Shown: in pieces, positions 1 through 45,646 of the stretch
Numbering within the stretch: position 1 is the first letter of the stretch
How the letters are laid out: the number at the start of each line of letters is the position of its first letter
Made by a program: the position numbers and the translations under genes
Source: a virus
DNA: 45,646 nucleotides
Strand: one strand, 5' to 3'
IMG/VR virus record: IMGVR_UViG_3300036852_000242
Coordinates: 1 to 45,646 of that record
Notes under the pieces: model-generated
Seen by the model: the letters and a program-made list of their open reading frames with translations, nothing else
Databases searched by the model: none
What the model was told of the DNA's origin: nothing

Positions 1-127
1 GGCGTCGCGGCGGTCAACGGCTACTACCAGACGGCGATCAGCCGGCTGGGCGCGCTGCACGGGCTGAGCGCCGCGCAGAAGGACGACGTCCGCGGGCTGA
101 CCAGGGACTACCTGGCGTGGGCCAACT
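1..127. repeat. Terminal direct repeat, left copy (circular contig overlap)
   Basis: These bases are identical to 45520-45646. The repeat lies inside the tape measure reading frame and keeps the frame, so joining the ends gives one uninterrupted gene. A 127-base exact overlap is what a de Bruijn assembler run at k=127 leaves on a circular contig. It is better read as an assembly overlap than as a biological terminal repeat. Confidence 0.95.
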
Positions 128-1350
128 CAGTATCAGGGCTGTCGGGCAACACGGTGACCGCGGCTAGCGTGCTGCGCCAGGACTTCCTGACCCAGCTGGC
201 CATCGGGCACAGGCTGGCGCCCACGGCCAGGGGCGACGTGGACGCGCTGGCCACGGCGATCCTGAAGACCGGGCAGAACTCCAGCGCCACCCGCACCGAC
301 CGGGCGAAGCTCATCAGGGACCTGGAGAAGTCCGGCCTGTCCGCGTTCCAGGCGACAGCCGAGGTAAACGGGCTGCAGGCGAAGATCAGCGCCCTGCGCG
401 GCAAGGCCGTGCACGTGGACCTGGTCACCTCCGGCAGCGGCACGATCATCATCCGCGGCACCGGCATCAACCAGCGGGTCATCAACACCACGACCGGGCA
501 GGTGCGCGCTACCGGCGGCCACACGCTCGCGGCGGGCGGCCGGGTGCCCGGCTTCGGCGGCGGCGACATCTGGCCCGCGCTGCTGGAGCCCGGCGAGGCC
601 GTGGTCGACAAGGTCACGACCCGCAGGCACGCCAGCACGCTGAGGGCGATGGGCGTGCCCGGCTTCGCCGCCGGCGGCGTCGTCGGGAAGGTGACGGGCG
701 CGGAGTCGTCGGCCGGGACGGCGGAGGCGCAGTGGGGGCAGCTCGCCGCGCAGGCGTTCGCGACGGCGTCAGTCCAGGCGAGCATGAAGGCCGCGGCGGC
801 AGCGGCGGCCTTCCTCCCCGGGGCGGCCGCCACCGGCAGCGCCGCCGCGGCGCAGGCGTTCGCGCGGGCGCACCTGGCCGACTACCGGTGGGGGGCGGCC
901 CAGTGGCCGCCGCTGCTGTCCCTGTGGCAGCGGGAGAGCGGCTGGAACGCCCGGGCGGTCAACCCGAGCTCGGGCGCGTACGGCATCCCGCAGTCCCTCG
1001 GCCACGGGCACCCCTACAACCTCGGCGACTACGCCAACCAGGTCCGCTGGGGCCTCGCCTATATTTTCGACCGGTACGGCTCGCCGGGCGCCGCGTGGGC
1101 GCACGAGCAGGGGTTCAACTGGTACGGCAGCGGCCTGGACGCCGTGTTCAGCCGGCCCACCGTGATCGGCGTCGGGGAGCGCGGGCGCGAGCGCGTCCAG
1201 GTCACCCCCCTCGGCCGCGGCGGTACCCACGTCACGTACAGCATCACGGTGAACGCGGCCCCGGGTACCCACCCGGCGCAGGCGGGCAAGGCGGTCGTGG
1301 AGGCGATCCGCGAGTACGAGCGGGTCAACGGCGCGGGCTGGCGCGGCTGA
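1..1350 (+). CDS. Tape measure protein, C-terminal part, with lytic transglycosylase-like domain
   Basis: This is the C-terminal 449 residues of the tape measure protein that starts near 44272 and crosses the circular junction; the joined protein is about 865 residues. Tape measure proteins set tail length and may act at the cell envelope during DNA entry. After an Ala/Gly-rich stretch comes a transglycosylase/resuscitation-factor-like domain (about bases 880-1140): the motif WQRESGWN with its Glu codon at 934-936 (residue about 728), then GAYGIPQ and WAHEQGFNWYG. This fits a muralytic domain that locally opens peptidoglycan. The extreme C-terminus (VGERGRERVQV) is typical of tape measure ends. 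The stop TGA overlaps the next gene's ATG by one base. The domain call is by motif only. Confidence 0.88.
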   Translation, partial: GVAAVNGYYQTAISRLGALHGLSAAQKDDVRGLTRDYLAWANSVSGLSGNTVTAASVLRQDFLTQLAIGHRLAPTARGDVDALATAILKTGQNSSATRTDRAKLIRDLEKSGLSAFQATAEVNGLQAKISALRGKAVHVDLVTSGSGTIIIRGTGINQRVINTTTGQVRATGGHTLAAGGRVPGFGGGDIWPALLEPGEAVVDKVTTRRHASTLRAMGVPGFAAGGVVGKVTGAESSAGTAEAQWGQLAAQAFATASVQASMKAAAAAAAFLPGAAATGSAAAAQAFARAHLADYRWGAAQWPPLLSLWQRESGWNARAVNPSSGAYGIPQSLGHGHPYNLGDYANQVRWGLAYIFDRYGSPGAAWAHEQGFNWYGSGLDAVFSRPTVIGVGERGRERVQVTPLGRGGTHVTYSITVNAAPGTHPAQAGKAVVEAIREYERVNGAGWRG

Positions 1351-2660
1351 TGGACGGCATGGCCCGGCTGATCACCGAGGCCGGGTTCGCGGCCGCGGCG
1401 CCCGGGCTTTCGGCCGGCTACCTGATCCTCGATGACCCCGTTGCCGGGCGGCTCGACACGGGCACCCTGGCCGATGACGACGACTTCGAGGACATCAGCG
1501 ACTGGGGGCAGTCCCACGTCATCACCCGCGCCAGCACGCGCGAGCAGGGGCCGGTCATCATCTACGAGGGCGGCACCAGCGCGTCCGTCTTCGACAACTC
1601 CGACGCCCGCTTCTCGCCGGACAACCTGAGCGGCCCGTACGTGGCGGCCGGGGTCTCGCGGGTGCGGCCGATGATCCCGGTCAGGCACCGCGCCGTGTGG
1701 GCCGGGGTCACCTACCCGCTGTACCGCGGGTTCGCCCAGTCGTTCGACCCCGGCGAGGACCAGGGGCCGGACTACGCGACGATGACGCTGACCGCCGCCG
1801 ACGCGTTCCTCGTCCTGGCGGGCGCCGCCCTCCCGGCGGCGGCCGCCGCCGGGGCGGGCGAGCTGTCCGGCGCGCGCGTCAGCCGCATCCTGGACGCGGC
1901 CGGGTGGTATGACGCGGCCCGCGGGATGAGCGCGGTATCGGCCGGGGCCTCCGGCGTGCAGGCGACGACGCTCGGCGCGACGGCGCTGGAGCTGCTGCAG
2001 GTCACCGCGGCGTCCGAGATCGGCGCGCTGTACGTGGACGCCGAGGGCAAGGTGACGTTCCGCGGCCGCCATGACGTGCTGACCGATCCGCGGTCGGCGA
2101 CGGTGCAGGCGGTGTTCGGCGACCGGCCGGGGACCGTGCAGGCTGACGGCACCGAGTTGTACTACTCGGCGGTAACCCGTCCGGCGACTGACCTGAGCCT
2201 GGCCAACGACATACAGGCGACCCGCGACGGCGGCGCGATGCAAGAGGTCAGGGACGCGGCGTCGATCGCCCGGTACCTGTTCGCCCGCACCTACGGCCGC
2301 TCGGACCTGATCCTGCAGACCGACGCCGAGGCGCTGAACTGGGCGCAGTACGTCGCCTACATCACCGCCGCGGGCACCCCCGAGTTCGACGCGATCACCA
2401 CCATCCCGGCTGCGGACCCGGACAGCCTGTGGCCCGTCGTGCTCGGGCTGGAGATCGGCGACCGGATCCAGGTGTGGCGCCGCCCCCCCGGCATGGCCTC
2501 GCCGGTAACGCGGGACTGCCTGATCCGCGGCATCACCCACGTCATCGAGGCCGGGACGTGGGAGGTCACGTTCAGCCTGCAGGACGCCTCCCGGTACAGC
2601 TTCCTCACCCTTGACGACCCGATCCTCGGCCGCCTCGATAGCAACGCGCTGGCCTTCTAG
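1350..2660 (+). CDS. Minor tail protein
   Basis: A 436-residue protein directly after the tape measure gene, the usual place for distal tail/baseplate proteins in actinobacterial siphophages. The start is ATG in the TGATG overlap with the tape measure stop; longer in-frame openings upstream are antisense-like Arg/Pro text. The body is beta-rich and contains SWGQSHV-like text and the segment PLYRGFAQSFDP, as in phage minor tail proteins that wrap a tail hub. A short motif occurs at both ends: LDDPVAGRLDTGTLA near the N-terminus and LDDPILGRLDSNALA at the very C-terminus. Function in adsorption or tail-tip assembly is inferred from position. Confidence 0.78.
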   Translation: MDGMARLITEAGFAAAAPGLSAGYLILDDPVAGRLDTGTLADDDDFEDISDWGQSHVITRASTREQGPVIIYEGGTSASVFDNSDARFSPDNLSGPYVAAGVSRVRPMIPVRHRAVWAGVTYPLYRGFAQSFDPGEDQGPDYATMTLTAADAFLVLAGAALPAAAAAGAGELSGARVSRILDAAGWYDAARGMSAVSAGASGVQATTLGATALELLQVTAASEIGALYVDAEGKVTFRGRHDVLTDPRSATVQAVFGDRPGTVQADGTELYYSAVTRPATDLSLANDIQATRDGGAMQEVRDAASIARYLFARTYGRSDLILQTDAEALNWAQYVAYITAAGTPEFDAITTIPAADPDSLWPVVLGLEIGDRIQVWRRPPGMASPVTRDCLIRGITHVIEAGTWEVTFSLQDASRYSFLTLDDPILGRLDSNALAF

Positions 2661-2668
2661 GGGAGCAC

Positions 2669-3115
2669 ATGGACACCAGGCCGCACACGCCGGCAGAGAT
2701 CGACCGGTGGGCTTACAAGCGCCGCCCGCACGAGCGGGAGAAGCCGCCGGAGGTGGGCGAGCGGGTCCTGCTGCGCGAGGAGGACTTCGCCGAGCCGGTC
2801 CCCGCGATCGTGATCGCGGTGCAGGACATGGCCACCCCGGGTGACCACTGGCGGCAGCACGGGCAGCTCACGGAGCGGACGGGCGCCGGGCTGCCGGACC
2901 CGTCGGTGTGGGCGTTCGATGAGGCGCGCGGCACGCACCGGCTGCACCATGACCCGTGGCCGTGGGTGCACGTCCGGGTCATCACCGGGACCGGCGAGGA
3001 CGGGGAGCTGATCCTGGCGCCCCCGCGCTGGTGCAAGGAGGCCCGGGTACGCGGGTCGGCCGGGTGGATGCGCGAGGGGTCCCGCTGTCACGCCTACAGG
3101 TACGAGGAGGGGTAG
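2669..3115 (+). CDS. Hypothetical phage protein, tail region
   Basis: A 148-residue acidic/basic mixed protein starting ATG after AGGGGAGC. I do not recognise a domain. It is rich in Trp and His (for example HHDPWPWVHVRV and WCKEARVRG), has one pair of distant Cys residues and no membrane segment or signal peptide. Its place between two tail genes, with its stop directly before the next ATG, suggests it is translated with the tail-tip genes. It could be an accessory tail protein or a cytoplasmic assembly factor. Confidence 0.7.
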   Translation: MDTRPHTPAEIDRWAYKRRPHEREKPPEVGERVLLREEDFAEPVPAIVIAVQDMATPGDHWRQHGQLTERTGAGLPDPSVWAFDEARGTHRLHHDPWPWVHVRVITGTGEDGELILAPPRWCKEARVRGSAGWMREGSRCHAYRYEEG

Positions 3116-3616
3116 ATGGCGCCACCGGTCCTGTCCGTCGGCGACGTGCTCACCGCGTCGTTCTGCAACACGTGGTTCCTGCCGTCGGTGGTCGTCAAGC
3201 CGACGTCCGAGTCGGTGACGAGCAGCACGGCGCTGCAGAACGACGATCACCTGCTGCTGCCCGTCGCCGCCAGCGCCGTCTACGAGTTCACCTGCCAGCT
3301 GTTCTTCATCGCCGCGCCCGGCGGTGACATCAAGTGGACGTGGAGCGTGCCGGCCGGGTCCGGGATCACCTACCAGAACCTGCACAACGAGGGCGGCAGC
3401 GTAGGCCTGGGGAACGCGTGCCTGGCCTACGGCGACACTGACACGCCGACTGCGGCGGGGGGCGGGTCCCCCACGGAGGCGGTGCGTATGACGGGCAACC
3501 TGACGACGGGCGGGTCCACGGGCAACGTGCAGCTGCGGTGGGCGCAGAACGCCTCCAGCGGGACGGCGACGCAGGTGCGGTCCCCCAGCCAGCTGATACT
3601 GCGGCGGACCGGGTGA
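3116..3616 (+). CDS. Beta-rich minor tail or fibre-like protein
   Basis: A 166-residue protein, Ser/Thr/Gly/Val-rich, with alternating hydrophobic strands such as YEFTCQLFFIAA and NVQLRWAQNAS. The pattern and size resemble small jelly-roll, TNF/C1q-like trimeric tip domains seen in phage fibres, but this is a judgement by eye. The start ATG follows the upstream TAG immediately, and AGGAGGGG just ahead provides a ribosome site. Its location after the minor tail protein fits a receptor-binding or tail-tip role. Confidence 0.65.
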   Translation: MAPPVLSVGDVLTASFCNTWFLPSVVVKPTSESVTSSTALQNDDHLLLPVAASAVYEFTCQLFFIAAPGGDIKWTWSVPAGSGITYQNLHNEGGSVGLGNACLAYGDTDTPTAAGGGSPTEAVRMTGNLTTGGSTGNVQLRWAQNASSGTATQVRSPSQLILRRTG

Positions 3617-3990
3617 CGACGCTCGCGGACCTGGCGCCGGGCAGCCAGTTCCTGTTCGTCGCCAGGGTCACCAGCGCTGACGCCGCCGGCTTTCACCTGG
3701 ACCTGTTCGGCCCCGCGGCCGAGGTGGCCGGGTCGGCGCTCATCGGCCCGGACGGGGCCATGTCCGGGCAGCTGGCGCTCCCGGCGGCGCAGGTCCCGGT
3801 GACGCTGGTGACCGGGCTGGCCCCGGTCTCGCCCGGCGACGTGCTGGAAAGCCAGCGGACCGGGGAGACGGCGGTGTGCCGCTGGTCGCAGGTCGCCGCC
3901 GACGGCACGGTCACCTGGTCGTCGGCCGCCGCGCACCAGGTGGTGTACCCGGCGTCCGGCTGGTCGGTCATCGGCCACGCTGACCTGTGA
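3613..3990 (+). CDS. Hypothetical tail-region protein
   Basis: A 125-residue protein with a GTG start in a GTGA overlap with the preceding stop. It is beta-rich (SQFLFVARVTSADAAGFHL and VPVTLVTGLAPV) with no Cys pair, membrane segment or signal peptide. I do not recognise the family. Translational coupling at both ends places it in the tail-tip/lysis transcript. A small structural protein is the simplest guess. Confidence 0.62.
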   Translation: MTTLADLAPGSQFLFVARVTSADAAGFHLDLFGPAAEVAGSALIGPDGAMSGQLALPAAQVPVTLVTGLAPVSPGDVLESQRTGETAVCRWSQVAADGTVTWSSAAAHQVVYPASGWSVIGHADL

Positions 3991-4397
3991 TGGAGTGGGC
4001 GGGGGTCATCTCCGGCGCGGTCGCCGCGGTGGTGGCCGTCATCGCGCTGCTGCTGGGCCGCCGCGACCGCGGCGCTGACAGGCTGGAGGCCGTAGAGCGC
4101 AGGCTGACCCGCGTGGAGACGCAGATGGAGCCGTTCTGGGCGGCCGTCCAGGCTGACCTGATCAAGATCCTGCATCATCCCCACCCGGAATGGGCGGACA
4201 TGGACGCGCTGCTGGACAAGCTCGACCCGGGCAAGCCGGGCACGCTGACCCGCGCCGAGCGGGCGGAGCTGAAGGCGGATCTGCGGCGGATCATCGACGA
4301 TGACCCCGCTGACCCGCCGCCGTTCCCCGTCAGCTCCGACGAGCGGGTGGTGGCCGTATTCTTGCTGCACGCCATGGACCTAGTGGGGGGAAAGTGA
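3990..4397 (+). CDS. Single-pass membrane protein with coiled coil
   Basis: A 135-residue protein starting ATG in a TGATG overlap (a GTG three bases earlier is also possible). Residues about 4-24 form a hydrophobic segment (ISGAVAAVVAVIALLLG) followed by charged RRDRGADRLEAVERRLTR, a likely short coiled coil, then a soluble acidic domain. It opens a run of four small membrane-associated genes before the endolysins, so a role in lysis (holin, pinholin or accessory) is plausible but not shown. Confidence 0.68.
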   Translation: MEWAGVISGAVAAVVAVIALLLGRRDRGADRLEAVERRLTRVETQMEPFWAAVQADLIKILHHPHPEWADMDALLDKLDPGKPGTLTRAERAELKADLRRIIDDDPADPPPFPVSSDERVVAVFLLHAMDLVGGK

Positions 4398-4747
4398 ATG
4401 AGAAGCGGCCGGTGGTTACCACTGAGGCGCGGATGCTGGAGACGGCCGCCGCGCTGATGAGGCGCGTCGAGCGGGCGCTGCGGTTCTACCGGTACGCGGC
4501 AGCCGCCGGGGCGGTCGTCATCGCCCTGCTGGCCGCCGGGGGCGCGGGGCTGTACGAGACGCAGCTGGGGCAGTGCCAGGCGGGCAACGCCTACCGGGCG
4601 GCCGACCAGGCGAACTGGGACGACTTCATCGCGGTCGCGCTGGGCGCTCACCCGGCGGCGGGGGCGCGGGCGCAGGCGGCGGTGCTGCGCTCGGAGATCC
4701 ACGCCCGGGACACGCCGCGCCCCTGCCCTGCCCTGCGGCTGCCGTGA
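4394..4747 (+). CDS. Small single-pass membrane protein
   Basis: A 117-residue protein with a GTG start overlapping the upstream TGA. Residues about 36-55 are hydrophobic (AAAAGAVVIALLAAGGAGLY), preceded by an Arg-rich helix and followed by a soluble tail with two Cys (Cys61 and one near the end). Charge distribution suggests the N-terminus is cytoplasmic. It is translationally coupled on both sides in the lysis region. Function unknown; holin partner or membrane moron are options. Confidence 0.65.
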   Translation: MNEKRPVVTTEARMLETAAALMRRVERALRFYRYAAAAGAVVIALLAAGGAGLYETQLGQCQAGNAYRAADQANWDDFIAVALGAHPAAGARAQAAVLRSEIHARDTPRPCPALRLP

Positions 4748-5172
4748 GCGGCGTCCCGCTGCGCGAGCACCTGGCGGCGCTGCGGGACGCTGACCGGGCG
4801 CTGGCCGCCGAGCGGGACCGCCGGTACGCCGAGGTCGCCGCCGAGCGGGAGAAGGCGCTGAAGATCAAGGAGGCCGCCGACGAGGCGGCGCTGCTGCTGG
4901 CCCGCGAGATCCAGACGTACAAGGACGAGAAGGCCAACGAGCTGCGCTCCCAGATCGAGTCAGAGCGCGGCGGCTACGCGACGAAGGACGACCTGGCCTC
5001 CGCGGTCCGGGAGATCCGCGCGGAGCTCGCGCCGGTCGCCTCCTACGTCTCCGGCGACGCCGGGCGCAAGGTGGCGGTGACGGACGCGCGGCTGAGCCTC
5101 GGCACGGTCATCGGCGTCATCGGCGCGCTGGTCGCGCTCGTGACCCTGTACCTGTACGCGACCAGGAAGTGA
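4744..5172 (+). CDS. Coiled-coil protein with C-terminal membrane anchor
   Basis: A 142-residue protein beginning GTG in a GTGA overlap. Residues about 10-100 are highly charged and helical (AALRDADRALAAERDRRYAE, EREKALKIKEAADEA, EIQTYKDEKANELRSQIE), a clear coiled coil. The C-terminus has one membrane span (LGTVIGVIGALVALVTLYLY) ending in RK. Proteins of this type are common next to lysis genes in actinobacterial and other Gram-positive phages and are often annotated as holin-like or membrane proteins. The role is inferred from position. Confidence 0.72.
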   Translation: MSGVPLREHLAALRDADRALAAERDRRYAEVAAEREKALKIKEAADEAALLLAREIQTYKDEKANELRSQIESERGGYATKDDLASAVREIRAELAPVASYVSGDAGRKVAVTDARLSLGTVIGVIGALVALVTLYLYATRK

Positions 5173-5179
5173 GGCGCAC

Positions 5180-5470
5180 GTGAACAGAGCACTGTCACCC
5201 GCGACGAACGCGGCCGGCATCGGCGCGGCCGCCGGCGCGCTGTGGGCGGCGGCCGTCATGGCGTGGAACGCCGCGCACGGCAACGGCGTCATCGACCCGC
5301 AGGTCATCGTCGCCGCCGCGGGGGCGGCCGCGTTCCTGTACACGCGGTTCAAGGTCACGCCCGTGGCTGACCCGAGGGACGGGGCGGGCAGGCCGCTGGT
5401 GCCCGCGATCCCCTCGCGCGGCGGGTTCACGCCGCCTGCGCCGCCGCCCGTGACAGGGCCTACGCCGTGA
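5180..5470 (+). CDS. Holin-like protein, two membrane spans
   Basis: A 96-residue protein with a GTG start eight bases after the previous stop. Two hydrophobic segments are visible, about residues 11-30 (AGIGAAAGALWAAAVMAW) and 38-56 (PQVIVAAAGAAAFLYTRF), followed by a short Pro-rich charged tail. Size, topology and position directly before a peptidase gene fit a holin. Its stop overlaps the next start. No biochemical signature distinguishes it from a generic small membrane protein. Confidence 0.7.
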   Translation: MNRALSPATNAAGIGAAAGALWAAAVMAWNAAHGNGVIDPQVIVAAAGAAAFLYTRFKVTPVADPRDGAGRPLVPAIPSRGGFTPPAPPPVTGPTP

Positions 5471-6003
5471 TGTCCCCCGCGCCCGGCACTATCGGGCTGG
5501 TGAAGATGAGCGCTCCCGCCGCGAGGTGGATCCGGCTGGGGCAGCTGCTGAACGGCGACGGGTTCGAGGACTTCGAGCACGCGTTCGTGTACCTCGGCGA
5601 TGCCGGGACGGGCAACATCCGGAACGGGATCATCGAGGCCGCGCCCGGCGGGTCCAGGATCGTCCCGCTGCATTACGACAACGTGCACTGGTGCGAGGGC
5701 ATCGCGAGCCTGCTGCCCGCCGGCGCTGACGTTCCCGGCGCGGCGCGCGGGCTTGCCGGCGTCCCGTACTCGTTCGCCGACTACGCCGCGTTGGTGGCGC
5801 ACCGGCTGCGCCTGCCCGTGCCGGGGCTTCGCGAGTTCATAGCCGCGTCGGGCCACCAGATCTGCTCGCAGCTGGCCGACGAGCTTTACCTCCGGCTAGG
5901 CGCGCACGTCTTTGACGACGGGCGCTGGCCGGGCTACGTGACGCCGGGCAGCCTGTACCGGCGTGACCTGGAACTACGAAAGGAAAAGAAGGCTGATGAC
6001 TGA
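5470..6003 (+). CDS. Permuted papain-like (YiiX/NlpC-P60-type) peptidase
   Basis: A 177-residue protein starting ATG in the overlap with the holin stop (GTG three bases earlier possible). It reads like the circularly permuted papain fold of the YiiX/NlpC-P60 superfamily: GTIGLVKM, then FEHAFVYLG with candidate catalytic His37, IIEAAPGGSRIVPL, and later HQICSQLADELY with candidate catalytic Cys132. Such proteins cleave amide bonds, often in peptidoglycan stem peptides. Location next to the holin and ahead of the GH25-like gene suggests an endolysin peptidase. The acyl-transferase/LRAT-like alternative is not excluded. Confidence 0.72.
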   Translation: MSPAPGTIGLVKMSAPAARWIRLGQLLNGDGFEDFEHAFVYLGDAGTGNIRNGIIEAAPGGSRIVPLHYDNVHWCEGIASLLPAGADVPGAARGLAGVPYSFADYAALVAHRLRLPVPGLREFIAASGHQICSQLADELYLRLGAHVFDDGRWPGYVTPGSLYRRDLELRKEKKADD

Positions 6004-6268
6004 TCAGAAGCCGAGCGTAGGGCGCATTGTCCACTACGTCAGCTACGGCACGCCGGGTGGCGAGTACGGGAGCGAGTGCCGGGCCGCCGTCGTCACCGAG
6101 GTGACCCGGGCCGAGGTGAACGAGCGGGATCCCGCAGGTGACGGCACCTTCCGCGAGTCGGTCGGCCTGGCGGTCCTGAACCCGACAGGACAGTTCTTTA
6201 ACCGGGGCGTCTTGCAGGATGAGGACGGTCACGCCGGGGGCACCTGGCACTGGCCGGAAAGGGTCTGA
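5996..6268 (+). CDS. Small conserved-looking phage protein
   Basis: A 90-residue soluble protein. The start ATG at 5996 has AAGGAAAAGAAGG just upstream and overlaps the preceding stop by eight bases. Visible features are VGRIVHYVSYGTPGGEYG near the N-terminus and GGTWHWPERV at the end, the kind of compact beta protein common in actinobacterial phages next to lysis genes. No catalytic motif. Function unknown. Confidence 0.7.
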   Translation: MTDQKPSVGRIVHYVSYGTPGGEYGSECRAAVVTEVTRAEVNERDPAGDGTFRESVGLAVLNPTGQFFNRGVLQDEDGHAGGTWHWPERV

Positions 6269-6278
6269 GGAGTCCACG

Positions 6279-6374
6279 ATGAACGTCACTTTCCCCGGCT
6301 GGTGCGCGGCGCTCCTCACGGCCGCCGTGGTCGCGATAGCCGTCGTCACGGTCCTCGCCTACGTGGGGGGCTGA
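6279..6374 (+). CDS. 31-residue single-span membrane peptide
   Basis: A very short frame starting ATG with GAGGAG seven bases upstream. Residues about 10-30 form one hydrophobic span (CAALLTAAVVAIAVVTVLAY) ending in VGG. It sits between the small soluble gene and the GH25-like endolysin, with only five bases before the next start. Size and place suggest a lysis accessory or holin-like peptide; the ribosome site and tight packing argue it is translated. Confidence 0.6.
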   Translation: MNVTFPGWCAALLTAAVVAIAVVTVLAYVGG

Positions 6375-6379
6375 GCGCC

Positions 6380-7123
6380 GTGACCGAGACCATGTACGAC
6401 GGCGTCAACTCCCTCGCGCCGGGGATTGCCCGCCAGTTCCCGAACCTGGCGAAGGTCGCCGGGTACGCCGACGGCAGGTACGCCTGGTCGCAGGCGGAGT
6501 GGGACCTGTTCCCGCACGCCGACCACGTGAAGATCGCGGTGCGCGCCGACTTCGACGGCGGCGACGTCCTGGACGTCGAGACGGGCGACGCCACGCCGGC
6601 GCAGGCGCCCGGCTGGATCGCGAGGCGGCACGCCGCCGGGCTGTACCGGCCTACCGTCTACTGCTCGCTGTCCGTCGTGCCCGCCGTGCGCCAGGCGACG
6701 GGGCACCTGATCCTGGGCCGCGACTACGACATCTGGGTGGCGAAGTACGACCGGTCGCCGGCTGAGCCTGCGGTGCCGGGGCTGCCCGCCGCCCGGTTCG
6801 CCGCCAAGCAGTACGAGAGCGATTCGGCGTGGGACATCTCGGCGGTCTACGACGCGGCCTGGCCGCATCGCTCCCCGGTCCATCCCGCGCCGGTCCCCGC
6901 GCCGTCAGCGCCGTCCGGGACCGCGACCGCCGCGAACGTATCGTGGCACCCGGTGCCGGGAGCGGACTACTACCGCTGGCAGTGGCGGGACGGCAAGGGC
7001 GTCGTCCGCCAGGGGCTGACCAGCGAGACGCGCGCGGAGCTGGCGCTGTCCGGGCCGGGGCCGCACCAGTGGCGGGCCCAGGCGCGCGACGGCGCGTTCA
7101 CCGCGTGGCTGGCCGTCGGCTAG
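6380..7123 (+). CDS. GH25-like glycoside hydrolase endolysin with C-terminal FN3-like domain
   Basis: A 247-residue protein, GTG start. Residues about 1-165 look like a glycosyl hydrolase 25/DUF1906-like TIM barrel: MYDGVNSLAPG at the start, an Asp-x-Glu pair in VLDVETGDA (Asp65, Glu67), GLYRPTVYCSLS, and DIWVAKYD then KQYESDSAWDIS. A Pro/Ala linker follows, then a beta domain (about 180-247, VSWHPVPGADYYRWQWRDG) resembling fibronectin type III. The likely role is cleaving peptidoglycan glycan strands at lysis. No signal peptide, consistent with holin-dependent export. Confidence 0.72.
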   Translation: MTETMYDGVNSLAPGIARQFPNLAKVAGYADGRYAWSQAEWDLFPHADHVKIAVRADFDGGDVLDVETGDATPAQAPGWIARRHAAGLYRPTVYCSLSVVPAVRQATGHLILGRDYDIWVAKYDRSPAEPAVPGLPAARFAAKQYESDSAWDISAVYDAAWPHRSPVHPAPVPAPSAPSGTATAANVSWHPVPGADYYRWQWRDGKGVVRQGLTSETRAELALSGPGPHQWRAQARDGAFTAWLAVG

Positions 7124-7159
7124 CCGGGACGAAACAGGAAAGACCAGGAAGGGAAGACC

Positions 7160-7378
7160 ATGGGTCACTGGGTTATCCACATCGAGGGGCACGGCATCCA
7201 CGACAACGGGCGCGAGGACGACGCTGACAGCATGGCCCGTGACTTCGCGGGCAAGCTGCGCGTTGCCGGGCACGACGTGCATGCCGTGTCGTTCACGAGC
7301 GGCGCGACCAAGACGCTGCCCGTCGCTAGCACCGGCAGCGTTGAGGCACCCCCGGAGGACTACCAGTACCGCCCCTGA
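7160..7378 (+). CDS. Small conserved-looking phage protein
   Basis: A 72-residue protein with a good ribosome site (AGGAAGGGAAG) before ATG. It begins GHWVIHIEGHGIHDN and continues with an acidic helix (EDDADSMARDFAGKL) and HDVHAVSFTSG. The His/Asp-rich N-terminus might bind a metal. It is the last gene before a strong terminator. I do not recognise a function. Confidence 0.7.
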   Translation: MGHWVIHIEGHGIHDNGREDDADSMARDFAGKLRVAGHDVHAVSFTSGATKTLPVASTGSVEAPPEDYQYRP

Positions 7379-7397
7379 CTATCTAGAAACTAGATAG
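7379..7397. repeat. Perfect inverted repeat CTATCTAG-AAA-CTAGATAG
   Basis: Eight-base arms with a three-base centre directly after the stop of the last lysis gene. It is AT-richer than its surroundings. It has no T-run and lies just before the GC-rich terminator, so it may be a protein-binding site or extend the 3' processing signal. Confidence 0.6.
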
Positions 7398-7400
7398 CCG

Positions 7401-7440
7401 ACAGCCCCCGCCCGGACGAATCCGGGCGGGGGCTGTTTCG
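7401..7440 (+). terminator. Strong intrinsic terminator at end of late/lysis operon
   Basis: A 16-bp perfect stem (7401-7416 paired with 7421-7436) with loop CGAA, followed by TTTCG including the last stem base. It marks the boundary between the plus-strand lysis genes and the minus-strand accessory cassette. The stem could also work in the opposite direction. Confidence 0.85.
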
Positions 7441-7446
7441 CGTTAA

Positions 7447-7546
7447 GGGCTTCGCCCGGATTCGAACTCGGTGCCCCCTGCGGGGCCGTGGCGTCCCGTA
7501 TCCAGCGGGCCGATCCAGTGGACGTGGCTAGCGCCCCCGTAAGCCC
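7447..7546 (-). tRNA. tRNA-like sequence, possibly degenerate tRNA-Ser(GGA)
   Basis: On the minus strand there is a T-loop-like GAGTTCGAATCC (7459-7470), an arm CCCG-CTGGATA-CGGG with U33 and candidate anticodon GGA (7501-7503), and outer bases GGGCTT/AAGCCC that pair. A GC-rich possible variable arm lies between. However, the T-stem has two mismatches, the D-arm lacks a clear GG loop, position 37 is U, the length is about 100, and no CCA is encoded. It may be a decayed tRNA, an unusual one, or a tRNA fragment used as an integration remnant. Confidence 0.28.
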
Positions 7547-7600
7547 GCACTGCTAAAGCACCTAACCCTCGGCCCGCCATGGGGCCTGCTGCCAGCCTAC

Positions 7601-7632
7601 CGCCGCCGCCGTGCCCGCTAGCGGCGCGCTAG
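7601..7632. repeat. 32-bp direct repeat, copy 1
   Basis: An exact 32-base match to 8495-8526. It contains the palindrome CCGCTAGCGG and the stop codon (TAG, minus strand) of the adjacent minus-strand gene. The two copies bracket three minus-strand genes and their promoter. Confidence 0.9.
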
Positions 7633-7889
7633 TCGGTCAGGCTGGTCACCGTGATGTCGCTCCCGGCGCGCAGGGCCGGCTCGCCGCTGGCATCCTGCGC
7701 CCACTCGCCAGTACGCGGCTCAGGCCCGGCGAGGCTGGCGCGCACTGCCTCATCGACGACGGCCCAGAACTCGCCCGCGGCGCAGTCGATGCAGTTCTCG
7801 TCCACGTACCACTGGCCGGCAGGCGATCCCTCGTGCGCCTCGATGCGCTCCCTGATCGCCCGCGTCACCGGGTGCTGCCTGTCGTCCAT
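7629..7889 (-). CDS. Hypothetical accessory protein
   Basis: An 86-residue protein on the minus strand. The start MDDRQHP is favoured because GGGAGAGG lies nine bases upstream; an ATG nine bases earlier overlaps the stop of the upstream ribbon-helix-helix gene. The sequence is acidic and helical, with ENCIDCAAGEFWAVVDEAVR showing a CxxC. It is the distal gene of a three-gene minus-strand operon. Function unknown; its pairing with a ribbon-helix-helix gene raises, weakly, the idea of a toxin/antitoxin-like pair. Confidence 0.6.
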   Translation of the reverse strand: MDDRQHPVTRAIRERIEAHEGSPAGQWYVDENCIDCAAGEFWAVVDEAVRASLAGPEPRTGEWAQDASGEPALRAGSDITVTSLTD

Positions 7890-7894
7890 GCCCC

Positions 7895-8056
7895 TCATCC
7901 TCTCCCGCTGGCGACCGCCGCCAGCCACGCTCTCAGCGCCTCGGTGACGGCCTGCCCGACCGAGATGTCCCGCGCCTTAGCCTGCTCGCGCACCGCGTCC
8001 TCGACGTCGGCGGGCACCCGCACCGTCAGGGGTGCCCGCTTGTGCCGGTTAGGCAT
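7895..8056 (-). CDS. Ribbon-helix-helix (Arc/CopG-like) DNA-binding protein
   Basis: A 53-residue protein: basic N-terminus MPNRHKRAPL, then TVRVPADVEDAVREQAKARD and ISVGQAVTEALRAWLA. A beta strand (LTVRVP) followed by two helices is the ribbon-helix-helix plan, in which the strand contacts DNA as a dimer. Its start overlaps the 3' end of the upstream gene by eight bases, so it is co-translated with it. It may regulate its own operon or act as an antitoxin-like partner of the downstream gene. Confidence 0.72.
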   Translation of the reverse strand: MPNRHKRAPLTVRVPADVEDAVREQAKARDISVGQAVTEALRAWLAAVASGRG

Positions 8057-8405
8057 CCTGTAGCTCGGCTAGCCGCGCCTCGGCGCGCCGAAGCGCCGCG
8101 CGCGCGACCTTCACCTCGCGCTCGGCGACGGCCATCTGCTCATCCTCGGGAACGTCGCCGTGGCGGACGGTCCAGGACCGCCAGTGGTCGCTCGCGGGCC
8201 GTACCCGGGACTCGTGGTCGGTGTAGTCGACATGCCAGTAACTGTCCATCCAGTGGACCGCTATGCCGAAGTTCCACTTGGTAGCCGGGTTCTCCGGGTC
8301 AGGATGCGGGGAGACGACGAGGCGCACGACGCCGTACCTGTCGATGCTGACCCGCGCGCCCTCGACTGCCGTCTCGCTCTCCGGGGTGATGATGGCCTCG
8401 CTCAT
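8049..8405 (-). CDS. Hypothetical accessory protein with C-terminal coiled coil
   Basis: A 118-residue protein, first gene of the minus-strand operon. ATG is preceded by GAGAGGGGACGGGAAC. The N-terminal two thirds is beta-like with VSIDRYGVVRLVVSPH and a Trp-rich part (FGIAVHWMDSYWHVDY); the C-terminus is a helix (AEREVKVARAALRRAEARLA). No recognised family. Expression is predicted from the operator-bearing promoter directly upstream. Confidence 0.65.
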   Translation of the reverse strand: MSEAIITPESETAVEGARVSIDRYGVVRLVVSPHPDPENPATKWNFGIAVHWMDSYWHVDYTDHESRVRPASDHWRSWTVRHGDVPEDEQMAVAEREVKVARAALRRAEARLAELQDA

Positions 8406-8427
8406 GTTCCCGTCCCCTCTCGCTTGG

Positions 8428-8438
8428 TGGTACTACCA
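8428..8438. promoter_or_regulatory. Operator-like palindrome site 1 (TGGTACTACCA)
   Basis: The core TGGTACTACCA lies inside the perfect palindrome GGTGGTA-C-TACCACC (8426-8440). It overlaps the predicted transcription start of the minus-strand operon. The pattern fits the T-N-GT-NNN-AC-N-A form described for FadR-type GntR regulators, and a GntR-type gene lies 1.2 kb away. Confidence 0.65.
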
Positions 8439-8466
8439 CCTTAGCACGGGGGTACTACCACCGCAA
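8438..8466 (-). promoter_or_regulatory. Promoter of minus-strand accessory operon
   Basis: On the minus strand, -35 TTGCGG (8466-8461), a 17-base spacer and -10 TAAGGT (8443-8438) match the TTGaca/TAnnnT form of actinobacterial housekeeping promoters. Two TGGTACTACCA-like sites overlap it, one in the spacer and one at the start point, as expected for repression. Confidence 0.62.
8450..8460. promoter_or_regulatory. Operator-like site 2 (GGGTACTACCA)
   Basis: A near-copy of site 1, with 14 of 15 bases of the extended 8448-8462 element identical. Its centre lies 22 bp, about two helical turns, from the centre of site 1. It sits in the spacer between -35 and -10 of the minus-strand promoter. Confidence 0.62.
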
Positions 8467-8494
8467 GCGGCTGAGGCGACTTCGCGTTGGCCAG

Positions 8495-8526
8495 CGCCGC
8501 CGCCGTGCCCGCTAGCGGCGCGCTAG
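8495..8526. repeat. 32-bp direct repeat, copy 2
   Basis: Exact copy of 7601-7632. It again holds the TAG stop of the minus-strand gene that ends at 8523, plus the palindrome CCGCTAGCGG. The two repeat copies are 894 bp apart. Confidence 0.9.
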
Positions 8527-8780
8527 GGAAGCGCCGCGCGCAGCCGGGCGTTAAGCGCCGCTCCCCATTCCCGCTCCCTGGCCAGCGCCTCATCGACGGC
8601 TGCCTGCGCCTGCCCGTGCGGCAGCGACCAGATGGCGCACCCGGAACCGGGCGGGTCGTAGGCGCCCTGGGCGCGGTGCCATTCCACGCCCCCGCAGGTG
8701 CACCCGGTGACAGCGGTCACCTCAGGCGGCACCCGGATGCTGCGCAAGGGCAGCGGGTCTGGCACTTCGGTCACGTCCAT
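8523..8780 (-). CDS. Hypothetical accessory protein
   Basis: An 85-residue minus-strand protein starting ATG five bases after the stop of the upstream TTG-start gene. It has a CTCGGVEWH segment that could bind metal and a helical C-terminus (AAVDEALAREREWGAALNAR). The junction just upstream (stop-GGGC-ATG-GAC) closely resembles that of the gene starting at 7889, and both genes end in the same 32-bp repeat. This hints at recombination or duplication at their edges although the proteins differ. Confidence 0.6.
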   Translation of the reverse strand: MDVTEVPDPLPLRSIRVPPEVTAVTGCTCGGVEWHRAQGAYDPPGSGCAIWSLPHGQAQAAVDEALAREREWGAALNARLRAALP

Positions 8781-8784
8781 GCCC

Positions 8785-8940
8785 TCATCCTCCCTCGCCC
8801 CCGCGCGACCCGGCCAGTGCCGTCAGCAGCGCCTCCCCCGCGCGCACCTCATCCCGCTCCCGCTCGTCCAGCGTGTCCCACCGCTCCAGCCGGGCCAGCA
8901 GCGCCGCGCGGGCCAGCAGCGGCATGACGGCAGCGTCCAA
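8785..8940 (-). CDS. Small helical protein, TTG start
   Basis: A 51-residue frame with GGAGG six bases before TTG. The product is a charged amphipathic helix (LLARAALLARLERWDTLDER, then ERDEVRAGEALLTALAG). Its stop is four bases before the start of the next minus-strand gene. Support comes from the ribosome site and tight packing; function unknown. Confidence 0.5.
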   Translation of the reverse strand: MDAAVMPLLARAALLARLERWDTLDERERDEVRAGEALLTALAGSRGGEGG

Positions 8941-9009
8941 CAGGGTCCTCCGGGGGCTGTGCGCAGAGCGCGCGGGATCAGCCTAGCGGCCCGGCCTGGC
9001 GCTGTCCCG

Positions 9010-9117
9010 CTAGGCGGGCCCCAGGTACATCCCGCACTTGGAGCAGTGATAGTCCGGCGGCTGGCAGTCACGCCACTCGGGATCGTGGTCCCCGCCCTGC
9101 GGGCACTCGTCAGCCAT
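9010..9117 (-). CDS. 35-residue zinc-ribbon-like protein
   Basis: A tiny protein starting ATG after AAGGGATGATC on the minus strand. It has two metal-binding clusters, ECPQGGDHDPEW and YHCSKCGMYLGP, so it looks like a small zinc-binding peptide. Many such short Cys/His proteins occur in this genome. Function unknown. Confidence 0.55.
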   Translation of the reverse strand: MADECPQGGDHDPEWRDCQPPDYHCSKCGMYLGPA

Positions 9118-9165
9118 GATCATCCCTTCACCCGCTGCCGTCCCGCCCGCTGCGGGACGGCCACC

Positions 9166-9303
9166 CTACGGCACCTTCCCCGCGGCGAGCAGCAGCAGCG
9201 TGACCAGCGCCACGACCGAGCAGACCGCCGCCAGCCCCGCCAGCCTCAGCAGCACGTCACGGCGCATCACCGCCCGCGCCAACGCGAGCAGCCGCCCCGT
9301 CAC
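9166..9303 (-). CDS. Small membrane protein, 45 residues
   Basis: GTG start in a GTGA overlap with the upstream gene's stop. An Arg-rich N-terminal helix (VTGRLLALARAVMRRDVLLR) is followed by a hydrophobic span (LAGLAAVCSVVALVTLLLLA) and a short Lys-containing tail. The overlap supports that it is real. Function unknown. Confidence 0.58.
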   Translation of the reverse strand: MTGRLLALARAVMRRDVLLRLAGLAAVCSVVALVTLLLLAAGKVP

Positions 9304-9524
9304 GACGGCTCACCCGGCTTCCGCCCCGTGTGCGTCCACCCGGCATGGACGTGCTCGGACCGCACGACCTGCCCGCAGCCCTCGCACGTCGCCTCCACGG
9401 GATAGTGCCCGGGGCTCATCAGGTCCGCCGGGAGGTTCCCGGGCCGGGCCTGCACGACCGTTCCCTTAACGGGGATCACCTCGTGGCGCTGGTCGCTGAA
9501 CGGCACCGCGCCGCTGACCGGCAT
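9300..9524 (-). CDS. Small zinc-binding protein
   Basis: A 74-residue protein with a strong ribosome site (GAGGAGGCGG) upstream of ATG. ATCEGCGQVVRSEHVHAGW contains a CxxC and HxH arrangement typical of a small zinc ribbon. It is the promoter-proximal gene of the second minus-strand group. Function unknown. Confidence 0.65.
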   Translation of the reverse strand: MPVSGAVPFSDQRHEVIPVKGTVVQARPGNLPADLMSPGHYPVEATCEGCGQVVRSEHVHAGWTHTGRKPGEPS

Positions 9525-9684
9525 GCTAACCGCCTCCTCGCCTCCGGGCCGCCCCCGCGCGCGGGACGGGGACGGCAGCGCCGCGCGATGGCCCCGGCGG
9601 CGCTACCGGCATCGTACGTCATCTCTAGTCCTTCATAAAGGACCAGGGAGAATCTTGGATGTTTCCGCAGGTAAACTATGGTCT
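9525..9684. other. 160-bp non-coding interval; candidate attP region
   Basis: This gap lies between a divergent minus-strand gene and the GntR regulator, next to the serine integrase gene. It holds an inverted repeat GTCCTT-CATA-AAGGAC (9628-9643), a relatively AT-rich patch, and tandem TATGGTC repeats (9677-9690). Serine integrase attachment sites are usually close to the integrase gene. The integrase stop abuts a convergent gene, which makes this upstream interval the best candidate. No att core can be identified without the host junction. Confidence 0.35.
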
Positions 9685-9685
9685 A
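9672..9685 (+). promoter_or_regulatory. -10 element and leaderless start of GntR gene
   Basis: TAAACT (9672-9677) is followed by exactly seven bases and ATG at 9685, which would put the transcription start on or next to the initiation codon. No convincing -35 is seen at 17-19 bases. Confidence 0.45.
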
Positions 9686-9939
9686 TGGTCCCTTGCATGC
9701 CATTGAGCCGCCCTGGCCTCAGCCCGTCGTCGCCGGTGCCGGTCTACCGGCAGGCCGCCGACCACATCGCCGCCGCGATCGCCAGCGGGGACCTCGCGCC
9801 CGGCGAGCGGCTCCCCGCCGAGCGCGACCTCGCCGACGACTGGGGCATCGCCCTGGGCACCGTCCGCGCCGCCATGGCCTGGCTGCGCGAGCGCGGCCTC
9901 ATCGAGTCCGTCCAGGGCAAGGGCACGTTCGTCGCCTGA
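9685..9939 (+). CDS. Minimal GntR-type winged-helix transcription regulator
   Basis: An 84-residue protein that is almost only the GntR DNA-binding domain: PVPVYRQAADHIAAAIASG, then LAPGERLPAERDLADDWGIA (helix-turn-helix), LGTVRAAMAWLRERGLIES and wing VQGKGTFVA, where it ends. The usual C-terminal effector domain is absent. Start ATG 9685 is chosen for the -10/7-base/ATG pattern; ATG 9697 or TTG 9655 are alternatives. GntR proteins bind short palindromes as dimers, and such sites occur at 8428, 8450, 9942 and 9981. It likely controls integrase and the minus-strand operon. Confidence 0.8.
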   Translation: MVPCMPLSRPGLSPSSPVPVYRQAADHIAAAIASGDLAPGERLPAERDLADDWGIALGTVRAAMAWLRERGLIESVQGKGTFVA

Positions 9940-9941
9940 GT

Positions 9942-9952
9942 ATGTACTACAG
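9942..9952. promoter_or_regulatory. Operator-like site 3 (ATGTACTACAG)
   Basis: Shares GTACTAC with the sites at 8428 and 8450 and lies just after the GntR stop codon, upstream of the integrase promoter. It is the weakest of the four copies. Confidence 0.45.
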
Positions 9953-9980
9953 CCCGCGTGCCACAACTCTGGCCCGCGAA

Positions 9981-9991
9981 TGGTAGTACAC
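9981..9991. promoter_or_regulatory. Operator-like site 4 (reverse of GTGTACTACCA)
   Basis: TGGTAGTACAC on the plus strand is the reverse complement of GTGTACTACCA. It overlaps the predicted integrase -10 element, so a protein bound here would block the integrase promoter. Confidence 0.58.
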
Positions 9992-10000
9992 TCCACGGCA
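9987..10000 (+). promoter_or_regulatory. -10 element and leaderless start of integrase
   Basis: TACACT (9987-9992) is followed by seven bases and ATG at 10000. There is no Shine-Dalgarno sequence ahead of this ATG, which fits a leaderless mRNA. The -35 is not clear. Confidence 0.5.
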
Positions 10001-11409
10001 TGGCTGACAAGGCCGCGCTGGCGGCGATCTACACCCGCATGTCATACGCGCTCGACCACGACCAGACCAAGGTCCGCGACCAGGAGCGCATCGCCCGCAG
10101 CCTGGCCGCCGCCCGCGGCATCCCGGTCCGCGAGGAGTCCGTCTACTGCGACAACAACCGCTCGGCGTGGGCGCGCAACCGCAAGCGGCCAGGCTGGGAC
10201 GCCATGCTCGCCGACGTCGACGCCGGGCGCGTCGGCGTGATCATCACCTACCACGGCGACCGCATGATCAGGCAGCCGCGCGACCTGGAGACGCTCATCG
10301 AGCTGGCCGACTCCAGGAGGGTCCGGGTGATCTCCGTGTCCGGCGACAAGGACCTCGACAGCGCCGAGGACCGGTACGTGCTGCGCATCGAGGCGGCCGC
10401 GCAGTGCAAGTCCTCCGACGACACGAGCCGCCGGCGCAAGGCGCAGTACCAGCGGTGGGCGCTGGAGGGCCGCGTGCAGGCCGCGGTGTCCGGCGGCCGG
10501 CGCATGGGCTTCGCGCCCGACGGGCTGCGGCTGTGGCCGGCCTGCCGGTGCGACGCCGTCACCCGCGCCGAGGTGTCCGAGGCCGACGTGATCCGCGAGA
10601 TGGCGCGCCGCGTGCTGGCCGGGGAGTCGCGCCGCTCCGTCGCGGCGAGCCTCGCCGCCCGCGGCTGGACCGCGCCGTCCGGCGCGCCGGTCACGGCCGA
10701 GCGGGTGCGCGACTGGCTGGCCAACCCGCGCTACGCCGGCCTGATGCCCGACGGGGAGAGCAAGGCGGCGTGGCCGGCGATCCTGGAGCGGGAGGAGTGG
10801 GAGGCGCTGCGCGTCGTAGGCGGCCGGATCGCCGGCGCTAACCCGCGGCCGACCAACGCGCGCCGCTGGCTGCTGTCCGGCATCGCCGCCTGCGGCCGCT
10901 GCGGCGCGCCCCTGTCCACCGGGGCTTCCGGCGAGGGCTACAGCGCCTACACGTGCCCGGCCCACCACCTGCGGCGCGCGGCGGAGCCGCTGGACGCCTA
11001 CGTGTCCGGCTACGTGACGGAGGCGCTCGCCGATCCCGCCGGGCCTCCGGCGGCGCTGCCCGCCAGCCCGGCGGCGGCCGCCGAGTGGCGGGCGCTGGAG
11101 GCTGAGCAGGCCGACGCGGAGGCGCAGCTGGCGGACTACCGCGCGAGCGCCAGGCGGTCCCGGCTGCTCAACGCGCGCCTCGACGGCATCGAGCGGCGGA
11201 TGGCGCAACTCCGCGAGGCCGCGGGCACGTCCGCGCGGGAGCGGCTGGCGCGCCAGTACCAGGGGATCACGCTGGAGGCGTTCCGGGGGCTGCCGTTGGA
11301 CGTCCGCCGCGCCCTGGTGCGCGCGACCGTGACGGTGACCGTGCTGCCCGCGTCCCGGCGCGGGCCGGGGTTCCGCGAGTGCGACGTCCGCGTGGAGCGG
11401 GCGGGCTAG
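10000..11409 (+). CDS. int: Large serine recombinase (integrase)
   Basis: A 469-residue protein. The N-terminal resolvase domain starts AAIYTRMS with nucleophile Ser15, then KVRDQERI and VIITYHGDRMIRQPRDLETL. It is followed by the recombinase domain (VLAGESRRSVAASLAARGWT; NPRYAGLMP), a zinc ribbon (Cys298, Cys301, Cys319, His322/323) and a coiled coil (about residues 360-410), the plan of phage large serine integrases. It integrates the genome by attP x attB recombination; excision would need a directionality factor not recognised here. The stop TAG shares CTAG with the convergent gene's stop. Confidence 0.95.
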   Translation: MADKAALAAIYTRMSYALDHDQTKVRDQERIARSLAAARGIPVREESVYCDNNRSAWARNRKRPGWDAMLADVDAGRVGVIITYHGDRMIRQPRDLETLIELADSRRVRVISVSGDKDLDSAEDRYVLRIEAAAQCKSSDDTSRRRKAQYQRWALEGRVQAAVSGGRRMGFAPDGLRLWPACRCDAVTRAEVSEADVIREMARRVLAGESRRSVAASLAARGWTAPSGAPVTAERVRDWLANPRYAGLMPDGESKAAWPAILEREEWEALRVVGGRIAGANPRPTNARRWLLSGIAACGRCGAPLSTGASGEGYSAYTCPAHHLRRAAEPLDAYVSGYVTEALADPAGPPAALPASPAAAAEWRALEAEQADAEAQLADYRASARRSRLLNARLDGIERRMAQLREAAGTSARERLARQYQGITLEAFRGLPLDVRRALVRATVTVTVLPASRRGPGFRECDVRVERAG

Positions 11410-11870
11410 GCCCGGCAGTCGGCGTCAAGGGCATCCAGGGCGGCCGTGACGTCCTTGAGGTCCTGGTAGACGGGGTTGCCGGCGGTCGCGTCATAGTTAA
11501 GGAAGGCGAGATCGGTCGCCGCGAAGGCCGCGTCTATCGCGACCTTGCCGTGCGCCGTGTCACGAAGGTCACTGATCCGCGCGGTGGCGCCAGCGTAGTC
11601 CTGGGCATTGACGCGCTCCCTGGCCGCTGTCACGGCGGCAGGCGCCTGGGCGCAGCCGGCTGGCGTGCTGGCCCCGGCTGGCGCCGTGGCAGCGCGCGTG
11701 CCCGTGGCAGAGAAAACCGCGGCAGGCGGCGGGCTGTTTTTCGACGCCTGCGTCGCCACGGCGATGACGGCGGCCACGGCGATGACCGCCGCAGTGACCA
11801 CCGCCAGCGCGGCCCATTCCACCCGGCGGCGGCGCGGCGGCTCCCCCGGTTGCGCGTGCTGCTGTGACAT
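11406..11870 (-). CDS. Exported membrane-anchored protein, probable lysogenic moron
   Basis: A 154-residue minus-strand protein, convergent with the integrase. A positively charged N-terminus (PPRRRRVEWA) precedes one membrane span (about 18-41, LAVVTAAVIAVAAVIAVAT); the rest is an extracytoplasmic Ala/Thr/Pro linker and a helical domain with two Cys (73 and 152) that could form a disulphide. The ribosome site is GGGGAG before ATG. Proteins of this kind beside actinophage integrases are often prophage-expressed and may alter the cell surface or exclude other phages; that is inference. Confidence 0.68.
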   Translation of the reverse strand: MSQQHAQPGEPPRRRRVEWAALAVVTAAVIAVAAVIAVATQASKNSPPPAAVFSATGTRAATAPAGASTPAGCAQAPAAVTAARERVNAQDYAGATARISDLRDTAHGKVAIDAAFAATDLAFLNYDATAGNPVYQDLKDVTAALDALDADCRA

Positions 11871-11959
11871 GGATGCTCCCCGTTATGCCCGCATGGCGCG
11901 GCTAGGCGTCCCTTTCCCTGACGATAGCGCATGCTTCCCGTGAAATTGCACGGAAACTA

Positions 11960-11987
11960 TTGCAACCGGGAAAGACGCGGGGATAAC
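11960..11987 (+). promoter_or_regulatory. Putative promoter for small membrane gene
   Basis: TTGCAA (11960-11965), a 16-base spacer and GATAAC (11982-11987) resemble a housekeeping promoter in an AT-richer gap. ATTGCA also occurs 15 bases earlier, giving a short direct repeat. Confidence 0.42.
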
Positions 11988-12044
11988 GTCCTATCACAGC
12001 GCATGGCCCGCGCCCTGCAATCGCTTACAGAGGGGGAACCGGCA

Positions 12045-12344
12045 ATGCCCGTGAGCCTGCTGACGGCCATGCTCCGCGTGCTCAGCTGGGCGATGGTCCC
12101 GGCGTGGCCGCTCGCCGCGGCGGCGGCCGTCCTGTGGACGGCGCGGCTGGAGCTGCTGCTGCTGACGGTCGCGTCGACCGGCAGCATCGCCGGGCTGGCG
12201 CTGCTGCTGATGCGGCTGGCCAGGGAGCGCGCCGAAGAGTACGCGCGGCTGGGGCAGCAGCGCGCGTCGGAGTACGCACGGCTAGAGCAGCTGCTAGTGG
12301 GGGGCATCGTTGACCTGCACCCGCGCGGCAAGCGGGACGGCTAG
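12045..12344 (+). CDS. Small two-span membrane protein with coiled coil
   Basis: A 99-residue protein. ATG 12045 is preferred because GAGGGGG precedes it; ATGs at 11931 and 12003 would extend it through sequence unlike coding text. Hydrophobic segments at about 12-32 and 34-55 (LELLLLTVASTGSIAGLALL) are followed by a charged helix with a repeated EYARL(G/E)Q pattern. It lies between the moron and the repressor, convergent with the latter, their stops sharing CTAG. Superinfection exclusion is possible; not shown. Confidence 0.6.
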   Translation: MPVSLLTAMLRVLSWAMVPAWPLAAAAAVLWTARLELLLLTVASTGSIAGLALLLMRLARERAEEYARLGQQRASEYARLEQLLVGGIVDLHPRGKRDG

Positions 12345-12757
12345 CAGGCGGCCTGGCTATCGGGCGGCGCGGCACGGCGTGCGGCGCGGACCCGCTCAAG
12401 CTCGGCGATGATCTCGTCGGCCTCGTCGGGGGCGTAGCGGCGCAGCGAGGCGGCCAGCTCGGGCGCGACCAGCGGCTCTGGGGGCAGCTCGGGCGGGTCC
12501 TCCCACGGGTGGCCGGCGGCCCTCACCAGGTCGCGGGCAAGCTCGGGATAGCGGGGCAGGATGGCCCAGGCGAGGTCCTGGACCGGGATGCGGCTGGGCT
12601 GCGGCGCGGGCACGCCGCCCTCGCCCATCCAGCGGTAGACCGTCTGCGGCTGCGAGACCCCGGCCATCGCGGCCATCTGCGTGACGCTGATGCCCTTGTC
12701 ATCTCGCAAGCCCTTCAGGATCGCTATTACGCGGGAGCGATCCCACCTCTGTCTCAT
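12341..12757 (-). CDS. Immunity repressor (helix-turn-helix, CI-like role)
   Basis: A 138-residue protein on the minus strand, divergent from the Cro-like gene. The N-terminal domain has RSRVIAILKGLRDDKGISV and a helix-turn-helix TQMAAMAGVSQPQTVYRWMG (about 25-44); the C-terminal part is Pro-rich then helical (DEADEIIAELERVRAARRA). ATG 12757 is chosen because it lies seven bases after -10 TATGAT. An ATG at 12769 overlaps that -10 and would be untranscribed. An operator lies between its -35 and -10, so it probably represses itself and the Cro-side promoter to maintain lysogeny. Confidence 0.78.
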   Translation of the reverse strand: MRQRWDRSRVIAILKGLRDDKGISVTQMAAMAGVSQPQTVYRWMGEGGVPAPQPSRIPVQDLAWAILPRYPELARDLVRAAGHPWEDPPELPPEPLVAPELAASLRRYAPDEADEIIAELERVRAARRAAPPDSQAAC

Positions 12758-12764
12758 GCGCACA

Positions 12765-12795
12765 ATCATAAACGTCTCTCGCGCGTGAGAGTCAA
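12765..12795 (-). promoter_or_regulatory. Repressor promoter, leaderless
   Basis: On the minus strand, TTGACT (12795-12790), a 19-base spacer and TATGAT (12770-12765), then seven bases to ATG 12757. Operator 1 fills the spacer. The -10 matches TATAAT in five of six positions; the spacer is slightly long. Confidence 0.65.
12775..12791. promoter_or_regulatory. Immunity operator O1
   Basis: TCTCTCGCGCGTGAGAG with CTCTC/GAGAG arms around GCGCGT. It lies between the -35 and -10 of the repressor promoter. Its first 14 bases recur exactly at 12825-12838. Confidence 0.7.
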
Positions 12796-12805
12796 TAGTG
12801 GCGAA

Positions 12806-12823
12806 GATTACAGGACTGTAATC
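12806..12823. promoter_or_regulatory. Perfect palindrome GATTACAG-GA-CTGTAATC
   Basis: Eight-base arms and a two-base centre, located between O1 and O2 in the repressor/Cro interval. It differs in sequence from the TCTCTC operators, so it may bind another regulator such as the Cro-like protein. Confidence 0.65.
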
Positions 12824-12824
12824 A

Positions 12825-12838
12825 TCTCTCGCGCGTGA
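12825..12838. promoter_or_regulatory. Immunity operator O2
   Basis: TCTCTCGCGCGTGA, an exact repeat of the first 14 bases of O1, 50 bp away and in the same orientation. The right arm (AACT) diverges from GAGAG. Confidence 0.65.
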
Positions 12839-12899
12839 ACTACCCTGCCCCTCAGGGTGCCCTGTCGCTTGTCACCGCCCTGCTGCCAGCGCATGCCGC

Positions 12900-12936
12900 T
12901 TGCATCTCAGGCAAGAGAGAGTTAGTCTCTCTCTCA
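12900..12936 (+). promoter_or_regulatory. Promoter of Cro-like gene with operator O3, leaderless
   Basis: TTGCAT (12900-12905), a 17-base spacer and TAGTCT (12923-12928), then seven bases to ATG 12936. The inverted repeat GAGAGA-GTTAG-TCTCTC (12915-12931) covers the -10 and shares its arms with O1, so the repressor could shut this promoter. Confidence 0.6.
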
Positions 12937-13187
12937 TGACAGAGACTGCCTCCCCGGTGGTACGGCTCAGGCGCGATGCCTGGGATGCGTGGGTAGCGCG
13001 ACGGGAACTCGGTGCCCGCGTGCTGCAGGCGGCGCACGTCTGCGTCTCCGAGCCCACGCTGTACCGCGCCCTGTCCGGCTCGCCAGTCGGCGAGGAGTTC
13101 ATCGCGGGCTGCATGGCCAGGTTCGACGGCACCTTCGAGGAGCTGTTCGAGGTCACCGAGGCCGCGACCGAGCGGGCCGCGTCGTGA
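12936..13187 (+). CDS. Cro-like DNA-binding protein
   Basis: An 83-residue protein, first gene of the rightward early operon and divergent from the repressor. A helical stretch (DAWDAWVARRELGARVLQAA) is followed by a helix-turn-helix-like segment (VSEPTLYRALSGSPVGEEFI) and an acidic end (FEELFEVTEAATE) similar to XRE/Cro family tails. Predicted leaderless start. By position it would oppose the repressor and favour lytic growth. Confidence 0.68.
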   Translation: MTETASPVVRLRRDAWDAWVARRELGARVLQAAHVCVSEPTLYRALSGSPVGEEFIAGCMARFDGTFEELFEVTEAATERAAS

Positions 13188-13357
13188 GCGCCGCCCTGCG
13201 CACCCTCGCCGACGTCGAGGCAGCCGGCGCGGCGCTGTGGCGGGAGCAGCGCGCGGCCGGAGCGCCGCCGCTGTCCCAGGCGCAGGCCGACGCCGCCGCC
13301 GCCATCCTCGCCCCGTACCTGCACCTGCTCGCCCCGCACGGGGCGCAGGCCGCCTAA
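13184..13357 (+). CDS. Small helical early protein
   Basis: A 57-residue protein with GTG start in a GTGA overlap with the Cro-like gene. It is Ala-rich and all helical (LADVEAAGAALWREQRAAG, LSQAQADAAAAILAPYLHLL). A place directly after cro could suit an excisionase or accessory regulator, but no motif shows this. Confidence 0.6.
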   Translation: MSAALRTLADVEAAGAALWREQRAAGAPPLSQAQADAAAAILAPYLHLLAPHGAQAA

Positions 13358-13365
13358 AGCAAGCG

Positions 13366-13419
13366 CCGCCCCCCGCTAGCACGGGAGGCGGCACCCGGCG
13401 GGAGATCCGCTCGCCGGGT
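13366..13419 (+). promoter_or_regulatory. Two consecutive hairpins in early leader
   Basis: GCCGCC/GGCGGC arms (about 13366-13392) are followed by ACCCGGCG (13393-13400) paired with CGCCGGGT (13412-13419). There is no T-run. They lie just before the strong GGAGGAG ribosome site of the next gene and could act as an attenuator or RNA-processing element between the switch genes and the early operon. Confidence 0.4.
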
Positions 13420-13447
13420 CAACCCAACGATAACGGAGGAGATCCAC

Positions 13448-13825
13448 ATGCAAGTACGAGGACCGGAGCCCAGCACCCGCGAGAGCGGCGACTACGCCGT
13501 CCGGGTGACCAAGGGCTACGGCGACCCGCGCGCGTTCATCAGCCTCGACGAGGACGGCGCCTTCCAGCTGTACGACGTCCGCCCCGATGACTGCGACCGG
13601 CTCATCAGGGCGGCGGCCGACGCCAAGGAGAAGATCCTCCGCTACCGCGCCGAGATGGAGGCCCCGCACGGCCGTGACCACCTGTGGAAGGGCAGGTGCC
13701 AGCTGTGCGGCAAGCCGGAGGACGACGGGCTGCACGCTGACCCGCCCGCCATCAGCGACGCCGCCATCGCGCAGGCCCGCTACTTCGAAGAGCACCCGCT
13801 GGACGAGGAGCCGTCAGATGCCTGA
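13448..13825 (+). CDS. Hypothetical early protein with CxxC motif
   Basis: A 125-residue protein with a strong ribosome site (ACGGAGGAG) before ATG. It has a beta-rich N-terminal half (YAVRVTKGYGDPRAFISL) and a metal-binding-like segment HLWKGRCQLCGKPEDDGLH, then an acidic end. First gene of the long early operon; function unknown. Confidence 0.7.
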   Translation: MQVRGPEPSTRESGDYAVRVTKGYGDPRAFISLDEDGAFQLYDVRPDDCDRLIRAAADAKEKILRYRAEMEAPHGRDHLWKGRCQLCGKPEDDGLHADPPAISDAAIAQARYFEEHPLDEEPSDA

Positions 13826-14594
13826 GCTGCCAGCCGCGCCCCGCGTCGCCGTCGAGGTCCCGGTCGTGCTCGACGCCGAGTCACGCTCGGCCGCCGACCG
13901 CAGGCCCTCGCTGATCAAGTTCCGGTCCCGCGCCGAGATCAGGCGGCACGTCAACGAGTGCATGCTGCTCATCGGCGCGCTGCCGGACGACGGCGAGTCC
14001 AGCGAGATCGCCTGGCGCGAGCCGGCGCCGGAGCACCGCGACGCCTTCTGGGCCGCGCACCCGCAGGCCGCCGCCGCGCTCGCGAACGTGCCCGGCGCGG
14101 GACTGGACGACCCGGCCGTCACCGCCCCGGGCACCGTCGCCGCTCCCCCGGCCCACGAGGACTGGTGCGCGGGCGGCCACGACGAGGGCACCCGGTGCCA
14201 GGTCGTCAGCCGCCTGTCCTGCGGCTGCACGTTCACCGCCCCGGACCCCTGGCCCGCTGGCCGGCCGTCGTGGTGCGACACCCACGGCGACGTCACCACG
14301 GCCGCCGCGCTGTGCGGCGCCGCCCGCGACGGGCGCTCCTGCAAGCTCCCGCCGCACGAGGGCGGCGAGCACGACTGCGACGGCTGGCGCTGGCATGACG
14401 CGCCGCCCGCCGTGCTGGACGCGCGCACCGCCATGGCGGCTGGCGTGCTCGACGCCGCGATCAACGGCGGGACGCCCGTCATCGTCGGGGATGATGAGGA
14501 CCCTAACGAGGCTGACGGCTGGGGCGCTGCCGAGGCCGCCAGTGCCGAGGCGATCGACGCGCAGGAGCGCGCGGGGACGAGGGCCGCGCGGTGA
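13818..14594 (+). CDS. Hypothetical Cys/His-rich early protein
   Basis: A 258-residue protein; ATG 13818 overlaps the preceding gene by eight bases. The middle carries several potential metal ligands: EDWCAGGHDEGTRCQ, SRLSCGCTF, SWCDTHGD, LCGAARDGRSCKLPPHEGG and HDCDGWRWH. The C-terminus is acidic and helical. It may be a multi-zinc protein; no family recognised. Confidence 0.65.
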   Translation: MPELPAAPRVAVEVPVVLDAESRSAADRRPSLIKFRSRAEIRRHVNECMLLIGALPDDGESSEIAWREPAPEHRDAFWAAHPQAAAALANVPGAGLDDPAVTAPGTVAAPPAHEDWCAGGHDEGTRCQVVSRLSCGCTFTAPDPWPAGRPSWCDTHGDVTTAAALCGAARDGRSCKLPPHEGGEHDCDGWRWHDAPPAVLDARTAMAAGVLDAAINGGTPVIVGDDEDPNEADGWGAAEAASAEAIDAQERAGTRAAR

Positions 14595-14908
14595 CCGCCC
14601 CCGCCGAGCTGGTGATCGAGGTCACCGCGGAAGACATCCGGCTGGGCACCCCGGCCAGCGCGTGCCAGTGCGCTATCGCGCTCGCGGCGCTCCGGGCGCT
14701 GGGCGACGGCTTCGCCGGCTTCCTGATGGCGGAGGACGCCGGCATCGGCGAAGAGCGGCTGCAGGTCTCCCTCTACGAGAACCGCGCCGCGCACGTGCCG
14801 TACGCCGCCTACCCGCTGCCCCCGGCTGCGGTGTCCTTCATCGACCGCTTCGACAACGGCCGCCCCGTTGAGCCGTTCGCGTTCACCGCGCGCCTGGAGG
14901 AGTCATGA
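14591..14908 (+). CDS. Hypothetical early protein
   Basis: A 105-residue protein, GTG start overlapping the previous stop. Text such as VIEVTAEDIRLGTPASACQC and LQVSLYENRAAHVPYAAY suggests a compact alpha/beta fold. No catalytic motif seen. Its stop overlaps the next ATG (ATGA). Confidence 0.66.
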   Translation: MTAPAELVIEVTAEDIRLGTPASACQCAIALAALRALGDGFAGFLMAEDAGIGEERLQVSLYENRAAHVPYAAYPLPPAAVSFIDRFDNGRPVEPFAFTARLEES

Positions 14909-15615
14909 CCGCCGGACGCCACCGCCTGGACGGGCAGCGCCGCGACGCCCTGCGCGCCTGGCTCGCCCGCCTTCCCCTGAACCCCCGCCGCCTATTCCCG
15001 GCGGCGGGCGGCGCGCCCGGCCGTTCCCCTGCGGACGGCGCGCCCGAGGCCCCTGCCCCGCCGATCCCCGTCCCCGGGGCAGGGGCCTCACCTCAGGACT
15101 GCCCCGGCCCGGAGACCCGCCGTGCTCGCAACGCGGCGCGGTCCGGGCCGGGACAGCAGTCCCGGCGTGACACGTGGGTGCGCGCGCTGCGCCGCGCCGC
15201 GAAGAACCTGCTGCGGGCCGCCGGCGGCCGGCTCTGCGCCCGGCGGGCCACGTTCGCGGCCGGGAGCTGGCTCAGCGAGCTGGGGTGGCGGCTGAGCGGG
15301 CCGTTCGCCATGGCCGCCCCGCCGCCCGTCCCGCCCAGGCTCCGGGCTGCGGCGCCCGGGGGACCGGCTGCCCCTGAGTTCCCCGGGGGGCAGCCGGCCA
15401 CCTGGACGGTTCCCCGCGACGGCGCGCCCGCGATGCCCCGGCGGCTCGCCGGGCGGGAGACGCTCGCGTTCCCCGTCGCGGGCGGGTCCGCGCTGGTGCG
15501 CCCGTCCTACCGGCGATGGGAGGCCTGGCGCGACAGGACGGCGGAGATCCCGGAGCGGGCGACAGGGCCGGAGACGGCCCGGCTGCTGCGCGGCATGCTG
15601 GCAGGTGCGGCATGA
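14905..15615 (+). CDS. Basic low-complexity hypothetical protein
   Basis: A 236-residue Arg/Pro/Ala-rich protein, ATG in an ATGA overlap. It starts with a basic helix (HRLDGQRRDALRAWLARLPL), has a Pro-rich middle and a basic region (RRAAKNLLRAAGGRLCARR). The composition resembles what out-of-frame GC-rich DNA gives, but the exact overlaps at both ends and the lack of a better frame support it. Function unknown; nucleic acid binding is possible from charge. Confidence 0.5.
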   Translation: MTAGRHRLDGQRRDALRAWLARLPLNPRRLFPAAGGAPGRSPADGAPEAPAPPIPVPGAGASPQDCPGPETRRARNAARSGPGQQSRRDTWVRALRRAAKNLLRAAGGRLCARRATFAAGSWLSELGWRLSGPFAMAAPPPVPPRLRAAAPGGPAAPEFPGGQPATWTVPRDGAPAMPRRLAGRETLAFPVAGGSALVRPSYRRWEAWRDRTAEIPERATGPETARLLRGMLAGAA

Positions 15616-15977
15616 GCGACGGCAAGGGCACGAAGGTGCTCGCCGAGGGCATCATGACCGGCCCGCTGGCCCCGCTCGCCTGGACGATCGCCGTCCTCGG
15701 CTGCGGCGGCATCGCCGTCGCGGTGCTCGCGTGCATCGGCGGGTGGGTGCTGCGGGACCTGTGGGACAAGGGCGACGGCCAGGGCGGCATACCGCCGCTG
15801 CCCCGCGACGGGACGACGCAGCAGCTGCCGCTAGGCGACCTCGTCATCGCCCCGCCGGAGTGGCGGCACGCCGCGTACATGGCCGCGCGGCCCGCGCCGG
15901 ATGCCACCGAGGTCATCTGCCGCGGGCGCGGCCTCGGCGACCTGGACCCTGACCCCGCGCTAGGAGACGACTGGTGA
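15612..15977 (+). CDS. Early membrane protein
   Basis: A 121-residue protein with ATG overlapping the previous TGA. Residues about 16-43 are hydrophobic (PLAPLAWTIAVLGCGGIAVA, VLACIGGWVL), one long or two short spans, followed by a soluble acidic tail. It precedes the recombination genes and is translationally coupled to them. Function unknown. Confidence 0.62.
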   Translation: MSDGKGTKVLAEGIMTGPLAPLAWTIAVLGCGGIAVAVLACIGGWVLRDLWDKGDGQGGIPPLPRDGTTQQLPLGDLVIAPPEWRHAAYMAARPAPDATEVICRGRGLGDLDPDPALGDDW

Positions 15978-16990
15978 GCGCCGTCCTGATCCCGACCGCG
16001 TCCGAGGAGGAGTGGCTGGCCGCCCGCCGCAAGGGCGTCACCGCCTCCGAGATCGCCGTCCTGATGGGCCTGTCCCCGTACGACAGCCCCTACGGCCTCT
16101 ACCACCGCAAGCTCGGCATCCTGCCCGCCGGTGACGACTCCGACGTCATGGAGAAGGGCCGCGTCCTCGAGCCGGTCATCGCGGAGAAGTTCGCCGCACT
16201 GCACCCGGAGTGGATCGTCACCGGCAACGGGCGCCAGCTGTACGCGCACCGTGACCGCGCCTGGCAGCTCGCCACCCCGGACAGGCTCGTCAACGTCAAC
16301 CCCATCGACCCGGCCCAGTGGCTCAAGGGAACGGAAGGCGCCGTCCTGGAGTGCAAGGTCGACGGCGGCAGCCCCGACTGGGGCGAGCCGGGCACCGACG
16401 AGATACCCGTCCACTACCGCGCCCAGGTGCTGTGGCAGTGCCGCGTCATGGGCGTCACCCGCTGGCACGCCGCCTGCTTCAATGCCGACCGGTGGAAGGC
16501 CCGCTGGTACGAGGGCGTCATCGACGACGCAGCCGAGGCCGACCTCGCCCTGATGGAAGACGAGGCCCGCGACTTCCTCGATCGCCTCGACCGCCATGAT
16601 CCGCCCGAGGTCGACTGGCGGCCGGCCACCATCGGCGCGCTGAAGACGCTGTACGCGGGCGAGCCTGACGGCGACGTCGAGGTGCGCCGGTCGCTGGCCA
16701 TCCAGTACCGCGCCGCCTGCCGCCGGTTCAAGGAGGCCGAGCGGCGCAAGGACGAGATGACCGCCCGCATGCTCGCCGCGATCGGCAACGGCCGCCGCGC
16801 CATCGAGGCATGCACCGACCTCGACGGCAGTGGCGGCACCGTCATCGCCACCCGCTCCGTCAGCCACCCCAGGCGCATCGACACCGAGCGGCTGCGCGCC
16901 GAGCAGCCCGCCATCGCCGCGCAGTACACCAAGCCGCCCAAGCCGGAGCCGAAGCTGACCCCGGCCAAGCCGAAGAAGGACGTCAAGTGA
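15974..16990 (+). CDS. YqaJ/RecE-like phage exonuclease
   Basis: A 338-residue protein, GTG start overlapping the upstream stop. It has the YqaJ/lambda-exonuclease pattern: RRKGVTASEIAVLMGLSP near residue 20, VLEPVIAEKF, LATPDRLV, and LECKVD (Glu126, Lys128), the E-x-K of the PD-(D/E)xK core, then AQVLWQCRVMGV. Such enzymes resect double-stranded DNA 5' to 3' and hand single strands to an annealing protein; the next gene encodes the RecT partner. The Pro/Lys-rich C-terminus may be a contact tail. Confidence 0.88.
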   Translation: MSAVLIPTASEEEWLAARRKGVTASEIAVLMGLSPYDSPYGLYHRKLGILPAGDDSDVMEKGRVLEPVIAEKFAALHPEWIVTGNGRQLYAHRDRAWQLATPDRLVNVNPIDPAQWLKGTEGAVLECKVDGGSPDWGEPGTDEIPVHYRAQVLWQCRVMGVTRWHAACFNADRWKARWYEGVIDDAAEADLALMEDEARDFLDRLDRHDPPEVDWRPATIGALKTLYAGEPDGDVEVRRSLAIQYRAACRRFKEAERRKDEMTARMLAAIGNGRRAIEACTDLDGSGGTVIATRSVSHPRRIDTERLRAEQPAIAAQYTKPPKPEPKLTPAKPKKDVK

Positions 16991-18066
16991 CACAGACAGT
17001 CAGTAACGCCGTCGCCAAGAGGGACTCCGGCGCCGCCGAGCTCGTCCGCCAGTCCCGCGACTGGTTCCGCACCATCGTCCCGTCCCACGTCGACGCCAAC
17101 GCGTTCGTCGCCCTGTCCATCGGCTACCTGCGCAAGAACCCCAAGCTCGCCGCCGCCGCCGTCCGCGCCCCGGCCGCGTTCACCGTCGCCCTGTCCGAGT
17201 GCGCCCGCCTCGGCCTCGTCCCCGGCGACACCTACCACCTGGTGCCGTTCGAGAACACCCGCAACGGCACCGTCGACATCACCGGCATCACCGACTACAA
17301 GGGCGAGATCGAGCTGATCTACCGGGCCGGGGCCGTCGCCTCGGTCAAGGCCGAGATCGTCCGCGAGCGCGACCACTTCCGCTACACCACCGACATGGAC
17401 CGCCCCGAGCACGCCCCCGACTGGTTCGGCGACCGCGGCGGCCTGATCGGCGCGTACGCCTACGCGGTGATGAAGGACGGCGCGACGTCGAAGGTCATCG
17501 TCTACTCGAAGGCCGAGATCGACGAGGTCCGCGCGTCATCCAAGGGCGCGTCCCGGCCAGACAGCCCGTGGAACCAGTGGTATGACCGGATGGCGCTCAA
17601 GACCGTCATCCACCGGCTGGAGCACTTCGTCCCCACCTCGGCGGAGTACCGGCGCGAGCAGCTCCGCGCGGCGGCCGAGGTCAGCCAGCAGGTGAACCTG
17701 TCCGCCCCGCCGGCTGCCGCTGCCCCCGCGCCCGCTGCCCCCGCGCCCGACGTCGTCGACGCCGAGATCGTCGATGAGCCGCAGCAGCCCGCGCCACGCC
17801 GGCCCAGGGGACAGCAGGCCCGGCAGGAAGCGCCGCCGGAGGACCCGCGCGACGCCGTCACCTGGCACCTGGACCGGGTCGGGATCGTCGCCTACCAGCC
17901 CCAGATGGACGTGCTCACCCAGGCCGTGGACCGCGCCGTCACGGGCATCGACGGCATCACCGTCGAGGAGGCCGCCGCGCTCGCGGCCCGGCTCGCGAAG
18001 TGCGCCACCCCGGCCGACGTCGACGTGATGCTCAGGACCGGGGAGGTGCCCTCCGGTGGCGAGTGA
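16987..18066 (+). CDS. recT: RecT-family single-strand annealing protein
   Basis: A 359-residue protein, GTG start overlapping the exonuclease stop. The RecT core is clear: FVALSIGYLRKNPKLAAA, FTVALSECARLGLVPGDTYH, DITGITDYKGEIELIYRAGA, GAYAYAVMKDG, PWNQWYDRMALKTVIHRL. A Pro/Ala linker and a C-terminal helical domain follow. RecT proteins coat and anneal single-stranded DNA; with the upstream nuclease this is a complete phage recombination pair for genome concatemers or circularisation. Confidence 0.93.
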   Translation: MTQTVSNAVAKRDSGAAELVRQSRDWFRTIVPSHVDANAFVALSIGYLRKNPKLAAAAVRAPAAFTVALSECARLGLVPGDTYHLVPFENTRNGTVDITGITDYKGEIELIYRAGAVASVKAEIVRERDHFRYTTDMDRPEHAPDWFGDRGGLIGAYAYAVMKDGATSKVIVYSKAEIDEVRASSKGASRPDSPWNQWYDRMALKTVIHRLEHFVPTSAEYRREQLRAAAEVSQQVNLSAPPAAAAPAPAAPAPDVVDAEIVDEPQQPAPRRPRGQQARQEAPPEDPRDAVTWHLDRVGIVAYQPQMDVLTQAVDRAVTGIDGITVEEAAALAARLAKCATPADVDVMLRTGEVPSGGE

Positions 18067-18475
18067 GCGCAGGACGGTGCTGGAGGCCGGCCCGCGCGGC
18101 GACGGCATCGCGCTGCGGCTGGGCAGCATGGTGCTGGAGCTGGGCCGCGCGGACGCCGAGCGGCTGCACGAGGTGATCGGCCGGGCGCTGATGCCCGGCC
18201 AGCCCGCGGCGCAGTGCATCCGGCTGAACTGCGGCCACCCGCAGGCGCGGCACGACGGCAGCCGCCCCGGCGCGCCATGCGAGGACTGCGGCTGCCAGGG
18301 GTGGACGCCGGCCGCCGGGGCCGCGTCCGGCGTCAGCCCCGGGATGATCTGCGAGATGGAGGCCGGGCGCAAGGGGTGCAGCCTGCGCGTGGCTCACGCG
18401 CTCGCCACCGCGCTCGGCGCGACCGTGGACGCCATGCTGCGCGCGGACGACCAGGAGGCGGTGGCCCGTGCCTAG
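18056..18475 (+). CDS. Zinc-ribbon protein with XRE-like C-terminal half
   Basis: A 139-residue protein, GTG start with GGGGAGG upstream and overlapping recT by 11 bases. Residues about 50-80 have Cys/His ligands (LNCGHPQARHDG, PCEDCGCQGW); residues about 88-128 read like the later helices of an XRE domain (GVSPGMICEMEAGRKGCSLR, VAHALATALGATVDAML). This may be a fusion or a partial regulator: the first helices of a normal XRE domain are not evident. Confidence 0.6.
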   Translation: MASERRTVLEAGPRGDGIALRLGSMVLELGRADAERLHEVIGRALMPGQPAAQCIRLNCGHPQARHDGSRPGAPCEDCGCQGWTPAAGAASGVSPGMICEMEAGRKGCSLRVAHALATALGATVDAMLRADDQEAVARA

Positions 18476-18614
18476 CTCCTACGCCTGCTGCGGGCACTGC
18501 GACCACGAGATCGACCCGCCGCCGCACGAGCAGCCGTGCAACGGCGAGCGCGACGAGGGATGCGAGCCGGGATCGGCGCGCGTCCCGGCCGGGGAGGCGG
18601 TGGCCGGTGCGTAG
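18468..18614 (+). CDS. 48-residue Cys/His-rich protein
   Basis: GTG start overlapping the upstream gene by eight bases. ACCGHCDHEIDPPPHEQPC has enough ligands for one zinc site; the tail is acidic. It is the first of three tiny overlapping Cys-rich frames before the DUF5131 gene. Function unknown. Confidence 0.5.
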   Translation: MPSSYACCGHCDHEIDPPPHEQPCNGERDEGCEPGSARVPAGEAVAGA

Positions 18615-18681
18615 CCCCTGCCCGCTGTGCGAGCGGGACCACCCGGAGGGCACGGCGTGCCAGGGGAGGGACGGTGGCTAG
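18607..18681 (+). CDS. 24-residue zinc-knuckle-like peptide
   Basis: GTG start after GGGGAGGCGGTG, overlapping the previous frame by eight bases and the next by eight. The product VRSPCPLCERDHPEGTACQG contains CxxC, His and Cys in a compact array. The regular overlap pattern is the main support; it is too short for certainty. Confidence 0.38.
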   Translation: MRSPCPLCERDHPEGTACQGRDGG

Positions 18682-18835
18682 CCCCGCGCCGGGCACGGCC
18701 CGCGACCCGCGCCGGGCGCCGCTGGACGGCCGCGCCCTGCTCGCGGCCATCCTGCCGGAAGGGACCTGCGTCACCTGCCTGGAGCCGGAGGTGTCGCCAC
18801 TGCACTACGAGCTGTGCGAGGCGGGCGATGGCTGA
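18674..18835 (+). CDS. 53-residue protein with CxxC
   Basis: GTG start with a good ribosome site (AGGGGAGGG). It has a Pro/Arg-rich start, then RALLAAILPEGTCVTCLEPE and a last Cys near HYELCEAG. Overlaps the DUF5131 start by eight bases. Function unknown. Confidence 0.5.
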   Translation: MASPAPGTARDPRRAPLDGRALLAAILPEGTCVTCLEPEVSPLHYELCEAGDG

Positions 18836-19613
18836 CGCCTCGAAAATCGAGTGGACCGACGCCACCTGGAACCCCGTCACCGGCTGCGCGAAGGTCTCGC
18901 CCGGCTGCGACCACTGCTACGCCGAGACGTTCGCCAACCGGTGGCGCGGCATCCCCGGCCACCACTTCGAGAACGGGTTCGACGTCCAGCTCCGGCCCGA
19001 GCGGCTAGACCAGCCGCTGCGGTGGAAGCGGCCGAGGCGGGTGTTCGTCAACTCCATGAGCGACCTGTTCCACAAGGACGTGCCGGACTCCTTTATCGCA
19101 GAGGCGTTCTCCGTGATGGCCAGGGCACAGCAGCACACGTTCCAGCTGCTGACCAAGCGCCACGCCCGGATGAAGGCGCTGCTATCACGGCCCTCATTCC
19201 GGGACAACCTCGCCCACTGGGGGGCGCCATGGCCCCTCCCGAACGTCTGGCTCGGCGTCTCTGCCGAGGACCAGCACTGGGCGAACCTCCGCATCCCCGG
19301 GCTGCTTCACACTCCGGCGGCGATCAGGTTCGTCTCCGCCGAGCCGCTGCTCGGCCCGGTTGACCTTACCGGGATGTGCGCCATCGACTGGCTGATCATC
19401 GGCGGCGAGTCAGGCCCCGGTGCCCGGCCGATGGACCTGGAGTGGGCGCGCTCCCTGGTCTGGCAGTGCCAGGCGGGCGAGCTGCCCGTCCACGTCAAGC
19501 AGCTCGGGTCCGTGCTCGGGCGCCAGCTGGGCGCGGGGCCGAAGGGCGGCGACTGGGACCGGTGGCCCGAGGACCTCCGCGTCCGCGAGTTCCCGGCGGC
19601 AAGCGATGGCTGA
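18828..19613 (+). CDS. DUF5131 (phage Gp37/Gp68-like) radical-SAM-like protein
   Basis: A 261-residue protein. It opens with ASKIEWTDATWNPVTGC and then the cluster TGCAKVSPGCDHCYAETFA, the Cys pattern of the phage Gp37/Gp68 family (DUF5131), thought to be related to radical SAM proteins. Further family text: VFVNSMSDLFH, FQLLTKRHARM, NVWLGVSAEDQ, FVSAEPLLGP, DWLIIGGESGPGARPM. The biochemical role is unknown. Here it sits between recombination, nuclease and methyltransferase genes, compatible with DNA or RNA modification. Confidence 0.88.
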   Translation: MADASKIEWTDATWNPVTGCAKVSPGCDHCYAETFANRWRGIPGHHFENGFDVQLRPERLDQPLRWKRPRRVFVNSMSDLFHKDVPDSFIAEAFSVMARAQQHTFQLLTKRHARMKALLSRPSFRDNLAHWGAPWPLPNVWLGVSAEDQHWANLRIPGLLHTPAAIRFVSAEPLLGPVDLTGMCAIDWLIIGGESGPGARPMDLEWARSLVWQCQAGELPVHVKQLGSVLGRQLGAGPKGGDWDRWPEDLRVREFPAASDG

Positions 19614-19929
19614 GCTGCCCATGACCCACGCGGGGCTGCAGAAGGCCGTCACCGACCTGTGCGACTGGATGGGCATCCTCTGGTGGCACGACACCGACAG
19701 CCGCAAGAACAAGGCAGGCCTCCCGGACCTGCTGATCATCGGCCGCCAGCATGACGGCGCGCCGCCGGCCGTGCTGTGGCGGGAGCTGAAGGTCCCCCCG
19801 GACAAGCTCCGCGACGGCCAGAAGGAGATCGGCGGCGCCCTCATCCTGGCCGGCGCCGACTGGGCCGTCTGGACGCCGGGCGACTGGCGGTCAGGGCGAA
19901 TACGAAACCAACTGGAGAAGATCCGATGA
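19606..19929 (+). CDS. VRR-NUC-like PD-(D/E)xK nuclease
   Basis: A 107-residue protein, ATG start overlapping the DUF5131 gene by eight bases. GLPDLLIIG (Asp41) and VLWRELKVPP (Glu60, Lys62) form the D...ExK core, with KNKAGLPD and WAVWTPGDW typical of small VRR-NUC domains. Such enzymes cut branched DNA or serve as resolvases. Position after RecE/RecT fits processing of recombination intermediates. Confidence 0.78.
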   Translation: MAELPMTHAGLQKAVTDLCDWMGILWWHDTDSRKNKAGLPDLLIIGRQHDGAPPAVLWRELKVPPDKLRDGQKEIGGALILAGADWAVWTPGDWRSGRIRNQLEKIR

Positions 19930-20279
19930 GCCATGCCAGCGAGGCCAAGATCAGCGCCGCCCTGCCCAAGACCGACCACGGCAACGGGCTGCACGCCATC
20001 GCCGCCGAGCTGATCGCCGAGCCGGAGGCCGTCCGCTACGCCATCGTGCGGCTGGACACCGGCAGCTGCGAGACGACGTACGAGGTGGACGAGGAAGGCG
20101 TGCGGTACGAGGTCACCGTGCCCAAGGCGCGCATCCGTGCCATCGAGCCGGTGACGGGCGCCGCCGCCGAGGAGGCCGCGATCCTGATGGACGCCGCCCG
20201 CGCCGAGCGGCTCGGCGAGCTGCCCTACCACGCGCTCGCCGCCCGCGCCCGCTCCGGCGACTCGATCTCGGGGGACTGA
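19926..20279 (+). CDS. Hypothetical early protein
   Basis: A 117-residue soluble protein; ATG overlaps the upstream stop. An alpha/beta pattern is visible (LHAIAAELIAEPEAVRYAIV, RYEVTVPKARIRAIEPVTG), with a helical C-terminus. The first half resembles small phage proteins that precede methylase or replication genes, but no function is assigned. Confidence 0.66.
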   Translation: MSHASEAKISAALPKTDHGNGLHAIAAELIAEPEAVRYAIVRLDTGSCETTYEVDEEGVRYEVTVPKARIRAIEPVTGAAAEEAAILMDAARAERLGELPYHALAARARSGDSISGD

Positions 20280-20282
20280 CTG

Positions 20283-20471
20283 ATGAGCCTGTTCAACCGG
20301 AGCGACAGCCGGATCAGCGCCCGCGTCTACCAGGCCGAGGTCCCGGCCTGTCCCGCGCTGCCGCCGCCCGTCCCGCTGCCGCCCGTGGCCAGCGGGCTGC
20401 TCGACGCCGCGCCGGCGCCCTACGGGCCGGACGAGCGCGTGTTCGGGCCGCCGCCGTGGAGCGCGGCGTGA
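20283..20471 (+). CDS. Small Pro-rich protein
   Basis: A 62-residue protein, ATG three bases after the previous stop. The N-terminus MSLFNRSDSRISARVYQAE is followed by a Pro-rich low-complexity tail. Likely disordered. Its stop overlaps the next GTG. Function unknown. Confidence 0.5.
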   Translation: MSLFNRSDSRISARVYQAEVPACPALPPPVPLPPVASGLLDAAPAPYGPDERVFGPPPWSAA

Positions 20472-20617
20472 AGTGGCCGTTCCGCCGCGAGCCGGAGCCG
20501 TCAAAGGACCTGGAGCGCAAGCTGCGCGCCGCGTTCGCCGCCGCCGACCAGGCCGCCGACGAGGCGGACGCGGCGGCAGACGCGGCACGGCGCGAGCAGG
20601 AGGACGAGGCAACGTGA
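20468..20617 (+). CDS. 49-residue coiled-coil protein
   Basis: GTG start in a GTGA overlap. After KWPFRREPEPSKD the protein is one Ala/Asp/Glu-rich helix (LERKLRAAFAAADQAADEAD). Its stop overlaps the methyltransferase start in turn. The coupling on both sides supports translation; function unknown. Confidence 0.55.
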   Translation: MKWPFRREPEPSKDLERKLRAAFAAADQAADEADAAADAARREQEDEAT

Positions 20618-21447
20618 AGCCCCCGTTCACCTACTTCGGCGGCAAGACCCGCATAGCCGCCCAGGTGGCCGCGCTGCTGCCCCCGCACGAGCACTACGTG
20701 GAGCCGTTCGCCGGGAGCCTCGCCGTCCTGCTCGCCAAGCCCCGCGCGCCCATGGAGACCGTCTCCGACCTTGACGGGGACCTGGTGGCGTTCTGGCGCG
20801 TGCTGCGCGACCGCCCGGGCGACCTGGAGCGGGCATGCGCCCTCACGCCCCACGCGCGGGCCGAGCACCTTGAGGCGTACCAGCCGGCCGCCGATGACCT
20901 GGAGCGCGCCCGCCGCGTGTGGGTGCGCCTCACCCAGGGGCGAAGCGGCCAGCTGCACCACCTGACCGGCTGGCGGTACTACCAGGACCCGCGTGGCTCC
21001 CATTCCTCCATGCCGGGCTACCTCGAGGCCTACTGCTCGCGGCTCGCCCCGGCCGCGGCGCGTCTCGCCGGCGTCTCGCTGGAGTGCCTGCCCGCGCTGG
21101 AGCTGATCCGCCGCTACGGCCGGCATGAGGACGTCCTCATCTACGCCGACCCGCCGTACCTGGAGTCATCACGGTCATCAGCCGGGCGCGGCCCGTCCTA
21201 CCGGCACGAGCTGCGCACCGGGGACGACCACCGCGAGCTTGCCGCGGCCCTCCTCGAGGCCCGCGCCGCCGTGGTGCTGTCCGGCTACGGCTCGCCGCTG
21301 TACGACGAGCTGTACGCGGGATGGGGACGCCGCGAGATCGGCGCGTACACCGGCAACTCGCGCGCGGGCAACGGCCACCGCGCCGAGGTGCCGTGGTCCA
21401 ACCGCCCGTTCGCCCAGGCGTCGCTGTTCGACGCGCAGGCCATCTAG
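20614..21447 (+). CDS. D12-class (Dam-like) adenine-N6 DNA methyltransferase
   Basis: A 277-residue protein with GTG start overlapping the upstream TGA. Motif I-like FTYFGGKTRIA (residues about 5-15), HYVEPFAGSLAVLL, and catalytic motif DPPY at 179-182 (ILIYADPPYLES) define the Dam/D12 family; AVVLSGYGSPLYDELY follows. It would methylate adenine in a short DNA site. No cognate restriction gene is nearby, so protection from host restriction or regulation is more likely. Confidence 0.9.
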   Translation: MKPPFTYFGGKTRIAAQVAALLPPHEHYVEPFAGSLAVLLAKPRAPMETVSDLDGDLVAFWRVLRDRPGDLERACALTPHARAEHLEAYQPAADDLERARRVWVRLTQGRSGQLHHLTGWRYYQDPRGSHSSMPGYLEAYCSRLAPAAARLAGVSLECLPALELIRRYGRHEDVLIYADPPYLESSRSSAGRGPSYRHELRTGDDHRELAAALLEARAAVVLSGYGSPLYDELYAGWGRREIGAYTGNSRAGNGHRAEVPWSNRPFAQASLFDAQAI

Positions 21448-21466
21448 AGGAGACAGGACGACGTGA

Positions 21467-22012
21467 GTGCGCAAGGCGCTTCCCCCGGACCCGCCGGACG
21501 GGCTGACCGCCGTGAGCCCGGGCACGTGGACGCCCGCATGGGCGCGGGTAATAGCCACCCCGGCAGTAAAGGGCACCGGGTTCGCATTGCTGAACTGGGC
21601 CGACTTCAGGACCGGCGCGGATATCCGGCCCGGGGTGGCGCTGCTAATGAAGGCGAGCGGCATCCGGTCGGACAAGACCGTCCGCGACGCGCTCCGGCAA
21701 ATGCGGGACTGGGGCATGGTATGGCGCTACCGGGAGGGGTCGAAATCGGGCCGGAATGGCTGCGAGGACGAATACCGGCTGACATTCCCAGACGATATCG
21801 GTGCCATTCCGATGTGGCCGCCGGACTGGGGGGAGCCGTTACCCGGCCTGTGGATAACCTCTCGAACACCGGTAGTGAGTACCGGTGTTCCGGCCCCGCG
21901 CCTCCGGCGAACACCGGTAATGAGTACCGGTGTTCCGGGTTATCCACAGGTACTCATTACCGGTGTTCCGCAGGCCGCACCTCTTATAGCCCCCTACGGG
22001 GGCTGGTTTTGA
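21467..22012 (+). CDS. Winged-helix replication initiator-like protein
   Basis: A 181-residue protein, GTG start with AGGA eight bases upstream. Residues about 38-110 form a winged-helix domain: GFALLNWADFRTGADIRPGV, LLMKASGIRSDKTVRDALRQ, MRDWGMVWRYREG, as in plasmid/phage initiators and DnaD-like N-domains. The C-terminal 50 residues are encoded by the iteron array and read as repeated TPV(V/M)STGVP units. I infer that it binds the inverted repeats within its own gene and recruits host DnaA. A frame starting GTG 21463 is an Arg/Gly-rich shadow. Confidence 0.7.
   Translation: MRKALPPDPPDGLTAVSPGTWTPAWARVIATPAVKGTGFALLNWADFRTGADIRPGVALLMKASGIRSDKTVRDALRQMRDWGMVWRYREGSKSGRNGCEDEYRLTFPDDIGAIPMWPPDWGEPLPGLWITSRTPVVSTGVPAPRLRRTPVMSTGVPGYPQVLITGVPQAAPLIAPYGGWF
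21849..21968. other. Putative replication origin: inverted-repeat iterons and DnaA boxes
   Basis: A DnaA box TGTGGATAA (21849-21857) is followed by two inverted repeats with arms GAACACCGGTA/TACCGGTGTTC and centres GTGAG (21864-21890) and ATGAG (21909-21935), then a DnaA box in the other orientation, TTATCCACA (21940-21948), and a third, inverted and left-truncated copy (21949-21968). Both boxes match TTATNCACA exactly. All of this lies inside the initiator coding sequence, and a terminator follows. The arrangement is that of an iteron origin. Confidence 0.72.
21988..22010 (+). terminator. Intrinsic terminator at end of initiator gene
   Basis: AGCCCCC (21988-21994), loop TAC, GGGGGCT (21998-22004), then GGTTTT. 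The hairpin covers the last codons of the initiator gene, so transcripts of the upstream early operon may end here. Confidence 0.75.
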
Positions 22013-22123
22013 CCTAACCAGAACTTCAAGACCGACCCAGCCACAACCATGGTCCCGACCGAGCAACCTCCGTGGAAGCGCGCGAGCCGGACCGGGAGCG
22101 GAAAAGCGGAACGGGGGAAGTCA

Positions 22124-22378
22124 ATGGCAATTCCCGGCACCGGCTCGTGCCACCGCTGCCGCCAGCCCGGCCACTGGGCGGCGGACTGCCCGTACGCCGT
22201 CCCCGCCGCCAGCAAGGCCGAGCACCAGTGGCGGATAGCGCTATTCGTCAGGCTTTACATAGGCGACGAGCTGGACCCCGCCACTGAGCGGCAGGTAGAC
22301 GCCATTACCAAGCAGCGACTGATTGAGCAGGAAAACGCGATGTGGCGCGATAAGGCGCCCGGAAGGAAAAGCGCATGA
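22124..22378 (+). CDS. CCHC zinc-knuckle protein
   Basis: An 84-residue protein. ATG 22124 is preferred for the ribosome site GGGGGAAG; an upstream ATG at 22049 has none. CHRCRQPGHWAADC is an exact C-x2-C-x4-H-x4-C zinc knuckle as in retroviral nucleocapsids and single-strand nucleic acid-binding proteins. The remainder is helical (ALFVRLYIGDELDP). Being next to the origin suggests a role with single-stranded DNA or RNA. Confidence 0.72.
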   Translation: MAIPGTGSCHRCRQPGHWAADCPYAVPAASKAEHQWRIALFVRLYIGDELDPATERQVDAITKQRLIEQENAMWRDKAPGRKSA

Positions 22379-22680
22379 GCGAGGAATTGCCGGTCGTCCT
22401 TGGCGACAAAGTCGGCCAGCTCGAAGAGGAGCTGGCCGAGGCTGACTCCACCATCGAGGCGCTGCGCGACCAGGCGAGCGACCTGACCGGGGCGCTGCGG
22501 GAAACGCGCCTCGCCCTGGCCGCGCTCGCCGCGAAGTGGAAAGCCGAAGCCGACGACGCCGACCCCGGCATGGAACCGGGCGCCGACGGCGCGGCCCACT
22601 ACGACAAGCGCAAGGCGGTCGTGCGCCAGAAGCGGGTCTGCGCCCGGCAGCTCCTCCAGGCGCTAGGCCAGCCGTCGTGA
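22375..22680 (+). CDS. Coiled-coil early protein
   Basis: A 101-residue protein in ATGA overlap with the zinc-knuckle gene. Residues about 10-60 are a clear coiled coil (GQLEEELAEADSTIEALRDQ, ALRETRLALAALAAKWKAEA), then AAHYDKRKAVVRQKRVCARQ. Function unknown; a scaffold or partner for neighbours is possible. Confidence 0.66.
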   Translation: MSEELPVVLGDKVGQLEEELAEADSTIEALRDQASDLTGALRETRLALAALAAKWKAEADDADPGMEPGADGAAHYDKRKAVVRQKRVCARQLLQALGQPS

Positions 22681-22943
22681 GCGAGGTCTACCCGGAGACG
22701 CCCGCCGGCGCGCCGCCCGAGGCCGCCCCCTGGGCACCGGGCGACCGCGTCACGATCTCGCTGCCCGACAAGAGCGCACCCTACGGGCGTCACGTCCTGG
22801 TCCCCGGGACAGTGCGGGAAGTCGACCCGCCCGGGCTCCCGCGCGGGGTGCGCGTGGACCTGGACTGGACCGTGAACGGGGTGCAGGACTGCTTCGCCGC
22901 GCACGGCGAGCTGCGGAGGCTGGAGGTCAGCCATGACCAGTGA
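22677..22943 (+). CDS. Small SH3-like beta-barrel protein
   Basis: An 88-residue protein, GTG start overlapping the previous stop. WAPGDRVTISLPDKSAPYG, LVPGTVREVDPPGLPRGVRV and DLDWTVNGVQDCF have the spacing of a small SH3-like barrel. No catalytic residues. Function unknown. Confidence 0.62.
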   Translation: MSEVYPETPAGAPPEAAPWAPGDRVTISLPDKSAPYGRHVLVPGTVREVDPPGLPRGVRVDLDWTVNGVQDCFAAHGELRRLEVSHDQ

Positions 22944-23919
22944 CGCCGCCCCCGAGCTGGCCGCCGCCATGCGCGAGACCCGGACCGTCCTGGCCGGCTA
23001 CCAGGAGCTGTGCGGGGAGTTCTCGCCCTCGCCGCAGTCCGGGTGGTCCGCCCGGATCTCGCTGACCGTCCTGAACCGGCACCGGCTGCGCGCCGGGCTG
23101 CCGGAGCTGCCCCGGGCGCGCGGCGAGGACCGCGAGGACGTCACCATGCGGTACCGGCGCGAGCGGGACGAGGCCCGCGCTACGGCCCGCTTGTACCAGG
23201 AGTGCGAAGCCGGGCTGCAGGAGGTCCACGCCGCCCTCGTGGCCGCGTACGGGCGCGATGACCTCACCGAGGGCGCTGAGGCCCTGCTGGTCGGCGCGCT
23301 GGCCAGCGAGCGGGACGAGGCGCGCGCCGAGCGCGACAAGGCATACCGCGAGCGCGCCGCCCTGGTCGCGTTCCTCGCCGCCTGCTACCCGTCGGTGATC
23401 ATCTCGGACGCGCACGACCCCGACTGGCCCGTCATCTACGTCCAGGCGCCATCCGGGCAGATGTCATGGCATCTCACCAGGGCTGACGCCGGGCTGTTTC
23501 CCCACGTCGAGGCCCGCGACGCCGAGATGAACGAGGCGCTGCCCGCAGGACCGTGGGACGGCCACACGACCGAGGTCAAGTACGAGCGGCTGGCCGCGCT
23601 GACCGCGACGCTCGCCAGGGCCGGCGGCGGCGCGATCCCGGCGATCGCCGTCGAGTCGGCCATCAGGGGCCACGACGCGGACCAGCTCCGCTCGGCGCTG
23701 TACGAGATCATCCGCGTCACCGGCGACACGGTCGTCATCGCGCTCGCGTCGAAGGCGCTGGGGGCCGGCGAGCCGCCCGGCGAGGCGGGCGAGCGCCCCC
23801 GCTGGCAGCACCGCGAGTGCGGCGGCACCGTCACCTGGGACATATCCGGCGGCACCTGCGGCACCTGCCATGCCGAGGGGCTGGGGCCGCTCGCCGCGCA
23901 CCCCGGGCAGGCGGGCTGA
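22933..23919 (+). CDS. Large coiled-coil protein with C-terminal zinc ribbon
   Basis: A 328-residue protein, ATG overlapping the upstream gene by 11 bases. It has a charged helical middle (MRYRRERDEARATARLYQEC; LASERDEARAERDKAYRERA), a central alpha/beta part with PAGPWDGHTTEVKYERLAA, and a C-terminal zinc ribbon HRECGGTVTWDISGG then CGTCHAEG. The WDGHTT-KY-RL text is seen in early proteins of actinobacterial phages. Function unknown. Confidence 0.66.
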   Translation: MTSDAAPELAAAMRETRTVLAGYQELCGEFSPSPQSGWSARISLTVLNRHRLRAGLPELPRARGEDREDVTMRYRRERDEARATARLYQECEAGLQEVHAALVAAYGRDDLTEGAEALLVGALASERDEARAERDKAYRERAALVAFLAACYPSVIISDAHDPDWPVIYVQAPSGQMSWHLTRADAGLFPHVEARDAEMNEALPAGPWDGHTTEVKYERLAALTATLARAGGGAIPAIAVESAIRGHDADQLRSALYEIIRVTGDTVVIALASKALGAGEPPGEAGERPRWQHRECGGTVTWDISGGTCGTCHAEGLGPLAAHPGQAG

Positions 23920-24212
23920 TGAGCGCCGCGACGCCGCTGGGCAACCTCGCCAGCCGCCTGCGCCTGCAATGCCATCACTGCACCTGGCTGCCGCCCGAGG
24001 ACATGGAGATGGCCCTCGTCGAGGCCCACTACGGCCTGGAGCACCCCGGCGCGGAGCAGGTCGCCCTCGACCTCAAGCCCGTCTGCCCGTGCGGCGACCC
24101 GATGGAGCACGCCCGCACGGCACCGACCGGCGGCGGCGTCAAGGACTGGTTCCGCTGCGCCGCGTGCGGCAGCACCGGGTTCCTGAAGCGCGACCCCGCC
24201 AGCAGCAACTGA
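23919..24212 (+). CDS. Double zinc-ribbon protein
   Basis: A 97-residue protein, ATG overlapping the upstream TGA. A first site LQCHHCTWLPPEDMEMALVE followed by AHYGLEH resembles a C2H2 finger; a second site pairs CPCGDP with FRCAACGSTGF. Probably a nucleic acid-binding or structural zinc protein. Function unknown. Confidence 0.66.
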   Translation: MSAATPLGNLASRLRLQCHHCTWLPPEDMEMALVEAHYGLEHPGAEQVALDLKPVCPCGDPMEHARTAPTGGGVKDWFRCAACGSTGFLKRDPASSN

Positions 24213-24234
24213 CCGCAACTGACAGGAGATCACC

Positions 24235-24597
24235 ATGAGCATCGAAGACGACGCCCGCAAGGCCGTGGACGCCGCCGCCGGCACCGGCCCGCAGGCCATG
24301 CAGCCGCGCCACCGCGACGTGTTCCCCACGCTGATGACCGCCCTGCACGGCAACCTGTCCCGCTGGGAGGGCGTCCTCGCCCGCATGCTGCCCGTCCTTG
24401 AGCGCGCCGCGCTCAACCCGCAGGCCGACCAGGCCGTCGAGGTCATCATGACCATGGCCGGGATGGGCGCCGAGGCCCACGAGTTCCAGGCCATCATCGA
24501 CCTCGGCAGCGCCGTCATCGCCCGCAGGCAGGCCGCGCCGCAGCCGCAGTTCCTGCCCGCGCCCGCCGGCACGGCGCAGCCGGAAGGCGCGGCGTGA
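24235..24597 (+). CDS. Helical early protein
   Basis: A 120-residue protein with a good ribosome site (ACAGGAG) before ATG. All helical (SRWEGVLARMLPVLERAALN, VEVIMTMAGMGAEAHEFQAI) with a Pro/Gln-rich tail. No Cys. Function unknown. Confidence 0.66.
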   Translation: MSIEDDARKAVDAAAGTGPQAMQPRHRDVFPTLMTALHGNLSRWEGVLARMLPVLERAALNPQADQAVEVIMTMAGMGAEAHEFQAIIDLGSAVIARRQAAPQPQFLPAPAGTAQPEGAA

Positions 24598-24791
24598 TAG
24601 CGAGGTGCCCGGCCAAGTACGAGCCGGAGGCAAAGGCCGTCAACACCCACACCTGCGACAAGGGCGAGGGTCACGAGGGCGATCACCACTGCCCGCGATG
24701 CGGCAAGGACTGGCCGCGCGCCAGCGTCTACCAGCAGGCGATGGCGGACGCGGCCCAGATGTGGCGGGACGCGTTCGGGACTGAGCCGTGA
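24594..24791 (+). CDS. Small Cys/His-rich protein
   Basis: A 65-residue protein, GTG start overlapping the previous stop. NTHTCDKGEGHEGDHHCPRC holds the ligands for one or two zinc sites; the C-terminal helix is acidic. Function unknown. Confidence 0.6.
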   Translation: MIARCPAKYEPEAKAVNTHTCDKGEGHEGDHHCPRCGKDWPRASVYQQAMADAAQMWRDAFGTEP

Positions 24792-24798
24792 AGCCGTC

Positions 24799-25557
24799 AT
24801 GACCGCCCCCGAGTGCGCCGCCGGGTGCGGCGCGCCGTCCCCGCAGGCCGTCATCTGCGCGGGCTGCGCTGACGCCCTCCGCGCCGCCCTCGCCATGGCC
24901 GCCTCCATCGCCGGCGACCTCGACGACGCCGCCGCCCGCCAGCTCCGCCACGGCAGCGGCGGGCGGCGCACCGGGGACGAGCAGCCGCTGCCCGTCGACC
25001 TGCGGGCGTCAGAGGCGGCGGACGCGCTGCACATCGGGCTGTGCGGGTGCGTCCGGCTGGTAATGCGCCCGCCGCTGGCCTGGCCTGCCGACACCATCAG
25101 CGGCTATGCGGGCTGGCTGGGCGGCCGCATCGGCCTCATCCGGCGCAGCCCCAGCGCCGCAGTCATCTGCGAGACGATCCACGTGACCGTGAGCCGGTGC
25201 GTCAGCGTCCTGGACGGGCCGCCCGAACGCCACCCGGCCGGGAACTGCGCCGCATGCGGCGCGCAGCTGCTCGCCCCGCCCGGCGCCGACTCCGCGCGGT
25301 GCCGCGGGTGCGGGGAGATCGCGACGGGCATCGCGGAGAGCCGCGCGAAGCGGGCGGCGCAAGCGGACGTGATCGCCAGCGCGGAGGAGATCGCCGTGCG
25401 CCTGCGGATCGCCGGCTACCCCGTCGCCGCCGGCACCATCCGCATGTGGAAGACGCGCCAGCGGATCGCCGAGCGGCCCGGCGGCGGGTACGCGCTCGGC
25501 GAGGTGCTGGAGCTGGTGCGCCAGCGGGACGAGCGACAGGCAGGCGCGCGGCGGTGA
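24799..25557 (+). CDS. Zinc-finger/helix-turn-helix regulator-like protein
   Basis: A 252-residue protein with two Cys clusters (PECAAGCGAPSPQAVICAGC at the N-terminus; NCAACGAQLL then CRGCGEIAT in the middle) and a C-terminal helix-turn-helix of MerR/excisionase style (VRLRIAGYPVAAGTIRMWKT, then RPGGGYALGEVLELVRQRDE). This multi-zinc plus HTH plan is frequent at the end of early operons in Streptomyces-like phages. A role as late-gene regulator is possible, as the next module is late genes. Confidence 0.68.
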   Translation: MTAPECAAGCGAPSPQAVICAGCADALRAALAMAASIAGDLDDAAARQLRHGSGGRRTGDEQPLPVDLRASEAADALHIGLCGCVRLVMRPPLAWPADTISGYAGWLGGRIGLIRRSPSAAVICETIHVTVSRCVSVLDGPPERHPAGNCAACGAQLLAPPGADSARCRGCGEIATGIAESRAKRAAQADVIASAEEIAVRLRIAGYPVAAGTIRMWKTRQRIAERPGGGYALGEVLELVRQRDERQAGARR

Positions 25558-25808
25558 GGCCGGCAAGGAATGCCATCCCGTATGACGACATAGCCGAGAT
25601 CGTCGCCGCCAACCCGACGTCATACGCGGCCGTCGTCGCCGACGATTACGACGTGCCCATCGCGACCGCGCATCGTTGGGCGCGAGAGGCGCGACGGCGC
25701 GGGCTACTGTCCGCTGACCTGCGCCGCCCGTGCCGCGCATGCGGCGGAACTGGGTTCACCGCGTACCGTGGCGGTGACGCGCTTAGCGACGACGGCCCGG
25801 TGAATTGA
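25554..25808 (+). CDS. Helix-turn-helix protein with CxxC
   Basis: An 84-residue protein, GTG start overlapping the previous stop. YDDIAEIVAANPTSYAAVVA and VPIATAHRWAREARRRGLLS form an HTH in which the second part would be the recognition helix; RPCRACGGTGF adds a zinc-like turn. It is the last gene before the predicted late promoter, so it may control late transcription. Confidence 0.7.
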   Translation: MRPARNAIPYDDIAEIVAANPTSYAAVVADDYDVPIATAHRWAREARRRGLLSADLRRPCRACGGTGFTAYRGGDALSDDGPVN

Positions 25809-25833
25809 CACCGGGTGCCATGTTGCGCACACT
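25805..25833 (+). promoter_or_regulatory. Putative late promoter
   Basis: A perfect -35 TTGACA (25805-25810) overlaps the end of the HTH gene. The -10 is uncertain: CACACT at 17 bases is the best-spaced candidate, while TAGATT further on is too far. It is in the only larger gap before the head genes. Confidence 0.4.
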
Positions 25834-25898
25834 GTAGCTAGATTTCGTGAAGTGGCCCCAGGCGGCAGCCGGGGCCACAGGCATTTCCGGAGTGCACC

Positions 25899-26198
25899 GT
25901 GCCGCGCTACCAGGGCAAGACCACCGCACGCGGCTACGGCACCGCCCACCAGGCAGAGCGCGAGCGCCGCCTCCGGCAGTACCGGCCCGGCGACGCGTGC
26001 GCAATGGGCCACGAGCCGATGAACTGGTGGCCGCTGAGCGTCGCGCGCCGCTACCTTGACCTGCCGCACGACCACGAGCACGGCGGCTACCTCGACGGCC
26101 TCGCCTGCCGAAGGCACAACCGTGCCGAGGGAGCCAGCCGCGGCAACCGCATGCGGCCCCGCAAGGCCAGGCCGTTCGCCACGTCCCGCGCCTGGTAG
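25899..26198 (+). CDS. Small HNH-like endonuclease, first late gene
   Basis: A 99-residue basic protein, GTG start after CGGAG. CAMGHEPMNWW, RYLDLPHDHEHGGYLDGLAC and RRHNRAEGASRGN resemble the His-Asn-His core of small phage HNH proteins next to terminase genes. In HK97-like phages such an HNH protein takes part in terminase cutting. A role in DNA packaging is inferred from position. Confidence 0.7.
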   Translation: MPRYQGKTTARGYGTAHQAERERRLRQYRPGDACAMGHEPMNWWPLSVARRYLDLPHDHEHGGYLDGLACRRHNRAEGASRGNRMRPRKARPFATSRAW

Positions 26199-26213
26199 CT
26201 AGCCTGTCCATCA

Positions 26214-26270
26214 GCCGTCCCTGATCAGGACGGCCAGGAAGCCCCTGTGTCTCCTGGCACGGGGGCTTCC
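26214..26270 (+). terminator. Two hairpins between HNH genes
   Basis: GCCGTCC (26214-26220) pairs with GGACGGC (26228-26234), and GGAAGCCCC (26237-26245) pairs with GGGGCTTCC (26262-26270). Neither has a T-run, so they may be weak terminators, RNA-processing sites, or boundaries of the inserted endonuclease gene. Confidence 0.4.
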
Positions 26271-26290
26271 GCATTCCAGGAGAAGCCCCG

Positions 26291-27202
26291 ATGCCGAACC
26301 TTGATGCCTGCGCGCGTTGCGGCAGGCAGGTCTACCGGACCCGCACCTCGCGCGCTGAGATCGTCTGCCGCGAGTGCAGGCGCAAGCAGCCGGTGCATCG
26401 CAAGGAGCGCGCCACCAGGTCGTGCAAGTGGTGCGGGAAGGACTTCCAAGAAGGCCTGCGAGCCAGCTACCGGCTACCCCAGGAGTTCTGCTCCAGGTCA
26501 TGCGCGGCCAGCTTTGGGAACCGGCAGCGGTCAGCGCATGTGACCGCCGAGCAGAGCTGCGAGATCTGCGGCAAGCAGTTCAAGCCCACGCGTCACGACA
26601 AGCCGCAGCGGACATGCAGCCGGACATGCGGTGCGGAGCTGCGCCGGGGTGATGACGCTTACAGAGAGCGGCAGCAGTGGCCCATGTCGCTGGTCTACAT
26701 CAGGGAATGCGCATGGTGCGGCACGCTATTCGTTGGCCGCACCGTCAGGTCGTGGACATGCTGCCGCGATCACGGCCGCAGGCTCAACTGGTCTAAGTCG
26801 AACCAGGCGCGCCGCGTGACGGAGCACAGGTGCCCTTGCGGTGCCAGCATCCAGCCGAGCCGCAATAAGTGCGATGACTGCCTGAGCGAGACGCGAAGAG
26901 AGCGCAGGCGCAAGGAACGGGCCAGGAAGCGCGAGAGCATGGCGGCCGAGCCGTACACGCTGGCCGAGATCGCGGCACGTGACCGGTACCGCTGTGGCAT
27001 CTGCATCGCCGAGGGCCGCAGCCGACAGGCCAGAGTGGCGATGACCAAGGCTGTGCCGCACCCGAGGGCGCCAACGATTGATCATGTCGTGCCGTGGTCG
27101 ATCAGCAAGGACGACACAAGAGCCAACGTCCAGCTGGCGCACTTCCTGTGCAACAGCCGCAAGTGCACCGGCGGCTCGCAACAGCTTGCACTCATCGGGT
27201 GA
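26291..27202 (+). CDS. HNH homing-type endonuclease with multiple zinc fingers
   Basis: A 303-residue basic protein. Several treble-clef-like Cys pairs occur in order (CARCGRQVY, CKWCGKDF, CEICGKQF, CAWCGTLF, CPCGASI/CDDC), then a C-terminal HNH nuclease: YRCGICIAEG, APTIDHVVPWSI, NVQLAHFLCNSRK. Arrays of DNA-reading fingers plus HNH are typical of free-standing homing endonucleases. The base composition looks somewhat less GC-rich than its neighbours, consistent with recent arrival between the small HNH gene and the terminase. Confidence 0.82.
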   Translation: MPNLDACARCGRQVYRTRTSRAEIVCRECRRKQPVHRKERATRSCKWCGKDFQEGLRASYRLPQEFCSRSCAASFGNRQRSAHVTAEQSCEICGKQFKPTRHDKPQRTCSRTCGAELRRGDDAYRERQQWPMSLVYIRECAWCGTLFVGRTVRSWTCCRDHGRRLNWSKSNQARRVTEHRCPCGASIQPSRNKCDDCLSETRRERRRKERARKRESMAAEPYTLAEIAARDRYRCGICIAEGRSRQARVAMTKAVPHPRAPTIDHVVPWSISKDDTRANVQLAHFLCNSRKCTGGSQQLALIG

Positions 27203-27305
27203 CGGAGGGTAGGGGGGGTATGGCCGTCCGGCCACCGGCCCCTATGACTCCGCCCGCAGCCACCCTTACACACACGCCGTTTTTCCACAGATTGAGGTGG
27301 CCTGA

Positions 27306-27644
27306 ATGCCGCCCCGCTCACTGAAGGTAGTCACGGACGAGGCGCCGGCCCCGCGGGCCAGGCGCAGGCCGGCGACGGTGAAGGCAGCCGCGGAGACCGG
27401 GACGCGGCGGGACCTCCTGGTGGCCCTGCGCGCCCGGATCGCGGCGGACATCGACAACAAGAACACGCCGCCCCGCGACCTGGCGGCCCTGTCCCGGCGG
27501 CTGCTGGAGATCGCGAGGGACATCGACGCGCTGGACGCGGCCGAGAAGGCGGATGACATTGGCGACGCGGCGGCAACGCCCGACGAGGAGTGGGCTCCTG
27601 CCCGAGGCCGCGCGGCTCGTCCTGCCGCGGGGGATCGCCAGTGA
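27306..27644 (+). CDS. terS: Terminase small subunit
   Basis: A 112-residue protein directly before the large terminase gene and overlapping it by 92 bases. It is basic and disordered at the N-terminus, then helical: TRRDLLVALRARIAADIDNK, PPRDLAALSRRLLEIARDID. This RIAxDI/LaaLSRrL pattern is typical of small terminase subunits of actinobacterial phages. It recognises the packaging site and loads the large subunit. Confidence 0.75.
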   Translation: MPPRSLKVVTDEAPAPRARRRPATVKAAAETGTRRDLLVALRARIAADIDNKNTPPRDLAALSRRLLEIARDIDALDAAEKADDIGDAAATPDEEWAPARGRAARPAAGDRQ

Positions 27645-29019
27645 CGGCTTCCCGTCGACGCGGGAGGTGTGCGGGCGGATCGGGATCACGTTCGACCCGT
27701 GGCAGTGCGACCTTAACCGGTGCATCCTGGCGAAGTCGCGCAACGGCCTGTACGCGGCGGACACGGTGCTGCTGTCGATCCCGCGGCAGGTGGGCAAGAC
27801 CTTCGACGTCGGCGGGGTGGTGTTCGCCGACTCGATCATCAACCCGGGCACGACGACGGTGTGGACGGCGCACCGGTTCAAGGTGGCGCGGGAGTCGTTC
27901 AACGAGATGCGGGCGTGGGCGAGGTCGCCGCTGCTGGGCCCGCACGTTGACTATGACGAGATAACGACGGGCGCGGGGAACGAGTGCATCCCGTTCCGGA
28001 ACGGCTCGCGGATCGTGTTCGCCGCGCGCGAGCGGGGGGCTATCCGCGGGTTCACGAAGGTGCGGCGGCTGATCCTCGACGAGGCGCAGATCCTGACGGA
28101 GCACGCGCTGTCGGACCTGGCGCCGACGATGAACCAGGCGGTTAACCCGCAGGTCATCATGATGTGCACGCCGCCGAAGCCGACGGACCCCAGTGAGGTG
28201 GTCACGAGGCTGCGCGATGACGCGCTGTCGGGCGAGAGCAGCGGCGTGCTGTACGCGGAGATGTCGGCGCCGCCGGGCAGCAGCCCGGATGACCGGGCGG
28301 CCTGGCGGAAGGCGAACCCGTCGTACCCGAGGCGGACGCCCGCGAGGGCGATCCTGCGGCTGAAGAAGCTGCTATCCGCGGAGGACTTCCTGCGCGAGGC
28401 GCTGGGGATCTGGGACGAGGCCGCGGCGCGGAGGATCACCCCGGCGCTGTGGCGGGCGCGCGCGGACCCGGAGTCGCAGGTGGCGGGCCGTGTGGCGCTG
28501 GCGTTCGCGGTGGCCCGGGACGGGGCGTCGTCAGCGATCGCGGTGGCCGGGCGGCGCGCGGACGGGCTGAATCACGGGGAGCTGACGGACCCGCCGCAGC
28601 CGGGCACCGGGTGGCTGGTCCCGCGGGTGCTGGAGCTGTCGGCGGCCTGGGACCCGTGCGTGCTGGTGATCAACCCGGCGGCGGCGGCGGGGGCGTTCGA
28701 GAAGGAGCTGATCGAGCACGGCTTCGCGGCGGCCGCGGCGGGGAAGGACCCGCCGCCGGGGAAGCGGCGGCTGCAGGTGGTGGGGATGCGCGAGTACGCG
28801 CAGGCGTGCGGGGCGCTGGCGGCTGACGTGAAGAACGGCTCGTGGCGGCACCTGGGGCAGGGGCCGCTCGATGACGCGGTGGCCACGGCGGGGACCCGGC
28901 CGCTGTCGGACGCGTGGGCGTGGGCTGACTCGCCCGAGCTGGAGGCGGTGACGCTGGCGCGGCACGGGTTCATGACGCACGGGGTGAACGCGCCAGCGTT
29001 CTTCGGATCATGGCGATGA
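27553..29019 (+). CDS. terL: Terminase large subunit
   Basis: A 488-residue packaging motor. Walker A IPRQVGKT (76-83, Lys82), adenine/coupling text TAHRFKVARESF, Walker B RRLILDEAQ (Asp176, Glu177) and MMCTPPKPTD are intact. In the nuclease half the usual first Asp appears as Ala319 (VALAFAVARDG) and the second as Asn374 (VLVINPAAAAG), while a later Asp453 (RPLSDAWAW) is kept. If my alignment by eye is right, the cutting activity is reduced or supplied by the nearby HNH protein. Confidence 0.92.
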   Translation: MTLATRRQRPTRSGLLPEAARLVLPRGIASDGFPSTREVCGRIGITFDPWQCDLNRCILAKSRNGLYAADTVLLSIPRQVGKTFDVGGVVFADSIINPGTTTVWTAHRFKVARESFNEMRAWARSPLLGPHVDYDEITTGAGNECIPFRNGSRIVFAARERGAIRGFTKVRRLILDEAQILTEHALSDLAPTMNQAVNPQVIMMCTPPKPTDPSEVVTRLRDDALSGESSGVLYAEMSAPPGSSPDDRAAWRKANPSYPRRTPARAILRLKKLLSAEDFLREALGIWDEAAARRITPALWRARADPESQVAGRVALAFAVARDGASSAIAVAGRRADGLNHGELTDPPQPGTGWLVPRVLELSAAWDPCVLVINPAAAAGAFEKELIEHGFAAAAAGKDPPPGKRRLQVVGMREYAQACGALAADVKNGSWRHLGQGPLDDAVATAGTRPLSDAWAWADSPELEAVTLARHGFMTHGVNAPAFFGSWR

Positions 29020-29033
29020 GGGAGGGCCGTTAG

Positions 29034-29258
29034 TTGGCGTACGTGGCTGGCCGGATGCCGCTGGACCGCATCGAGCGCCGCGCCCGGCAGGCGCATCCCG
29101 GCCGGGCGGCGCTGACCGTGATCGCGGCGGTGCTGTTCGGGCTGGGCTGGGCGGCGTTCAAGGCGTGCGCGCTGTCGTGGCTGGCGGTGGCCTGGTGCGG
29201 GTCGGCGGTCATCGAGGGCTGGCTGGCGGCCAGGGCCGGGCAGAGGCGAGCACCTTAA
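29034..29258 (+). CDS. Small two-span membrane protein
   Basis: A 74-residue protein with TTG start, supported by GAGGGAGGG upstream (GTG 29043 or ATG 29055 possible). Hydrophobic segments at about 25-42 (ALTVIAAVLFGLGWAAF) and 45-65 (CALSWLAVAWCGSAVIEGWL). It sits between terminase and portal, where actinobacterial phages often carry such a gene. Function unknown. Confidence 0.6.
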   Translation: MAYVAGRMPLDRIERRARQAHPGRAALTVIAAVLFGLGWAAFKACALSWLAVAWCGSAVIEGWLAARAGQRRAP

Positions 29259-29283
29259 CTGAACTAGGCCGGGGAGGCCATCT

Positions 29284-30777
29284 GTGGGCGTCCTTGACCG
29301 GGTGAACGCCCGCGCGGCGCGGCGCGGGCACGGCGATGAGGCCCGTTTCGGGATCGATGACTGGATCAGCCAGTACCTGATCCCGTCGGCGGGCCAGTTC
29401 AACTTCGGCGGGGTCACGTACCCGTTCGGCGGCCTGTCGGGGCTGAGCCAGACGCTGGCGGGCGCGCGGGCGGCGGAGATCGCGAACTCGCTGCCGGGGT
29501 ACCGGGCGGCGCTGCAGCAGTGCCCGCCGGCGTTCGCGGCGCAGATGGTGCGGGCGCTGGTGCTGTCGCAGGCGCGGTTCACGTTCCGTAACCCGCCGTG
29601 GCACCCGAGGACGCCGCGGCGGCTGTTCAGCAACGGCGACCTGGCGGTGCTGGAGAAGCCGTGGCCGAACGGGACGACCGGGGACCTGGTGTCGCGGATG
29701 GAGTGGCACGCGGGCCTGGCCGGGAACGCGTTCGTGCTGCGGCAGCCCAGGCGGCTGCGGGTGATGCGCCCGGACTGGACGGCGATCCTGTACGGGTCGG
29801 AGACGGAGCCGGAGTGGCCGTCGGGGGCGCTGGACGCGGAGCTGCTCGGCTACGTGCACGCGAACCGGGGGATCGGCAACGGGGAGCCGCGGCTGCTGCT
29901 GCCGGCGGACGTGGCGCACTGGGCGCCGCTGCCGGACCCGGAGATGACCGGGCTGGGCATGAGCTGGCTGACGCCGGCTATCCGGGAGATGCAGGTTGAC
30001 CGGCTGGCGACCGAGCACCAGCTGAGGTTCTTCGAGAACGGCGCGACGCCGAACCTGGTCGTCAAGGGGATCCCGGCGATTGACCGCACCAAGTTCGACG
30101 AGCTCGTCGCGATGATGGAGGCGGAGCACGCCGGGGTGGCGAACGCCTACCGGACGCTGTACCTGGTGGCGGGCGCGGACGCGCAGGTGATCGGGTCGCA
30201 CCTGGCGGACCTGGACCTGAAGGGGATCCAGGGGGCGCGGGAGACGCGCCTGTCGGTGCTGAGCCGGGTGCCGGCGGCGCTGCTGGGGATCTCCGAGGGC
30301 CTGTCCGGGTCGTCGCTGAACGCGGGGAACTTCTCGGCGGCGCGGCGGCTGTTCACGGACTCGTGGGTATCGCCGTCGCTGCAGGGCCTGGCGGCGGCGC
30401 TGTCGACGATCATGACGGTCCCTGATGACGCGGAGCTGTGGACCGACACCACGGACATGCCGATCCTGCGCGAGGACGCGAAGGACGCCGCGGACATCGG
30501 GCAGGTGCAGGCCACCACGATCGCGACCTACGTGAAAGAGGGCTTCACGCCGGAGTCGTCGATCGCGGCGGTCCGCGGCCAGGACGTCACGCTGCTGAAG
30601 CACTCGGGCATGGTGAGCGTCCAGCTGTGGGCGCCGGGCGGTGAGTCGCCGCGCAAGCCCGAGCCGGGCGCGGAGTCGCCGTCCCAGCCGACGGGGTCCG
30701 GGTCGCCGTCGCTGAAGGGCGCGAAGGCCCCGGGCGATAAGGCGCTCATGGCACCGAACGGAGGCGGGAATGGCTGA
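29284..30777 (+). CDS. Portal protein (HK97 type)
   Basis: A 497-residue protein, GTG start. Typical portal text includes MEWHAGLAGNAFVLRQPRRL, VAHWAPLPDPEMTGLGMSWL, DRLATEHQLRFFENGATPNL and VLSRVPAALLGISEGLSGSS followed by NAGNFSAARRLFTDSW. It forms the dodecameric ring for DNA entry and tail attachment. The Pro/Ser/Lys-rich C-terminus is disordered. It overlaps the protease gene by eight bases. Confidence 0.92.
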   Translation: MGVLDRVNARAARRGHGDEARFGIDDWISQYLIPSAGQFNFGGVTYPFGGLSGLSQTLAGARAAEIANSLPGYRAALQQCPPAFAAQMVRALVLSQARFTFRNPPWHPRTPRRLFSNGDLAVLEKPWPNGTTGDLVSRMEWHAGLAGNAFVLRQPRRLRVMRPDWTAILYGSETEPEWPSGALDAELLGYVHANRGIGNGEPRLLLPADVAHWAPLPDPEMTGLGMSWLTPAIREMQVDRLATEHQLRFFENGATPNLVVKGIPAIDRTKFDELVAMMEAEHAGVANAYRTLYLVAGADAQVIGSHLADLDLKGIQGARETRLSVLSRVPAALLGISEGLSGSSLNAGNFSAARRLFTDSWVSPSLQGLAAALSTIMTVPDDAELWTDTTDMPILREDAKDAADIGQVQATTIATYVKEGFTPESSIAAVRGQDVTLLKHSGMVSVQLWAPGGESPRKPEPGAESPSQPTGSGSPSLKGAKAPGDKALMAPNGGGNG

Positions 30778-32521
30778 CGTGCCCGGCGGCCACGCGGACG
30801 CGCTGCACCGGTACTGGGTGCACGGCGAGGGCGCGGCGAAGATCGCCTGGGGCACTCCCGGCGACTTTGACCGCTGCGTCGTGGAGCTCGGCAAGTACAT
30901 CCATGACCCGAAGGGCTACTGCAACCTCGCGCACCACGCGGCGCTCGGCTACTACCCGGCGACGCACGCGAAGATGGAGGGGAAATCGGTGGCTGGCGAC
31001 GATGGCGACCCGCGGTTCAACCCGAATCACGTGCCGGGAGGCGCGGGCGGCGGCCAGTTCACGTCCGGCGGCGGGGGCGGCAAGGGCGCTGCCGGCAAGA
31101 AGCCCGCGCCCCGCCCTGCCCAGAAGCAGCTGACGGACCACGAGAAGCACGTGGCGCACATGAAGAACCTGGCCGCGCACCCGGTCGGCGAGGGCGAGTC
31201 CGGCCAGCGGGTCCGCGACCTGCAGGACCGCCTGAACGAGCTGGGCTTCAGCCTGGCCCCGGACGGCAAGTTCGGGCCGAAGACGCTGGCGGCGGTGCGC
31301 GCGTTCCAGCGTGCCCACAAGGACGCGTCCGGTCATCCGCTGGCCGTGGACGGCCTGGTGGGGCCGCTGACAATGGCGGCACTGGAGGCAGCGCGGCCTG
31401 CGGCGCCGCATAAGGCCGCGAGTCACGCCGGCCCCGCGCCGCACGGCGCCGGGAAGCAGAAGGGCAGGTCGGCGATGGCGGCGGGAACGGGCAGGCAGGT
31501 CATCGATGCGATCAGCAGGTACGACCGCGCCGCGAAGCCGTACGGCGATGTCACGTACGCGGACCCGAAGAACGGCAAGTACCCCATCGACACAGCAGAG
31601 CACGCCAAGGCGGCCTGGTCGTACATAAGCATGCCGGCGAACGCGGCGCAGTACCCGGTGAACGGGGTGACGCTGGCCGAGGTCAAGGACCGCATCATGG
31701 CGGCCTGCAAGAAGTTCGGCATCACCGTCAGCGACTCCGACGGCGACATGAACGCGGCGCACTTCGCCCCTGACGTGGACGTGGTCCGCTCCGGCGAGGG
31801 CATCACGCTGGAGCCCGCCGGCGACGGCTCGCTGGGGACGCTGACGGGCCGGTTCTCCGAGTTCGGCCGCTGGTACCCGGTGTCGTCGCGCCTAGAGGGC
31901 AGCTTCCGCGAGCGCGTCGCCCCTGGCGCGACCCTGGACACGATCCGCGATGACCGGGCGTCGATGCGGGTGCTGTTCGATCACGGGATGGACGGCCAGA
32001 TCGGCAACAAGGTGCTCGGCCCGATCGGCGCGCTGGACGAGCGGTCCGACGGCCCGTGGTATGAGGTGCCGCTGTTCGACACGTCCTACAACCGTGACCT
32101 GCTGCCGGGCCTGAAAGCCGGGGTGTACGGGGCGAGCATGCGCATGCGGGTCCTGGACGACTCCTGGGACGACGAGCCGAAGCGGTCGGCGGACAACCCG
32201 GAGGGGATCCCGGAGCGGACGATCACCCGGATGAAGGTGCTGGAGTTCGGCCCGGTGACGTTCCCGGCGAACCCTGGCGCGTCGGCGGGGGTCCGGTCGG
32301 CGACGGACGAGTTCTACGGCCGCCTCGCCGAGGTGAACCCCCCGGCGTTCGCGGACGCGGTGCGGGCCTGCGGCCTGCGCCCCGAAGACTTCACCGGCCT
32401 GGTTACCGCGCGGAGCGGCCCGGGCCGGGAGCACGACGTGCAGCCAGGCCACGGCAGGACGTCACCGACCACCAAGGCGGCCCTGCGCGACAGGGCCTGG
32501 CGCATGAGGGAGATCAGGTAG
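30770..32521 (+). CDS. Prohead serine protease fused to peptidoglycan-binding and other domains
   Basis: A 583-residue protein. Residues 1-70 form a small domain (RYWVHGEGAAKIAWGTPGDF, YCNLAHHAALGYY). A linker HVPGGAGGGQFTSGGG precedes a PG_binding_1-like repeat at about 141-208 (RVRDLQDRLNELGF, FGPKTLAAVRAFQRAH, VDGLVGPLTMAALE). A DUF6582-like part follows at about 255-310 (YPIDTAEHAKAAWSYI). The HK97-type prohead protease spans about 355-520, with candidate His405 (VLFDHGMDG) and Ser456 (VYGASMRMRV). The protease matures the capsid; the binding domain is unusual here. Confidence 0.85.
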   Translation: MADVPGGHADALHRYWVHGEGAAKIAWGTPGDFDRCVVELGKYIHDPKGYCNLAHHAALGYYPATHAKMEGKSVAGDDGDPRFNPNHVPGGAGGGQFTSGGGGGKGAAGKKPAPRPAQKQLTDHEKHVAHMKNLAAHPVGEGESGQRVRDLQDRLNELGFSLAPDGKFGPKTLAAVRAFQRAHKDASGHPLAVDGLVGPLTMAALEAARPAAPHKAASHAGPAPHGAGKQKGRSAMAAGTGRQVIDAISRYDRAAKPYGDVTYADPKNGKYPIDTAEHAKAAWSYISMPANAAQYPVNGVTLAEVKDRIMAACKKFGITVSDSDGDMNAAHFAPDVDVVRSGEGITLEPAGDGSLGTLTGRFSEFGRWYPVSSRLEGSFRERVAPGATLDTIRDDRASMRVLFDHGMDGQIGNKVLGPIGALDERSDGPWYEVPLFDTSYNRDLLPGLKAGVYGASMRMRVLDDSWDDEPKRSADNPEGIPERTITRMKVLEFGPVTFPANPGASAGVRSATDEFYGRLAEVNPPAFADAVRACGLRPEDFTGLVTARSGPGREHDVQPGHGRTSPTTKAALRDRAWRMREIR

Positions 32522-33994
32522 ATGCCTGAGGTATACGAGGAGCGGCTCCTGCCCGGGAGCCTGGACGACCTGCGCGGGCGCACCCCCGAGGAGCTGCGGC
32601 AGCAGCTGGAGGTGCTCGACGCGCACCTGCGCAGCCTGCACCAGACCGACGAGGGCGAGCTGCGCGACCTTACCGCGGACGAGCAGGGCGCGTTCGACCT
32701 GGGGATGACGATCCGCGAGGCGATCGTGGACAAGCTCGACAACCACACCCGGGTCGCGGAGGTGTTCCGCCGCCGTCCCGCCGCCGTGCAGCAGGCGATG
32801 GCGAACATCCGCTACGGCCTGGACGACCCGGCCGGGGACACGCGGCGGCTGACGACCCCGGAGGCCCGCGACCGGGCGCTGCGGGTGCTGGACTCCCGCG
32901 ACGCCGGGGACCTGTCGGACGCGGCGAAGTCGCAGGTGGAGAAGATGCTCCGCCGTGACACCGTCATCGCCCGGCGGATCCTGGTGACCGAGACCGAGGA
33001 TTACCGGACCGCGTGGATGAAGATGGTCACCGAGGTCCACCCGATCCTCACGGCGGAGGAGCAGCGCGCGATGCTCGCGTGGAACGAGTTCCGCGCGATG
33101 GGCGACTGGTCGAACTCCGCCGGCGGCTACGGCATCCCGGTGTTCATTGACCCGAGCATCATCTTGACCGCGCAGGAGTCGGGGAACCCGTTCCTGTCGA
33201 TCGCCAAGCAGGTGACGATCAACACCAACCAGTGGAAGGGCGTGACCTCCGCCGGCGTCTCCTGGTCGTTCCAGACCGAGGCGGCGGCGGTGTCGGACAA
33301 CTCCCCGACGCTGGCGCAGCCCGCGATCCCCGTGCACATGGCGCGCGGCTTCGTGCCCTACTCGATCGAGGTGGGGATGGACTACCCGTCGTTCGCCTCG
33401 GAGATGTCGGGGCTGCTGGCGGCGGGGTATGACGAGCTGCTGGTGCAGAAGTTCACCATCGGGTCCGGCACCGGTGAGCCGAAGGGCATCCTGACCGCGA
33501 TCTCCGCGACCAGCGCGGACCGGGTGAAGGTCACCACGGGCGGCTCCATCGGCGCGCCGGACCCGTACGCGGTCTGGAAGGCGCTGCCGCAGAAGTACCG
33601 GAGGAATGCCTCGTGGCTGATGTCGATCGGCGTGAACAACGCGATCCGGCAGCTCGGCACGGCGAACGTCTACCACGCGTCTACCGTGACGCTGCCCGAG
33701 GAGTGGCTGGACACGCTGTTCAACAAGGCCGTGTACGAGAGCACGTACATGCCCGACACCACCACGTGGACCACCACGGCCGAGGGCCAGGCGCTGGTCG
33801 GCGACTTCTCCAATTTCGTCATCGCCCGCAACGGAGGGATGAGCGTGGAGCTGATCCCGCAGCTGTTCCAGCAGGTCACGGCCGGCAGCGGGCCAGCTGT
33901 TCCCACCGGCCAGCGCGGCTGGTTCGCGTACGCGCGGATCGGAAGCGACGCGAACAACACGGCGGGCTTCCGGCTGCTGGTGGCGAACTCCTGA
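32522..33994 (+). CDS. Major capsid protein (HK97 fold)
   Basis: A 490-residue protein. Residues about 1-150 are charged and helical, the delta/scaffold domain likely removed by the protease (ELRQQLEVLDAHLRSLHQTD). The shell domain follows: AGGYGIPVFIDPSIILTAQE, NPFLSIAKQVTI, PYSIEVGMDYPSFASEMSGL, DELLVQKFTIGSGTGEPKGI and FNKAVYESTYM. It forms the icosahedral shell. The gene follows the protease without a gap. Confidence 0.93.
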   Translation: MPEVYEERLLPGSLDDLRGRTPEELRQQLEVLDAHLRSLHQTDEGELRDLTADEQGAFDLGMTIREAIVDKLDNHTRVAEVFRRRPAAVQQAMANIRYGLDDPAGDTRRLTTPEARDRALRVLDSRDAGDLSDAAKSQVEKMLRRDTVIARRILVTETEDYRTAWMKMVTEVHPILTAEEQRAMLAWNEFRAMGDWSNSAGGYGIPVFIDPSIILTAQESGNPFLSIAKQVTINTNQWKGVTSAGVSWSFQTEAAAVSDNSPTLAQPAIPVHMARGFVPYSIEVGMDYPSFASEMSGLLAAGYDELLVQKFTIGSGTGEPKGILTAISATSADRVKVTTGGSIGAPDPYAVWKALPQKYRRNASWLMSIGVNNAIRQLGTANVYHASTVTLPEEWLDTLFNKAVYESTYMPDTTTWTTTAEGQALVGDFSNFVIARNGGMSVELIPQLFQQVTAGSGPAVPTGQRGWFAYARIGSDANNTAGFRLLVANS

Positions 33995-34215
33995 TGGCCG
34001 CGCAGAAGCCCGCCGCGGCGCAGCCGGAGCCGGAGCCGGAGCGGCCGGGCGCGCCGCTTGGCAGCGCGGGCGCGTCCAGTAACCCGCTGGTGCACCAGCT
34101 GCTCGCCGAGCGGGCGATCATGACCAGCGCCGCGGCTGACGGCGAGGACGCCAGCGCCGCGCTGGCGGCGATCGACGCCAGGCTGGCCGGCCTCGGCGTC
34201 AGCGTCGACCAGTAA
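33994..34215 (+). CDS. Small head-region protein
   Basis: A 73-residue protein, ATG overlapping the capsid stop. A Pro/Glu-rich N-terminus precedes a helical C-terminal half (NPLVHQLLAERAIMTSAAAD, ALAAIDARLAGLGV). It is expressed with the capsid gene and ends just before a strong hairpin. A role in head assembly is inferred from place only. Confidence 0.62.
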   Translation: MAAQKPAAAQPEPEPERPGAPLGSAGASSNPLVHQLLAERAIMTSAAADGEDASAALAAIDARLAGLGVSVDQ

Positions 34216-34219
34216 GGCC

Positions 34220-34253
34220 GGCGGCCCGGGTTCCCCGAGGTTCCCGGGCCGCC
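34220..34253 (+). terminator. Strong GC hairpin after capsid genes
   Basis: GGCGGCCCGGG (34220-34230) pairs with CCCGGGCCGCC (34243-34253) around a 12-base loop, followed by CTTAACC. It has no T-run, but the 11-bp GC stem could partly terminate or protect the abundant capsid mRNA. Confidence 0.6.
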
Positions 34254-34273
34254 CTTAACCTCGGGAGAAGATC

Positions 34274-34516
34274 ATGGAAGTCGTCTACGCCACGTACACC
34301 GCGCAGGTGGTCACCCCTGACGGGGGCCGCCACACGGTCCACGGGGGGCAGCACTGGCACCCCAGGCACCCCGTGGTCCTGGCCGCGCCTGAAGGGCTGT
34401 TCTCGCCCGATGCCCGGTACGGGCTGTCGGGCGGCGTGCCGCCGGAGCTGGATGAGCCGCCGGTCGAGCAGGCGACGGCGGGGCCGGGCGAGAAGCGGGC
34501 CACGCGCCGTGGCTGA
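34274..34516 (+). CDS. Small hypothetical head-region protein
   Basis: An 80-residue protein with ribosome site CGGGAGAAG before ATG. A beta-like N-terminal half (VYATYTAQVVTPDGGRHTVH, QHWHPRHPVVLAAPEGLF) and an acidic/Pro tail. Small proteins of this type occur near head-tail connectors of actinobacterial phages. Function unknown. Confidence 0.62.
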   Translation: MEVVYATYTAQVVTPDGGRHTVHGGQHWHPRHPVVLAAPEGLFSPDARYGLSGGVPPELDEPPVEQATAGPGEKRATRRG

Positions 34517-35951
34517 CGTGGCCGCCCTGGACCGCGCGGGGGCAGTCGCCGTCGGCTACGTCTACGACGGGCACGACGTCACCTACAGCTGGCATCACAG
34601 CATGATCGAGCTGATCGGCTACGACCTGTGCCATGAGGCGCGGGTCATCCGCGGCGGGTACGTGGCGATGAAGTGCGGCACTGACGGCCTGGCCGACGCC
34701 CGCAACAAGGCCGTGAGGCTGTTCCTGAAGGAGAACCTGGCCGACTGGCTGTTCTGGGTGGACACCGACATGGGGTTCGCCGCTGACACGGTCGACCGGC
34801 TGATGGCGGCTGCCGACCCCGTGGAGCGGCCCATCGTCGGCGGGCTGGCGTTCACCTGGCGGGAGGACTCCTCCGACGGCATGGGCGGCTGGCGCACCTC
34901 GCCCGCGCCGACCATCTTCGACTGGCGGGTGCTGGACGACGGCCAGATGGGCTTCGTGGTCCGGTTCAACTACCCGCCGGACACGCTGACGCCCTGCGCG
35001 GGGACCGGCGCGGCGTGCGTGCTCATCCACCGGTCAGTGTTCGAGCGGGTTAAGGCCGAGTACGGCGAGCACTGGTATGACCGGATCCCGAACACGACGA
35101 CCGGGCAGCTGGTGTCCGAGGACCTGAGCCTGTGCCTGCGCGCGGGGGCGCTGAAGATCCCCGTCCACGTGCACACCGGGGTGAAGACGACCCACCAGAA
35201 GACGCTGTGGGTGGCGGAGGACGACTACATGGCGGCGCGGGTGCTGGCCGCCATGCCGCCCCCGGTGCCCGCCGCCACGGAGGAAGTGGCGGTGATCGTC
35301 CCGGTGCTGGGCAGGCCGGGCAACGCGGCCCCGTTCATGGCGTCGCTGAAGGCGTCCGGCGCTGAACTCGCCGCCGTGTACGCGGTCGCTGACGAGGACG
35401 ACGCGGAGACGGCGCGGGCGTGGAAGGAAGCCGGGGCCAGGGTCATCGCCATAGACCGGGCTAGCCTGCCCGGCAGGCCGGGGACGTTCGCCGAGAAGGT
35501 CAATGTCGCCTACCGGATGACGGAAGAGCCGTGGCTGCTGCTGGTCGGCGATGACGTCCGGTTCCGTCCGGGCTGGCTGGACCACGCGCAGCACGCGGCC
35601 CGCGACGGCGCTGACGTCATCGGCACCAATGACATGCACAGCCCCCGGTGCGCCACTGGAGAGTGGTCGCCGCACCCGGTGATCCGCCGCGCCTACGTCG
35701 ACGAGGTGGGCGCGTCGTGGGACGGCCCGAAGGTCGTGGCCCACGAGGGCTACCACCACAACTTCCCGGACGATGAGATCGCGGCGGCGGCGGCGCAGCG
35801 GGGCGCGTGGGCGTTCGCGGCGCACGCGAAGGTGGAGGCGCTGCACCCGATGTGGGGCAACGCGCCCGACGACGCGACGTACGCGCTGGGGCGCGAGCGG
35901 TTCGCCGAGGACAAGGCGCTGTTCGAGGCACGGGCGGGTGAGCACTCGTGA
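34509..35951 (+). CDS. Tandem glycosyltransferase (two GT-A domains)
   Basis: A 480-residue protein, GTG start overlapping the upstream gene by eight bases. The first domain (about 15-250) has CGTDGLADARNKAV, the metal-binding DTD in WLFWVDTDMGF (85-87), and EDLSLCLRAG. The second (about 260-470) restarts with VAVIVPVLGRPGNAAPFMAS and has LLLVGDDVRFRPGWLD (Asp348/349). Both look like family-2-type GT-A folds. Lying in the head module with a methyltransferase nearby, it may decorate a capsid or fibre protein, or less likely modified DNA. Confidence 0.82.
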   Translation: MADVAALDRAGAVAVGYVYDGHDVTYSWHHSMIELIGYDLCHEARVIRGGYVAMKCGTDGLADARNKAVRLFLKENLADWLFWVDTDMGFAADTVDRLMAAADPVERPIVGGLAFTWREDSSDGMGGWRTSPAPTIFDWRVLDDGQMGFVVRFNYPPDTLTPCAGTGAACVLIHRSVFERVKAEYGEHWYDRIPNTTTGQLVSEDLSLCLRAGALKIPVHVHTGVKTTHQKTLWVAEDDYMAARVLAAMPPPVPAATEEVAVIVPVLGRPGNAAPFMASLKASGAELAAVYAVADEDDAETARAWKEAGARVIAIDRASLPGRPGTFAEKVNVAYRMTEEPWLLLVGDDVRFRPGWLDHAQHAARDGADVIGTNDMHSPRCATGEWSPHPVIRRAYVDEVGASWDGPKVVAHEGYHHNFPDDEIAAAAAQRGAWAFAAHAKVEALHPMWGNAPDDATYALGRERFAEDKALFEARAGEHS

Positions 35952-36289
35952 GCGGGCCGTGGATGGGGGGCCTGCGCGATGAGCAGCTGGCCGCGCTCTG
36001 CGGCTTCTCGCCGAAGCCGGGCGAGCTGTCCTGCAATGCTGACGCCACGTGGCACGGCATGCTAGTTGGCCCTGAATTCGTTGAGGCAATGGCCTGCTGT
36101 GACGCGCACCTGCCGATCATGCGGGCCGTCGCCGAGTACGTCCACCCGCGCGTTCATCCGTGCGGCATCCCGGGCTCGCTGTTCCGCTGGCCCGAGAACG
36201 AGTGCTACACCGACTGGGATGAGGCCGAGCTGCTCGCGGCGAGTGCTGTCCTGGCGTGCCCGGTGGGTACGGTGACGGCGAATGCATGA
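35948..36289 (+). CDS. Cys/His/Trp-rich hypothetical protein
   Basis: A 113-residue protein, GTG start overlapping the glycosyltransferase stop. It contains LAALCGFSPKPGELSCNADA, MACCDAHLP, HPRVHPCGIPG and RWPENECYTDWDE, enough ligands for metal binding. Placed between glycosyltransferase and methyltransferase genes. No family recognised. Confidence 0.62.
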   Translation: MSGPWMGGLRDEQLAALCGFSPKPGELSCNADATWHGMLVGPEFVEAMACCDAHLPIMRAVAEYVHPRVHPCGIPGSLFRWPENECYTDWDEAELLAASAVLACPVGTVTANA

Positions 36290-36806
36290 CGCGGCACTTG
36301 AGTGGATCGCGGAGCACGCGACCAGCGAGCCGGTGTCGGTGCTGGACATCGGCGGCCGGGACGTCAACGGCTCCCCGCGCCGCCTGTTCCCCGCCGCGAC
36401 CCGGTACACGGTGCTGGACGCGCTGCCCGGCGAGCAGGTCACCGACGTCGACATCATCGCCGACGCCGCGGACTGGAATCCTTCCGGCCAGCGCTGGGAC
36501 GTGGTGGTCTGCGCGGAGGTGTTCGAGCACACGGCGCAGTGGCGGGCGATCCTGCGCACCGCATTCGCGGCGTGCGCGCCGGGCGGGCGGCTGATCGTGA
36601 CGACCGCCGCGCCGGGGCGCCCGCCGCACTCCGCGGTCGACGGCGAGCCGCGGCTGCTGCCCGGCGAGCATTACGCGAACATCCGCCCGGCTGAGCTGGA
36701 GCGGGCGCTGAGGGCGGCGGGATGGGCTGGCGTCGTCGTTGACGTGCAGGAGTTCCCGGCCGACGTACGCGCCACGGCGGTGAAGGGCGAGGGAAGGGCA
36801 GCATGA
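36282..36806 (+). CDS. SAM-dependent methyltransferase (class I)
   Basis: A 174-residue protein, ATG overlapping the previous gene by eight bases. Motif I-like VLDIGGRDVNG (20-30), an acidic end of strand 2 (YTVLDALPG), motif WDVVVCAEVFEHT and FAACAPGGRLIVTTAAPGRP match class I methyltransferases of the Methyltransf_11 type. The substrate is not evident; linkage with the glycosyltransferase suggests a sugar or a structural protein side chain. Confidence 0.82.
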   Translation: MHDAALEWIAEHATSEPVSVLDIGGRDVNGSPRRLFPAATRYTVLDALPGEQVTDVDIIADAADWNPSGQRWDVVVCAEVFEHTAQWRAILRTAFAACAPGGRLIVTTAAPGRPPHSAVDGEPRLLPGEHYANIRPAELERALRAAGWAGVVVDVQEFPADVRATAVKGEGRAA

Positions 36807-36946
36807 GCGAGACAGAGCCGGAGACCGGCTGGCGGGTGCTGGACCCCGACGGGAACGTGGTTGCGTCGGGGCCGGTGACGGAACTGGAAATGGCCGCGCT
36901 GATGGGCGAGGCGACAGGCCCGGAGGGCAGCGATGGCGGCGATTGA
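36803..36946 (+). CDS. 47-residue acidic protein
   Basis: ATG in an ATGA overlap with the methyltransferase stop, preceded by GGGAAGGG. TGWRVLDPDGNVVASGPVTE, then a helix ELEMAALMGEATG, suggests a small beta-beta-alpha fold. It overlaps the next gene by 14 bases. Function unknown. Confidence 0.55.
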   Translation: MSETEPETGWRVLDPDGNVVASGPVTELEMAALMGEATGPEGSDGGD

Positions 36947-37361
36947 CCAGGCGATGGCGAGCAACATCCTGAACGCGACGACCCCCACCGGGGCCTCGGG
37001 CGCGCCCGGGTCGTTCTCGGCGGTGGGCGGCACGGCGATGAAAGTGCGGCTGAACTCGACGGCGTCGACCGCGTCGGCGGCGGGCACGGAGCTGACGGGC
37101 ACCGGGTACACGGCGGGCGGCACGGCAGTCCCGGCGGCGAGCGCGGCATCGTCCGCGGGCAGCGCGGTTACCCTGCCGGCGACGTCCGCGCTGTCGTGGA
37201 CCAACGGGTCCGGCGGCGCGTGGTCGATCGTGTCGATGGACCTGACCAGCTCGGCGGGCACGCGGTGCTGGTTCGGCAACTTCAACGGCCAGCCGGTCTC
37301 CGTGGCGAACGGGAACACGTTCCAGGTCGCGGTCGCCGGCGTGTCGATCTCACTGACCTAG
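36933..37361 (+). CDS. Probable structural protein, beta-rich
   Basis: A 142-residue Ala/Ser/Gly/Thr-rich protein starting AAIDQAMASNILNATTPTG, with strands such as MKVRLNSTAST and TFQVAVAGVSISLT. It resembles small decoration or fibre-base proteins found after capsid genes in actinobacterial phages. No membrane segment. The structural role is inferred from composition and place. Confidence 0.62.
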   Translation: MAAIDQAMASNILNATTPTGASGAPGSFSAVGGTAMKVRLNSTASTASAAGTELTGTGYTAGGTAVPAASAASSAGSAVTLPATSALSWTNGSGGAWSIVSMDLTSSAGTRCWFGNFNGQPVSVANGNTFQVAVAGVSISLT

Positions 37362-37371
37362 GGAGCCTGCC

Positions 37372-37911
37372 ATGGGAGCGCGCACTTACTGGGTGGCCCC
37401 CGTGCCGCCGCTGGACTCCGCGGACGGGAGCGCGTACGCGTCGTCGGTCACGCTGACGGACGTGTCGCCGTCGCCGCCGGTGACGCTGCCCGCCTACCTG
37501 CTGGAGGTCGGCACGACGCTGCGGCTGCACGCCCGCGGCCAGTTCTCGAACACGGGCACCCCCACGCTGCTGCTCGGCTTCTACTTCGGCGGCATCGCCG
37601 GCGTGGCGCTGGCGGCGTCCAGCGCCATCACCACGGCCTCGGGCGTGACCGGCGTCCCGTTCGAGCTGGAGTACCGCGGCGAGGTCCGGGCGATCGGCTC
37701 GTCGGGCAGCATCAACGGGGCCGGCCGCCTGTACCTGGGCACGTCGCTGACCGCGTACACGGTGCGGCCCGTCCCGGAAGTGGCGGCGAGCCGGACCGTG
37801 ACGATCGACACGACCTCGGCGAAGGCCGTGACGCTCGGCGCGCAGTGGGGGACGTCCAGTTCCTCGAACACGCTGACGTGCAATGACCTCATAGCCGAGC
37901 TGCTCGGCTAG
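37372..37911 (+). CDS. C1q/TNF-like head fibre or decoration protein
   Basis: A 179-residue beta-rich protein, ATG after GGGAGCC. Text such as TTLRLHARGQFSNTGTPTLL, GFYFGGIAG, VPFELEYRGEVRAIGSSGSI and LGAQWGTSSSSNTLTCNDLI shows the alternating strands of a jelly-roll trimer. Likely displayed on the head or at the neck, given its location. No host-specific motif seen. Confidence 0.65.
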   Translation: MGARTYWVAPVPPLDSADGSAYASSVTLTDVSPSPPVTLPAYLLEVGTTLRLHARGQFSNTGTPTLLLGFYFGGIAGVALAASSAITTASGVTGVPFELEYRGEVRAIGSSGSINGAGRLYLGTSLTAYTVRPVPEVAASRTVTIDTTSAKAVTLGAQWGTSSSSNTLTCNDLIAELLG

Positions 37912-37923
37912 CCCGGCTGCGCC

Positions 37924-39843
37924 GTGACCAGCTACCGGGGCATGGACGGCCTGTCGGGCCGCCCGGGGACGGGGTCATCGGGCACGCAGCCGCCGGGGAC
38001 CGCGACTGCCTTCGGCAGCAGCTACATCGCGGGGCTCGCGTTCGAGGTCACGCAGGGCGGCTGGTTCGAGGGCTACTGGTGGTGGGTTGCCCCTAGCGGC
38101 GGCCTGACCGCGCCGCAGAAGTTCTGCCTGTGGCAGGTCACCCACGTCAGCCCGCGGGCGGGGACGCTGATCACGGCGGCGACGGTTACCAGCGGCACGA
38201 TGACCACGGGCTGGAACTGGGTGCCGGTGGCGCCCGTGCAGCTCGCGCTGGGGACGGTCTACGTCGCCGCGACCGGGGTTAACGGGAACTTCCCGGACAC
38301 TACCGGCCAGTTCGGGACGGGCCAGCCATACGCGGCGGGCATCACGAACGGGCCGCTGCACCTGTACGGCAACAGCTCGACGGACGCCGCGCCCTACTCG
38401 ATGCCGCAGGGGCCGTTCAGCACCGGGGGGAGCGACCCGGCCGTCACGATCCCGGACACGAACAACGCCAACGACCTGCTGTGGCTCGACGTCCAGGTGA
38501 ACGACACGGCCCCGGCGACGTTCACCGGCCCGTACCGGCTGTGGCCGAATAAGTTCGACACGTCCGCCGCGACGGTCCTGGACCAGCCGAAGACCTTCAC
38601 GCTGGCCACCGAGTTCCGGCTCTCGCAGGCCGGCGTGGTCAGCGCCGTGTGGTACCCGTCGGTCTCCGGCGCGGCGTCGCTGGCGACCGAGGTGGGGATC
38701 TTCCGGGTCTCCGACCAGGCGCTCATGGCGTCGAACGCCTCGCCGTCGTGGACGAAAGCCGACGGGGTCACCGCCGCCGCTGCCGGCGACGGGTGGGTGC
38801 GCACGACGATCGGCCCGGTGCCGCTCCAGCCCGACTCCTACAAGGTCGCCTACTACAACGGGGCGGGCACGATCTCCACCCCGACCGAGTTCGGCTACTA
38901 CGGCGGCGCCGGCGCGGGCGCGAACGGGATCGTCAACGGGCCGCTGTCAGCCCCGTCCGACGCCGCCGCCAGCACCGCCTACATCTACGTGAACGCGCCC
39001 GCCGCGACGCCGCCGAACACGGGCATCGGACAGGAGCCGGGGCAGGGCACGTTCGTCGCCGGCGGCGCGTTCGGCTACCCCTACCTGGCCGTCGACTACC
39101 TAGCGCCGGGCGCGTCCGACCCTGCCGGCGCGCACTGGGAGAACTTCTGGGCGGACGTCGAGTTCACCGCGACGCCGCCCGCCGAGCCGGTCGTCCCGGT
39201 GCCCTGGCAGTTCCTGCCCGCCGCCGCGCCCGGTGAGCCGTTCGCACCGTGGCCGCCGTGGGGACAGCCCGGCCAGCCCGGCATCACCGTCGCGGGAACC
39301 GCGTCACTAGCGGGAGCCGGGGCCGTCTCGGCGCTGGCCGCGCAGGCCGCCCCCGCCGTCCTTGCCGGGACGGGAGCGCTGGCCGCGGTCACCGTGCAGG
39401 GCGCGGGCGCGTCACCCGCGGGGGCGGGGTCGGCGACAGGCGCCGCCGTGCAGCAGGCCGGCGCGCCGCTCGCGGGCGCCGGGTCCCTGTCCGCGCTGGC
39501 GGTCCAGCGGGCCGTCGCGGCGCTCGCGGGAGCCGGGGCGCTCACCGCATCGCAGGGATCCGCGTCCCAGGGCACCGCGGCGCTGGCAGGGTCCGGGGCG
39601 CTCACCGCCACCGGGACGGTGCTGGTGCCGGGCACCGCGTCACTGGCCGGCGCGGGGTCGCTGGCGGCGCTCGCGGCACTGCGCGCGGCTGCCTCGGCCG
39701 CCGGGACTGGGGCGCTCACCGCGACCGGCGCCGCTCACGGCCCGGTCAGCTTCGGCCGGGCCACCGCTGACGGGCACGTCCAGGCAACGGCCACCGCGGC
39801 CGGCGCGGCCACGACGCCAGCGATACCAGGAGGGCAGCCATGA
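37924..39843 (+). CDS. Large fibre-like protein with two DUF4082-like domains and Ala/Gly repeats
   Basis: A 639-residue protein, GTG start with a weak ribosome site. Two similar beta-sandwich halves are visible: about 25-140 (GLAFEVTQGGWFEGYWWWV) and about 215-345 (LATEFRLSQAGVVSAVWYP, VGIFRVSDQALMAS, PDSYKVAYYNG), both like DUF4082. Residues about 455-600 are a degenerate repeat built on LAGAG(A/S)L(T/S)A, rich in Ala and Gly. Likely an exposed head fibre or adhesin; sugar binding is suggested by the sandwich domains but unproven. Confidence 0.68.
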   Translation: MTSYRGMDGLSGRPGTGSSGTQPPGTATAFGSSYIAGLAFEVTQGGWFEGYWWWVAPSGGLTAPQKFCLWQVTHVSPRAGTLITAATVTSGTMTTGWNWVPVAPVQLALGTVYVAATGVNGNFPDTTGQFGTGQPYAAGITNGPLHLYGNSSTDAAPYSMPQGPFSTGGSDPAVTIPDTNNANDLLWLDVQVNDTAPATFTGPYRLWPNKFDTSAATVLDQPKTFTLATEFRLSQAGVVSAVWYPSVSGAASLATEVGIFRVSDQALMASNASPSWTKADGVTAAAAGDGWVRTTIGPVPLQPDSYKVAYYNGAGTISTPTEFGYYGGAGAGANGIVNGPLSAPSDAAASTAYIYVNAPAATPPNTGIGQEPGQGTFVAGGAFGYPYLAVDYLAPGASDPAGAHWENFWADVEFTATPPAEPVVPVPWQFLPAAAPGEPFAPWPPWGQPGQPGITVAGTASLAGAGAVSALAAQAAPAVLAGTGALAAVTVQGAGASPAGAGSATGAAVQQAGAPLAGAGSLSALAVQRAVAALAGAGALTASQGSASQGTAALAGSGALTATGTVLVPGTASLAGAGSLAALAALRAAASAAGTGALTATGAAHGPVSFGRATADGHVQATATAAGAATTPAIPGGQP

Positions 39844-40661
39844 TCGACCTCGGCCAGGTCTACCAGGCCACCCTGACCCTCACGGGCCAGTCCGGGCCGC
39901 CCGCGACGTCGGTGCTGACGATCACGCTGCCCGACCAGTCGACGGCCGCCCCCGCGGTCACGGGCGCGGCGTCCGGCGCGGACTGGGTGCTGACCGCCGA
40001 CTACCCGACGGTCCAGGCCGGGCTGCACAAGGCAGCCTGGGCGACGACCGGCCCGGGCACCGCCGCCGTCGATTACTTCTCCGTCCGCCAGTTCATCTCC
40101 GTCATCAGCCTGTCCGAGGCGAAGGAGCACCTGAACAAGACGCTGGGCGCGCGGCCGGCGGACGCCGAGCTGCGCCGGTTCGTGATGGCCGCCACGGAGG
40201 TCATCGAGTCCAAGGCGGGCACCTGCGTGATCCGGCAGGTGGCGGGCGAGTTCATCCCCGGTGACTTCCGCCGCGTGATCCGGCTTCCCTCGGCACCGGT
40301 TCCCTCGGCCGCCTCGGTCACGTCGGTCGCTAGCCTGCGGGCGGGCGGTCCCTCGTGGGCGGCGGCGGACCTGATCGTCAACCCCCGCGCGGGGACCTGC
40401 CAGACCACGGACTGCCGGGGCTTCTGGGGCGGCCCGTGGCAGTGGTCCGGGACCGCCGGGCGCACGGTGATCCCCGAGCGGCTGGAGCACGCGGCGAAAG
40501 AGCAGCTGCGCCACCTGTGGGACACCCAGCGCGGCGCGCAGCCCCCGGCGCTCGTGGCGGGCGAGGAAACCTACACCACGTCCGCCGGGTGGACGTTCTC
40601 CGTTCCGCGGCGGGTGCTGGAGATGCTGGAGCCTGACATCATCCCGGTAGTCGCCGCGTGA
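39840..40661 (+). CDS. Head-tail connector (gp6-like adaptor) with N-terminal beta domain
   Basis: A 273-residue protein overlapping the upstream stop. Residues 1-80 form an Ig-like beta domain (YQATLTLTGQSGPPATSVLT). The rest has ISLSEAKEHLNKTLGARPAD and ELRRFVMAATEVIESKAGTC, the helical start of gp6-like head-completion adaptors, then LPSAPVPSAASVTSVASLRA and a helical end. It would bind below the portal. The N-terminal extension is not usual for the adaptor core. Confidence 0.75.
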   Translation: MIDLGQVYQATLTLTGQSGPPATSVLTITLPDQSTAAPAVTGAASGADWVLTADYPTVQAGLHKAAWATTGPGTAAVDYFSVRQFISVISLSEAKEHLNKTLGARPADAELRRFVMAATEVIESKAGTCVIRQVAGEFIPGDFRRVIRLPSAPVPSAASVTSVASLRAGGPSWAAADLIVNPRAGTCQTTDCRGFWGGPWQWSGTAGRTVIPERLEHAAKEQLRHLWDTQRGAQPPALVAGEETYTTSAGWTFSVPRRVLEMLEPDIIPVVAA

Positions 40662-40684
40662 GCGCGGGGGCAGAGGAGGCAATC

Positions 40685-40903
40685 GTGGCAGCCGTACGTT
40701 ACGAGCAGCGCGAGGAAGGGCTGGCCTGCCTGGACTGCGGGTCATTCATCGCCGACCAGTCAGCGCACACCCGGTTCCACTCGATCCTGAGCGGTCACGC
40801 GTGGGCGCTGGCGATCCACGTCCGCGAGCGCATCGGGCGCAAGAAGTTCGACAACTGGTCGGCGGACGCGCTGGCGGAAGTCGCCAGGGGAATGCCTGAA
40901 TGA
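40685..40903 (+). CDS. Small C2H2 zinc-finger protein
   Basis: GTG 40685 is chosen because AGAGGAGG ends five bases upstream; GTG 40658, overlapping the connector stop, is the alternative and adds nine residues. The protein (72 residues) has CLDCGSFIADQSAHTRFH, an exact C-x2-C-x9-H-x3-H pattern of a classical zinc finger, then two helices. Unusual inside a connector gene cluster; may be a moron or regulator. Confidence 0.65.
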   Translation: MAAVRYEQREEGLACLDCGSFIADQSAHTRFHSILSGHAWALAIHVRERIGRKKFDNWSADALAEVARGMPE

Positions 40904-41370
40904 GCTGGGCATCCACCGCGCCGCTGGCGATGCGGAACCTGGCTGCGCTGCTCGCCGCCTGGCCCGCCCTCGTGGCGCTCGGGGTGAAGGTCAAGGACAT
41001 GGGCGACCTGTCCGACCGCGACGCGATGGCGGTGCTGACGGTCGGCTACCTCAACCCCGAGGAAGACAGCCACGCCGAGGCGGTCAACGCCAGCGCGGAC
41101 CTGTCCGGCGCGGTGGACCGGGAGGCCATCACCATCCGCTGCGGCCTCGCGGTGCTGACCGGCGACGAGGACAGCCCCTCGGCCGCACGGGACGCGGCGT
41201 TCGCGATCCTCGCCGGCGCCGGGTCGTGCCTGGTCGCCAACCAGACCCTGGACGGCGCGGTGATGAACGCGGTGATCTCCGGGTGGTCGCTGCGCACTGA
41301 CCAGGTGACCGGCGGCTACCGGGCGCAAATCGACTTCAGCGTGAGCGTGGACGCCTTCACGCAGCGGTAA
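40900..41370 (+). CDS. Tail terminator or head-tail joining protein
   Basis: A 156-residue protein, ATG in ATGA overlap. RNLAALLAAWPALVALGVKV, DAMAVLTVGYLNPEEDSHAE, EAITIRCGLAVLTGDED and AQIDFSVSVDAFTQR match the alpha/beta layout of phage neck proteins located just before the major tail protein. Tail terminator is the best fit by position; no motif is decisive. Confidence 0.65.
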   Translation: MSWASTAPLAMRNLAALLAAWPALVALGVKVKDMGDLSDRDAMAVLTVGYLNPEEDSHAEAVNASADLSGAVDREAITIRCGLAVLTGDEDSPSAARDAAFAILAGAGSCLVANQTLDGAVMNAVISGWSLRTDQVTGGYRAQIDFSVSVDAFTQR

Positions 41371-41388
41371 CGAGCGAAGGGAGCCGCG

Positions 41389-41751
41389 ATGGCGGCCGTA
41401 CTCACAACCCAGGTGTTCCCGCACGCGGGGGCCACGGCGATCACCTACACGACCTCCGGGTCCGGCAGCCTGGCCACGACGGGGAACACCGCCCCGTGCG
41501 GGCAGGACCTGGCGCTGCTGGTCAAGAACGGCTCCGGCGGCACGCTGACGGTGAACATGACCATCCCCGCGACGGTCACCGTCGACGGGATGGCGGTCGC
41601 GACGCCGCTGGCCATCACCGTGGCCACCGGCGCGGACCAGCTGATCCCGCTGGTCGCCGCCCGGTATGCCGACGCGACGACCGGCCTGGCGACCTTCGGC
41701 CTGTCGACGGTCACCTCAGTGTCCGTCGCCTGCATCTCCACGACGAGCTGA
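41389..41751 (+). CDS. Beta-rich structural protein
   Basis: A 120-residue protein with GGGAGCC before ATG. Thr/Val/Ala-rich strands (AITYTTSGSGSLATTGNTAP, LALLVKNGSGGTLTVNMTIP) and a terminal VSVACISTTS. Resembles small decoration or neck-associated proteins. Function inferred from composition and position. Confidence 0.62.
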   Translation: MAAVLTTQVFPHAGATAITYTTSGSGSLATTGNTAPCGQDLALLVKNGSGGTLTVNMTIPATVTVDGMAVATPLAITVATGADQLIPLVAARYADATTGLATFGLSTVTSVSVACISTTS

Positions 41752-41762
41752 GGGGGACGGCC

Positions 41763-41966
41763 ATGGAACCGGAGCCGGGGTTCACCCGGATCATCCACCC
41801 CGGCCTCGGCCCCGGGTCGGTGTCGCAGGTGCCGGAGTCGTCGCTGCCGCACTGGCACCGCGCCGGGTGGCGGCTGCTCGCCGAGGGCGACCTGCCGCCG
41901 GACGAGCCGGAGGAGGCCCCCGCCCCCGTCACCCTCGCCGAGACCGCCACCACCGAGGAGGAGTAA
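41763..41966 (+). CDS. Small acidic neck-region protein
   Basis: A 67-residue protein with AGGGGGACGGCC before ATG. FTRIIHPGLGPGSVSQVPES, LPHWHRAGWRLLAEGDLP and an acidic tail. The SxVPxSSLxxWxRAGW pattern is common in small actinophage proteins near the major tail protein. Function unknown; the next gene follows directly. Confidence 0.66.
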   Translation: MEPEPGFTRIIHPGLGPGSVSQVPESSLPHWHRAGWRLLAEGDLPPDEPEEAPAPVTLAETATTEEE

Positions 41967-42446
41967 ATGCCCCCCACGCCGCTGACCGTCACTACCCGGT
42001 ACACCCCGCCGGGCACCCGCAAGTATTACTTCATCACCGCCGCCGTGGCGTACACGGCGCCGACGCGGGCCGAGCTGAACGCTGGCACCGACCTGACCGC
42101 CGAGGTCGAGTCGGTCTCCGGGTTCCAGCTGGCCGGCGCCTCCGCTGACGCCCCGGACCTGGCGACCGGATTCGTGTCGCAGGTGCCCGCCCGGGTGACG
42201 GCGTCGGACTCGGAGATCGTCTTCTGGGCCAGCAGCACGTCGGCTGACGTGCGGACCGTGCTGACGCGCGGCACCGCCGGCTACATCGTGTTCCTGCCGG
42301 AAGGCGACGTGACCGGCCAGAAGATGGAGGTCTGGCCCGTCAAGGTCAAGTCGATGTTCATCGACGGCTCGATCGAGGACCCGGCGAAGGTCCACGTGCA
42401 GTTCTCTGTAACGAAGATCCCCGCGCAGAACGTGGCGATCCCGTAG
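41967..42446 (+). CDS. Major tail protein
   Basis: A 159-residue protein directly before the G/GT chaperones. Beta-rich: KYYFITAAVAYTAPTRAELN, LTAEVESVSGFQLAG, ARVTASDSEIVFWASST, GYIVFLPEGDVTGQKMEVWP and HVQFSVTKIPAQNVAIP. The order (tube protein, then chaperones, then tape measure) is the usual one for siphophages. It would polymerise around the tape measure to form the tail tube. Confidence 0.82.
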   Translation: MPPTPLTVTTRYTPPGTRKYYFITAAVAYTAPTRAELNAGTDLTAEVESVSGFQLAGASADAPDLATGFVSQVPARVTASDSEIVFWASSTSADVRTVLTRGTAGYIVFLPEGDVTGQKMEVWPVKVKSMFIDGSIEDPAKVHVQFSVTKIPAQNVAIP

Positions 42447-42844
42447 TGGGCACTTACCTGACCCGCGAGGCGATCCTGGGCGCCGCCGACCTGCCGGCCG
42501 AGGAAGTCGAGGTGCCCGAGTGGGGCGGCGTCGTGGTGGTGCGCGGCCTGACCGGCGAGGGCCGCGACGAGTTCGAGGCGTCCACCACCGTGGTGCGCGG
42601 GACGACGATCGCGCGCGACACCGCGAACATCCGCGCGAAGCTGGTGTCCCACTGCGTCATCGACCCGGGGACCGGCGAGCCGATGTTCACCCGCCAGGAC
42701 GTCGACGCGCTCGGCAAGCTGTCCGGCGCGGCGCTGAACCGGGTGTGGGCGGTGGCCTGCCGGCTGTCCGGGATGCAGGAGGACGAGGAGGAGGCGGAGG
42801 GAAAATCCTCGGCTCCGGATGGCGAAGGTTCACCTTCGAGCTAG
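42446..42844 (+). CDS. Tail assembly chaperone, G product
   Basis: A 132-residue protein, GTG start overlapping the major tail stop by one base. YLTREAILGAADLPAEEVEV, VVVRGLTGEGRDEFEASTTV and LSGAALNRVWAVACRLSG are typical of G-type chaperones. Near its end the zero frame meets the slippery heptamer G-GGA-AAA; most ribosomes continue to the stop at 42844, some shift to make GT. Confidence 0.85.
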   Translation: MGTYLTREAILGAADLPAEEVEVPEWGGVVVVRGLTGEGRDEFEASTTVVRGTTIARDTANIRAKLVSHCVIDPGTGEPMFTRQDVDALGKLSGAALNRVWAVACRLSGMQEDEEEAEGKSSAPDGEGSPSS

Positions 42845-42969
42845 CCCGCGAGCTGGGGATGACCCGCGCCCGGCTGCTGGCGGAGGCGTCCAGCGCCGAG
42901 CTGTCGGAGTGGCAGGCGCTGTACCGGATCGAGGCCAGGGAGCGCGCCGGGCGCGAGAAGAGGCGGTGA
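42446..42969 (+). CDS. Tail assembly chaperone, GT product by -1 frameshift
   Basis: Ribosomes that slip back one base at 42799-42805 join G (about 120 residues) to a 54-residue T part beginning ILGSGWRRF and containing FELARELGMTRARLLAEASS, then AELSEWQALYRIEARERAG. This T text is characteristic (the SxxELxEWxAxYRIE pattern). There is no good start for the T frame on its own. The fusion would be about 174 residues and binds the tape measure during tail assembly. Confidence 0.82.
42799..42805 (+). promoter_or_regulatory. -1 ribosomal frameshift site GGGAAAA
   Basis: A canonical X-XXY-YYZ heptamer in the correct phase (codons GGA AAA of the G frame). Slipping gives GGG AAA and then ATC in the T frame. 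A conserved feature of long-tailed phage chaperone genes. Confidence 0.85.
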
Positions 42970-43092
42970 CGTCGCCCCGGCGATGTCGGCCACGCCCCGG
43001 GCGAGCCAGTCCGCGAGTCCGGGAATCACGCTGTCGGCGACGAGCTGGTCATCGACCTCGAAGCCGCAGTTCAAGCCGCACGGGCACTTCAT
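42841..43092 (-). CDS. Possible small antisense gene in tail operon
   Basis: On the minus strand, MKCPCGLNCGFEVDDQLVAD then SVIPGLADWLARGVADIAGA reads as a natural protein with a CxCxxxC start. It occupies the gap 42970-43092; beyond that the frame runs antisense to the GT gene and is probably not informative. The ribosome site is poor (GGGGG one base from ATG). It may be a moron, a remnant, or chance mirror coding in GC-rich DNA. Confidence 0.32.
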   Translation of the reverse strand: MKCPCGLNCGFEVDDQLVADSVIPGLADWLARGVADIAGATSPPLLAPGALPGLDPVQRLPLRQLGAGRLRQQPGAGHPQLAG

Positions 43093-43116
43093 GCCCCCGA
43101 TTCTAGGAGGCCAGGC

Positions 43117-43641
43117 GTGGCGACGCGCGTGACCGGCGGCGGCCCGGAGGAGATGAGGCGGCTCGCCGCCCGGATGAGGACGGCCAGCGATGAGCTGCGC
43201 AAGAACCTGCGCAGGCAGATGCGCGACGCCGCCGACCCGGTTGTCGGCGCGGTGCGCGAGGCCATCCAGGCGTCCCCGTCACGGCATGACGGGACGCTGC
43301 GCGGCGAGGCCGCTAAGACGGTCAGCGCGTCCGTCAGCGTCTCCGGCAGCCAGGTCACCCTCGCCATCACCTCCCGCGGCTCCCTCATGCCGGAGGGCAA
43401 GGGGAACCTGCCCGCCTACCTGAATGATGACAAGCGGTGGAAGCACCCCGTCTTCGGCAGGGCCATCGCGGAGATCGAGGCGCAGGTCGCCGGGAGGGGC
43501 CACGGCCGCGGCTGGACGTGGGTCAGGCAGTCATCGCGTGCCGCCGGCTGGTTCGACCGCACCATAAGCGATCGCGCCCCGGACCTGCGCCGCGCCGTCG
43601 AGGCCGCCATGGACGAGACCGCCCGGAAGCTCGGGGGCTAA
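43117..43641 (+). CDS. Tail completion / HK97 gp10-like protein
   Basis: A 174-residue basic protein, GTG after AGGAGG. ATRVTGGGPEEMRRLAARMR, ELRKNLRRQMRDAADPVVGA, GNLPAYLNDDKRWKHPVFGR and WTWVRQSSRAAGWFDRTI are the hallmarks of a family of neck or tail-completion proteins. In most genomes it precedes the major tail gene; here it follows the chaperones, just before the tape measure, an uncommon position. Confidence 0.72.
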   Translation: MATRVTGGGPEEMRRLAARMRTASDELRKNLRRQMRDAADPVVGAVREAIQASPSRHDGTLRGEAAKTVSASVSVSGSQVTLAITSRGSLMPEGKGNLPAYLNDDKRWKHPVFGRAIAEIEAQVAGRGHGRGWTWVRQSSRAAGWFDRTISDRAPDLRRAVEAAMDETARKLGG

Positions 43642-43664
43642 AGGCTTACCAGCTAGACGCAAGA

Positions 43665-43693
43665 CCCCGGCGCCTGCACTAACAGGCCCGGGG
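43665..43693 (+). other. Hairpin ahead of endonuclease VII-like gene
   Basis: CCCCGG-CG-CCTG (43665-43676), loop CACTAA, CAGG-C-CCGGGG (43683-43693). It is stable but lacks a T-run. It lies in the 79-base gap between the tail completion and endonuclease genes; it may be a processing site or a trace of the insertion. Confidence 0.45.
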
Positions 43694-43720
43694 CGTGGCC
43701 AACCTGGATGAGAGGCTGAC

Positions 43721-44251
43721 ATGACAGAGGTTAACGCTGACGACGCTGCGCGCAAGGAGCGAAATCGGCAGGCGACCCGACGCTACCGCGAGGCCAACCG
43801 CGAGCGACTGCGCGAGCAGAGGCGCAAATATTACGAGGCCAACCGCGAGAAGCAGTGCGAGGACAGCAGGAAGTGGTATCGCGCCAATCAAGAGCACGCG
43901 CGGGCGAACGCCAAGCGGCAATGGAAGCAATGGCGTCACGGGATGGACGGGGCAACGTGGGGCTCCATGTGGGCCGCACAGCAGGGCAAGTGCCGCTACT
44001 GCCAGCGCGACCTTGACGAGACGGCCCACGTTGACCACTGGCACGGCTGCGCCAGCGGCCATGAGCCAGGGAAATCATGCCCGGCCTGCTGGCGCGGGCT
44101 CGCCTGCCAGCAATGCAACATCATCATCGGCATGGCCGCCGACGACCCGGGCCGACTGGACCTAATCGCGGCAAATCTCCGGATCGCGAACGCTGAGGTC
44201 GGGGAACGGCAGCTTAAAGCGCCGCAGCAGTTGATGTTCGAAATCGAATAG
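43721..44251 (+). CDS. Endonuclease VII-like (His-Me finger) homing endonuclease
   Basis: A 176-residue protein. The N-terminal half is a long basic helix (RKERNRQATRRYREANRERL; repeated YxEANREK units); the C-terminal half is the recombination endonuclease VII type fold: GKCRYCQRDLDE, AHVDHWHGC, CPACWRGLACQQCNIIIGMA. The base composition is clearly less GC-rich than its neighbours, so it is probably a recent arrival. It lies between the tail completion and tape measure genes and abuts a tape measure gene lacking a standard start. Confidence 0.85.
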   Translation: MTEVNADDAARKERNRQATRRYREANRERLREQRRKYYEANREKQCEDSRKWYRANQEHARANAKRQWKQWRHGMDGATWGSMWAAQQGKCRYCQRDLDETAHVDHWHGCASGHEPGKSCPACWRGLACQQCNIIIGMAADDPGRLDLIAANLRIANAEVGERQLKAPQQLMFEIE

Positions 44252-44271
44252 CCGAACGGAGGGCCGCAGAG

Positions 44272-45646
44272 ATCACAACGACTCTCCGTTTCAACATCCT
44301 CAGCGATGACCACGGCTCGGCGTCCTTCGCCAGGTTCGCGGCGTCGGTGGAGGGCGCGAACGGCGCGATCGACCGCAACGCCGCGGCGCTGAAGTCCCAG
44401 GAGAAGACGGCGCAGGTGTCCGCCGCCGCGACGCTGGCCCTGGCGAAGTCGGATAAAGTCCTGCGCGATGCTGAGCTGGAGCTGTCCGGCGCGGCGGAGG
44501 AGGCGCGGCGGCAGCTGGCGCAGCAGGGCCGCGCGGCGGAGGAGGCCGCGGCCAAGACGGAGCTGTCGGGCGGGGCGGCGCTGGGCGCCGCCAGCGCCTT
44601 CGGGTCGCTGGGCACCCCGATCGGCGCGGCGGTCGCGGCCGGCGTCGCGCTGGCGCCGGTGCTGGTCACCGTCGGCGCGGGCCTGGGCGGCCTGGGCGTG
44701 GCCGCGCTGGGGGCGGCTAAGGACACCGCGGGCGTGCACAGGGAGCTGGCGCCCCTGACGTCGGAGCTGTCCCGGTTCCAGGCGGCGCTCAAGCCCGAGG
44801 TGATGACGCTGTTCGGCCAGGGCGCGGGGGTGGCGGCGCACCTGCTGCACGACCTGCAGCCGGTGGCCGCGGCGACCGGGAGCGCGCTGTCGGGGGTGCT
44901 GTCCCGGCTCGACGCCGAGTTCGCCGGCCAGCAGTGGCAGCAGTTCTTCACGTTCATGGGGACGACGGCGGCGCAGGACGTGCAGCTGCTCGGCAACTTC
45001 TTCATCGACCTGGCGAAGGACATCCCGCCGCTGGTCGAGGGCCTGCAGCCGGCGGCGGAGTCGCTGCTGAGGGTCGCTGACGGCGCGGCGAAGCTGGTCG
45101 GCTACCTCGAGGTGGGCACCGCCGCCCTGTACGGGAACACCAAGGCCGCCGGGGACGCGGCGGTCGGGCAGGAGGGCCTGGCGAGCTCGGCGTCCAAGGC
45201 AGCCGGCGCGTTCACCGAGCTGCTCGCCAGCGCCAAGGAGGCGAAGCTGGTCGGCACGCTGGCCGGCGACATGCTCATCCTGGCGACGAACACGTCCTCG
45301 AGCACGCTGGCGCTGCAGGCGTGGAATGACGAGTGGGGCATCTTCGTCGGCAACGCCGTCTCCGACCAGCAGGCCGTGCTGAACGTCACGCAGGCGTTCC
45401 AGGGCTACGCCGCCACCGTGAAGCAGTCCGGGCGCACGTCCGTGGCGGCGCAGCAGGCGTTCCTGGGCATCTTCGACACGCTGCACTCCGGGCTGGACTC
45501 GCTGCTGAAGCACGGCGCGGGCGTCGCGGCGGTCAACGGCTACTACCAGACGGCGATCAGCCGGCTGGGCGCGCTGCACGGGCTGAGCGCCGCGCAGAAG
45601 GACGACGTCCGCGGGCTGACCAGGGACTACCTGGCGTGGGCCAACT
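44272..45646 (+). CDS. Tape measure protein, N-terminal part (continues at base 1)
   Basis: The frame is open from 44218. The best start is ATC at 44272: GGAGG lies nine bases upstream and the product ITTTLRFNILSDDHGSASFA matches the usual N-terminus of actinophage tape measures. No ATG, GTG or TTG occurs in frame before GTG 44347, which lacks a ribosome site and would cut this N-terminus. The region is helical with two hydrophobic patches (SAFGSLGTPIGAAVAAGVAL, VLVTVGAGLGGLGVAALGAA). Joined over the circular junction it has about 865 residues, predicting a tail somewhat above 100 nm. Confidence 0.88.
   Translation, partial: MTTTLRFNILSDDHGSASFARFAASVEGANGAIDRNAAALKSQEKTAQVSAAATLALAKSDKVLRDAELELSGAAEEARRQLAQQGRAAEEAAAKTELSGGAALGAASAFGSLGTPIGAAVAAGVALAPVLVTVGAGLGGLGVAALGAAKDTAGVHRELAPLTSELSRFQAALKPEVMTLFGQGAGVAAHLLHDLQPVAAATGSALSGVLSRLDAEFAGQQWQQFFTFMGTTAAQDVQLLGNFFIDLAKDIPPLVEGLQPAAESLLRVADGAAKLVGYLEVGTAALYGNTKAAGDAAVGQEGLASSASKAAGAFTELLASAKEAKLVGTLAGDMLILATNTSSSTLALQAWNDEWGIFVGNAVSDQQAVLNVTQAFQGYAATVKQSGRTSVAAQQAFLGIFDTLHSGLDSLLKHGAGVAAVNGYYQTAISRLGALHGLSAAQKDDVRGLTRDYLAWAN
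45520..45646. repeat. Terminal direct repeat, right copy
   Basis: Identical to 1-127. Removing one copy gives a circular sequence of 45,519 bp in which the tape measure gene is continuous. Confidence 0.95.

Follow-up and report, generated by a model that had tools for sequence, protein, structure and literature searches.

What reads the DNA between a divergent phage repressor gene and a Cro-like gene when this DNA carries two kinds of site, one repeated and the other a distinct palindrome? The first-pass annotation of the interval 12757–12936 had noted such an arrangement and suggested separate binding by repressor and Cro, or by a third regulator. The window, that is the whole stretch of DNA analysed (45,646 nt, GC 72.7%), corresponds to IMG/VR virus record IMGVR_UViG_3300036852_000242. 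The two end positions of this interval are the A of the repressor ATG and the A of the Cro ATG. The genes that define its setting are the following.

9958–11409, plus strand: serine integrase on the repressor side (phrog_95 integrase, 2.9e-59; Pfam Resolvase and Recombinase), with a homologue in L002, the related phage compared below.
12341–12757, minus strand: repressor gene, 138 aa, XRE-like HTH, with the ATG at 12757 (MRQRWD) as start.
12936–13187, plus strand: Cro-like gene, an 83-aa HTH protein, first gene in the early lytic operon (phrog_3642 HTH DNA binding protein, E 2.5e-7).
15974–18066, plus strand: RecE-like exonuclease (15974–16990) and RecT (16810–18066), early lytic genes on the cro side.

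Terminase, portal, prohead protease and capsid are encoded in addition to the serine integrase and RecE/RecT, which makes this a temperate tailed phage. Integrase matches are mostly to Streptomyces, Mycobacterium and Gordonia phages, and the best capsid matches to Mycobacterium and Gordonia phages, plus many weaker Streptococcus ones, all below 60% identity. As the integrase and the best capsid matches belong to actinomycete phages, the host is likely a high-GC actinomycete. When switch region, repressor and Cro were compared by blastn and tblastn with 50,697 phage records, 0 matches were obtained, and searches of genome contigs with the Cro alignment or the integrase as query found no relatives.

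Several other genes of the window were recorded in passing. The stretch 11931–12344, flanked by the integrase and repressor genes, encodes a small hydrophobic protein in convergent orientation to the repressor, found at the same place in L002 (4053–4457); it is possibly a superinfection-exclusion gene. The 583-aa ORF at 30770–32521 joins a peptidoglycan-binding domain (144–205), DUF6582 (253–322) and prohead protease S78 (357–509), that is, a head maturation protease fused to a cell-wall binding module. An enoyl-CoA hydratase-like ORF (phrog_1128) is located at 5467–6003 and a glycosyltransferase-like ORF at 34410–35951, flanked by capsid and connector genes; behind RecT, the early region encodes a DUF5131 protein (18627–19613; E 2.6e-87).

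That a repressor and a Cro-like gene diverge from this interval, as annotated, is borne out by HTH matches, a fold model of the repressor, the phrog_3642 match and synteny with L002. The repressor shows weak matches to Pfam and PHROGs repressors, all of them in the HTH; no S24 peptidase (self-cleavage) domain was detected in these two collections. Its AlphaFold model (pLDDT 84.6) shows an HTH domain of five helices, similar to the XRE, 434 Cro and CapH folds; with Foldseek every E-value was above 0.1, yet the best-match probabilities were near 1. An in-frame ATG at 12769 was rejected as repressor start, the L002 homologue beginning with the same MRQxWD. For the Cro-like protein, which has a 53% identical homologue in L002, the Cro identity is predicted only from the PHROG match and synteny; its structure model was poor (pLDDT 55.8) and not usable.

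Promoters were placed by eye and are hence predicted; a simple, strict sigma-70 scan and a terminator scan found nothing. The proposed elements are listed here.

12765–12770, minus strand: repressor promoter −10, TATGAT, 7 nt before the ATG at 12757.
12790–12795, minus strand: repressor promoter −35, TTGACT, a weak element, with a 19-bp spacer.
12900–12905, plus strand: cro promoter −35, TTGCAT, with a 17-bp spacer to TAGTCT.
12923–12928, plus strand: cro promoter −10, TAGTCT, 7 nt before the cro ATG.

The cro promoter layout, TTGCAT-17-TAGTCT-7-ATG, is found in L002 as TTGCGT-17-TAGTGT-7-ATG, and on the L002 repressor side TACTGT lies 6 nt before the ATG, so that in both phages a distance of 6–7 nt separates −10 and ATG on either side. 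No Shine-Dalgarno sequence could be recognised by inspection upstream of repressor or cro. Because of this and of the short −10 to ATG spacing, both genes are probably leaderless, and transcription from the two divergent promoters would begin at the repressor and Cro-like start codons or no more than a base away. Such an organisation has a precedent in the immB region of telomere phage PY54, where RACE showed that cI and cro mRNAs are leaderless and start at AUG; the mRNA of lambda cI is leaderless too (both as stated in PMC4488713). The likeness to PY54 lies in the predicted leaderless transcripts on both sides and implies no sequence relationship. A further likeness is that PY54 Cro binds a single palindrome close to the repressor promoter; PY54 differs in having one recognised operator only (PMC4488713).

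The annotated operators O1 (12775–12788) and O2 (12825–12838) are indeed identical 14-mers 50 bp apart, and this repeat is longer than any obtained when the interval was dinucleotide-shuffled 2,000 times, the longest direct repeat then being at most 12. The hexamer TCTCTC occurs 6 times in 45.6 kb, on both strands, and all copies fall inside 12775–12935. Extra operators across the genome, which the annotation had proposed to look for, were not found as TCTCTC (0 outside the switch, about 5 expected under a Markov-2 model of the rest of the window). The idea that TCTCTC is avoided genome-wide outside the switch was given up, as 25 of 1,497 hexamers show the same behaviour. With up to three mismatches, the 14-mer was seen 11 times in the whole window against 12.6 expected. 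As these loose matches are not enriched, the operator signal is the exact hexamer cluster.

A PWM was built from four 18-mers (S1 12775+, S2 12825+, S3 12920−, S4 12926+). These four gave the top scores in the window, and when any one was left out it still scored above every non-site position. They share the core TCTCTC-N5-TGA, with a weaker right arm. A possible half-site is given with them.

12775–12792, plus strand: S1 (O1), TCTCTCGCGCGTGAGAGT, in the repressor promoter, between the proposed −35 and −10; L002 equivalent TGTCGCAGCGATGCGAAA.
12825–12842, plus strand: S2 (O2), TCTCTCGCGCGTGAACTA, left arm strong, right arm weak; L002 equivalent TGTCGCTTCCATAGAAAC.
12903–12920, minus strand: S3, the left half of O3, TCTCTCTTGCCTGAGATG, between cro −35 and −10; L002 equivalent TGTCGCTTCGGCGCGACG.
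12926–12943, plus strand: S4, the right half of O3, TCTCTCTCTCATGACAGA, covering the cro −10 and start codon.
12750–12755, plus strand: S0, possible half-operator TGTCTC, overlapping repressor codons 1–3; TGTCGC at the same place in L002.

The predicted position of S1 agrees with the earlier placement of O1 within the repressor promoter spacer. As for S0, codon 2 of the repressor is AGA, a codon absent from the 362 Arg codons counted in ten window genes; its reading as a half-operator is speculative, and other explanations exist for AT-rich codons near starts.

The third operator deserves separate discussion. O3 had been described as a dyad over the cro −10, and the GAGAGA/TCTCTC dyad AGAGAGAG-N5-CTCTCTCT is present at 12914–12934. 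It could be one inverted operator, GAGAGA-N5-TCTCTC, of a geometry unlike that of O1 and O2, a reading compatible with any other view of the switch. The dyad is exact, its 5-bp gap is kept in L002 (GCGACA-TGTAG-TGTCGC), and in mycobacteriophage BPs a palindrome with CGACA/TGTCG arms lies between P_R −10 and −35 (PMC4557955). Nevertheless, both arms extend outward into the N5-TGA pattern of S1 and S2 (TCTCTC-ttgcc-TGA and TCTCTC-tctca-TGA), and O3 then consists of the left arms of S3 and S4 facing away from each other across the cro −10, each site being 18 bp long like those at O1 and O2. Because each arm continues into this pattern, two full sites explain more, and we consider a single inverted operator rather unlikely. 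The switch is thus best read, from its sequence, as four TCTCTC-N5-TGA(GAG) sites, two per promoter; the dyad of the annotation stands, its status as one operator less so.

L002 was the sole homologous switch recovered from IMG/VR (Cro 53%, repressor 41% identity); an exact search there with the 14-mer returned mostly chance matches, and a paired-site scan of these gave no more convincing switches. Integrase, repressor and Cro are shared by the two phages; terminase and RecT were searched for in L002 and not found. S1–S4 lie at matching positions in L002, with an S1–S2 spacing of 49 bp compared to 50 in the window. Every left arm has changed from TCTCTC to TGTCGC, and no TCTCTC is present in the L002 interval. 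In a leave-one-out PWM for L002, S2 and S4 were clean, S1 had one rival position and S3 six; as support is weaker for the latter two, they are placed by position and the exact hexamer. The predicted recognition helices differ as well between window and L002, QPQTVYRWM against RSTIYRWM and SEPTLYRAL against NRQHLYKII, so that both repressor and Cro have changed. Such changes are as expected if operators co-evolve with their readers.

The second kind of site behaves separately, in keeping with the two operator types of the annotation: the arms were swapped together in L002 and the palindrome was kept.

12806–12823, no strand: palindrome GATTACAG-GA-CTGTAATC, with 8-bp arms, centred 47 bp upstream of the repressor −10.

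This perfect palindrome lies between O1 and O2, as described earlier. Its core motif, ATTACAG-N2-CTGTAAT, occurs once in the window and once in L002, and no second copy of ATTACAGNNCTGTAAT was found in the window at up to three mismatches (0.07 expected). The core is identical at 15 of 16 positions in L002, compared to 64 of 151 (42%) for the remaining intergenic DNA, and no other 16-bp block between the two genes is as well conserved; this measure comes from one pair, since a single homologous relative was found. In both phages, 57.5 bp separate its centre from the repressor ATG.

Three other explanations of the palindrome were rejected. A bidirectional −10 (TGTAAT on both strands) was discarded by inspection because no convincing −35 exists at 16–18 bp on either side in both phages. 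An RNA hairpin or terminator would have a 2-base loop and would lie upstream of both proposed starts. BldD, a streptomycete regulator, recognises 5′-TNAC(N)5GTNA-3′ (PMC4151990), a spacing that does not fit TTAC-N6-GTAA as found in all four phage records compared. The literature was also searched for the motif and for known host factors with such a site, and no match was obtained.

To see how far the motif extends, we consider its distribution in IMG/VR, where a scan for ATTACAG-N2-CTGTAAT gave at least 119 stretches; a narrower pattern gave 32, of which 28 were shared with the first scan, and the full total is perhaps 130–140. This total could arise by chance, and most matches look like chance. 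Among the few GC-rich matches, L219 and L189 carry the palindrome between divergent XRE genes, beside the repressor promoter; being 95% identical to each other here, they count as one case. Their operators, TTGCCAC-N3/4-TGGCAA, lie at the repressor promoter, where the N3 form is beside the palindrome, and at the cro promoter. Mycobacteriophage Cro-like matches to the L219 Cro were set aside as uninformative, coming from regions without a divergent repressor. Assuming that a switch occupies about 0.25% of a phage genome, some 0.3 chance cases of a palindrome in a switch would be expected among about 100 independent matches, and two were seen beyond the window's family. By this rough estimate, recurrence in unrelated switches is modestly unlikely by chance, which is suggestive only.

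In the 116-kb phage L195, five palindromes were found at up to two mismatches (0 in a reversed control), four of them 37–39 bp before a repeated promoter-like element. Across phages, centre-to-(−10) distances are 36, 37–39, 47 and 48 bp; they form two clusters that differ by about one helical turn, as would be the case for upstream activator sites. The L195 arrangement is a cassette of palindrome, about 20 nt, TACGTCTAAATA and Shine-Dalgarno sequence (3533 and 6854; also G004 14530–14568, L237 2031–2069), one place having two divergent copies, and looks like a regulon with a common upstream site.

The palindrome might also be bound by nothing specific, as a chance or lineage relic kept by short divergence, leaving the TCTCTC sites alone functional. 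Its pair-wise conservation and the IMG/VR motif total are compatible with this. Such a relic would nevertheless have stayed almost unchanged amid diverged non-coding DNA, with a perfect dyad in both phages, as a single copy in a 73% GC genome, and would have a counterpart on the same side of P_rep in L219/L189. We find this explanation improbable.

As to which protein would read the palindrome, one answer is a division of labour, in which the repressor or Cro would bind the TCTCTC sites and the other one the palindrome, with no third factor involved. Two regulators and two site types do share one interval, and another phage family speaks for the idea: in L119 (8392 and 8651; also L131, L182 and L217), ATTACAGAACTGTAAT occurs twice, 259 bp apart, around a small XRE Cro-like ORF. 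This pair probably constitutes the operators of that family, and in Firmicutes-like phages a similar palindrome seems to serve as an ordinary operator. Since L119-type phages appear to use it so, such a palindrome is probably readable for a repressor or Cro of XRE type. These switches resemble that of the window in having a near-identical palindrome beside XRE genes, but it is present in two copies and is apparently the operator itself. Against a division of labour in the window, the recognition helices of both proteins differ from those of L002 while the palindrome is the same, and the repressor of L219 gave no match to the profile of the window's repressor, yet the L219 switch carries this palindrome. 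A two-protein scheme thus seems possible but doubtful. Between the two options of the annotation, a third regulator is somewhat favoured, as predicted from sequence, because both recognition helices changed, and the palindrome is unchanged and recurs in unrelated switches.

The switches of lambda, 434 and P22 comprise divergent cI and cro HTH genes, repeated near-dyad operators and recombination genes on the cro side. The window shares with the lambda type the divergent repressor and Cro-like HTH genes around a common control region, the repeated near-dyad operators overlapping both predicted promoters, the early recombination genes behind cro and an integrase on the lysogenic side. It differs from the lambda/434 subtype by its short 138-aa repressor devoid of the S24 cleavage domain, and from the lambda type by four sites in two pairs, the extra unrelated conserved palindrome and the serine integrase. 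In BPs (gp33-gp34), a second operator lies near P_rep, one operator half is easily recognised and the other variable, and further operators exist elsewhere in the genome (PMC4557955). The window resembles BPs in its small actinophage repressor and operator placement, and the BPs arms resemble those of L002. In contrast, it uses a serine integrase and confines TCTCTC to the switch; a tblastn search for a BPs-like homologous repressor in the 50,697 phage records gave no match. Staphylococcus phage phi11 has homologous operators between two divergent repressor genes (PMC3991615). It is a Firmicute phage, and the abstract describes no second conserved palindrome for it.

Taken together, these results suggest that 12757–12936 is a lysis-lysogeny switch with phage operators and a palindrome for a third reader, probably of the host and likely activating the repressor promoter, an account to which we give an even chance. 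S1–S4 would be the operators of the phage-encoded repressor and/or Cro, each protein shutting off the opposite side or its own gene. The palindrome, just upstream of the repressor promoter, would be the site of a third DNA-binding protein that probably comes from the host, or in some other way does not follow the specificity of the repressor, and that would most likely tune, by activation, the repressor promoter. As the constraint on the palindrome does not follow repressor/Cro specificity, a third reader at this promoter is the simplest account. More tentatively, a single protein, probably an actinomycete host transcription factor, might read the palindrome beside the repressor promoters of several unrelated temperate phages; host physiology would then vote on lysogeny while each phage's operators diverge freely into new immunity groups.

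The switch itself is of an ordinary kind, and the independently conserved palindrome is its interesting part. In the window/L002 pair all switch sites have changed together with the layout kept, and phages with the same layout and different operator arms are expected to fall into different immunity groups. Within one control region, the unchanged palindrome separates recognition by the phage's own repressor from recognition by something else. If a host factor does read it, the palindrome would offer a handle on the influence of actinomycetes over lysogeny.

Follow-up and report, generated by a model that had tools for sequence, protein, structure and literature searches.

The segment 21849–21968, together with the low-GC stretch that follows it to about position 22060, is very probably the replication origin of a phage with an actinobacterial host, and the gene that holds the repeats encodes a winged-helix protein, the putative initiator. 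Positions refer to the window, the whole 45,646-nucleotide stretch of DNA that was analysed. An iteron-type origin inside an initiator gene had been proposed in a first-pass annotation of this DNA, and it is now supported by a repeat cluster conserved at the 3′ side of the winged-helix domain, by DnaA boxes and by weak scores to initiator families.

The window is a 45.6-kb virus record that encodes a serine integrase, YqaJ/RecE, RecT, a methyltransferase, HNH, terminase, portal and capsid genes. The genes that bear on the argument are:
9958–11409, plus strand: serine-type integrase (phrog_95, 2.9e-59; also phrog_125, DNA invertase).
15974–16990, plus strand: YqaJ/RecE-like exonuclease (phrog_434, 2.4e-70), part of a recombination module upstream of the initiator gene.
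16810–18066, plus strand: open reading frame with a RecT-like annealing protein (phrog_148, 1.8e-60), whose true start is internal.
20473–21447, plus strand: DNA methyltransferase open reading frame (phrog_56, 1.3e-56), adjoining the initiator gene upstream.
21467–22012, plus strand: putative winged-helix initiator gene of 181 codons, read as an open reading frame; the GTG start is uncertain.

Its serine-type integrase makes a temperate, integrative phage probable. Among the approximately 40 open reading frames scanned, small ones being partly covered, none matched a polymerase, helicase or primase family, which agrees with the lack of such genes noted in the first pass. Three open reading frames elsewhere in the window were of separate interest. 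One (30770–32521) joins a head maturation protease (322–521) to endolysin-type domains (about 100–240), an unusual fusion; another, in the structural module (34410–35951), has two glycosyltransferase-like regions; and a third (5467–6003) matches phrog_1128, enoyl-CoA hydratase-like, at 3.3e-16.

The elements of the putative origin are arranged as follows:
21847–21859, no strand: left arm, CCTGTGGATAACC, of a 13-bp inverted repeat, holding DnaA box 1.
21849–21857, minus strand: DnaA box 1, an exact match to TTATCCACA.
21864–21890, plus strand: iteron 1, GAACACCGGTA-GTGAG-TACCGGTGTTC, a perfect inverted repeat with 11-bp arms.
21909–21935, plus strand: iteron 2, GAACACCGGTA-ATGAG-TACCGGTGTTC, 45 bp after iteron 1.
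21938–21950, no strand: right arm, GGTTATCCACAGG, of the 13-bp inverted repeat, spanning DnaA box 2.
21940–21948, plus strand: DnaA box 2, an exact match to TTATCCACA.
21942–21968 (about 21945–21968), minus strand: iteron 3, an inverted partial copy 33 bp after iteron 2.
21979–22058, no strand: low-GC stretch beyond the last iteron and candidate unwinding region (50-nt GC minimum 0.50).

Two perfect inverted repeats (11-bp arms), a third, partial copy in inverted orientation and two exact boxes had already been reported here, and each was recovered at its place. One arm of iteron 3 is perfect; the other is degenerate and overlaps DnaA box 2. Both boxes are housed in a perfect 13-bp inverted repeat (CCTGTGGATAACC/GGTTATCCACAGG), a feature absent from the first-pass annotation. 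The density of repeats and boxes at 21849–21968 is far above chance. Shuffled sequences give an expectation of 0.045 TTATNCACA for the whole window and of about 1e-4 per 120 bp. The window lists six perfect inverted repeats (11-bp arms, 3–8-nt loops) compared to 0.43 per shuffle, three of the six being a single terminator-like hairpin at 7404 in overlapping registers, and only the pair at 21864 and 21909 is clustered, i.e. comprises two separate repeats less than 200 bp apart. A third exact TTATCCACA was found at 7173–7181, at the start of a small open reading frame and without surrounding repeats. A search of IMG/VR contigs with the exact iteron palindrome gave no match. The GC minimum of 0.50 stands against a mean of 0.73 and belongs to the lowest 0.4% of the window, which has further low-GC places. 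GC skew, suggested as a check, lends the repeats no clear support, its cumulative minimum lying at 25.3 kb.

The gene may start at GTG 21467 or at a later GTG, and its frame runs through the repeats to 22012, encoding the TPV-STGVP repeats as described earlier. The winged-helix domain occupies approximately residues 17–117 and the tail is disordered from about residue 129: AlphaFold models a confident winged helix, followed from residue 129 by a tail with block-mean pLDDT of about 43–58. The repeat-encoded peptide in the window is accordingly predicted to be disordered. Searching Pfam with the window protein gave no match, hence no RepA_N domain and no lambda O family. Its PHROG matches were phrog_26991 (3e-4), phrog_270, ‘replication initiation’ (0.006), and phrog_18020, ‘O-like’ (0.14), while its relatives reached 1.4e-43 with phrog_26991 and 3.2e-7 with ‘O-like’ profiles; the window protein and the relatives also have weak scores to many ‘replication initiation’ PHROGs. 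The proposed kinship of the winged-helix domain with replication-initiator families is thus reflected in profile scores that are present and weak. HTH_36 (PF13730) matches four of the five members of one alignment of relatives (A2). The window protein is a distant member of its family (22–37% identity), and phrog_26991 itself has no assigned function, being annotated solely as ‘helix-turn-helix’ in M. abscessus prophages.

Fold matches in the PDB were weak (TM 0.3–0.4), the best being 4pql (E = 0.022), labelled merely ‘N-terminal domain of DNA binding protein’, which we take to be RepA of staphylococci. Besides many repressors, the matches include an initiator (4pt7) and a complex of Rep with DNA (5kbj), and among the viral fold matches are phage HTH and O-like replication proteins. 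Since winged-helix proteins are mostly transcription factors and the weak PDB sequence matches are repressors, the repeats might be operators rather than an origin; the winged-helix protein would then be a transcription factor or an autoregulator, and DnaA a co-regulator. We regard this as improbable: the repeats are found where the gene ends or beyond its stop codon, away from the promoter, no near-exact iteron copies occur elsewhere in the window, the PHROG scores lean to replication, and the combination of DnaA boxes, phased half-sites and a low-GC stretch is a recurrent one. The winged-helix centromere binders AspA (5k5q) and pNOB8 (4rs8) are among the weak fold matches as well, which would suit a parS-like partition centromere bound by the winged-helix protein. 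This is very unlikely, as the phage encodes a serine integrase, no ParA-like family was matched among the open reading frames scanned, and a centromere needs neither DnaA boxes nor an adjacent low-GC stretch.

Relatives with the protein but without repeats and boxes would have refuted the first-pass annotation; the comparison came out in its favour. When the window protein was the sole query, no close relative came up in viral or genome contigs, nor in phage records at E ≤ 0.01; relatives were reached through one plasmid match, weak phage matches, and alignment or profile scans. In the Micromonospora plasmid record CP108834 (locus L005), a 115-aa relative adjoins YqaJ and RecT, as in the window, and a recombination module upstream of the initiator is common to some relatives (L005, L010). 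The L005 gene has its stop codon within the first iteron of a GTCTGGGGATCA...TGATCCCC series, with TTATCCACA between iterons one and two and TGTGGATAA downstream. The M. abscessus prophages carry in-frame 33-bp repeats in the gene, TGTGGACAA boxes included. Alignment scans added 27 IMG/VR loci. Each locus was scored by repeated 10-mers in every 250-bp window, and the densest cluster lay directly 3′ of the winged helix in 32 of the 34 first-set loci (our window included), many of which are near-identical M. abscessus prophages, so that independent cases are far fewer; the exceptions are L038, where the site does not rank first, and L035, which is truncated at the site. In 395 actinomycete genomes, unselected for repeats, a profile search gave 11 matches, approximately eight of them with a clear iteron cluster directly 3′ of the domain. 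A second search (401 genomes), with a further viral scan, yielded 21 loci for analysis, and the cluster directly 3′ of the domain came out on top in 19 of these 21, which include duplicates (L056, L057 and L058 appear to be prophages L015, L016 and L044 again). A scan for nothing but a 20-bp DNA element, found downstream in some relatives, led to L044, where this gene and its iterons occur once more, together with two DnaA boxes. Relatives with the protein have kept repeats in this position, and those nearer to the window phage have kept DnaA boxes as well. The Arthrobacter phages Kumotta and Shoya were considered as syntenic guides and set aside, as their initiator types differ.

In the closer relatives, strict DnaA boxes cluster on the 3′ side of the winged helix and are nearly absent elsewhere in each locus. 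They are absent in the more distant relatives L010, L020, L023 and L047–L055 and in the family-level relatives L060, L062–L066, L068 and L070, and among the 11 profile-search loci they occur only in L046 and L045. With boxes missing from distant and several family-level relatives, a role for DnaA is not general across the wider group. The iterons without strict boxes in distant relatives would also fit an origin that makes no use of DnaA, its boxes being remnants or serving the initiator. This we hold to be the less likely alternative, although one with some weight, since strict boxes recur at the site in divergent close relatives and the window boxes stand in opposite orientations.

Whether DNA or peptide is the conserved unit can be read from the repeats themselves. 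In group A (L005, L014–L019, L044 and L046) a stop codon lies inside the first iteron. The codons of the window repeats have mean relative usages of 0.27 and 0.24, compared to 0.51 in the domain, and codon usage as low as this is found in 0–0.15% of 9-codon windows of other open reading frames. In each of the seven in-frame cases the repeats have a lower GC3 (p < 0.05 in six of the seven). The group-A stop, the rare repeat codons and the drop in GC3 indicate that DNA, and not peptide, is kept by selection; a purely protein-level reason for the repeats is rejected on account of the stops, the rare codons and the predicted disorder of the tail. We propose that the repeated peptide arises as a side effect of the DNA sequence. 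The double constraint on protein and DNA suggested earlier is not conserved, as the gene of one group ends in the first iteron. Part of the coding sequence in one phage, a gene-embedded origin can in this way follow the stop codon in another.

Iteron sequences vary between phage groups, and their spacings cluster at 21/22, 33/34 and 45/46 bp, i.e. at multiples of approximately 11 bp; the best-fitting period is 11–12 bp, with copies within one phage being non-independent. Arms of 11 bp with 5-nt loops could also fold in RNA, as hairpins of an early transcript (e.g. an attenuator). We give this hardly any credence: many relatives add tandem half-sites with spacing of approximately 22 bp that form no hairpin, and spacing in multiples of about 11 bp suits a DNA-bound protein.

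The origin reading gains from a comparison of the recognition helix with the iteron core, which in nine relatives is TGGGGATCA, TGGGGGTCA or TGGGGGACA. Only one alignment column, located where the recognition helix begins, fully separates the three iteron classes in these nine (A/P, K and R), and 6 of 105 relabellings separate the classes equally well in the recognition-helix region. Later relatives are consistent, namely L059, L073 and L074 (P, GATCA), L075 (R, GACA) and, in part, L060; L062, L066 and L021 (K with GACA-like cores) are exceptions to the simple rule. The co-variation is suggestive, a lead rather than proof.

From the observed anatomy and its conservation we infer how binding and replication would proceed. 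Initiator dimers would bind the helically phased inverted iterons, as the anatomy and the partial co-variation with the recognition helix suggest, and host DnaA would bind the two flanking TTATCCACA boxes. The two proteins together would unwind the low-GC DNA beyond the last iteron, after which the host helicase and replisome would be brought in by host DnaA. The window initiator has no second folded domain.

Iteron plasmids of the P1, F and pSC101 type combine initiator iterons with host DnaA boxes and a low-GC region, and their iterons lie outside the rep gene. The window shares the iterons, boxes and low GC, but belongs to an integrative tailed phage and has its repeats in the gene. In lambda, initiator-binding iterons and an AT-rich tract lie inside the O gene, and the iteron number varies between lambdoid phages, adding residues to the protein (PMC7466680). 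The window resembles O and ori-lambda in having iterons inside the initiator gene and in its viral fold matches, which include O-like proteins. It differs in that its iterons come after the winged-helix domain, where the gene ends, and in relatives can fall past the stop codon, in that strict DnaA boxes are present and no lambda P-like loader was found, and in that the window protein has no O family match (‘O-like’ PHROG, 0.14).

In RepA_N initiators of the pSK41 type, the N-terminal winged helix binds Rep boxes within the rep gene and the origin-encoded linker is dispensable; no DnaA boxes have so far been detected in staphylococcal plasmids (PMC5703833). The repeats inside the initiator gene and the weak top fold match to 4pql are shared features, whereas the window protein has neither a RepA_N Pfam match nor a C-terminal primase-binding domain, and DnaA boxes are present. 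The Rep of pPR9, a chimeric staphylococcal plasmid protein, joins a phage-like HTH_36 (PF13730) N-terminus to a pSK41-type C-terminal domain and supports autonomous replication (PMC5703833); HTH_36 is the domain matched in alignment A2, while the window protein itself has no Pfam match. For mycobacteriophage RepA replicons, which keep extrachromosomal prophages, a lambda-like location of the origin, in repA or upstream of it, has been suggested, and DnaA is unmentioned in the text (PMC7157519). These too are actinophage initiators, but the window phage has an integrase.

Iterons inside the initiator gene are thus already known from lambdoid phages and pSK41-type RepA_N plasmids. The combination sets the present case apart: the initiator is a winged helix alone or one extended by a tail, the iterons sit at the extreme 3′ end of the gene or beyond its stop codon, and strict DnaA boxes lie among them. 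No description of it in this phage group was found in the open-licence literature searched. It is possible, at a little short of an even call, that this represents a widespread class of integrative actinophage origin, with a minimal winged-helix-only initiator (down to 115 aa), helicase loading via host DnaA boxes woven between the iterons, iterons that diversify with the recognition helix, and a frame through the repeats that is kept or lost. On the origin reading phrog_26991 gains a likely function, and a simple rule for finding actinophage origins is at hand. Such origins would be a compact replicon source for actinobacteria, and the natural initiator/iteron pairs would make DNA-binding specificity readable from co-variation.

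Several minor observations were made in the related loci. Genome G629 has tandem winged-helix family genes (L061/L069), with a repeat cluster after the second only. Directly after the last iteron, L005, L014–L018, L022 and L024 have a C/A-rich strand (CCACCAACCCATACCAACCACAACCA type), which could serve for unwinding or for single-strand loading. Shortly past the last iteron, an element YAACTCACGACCGCGCGAGC (core AACTCACGACCGCG) occurs as a single copy per locus; it is not in the window and lies at:
L016, 4589–4602
L017, 4631–4644
L018, 4575–4588
L019, 4574–4587
L021, 4586–4599
L022, 4604–4617
L044, 6365–6384

Upstream of the initiator, the M. abscessus prophages L006–L009 have an annotated DNA polymerase III beta clamp, and an open reading frame in L044 looks DnaN-like by eye.
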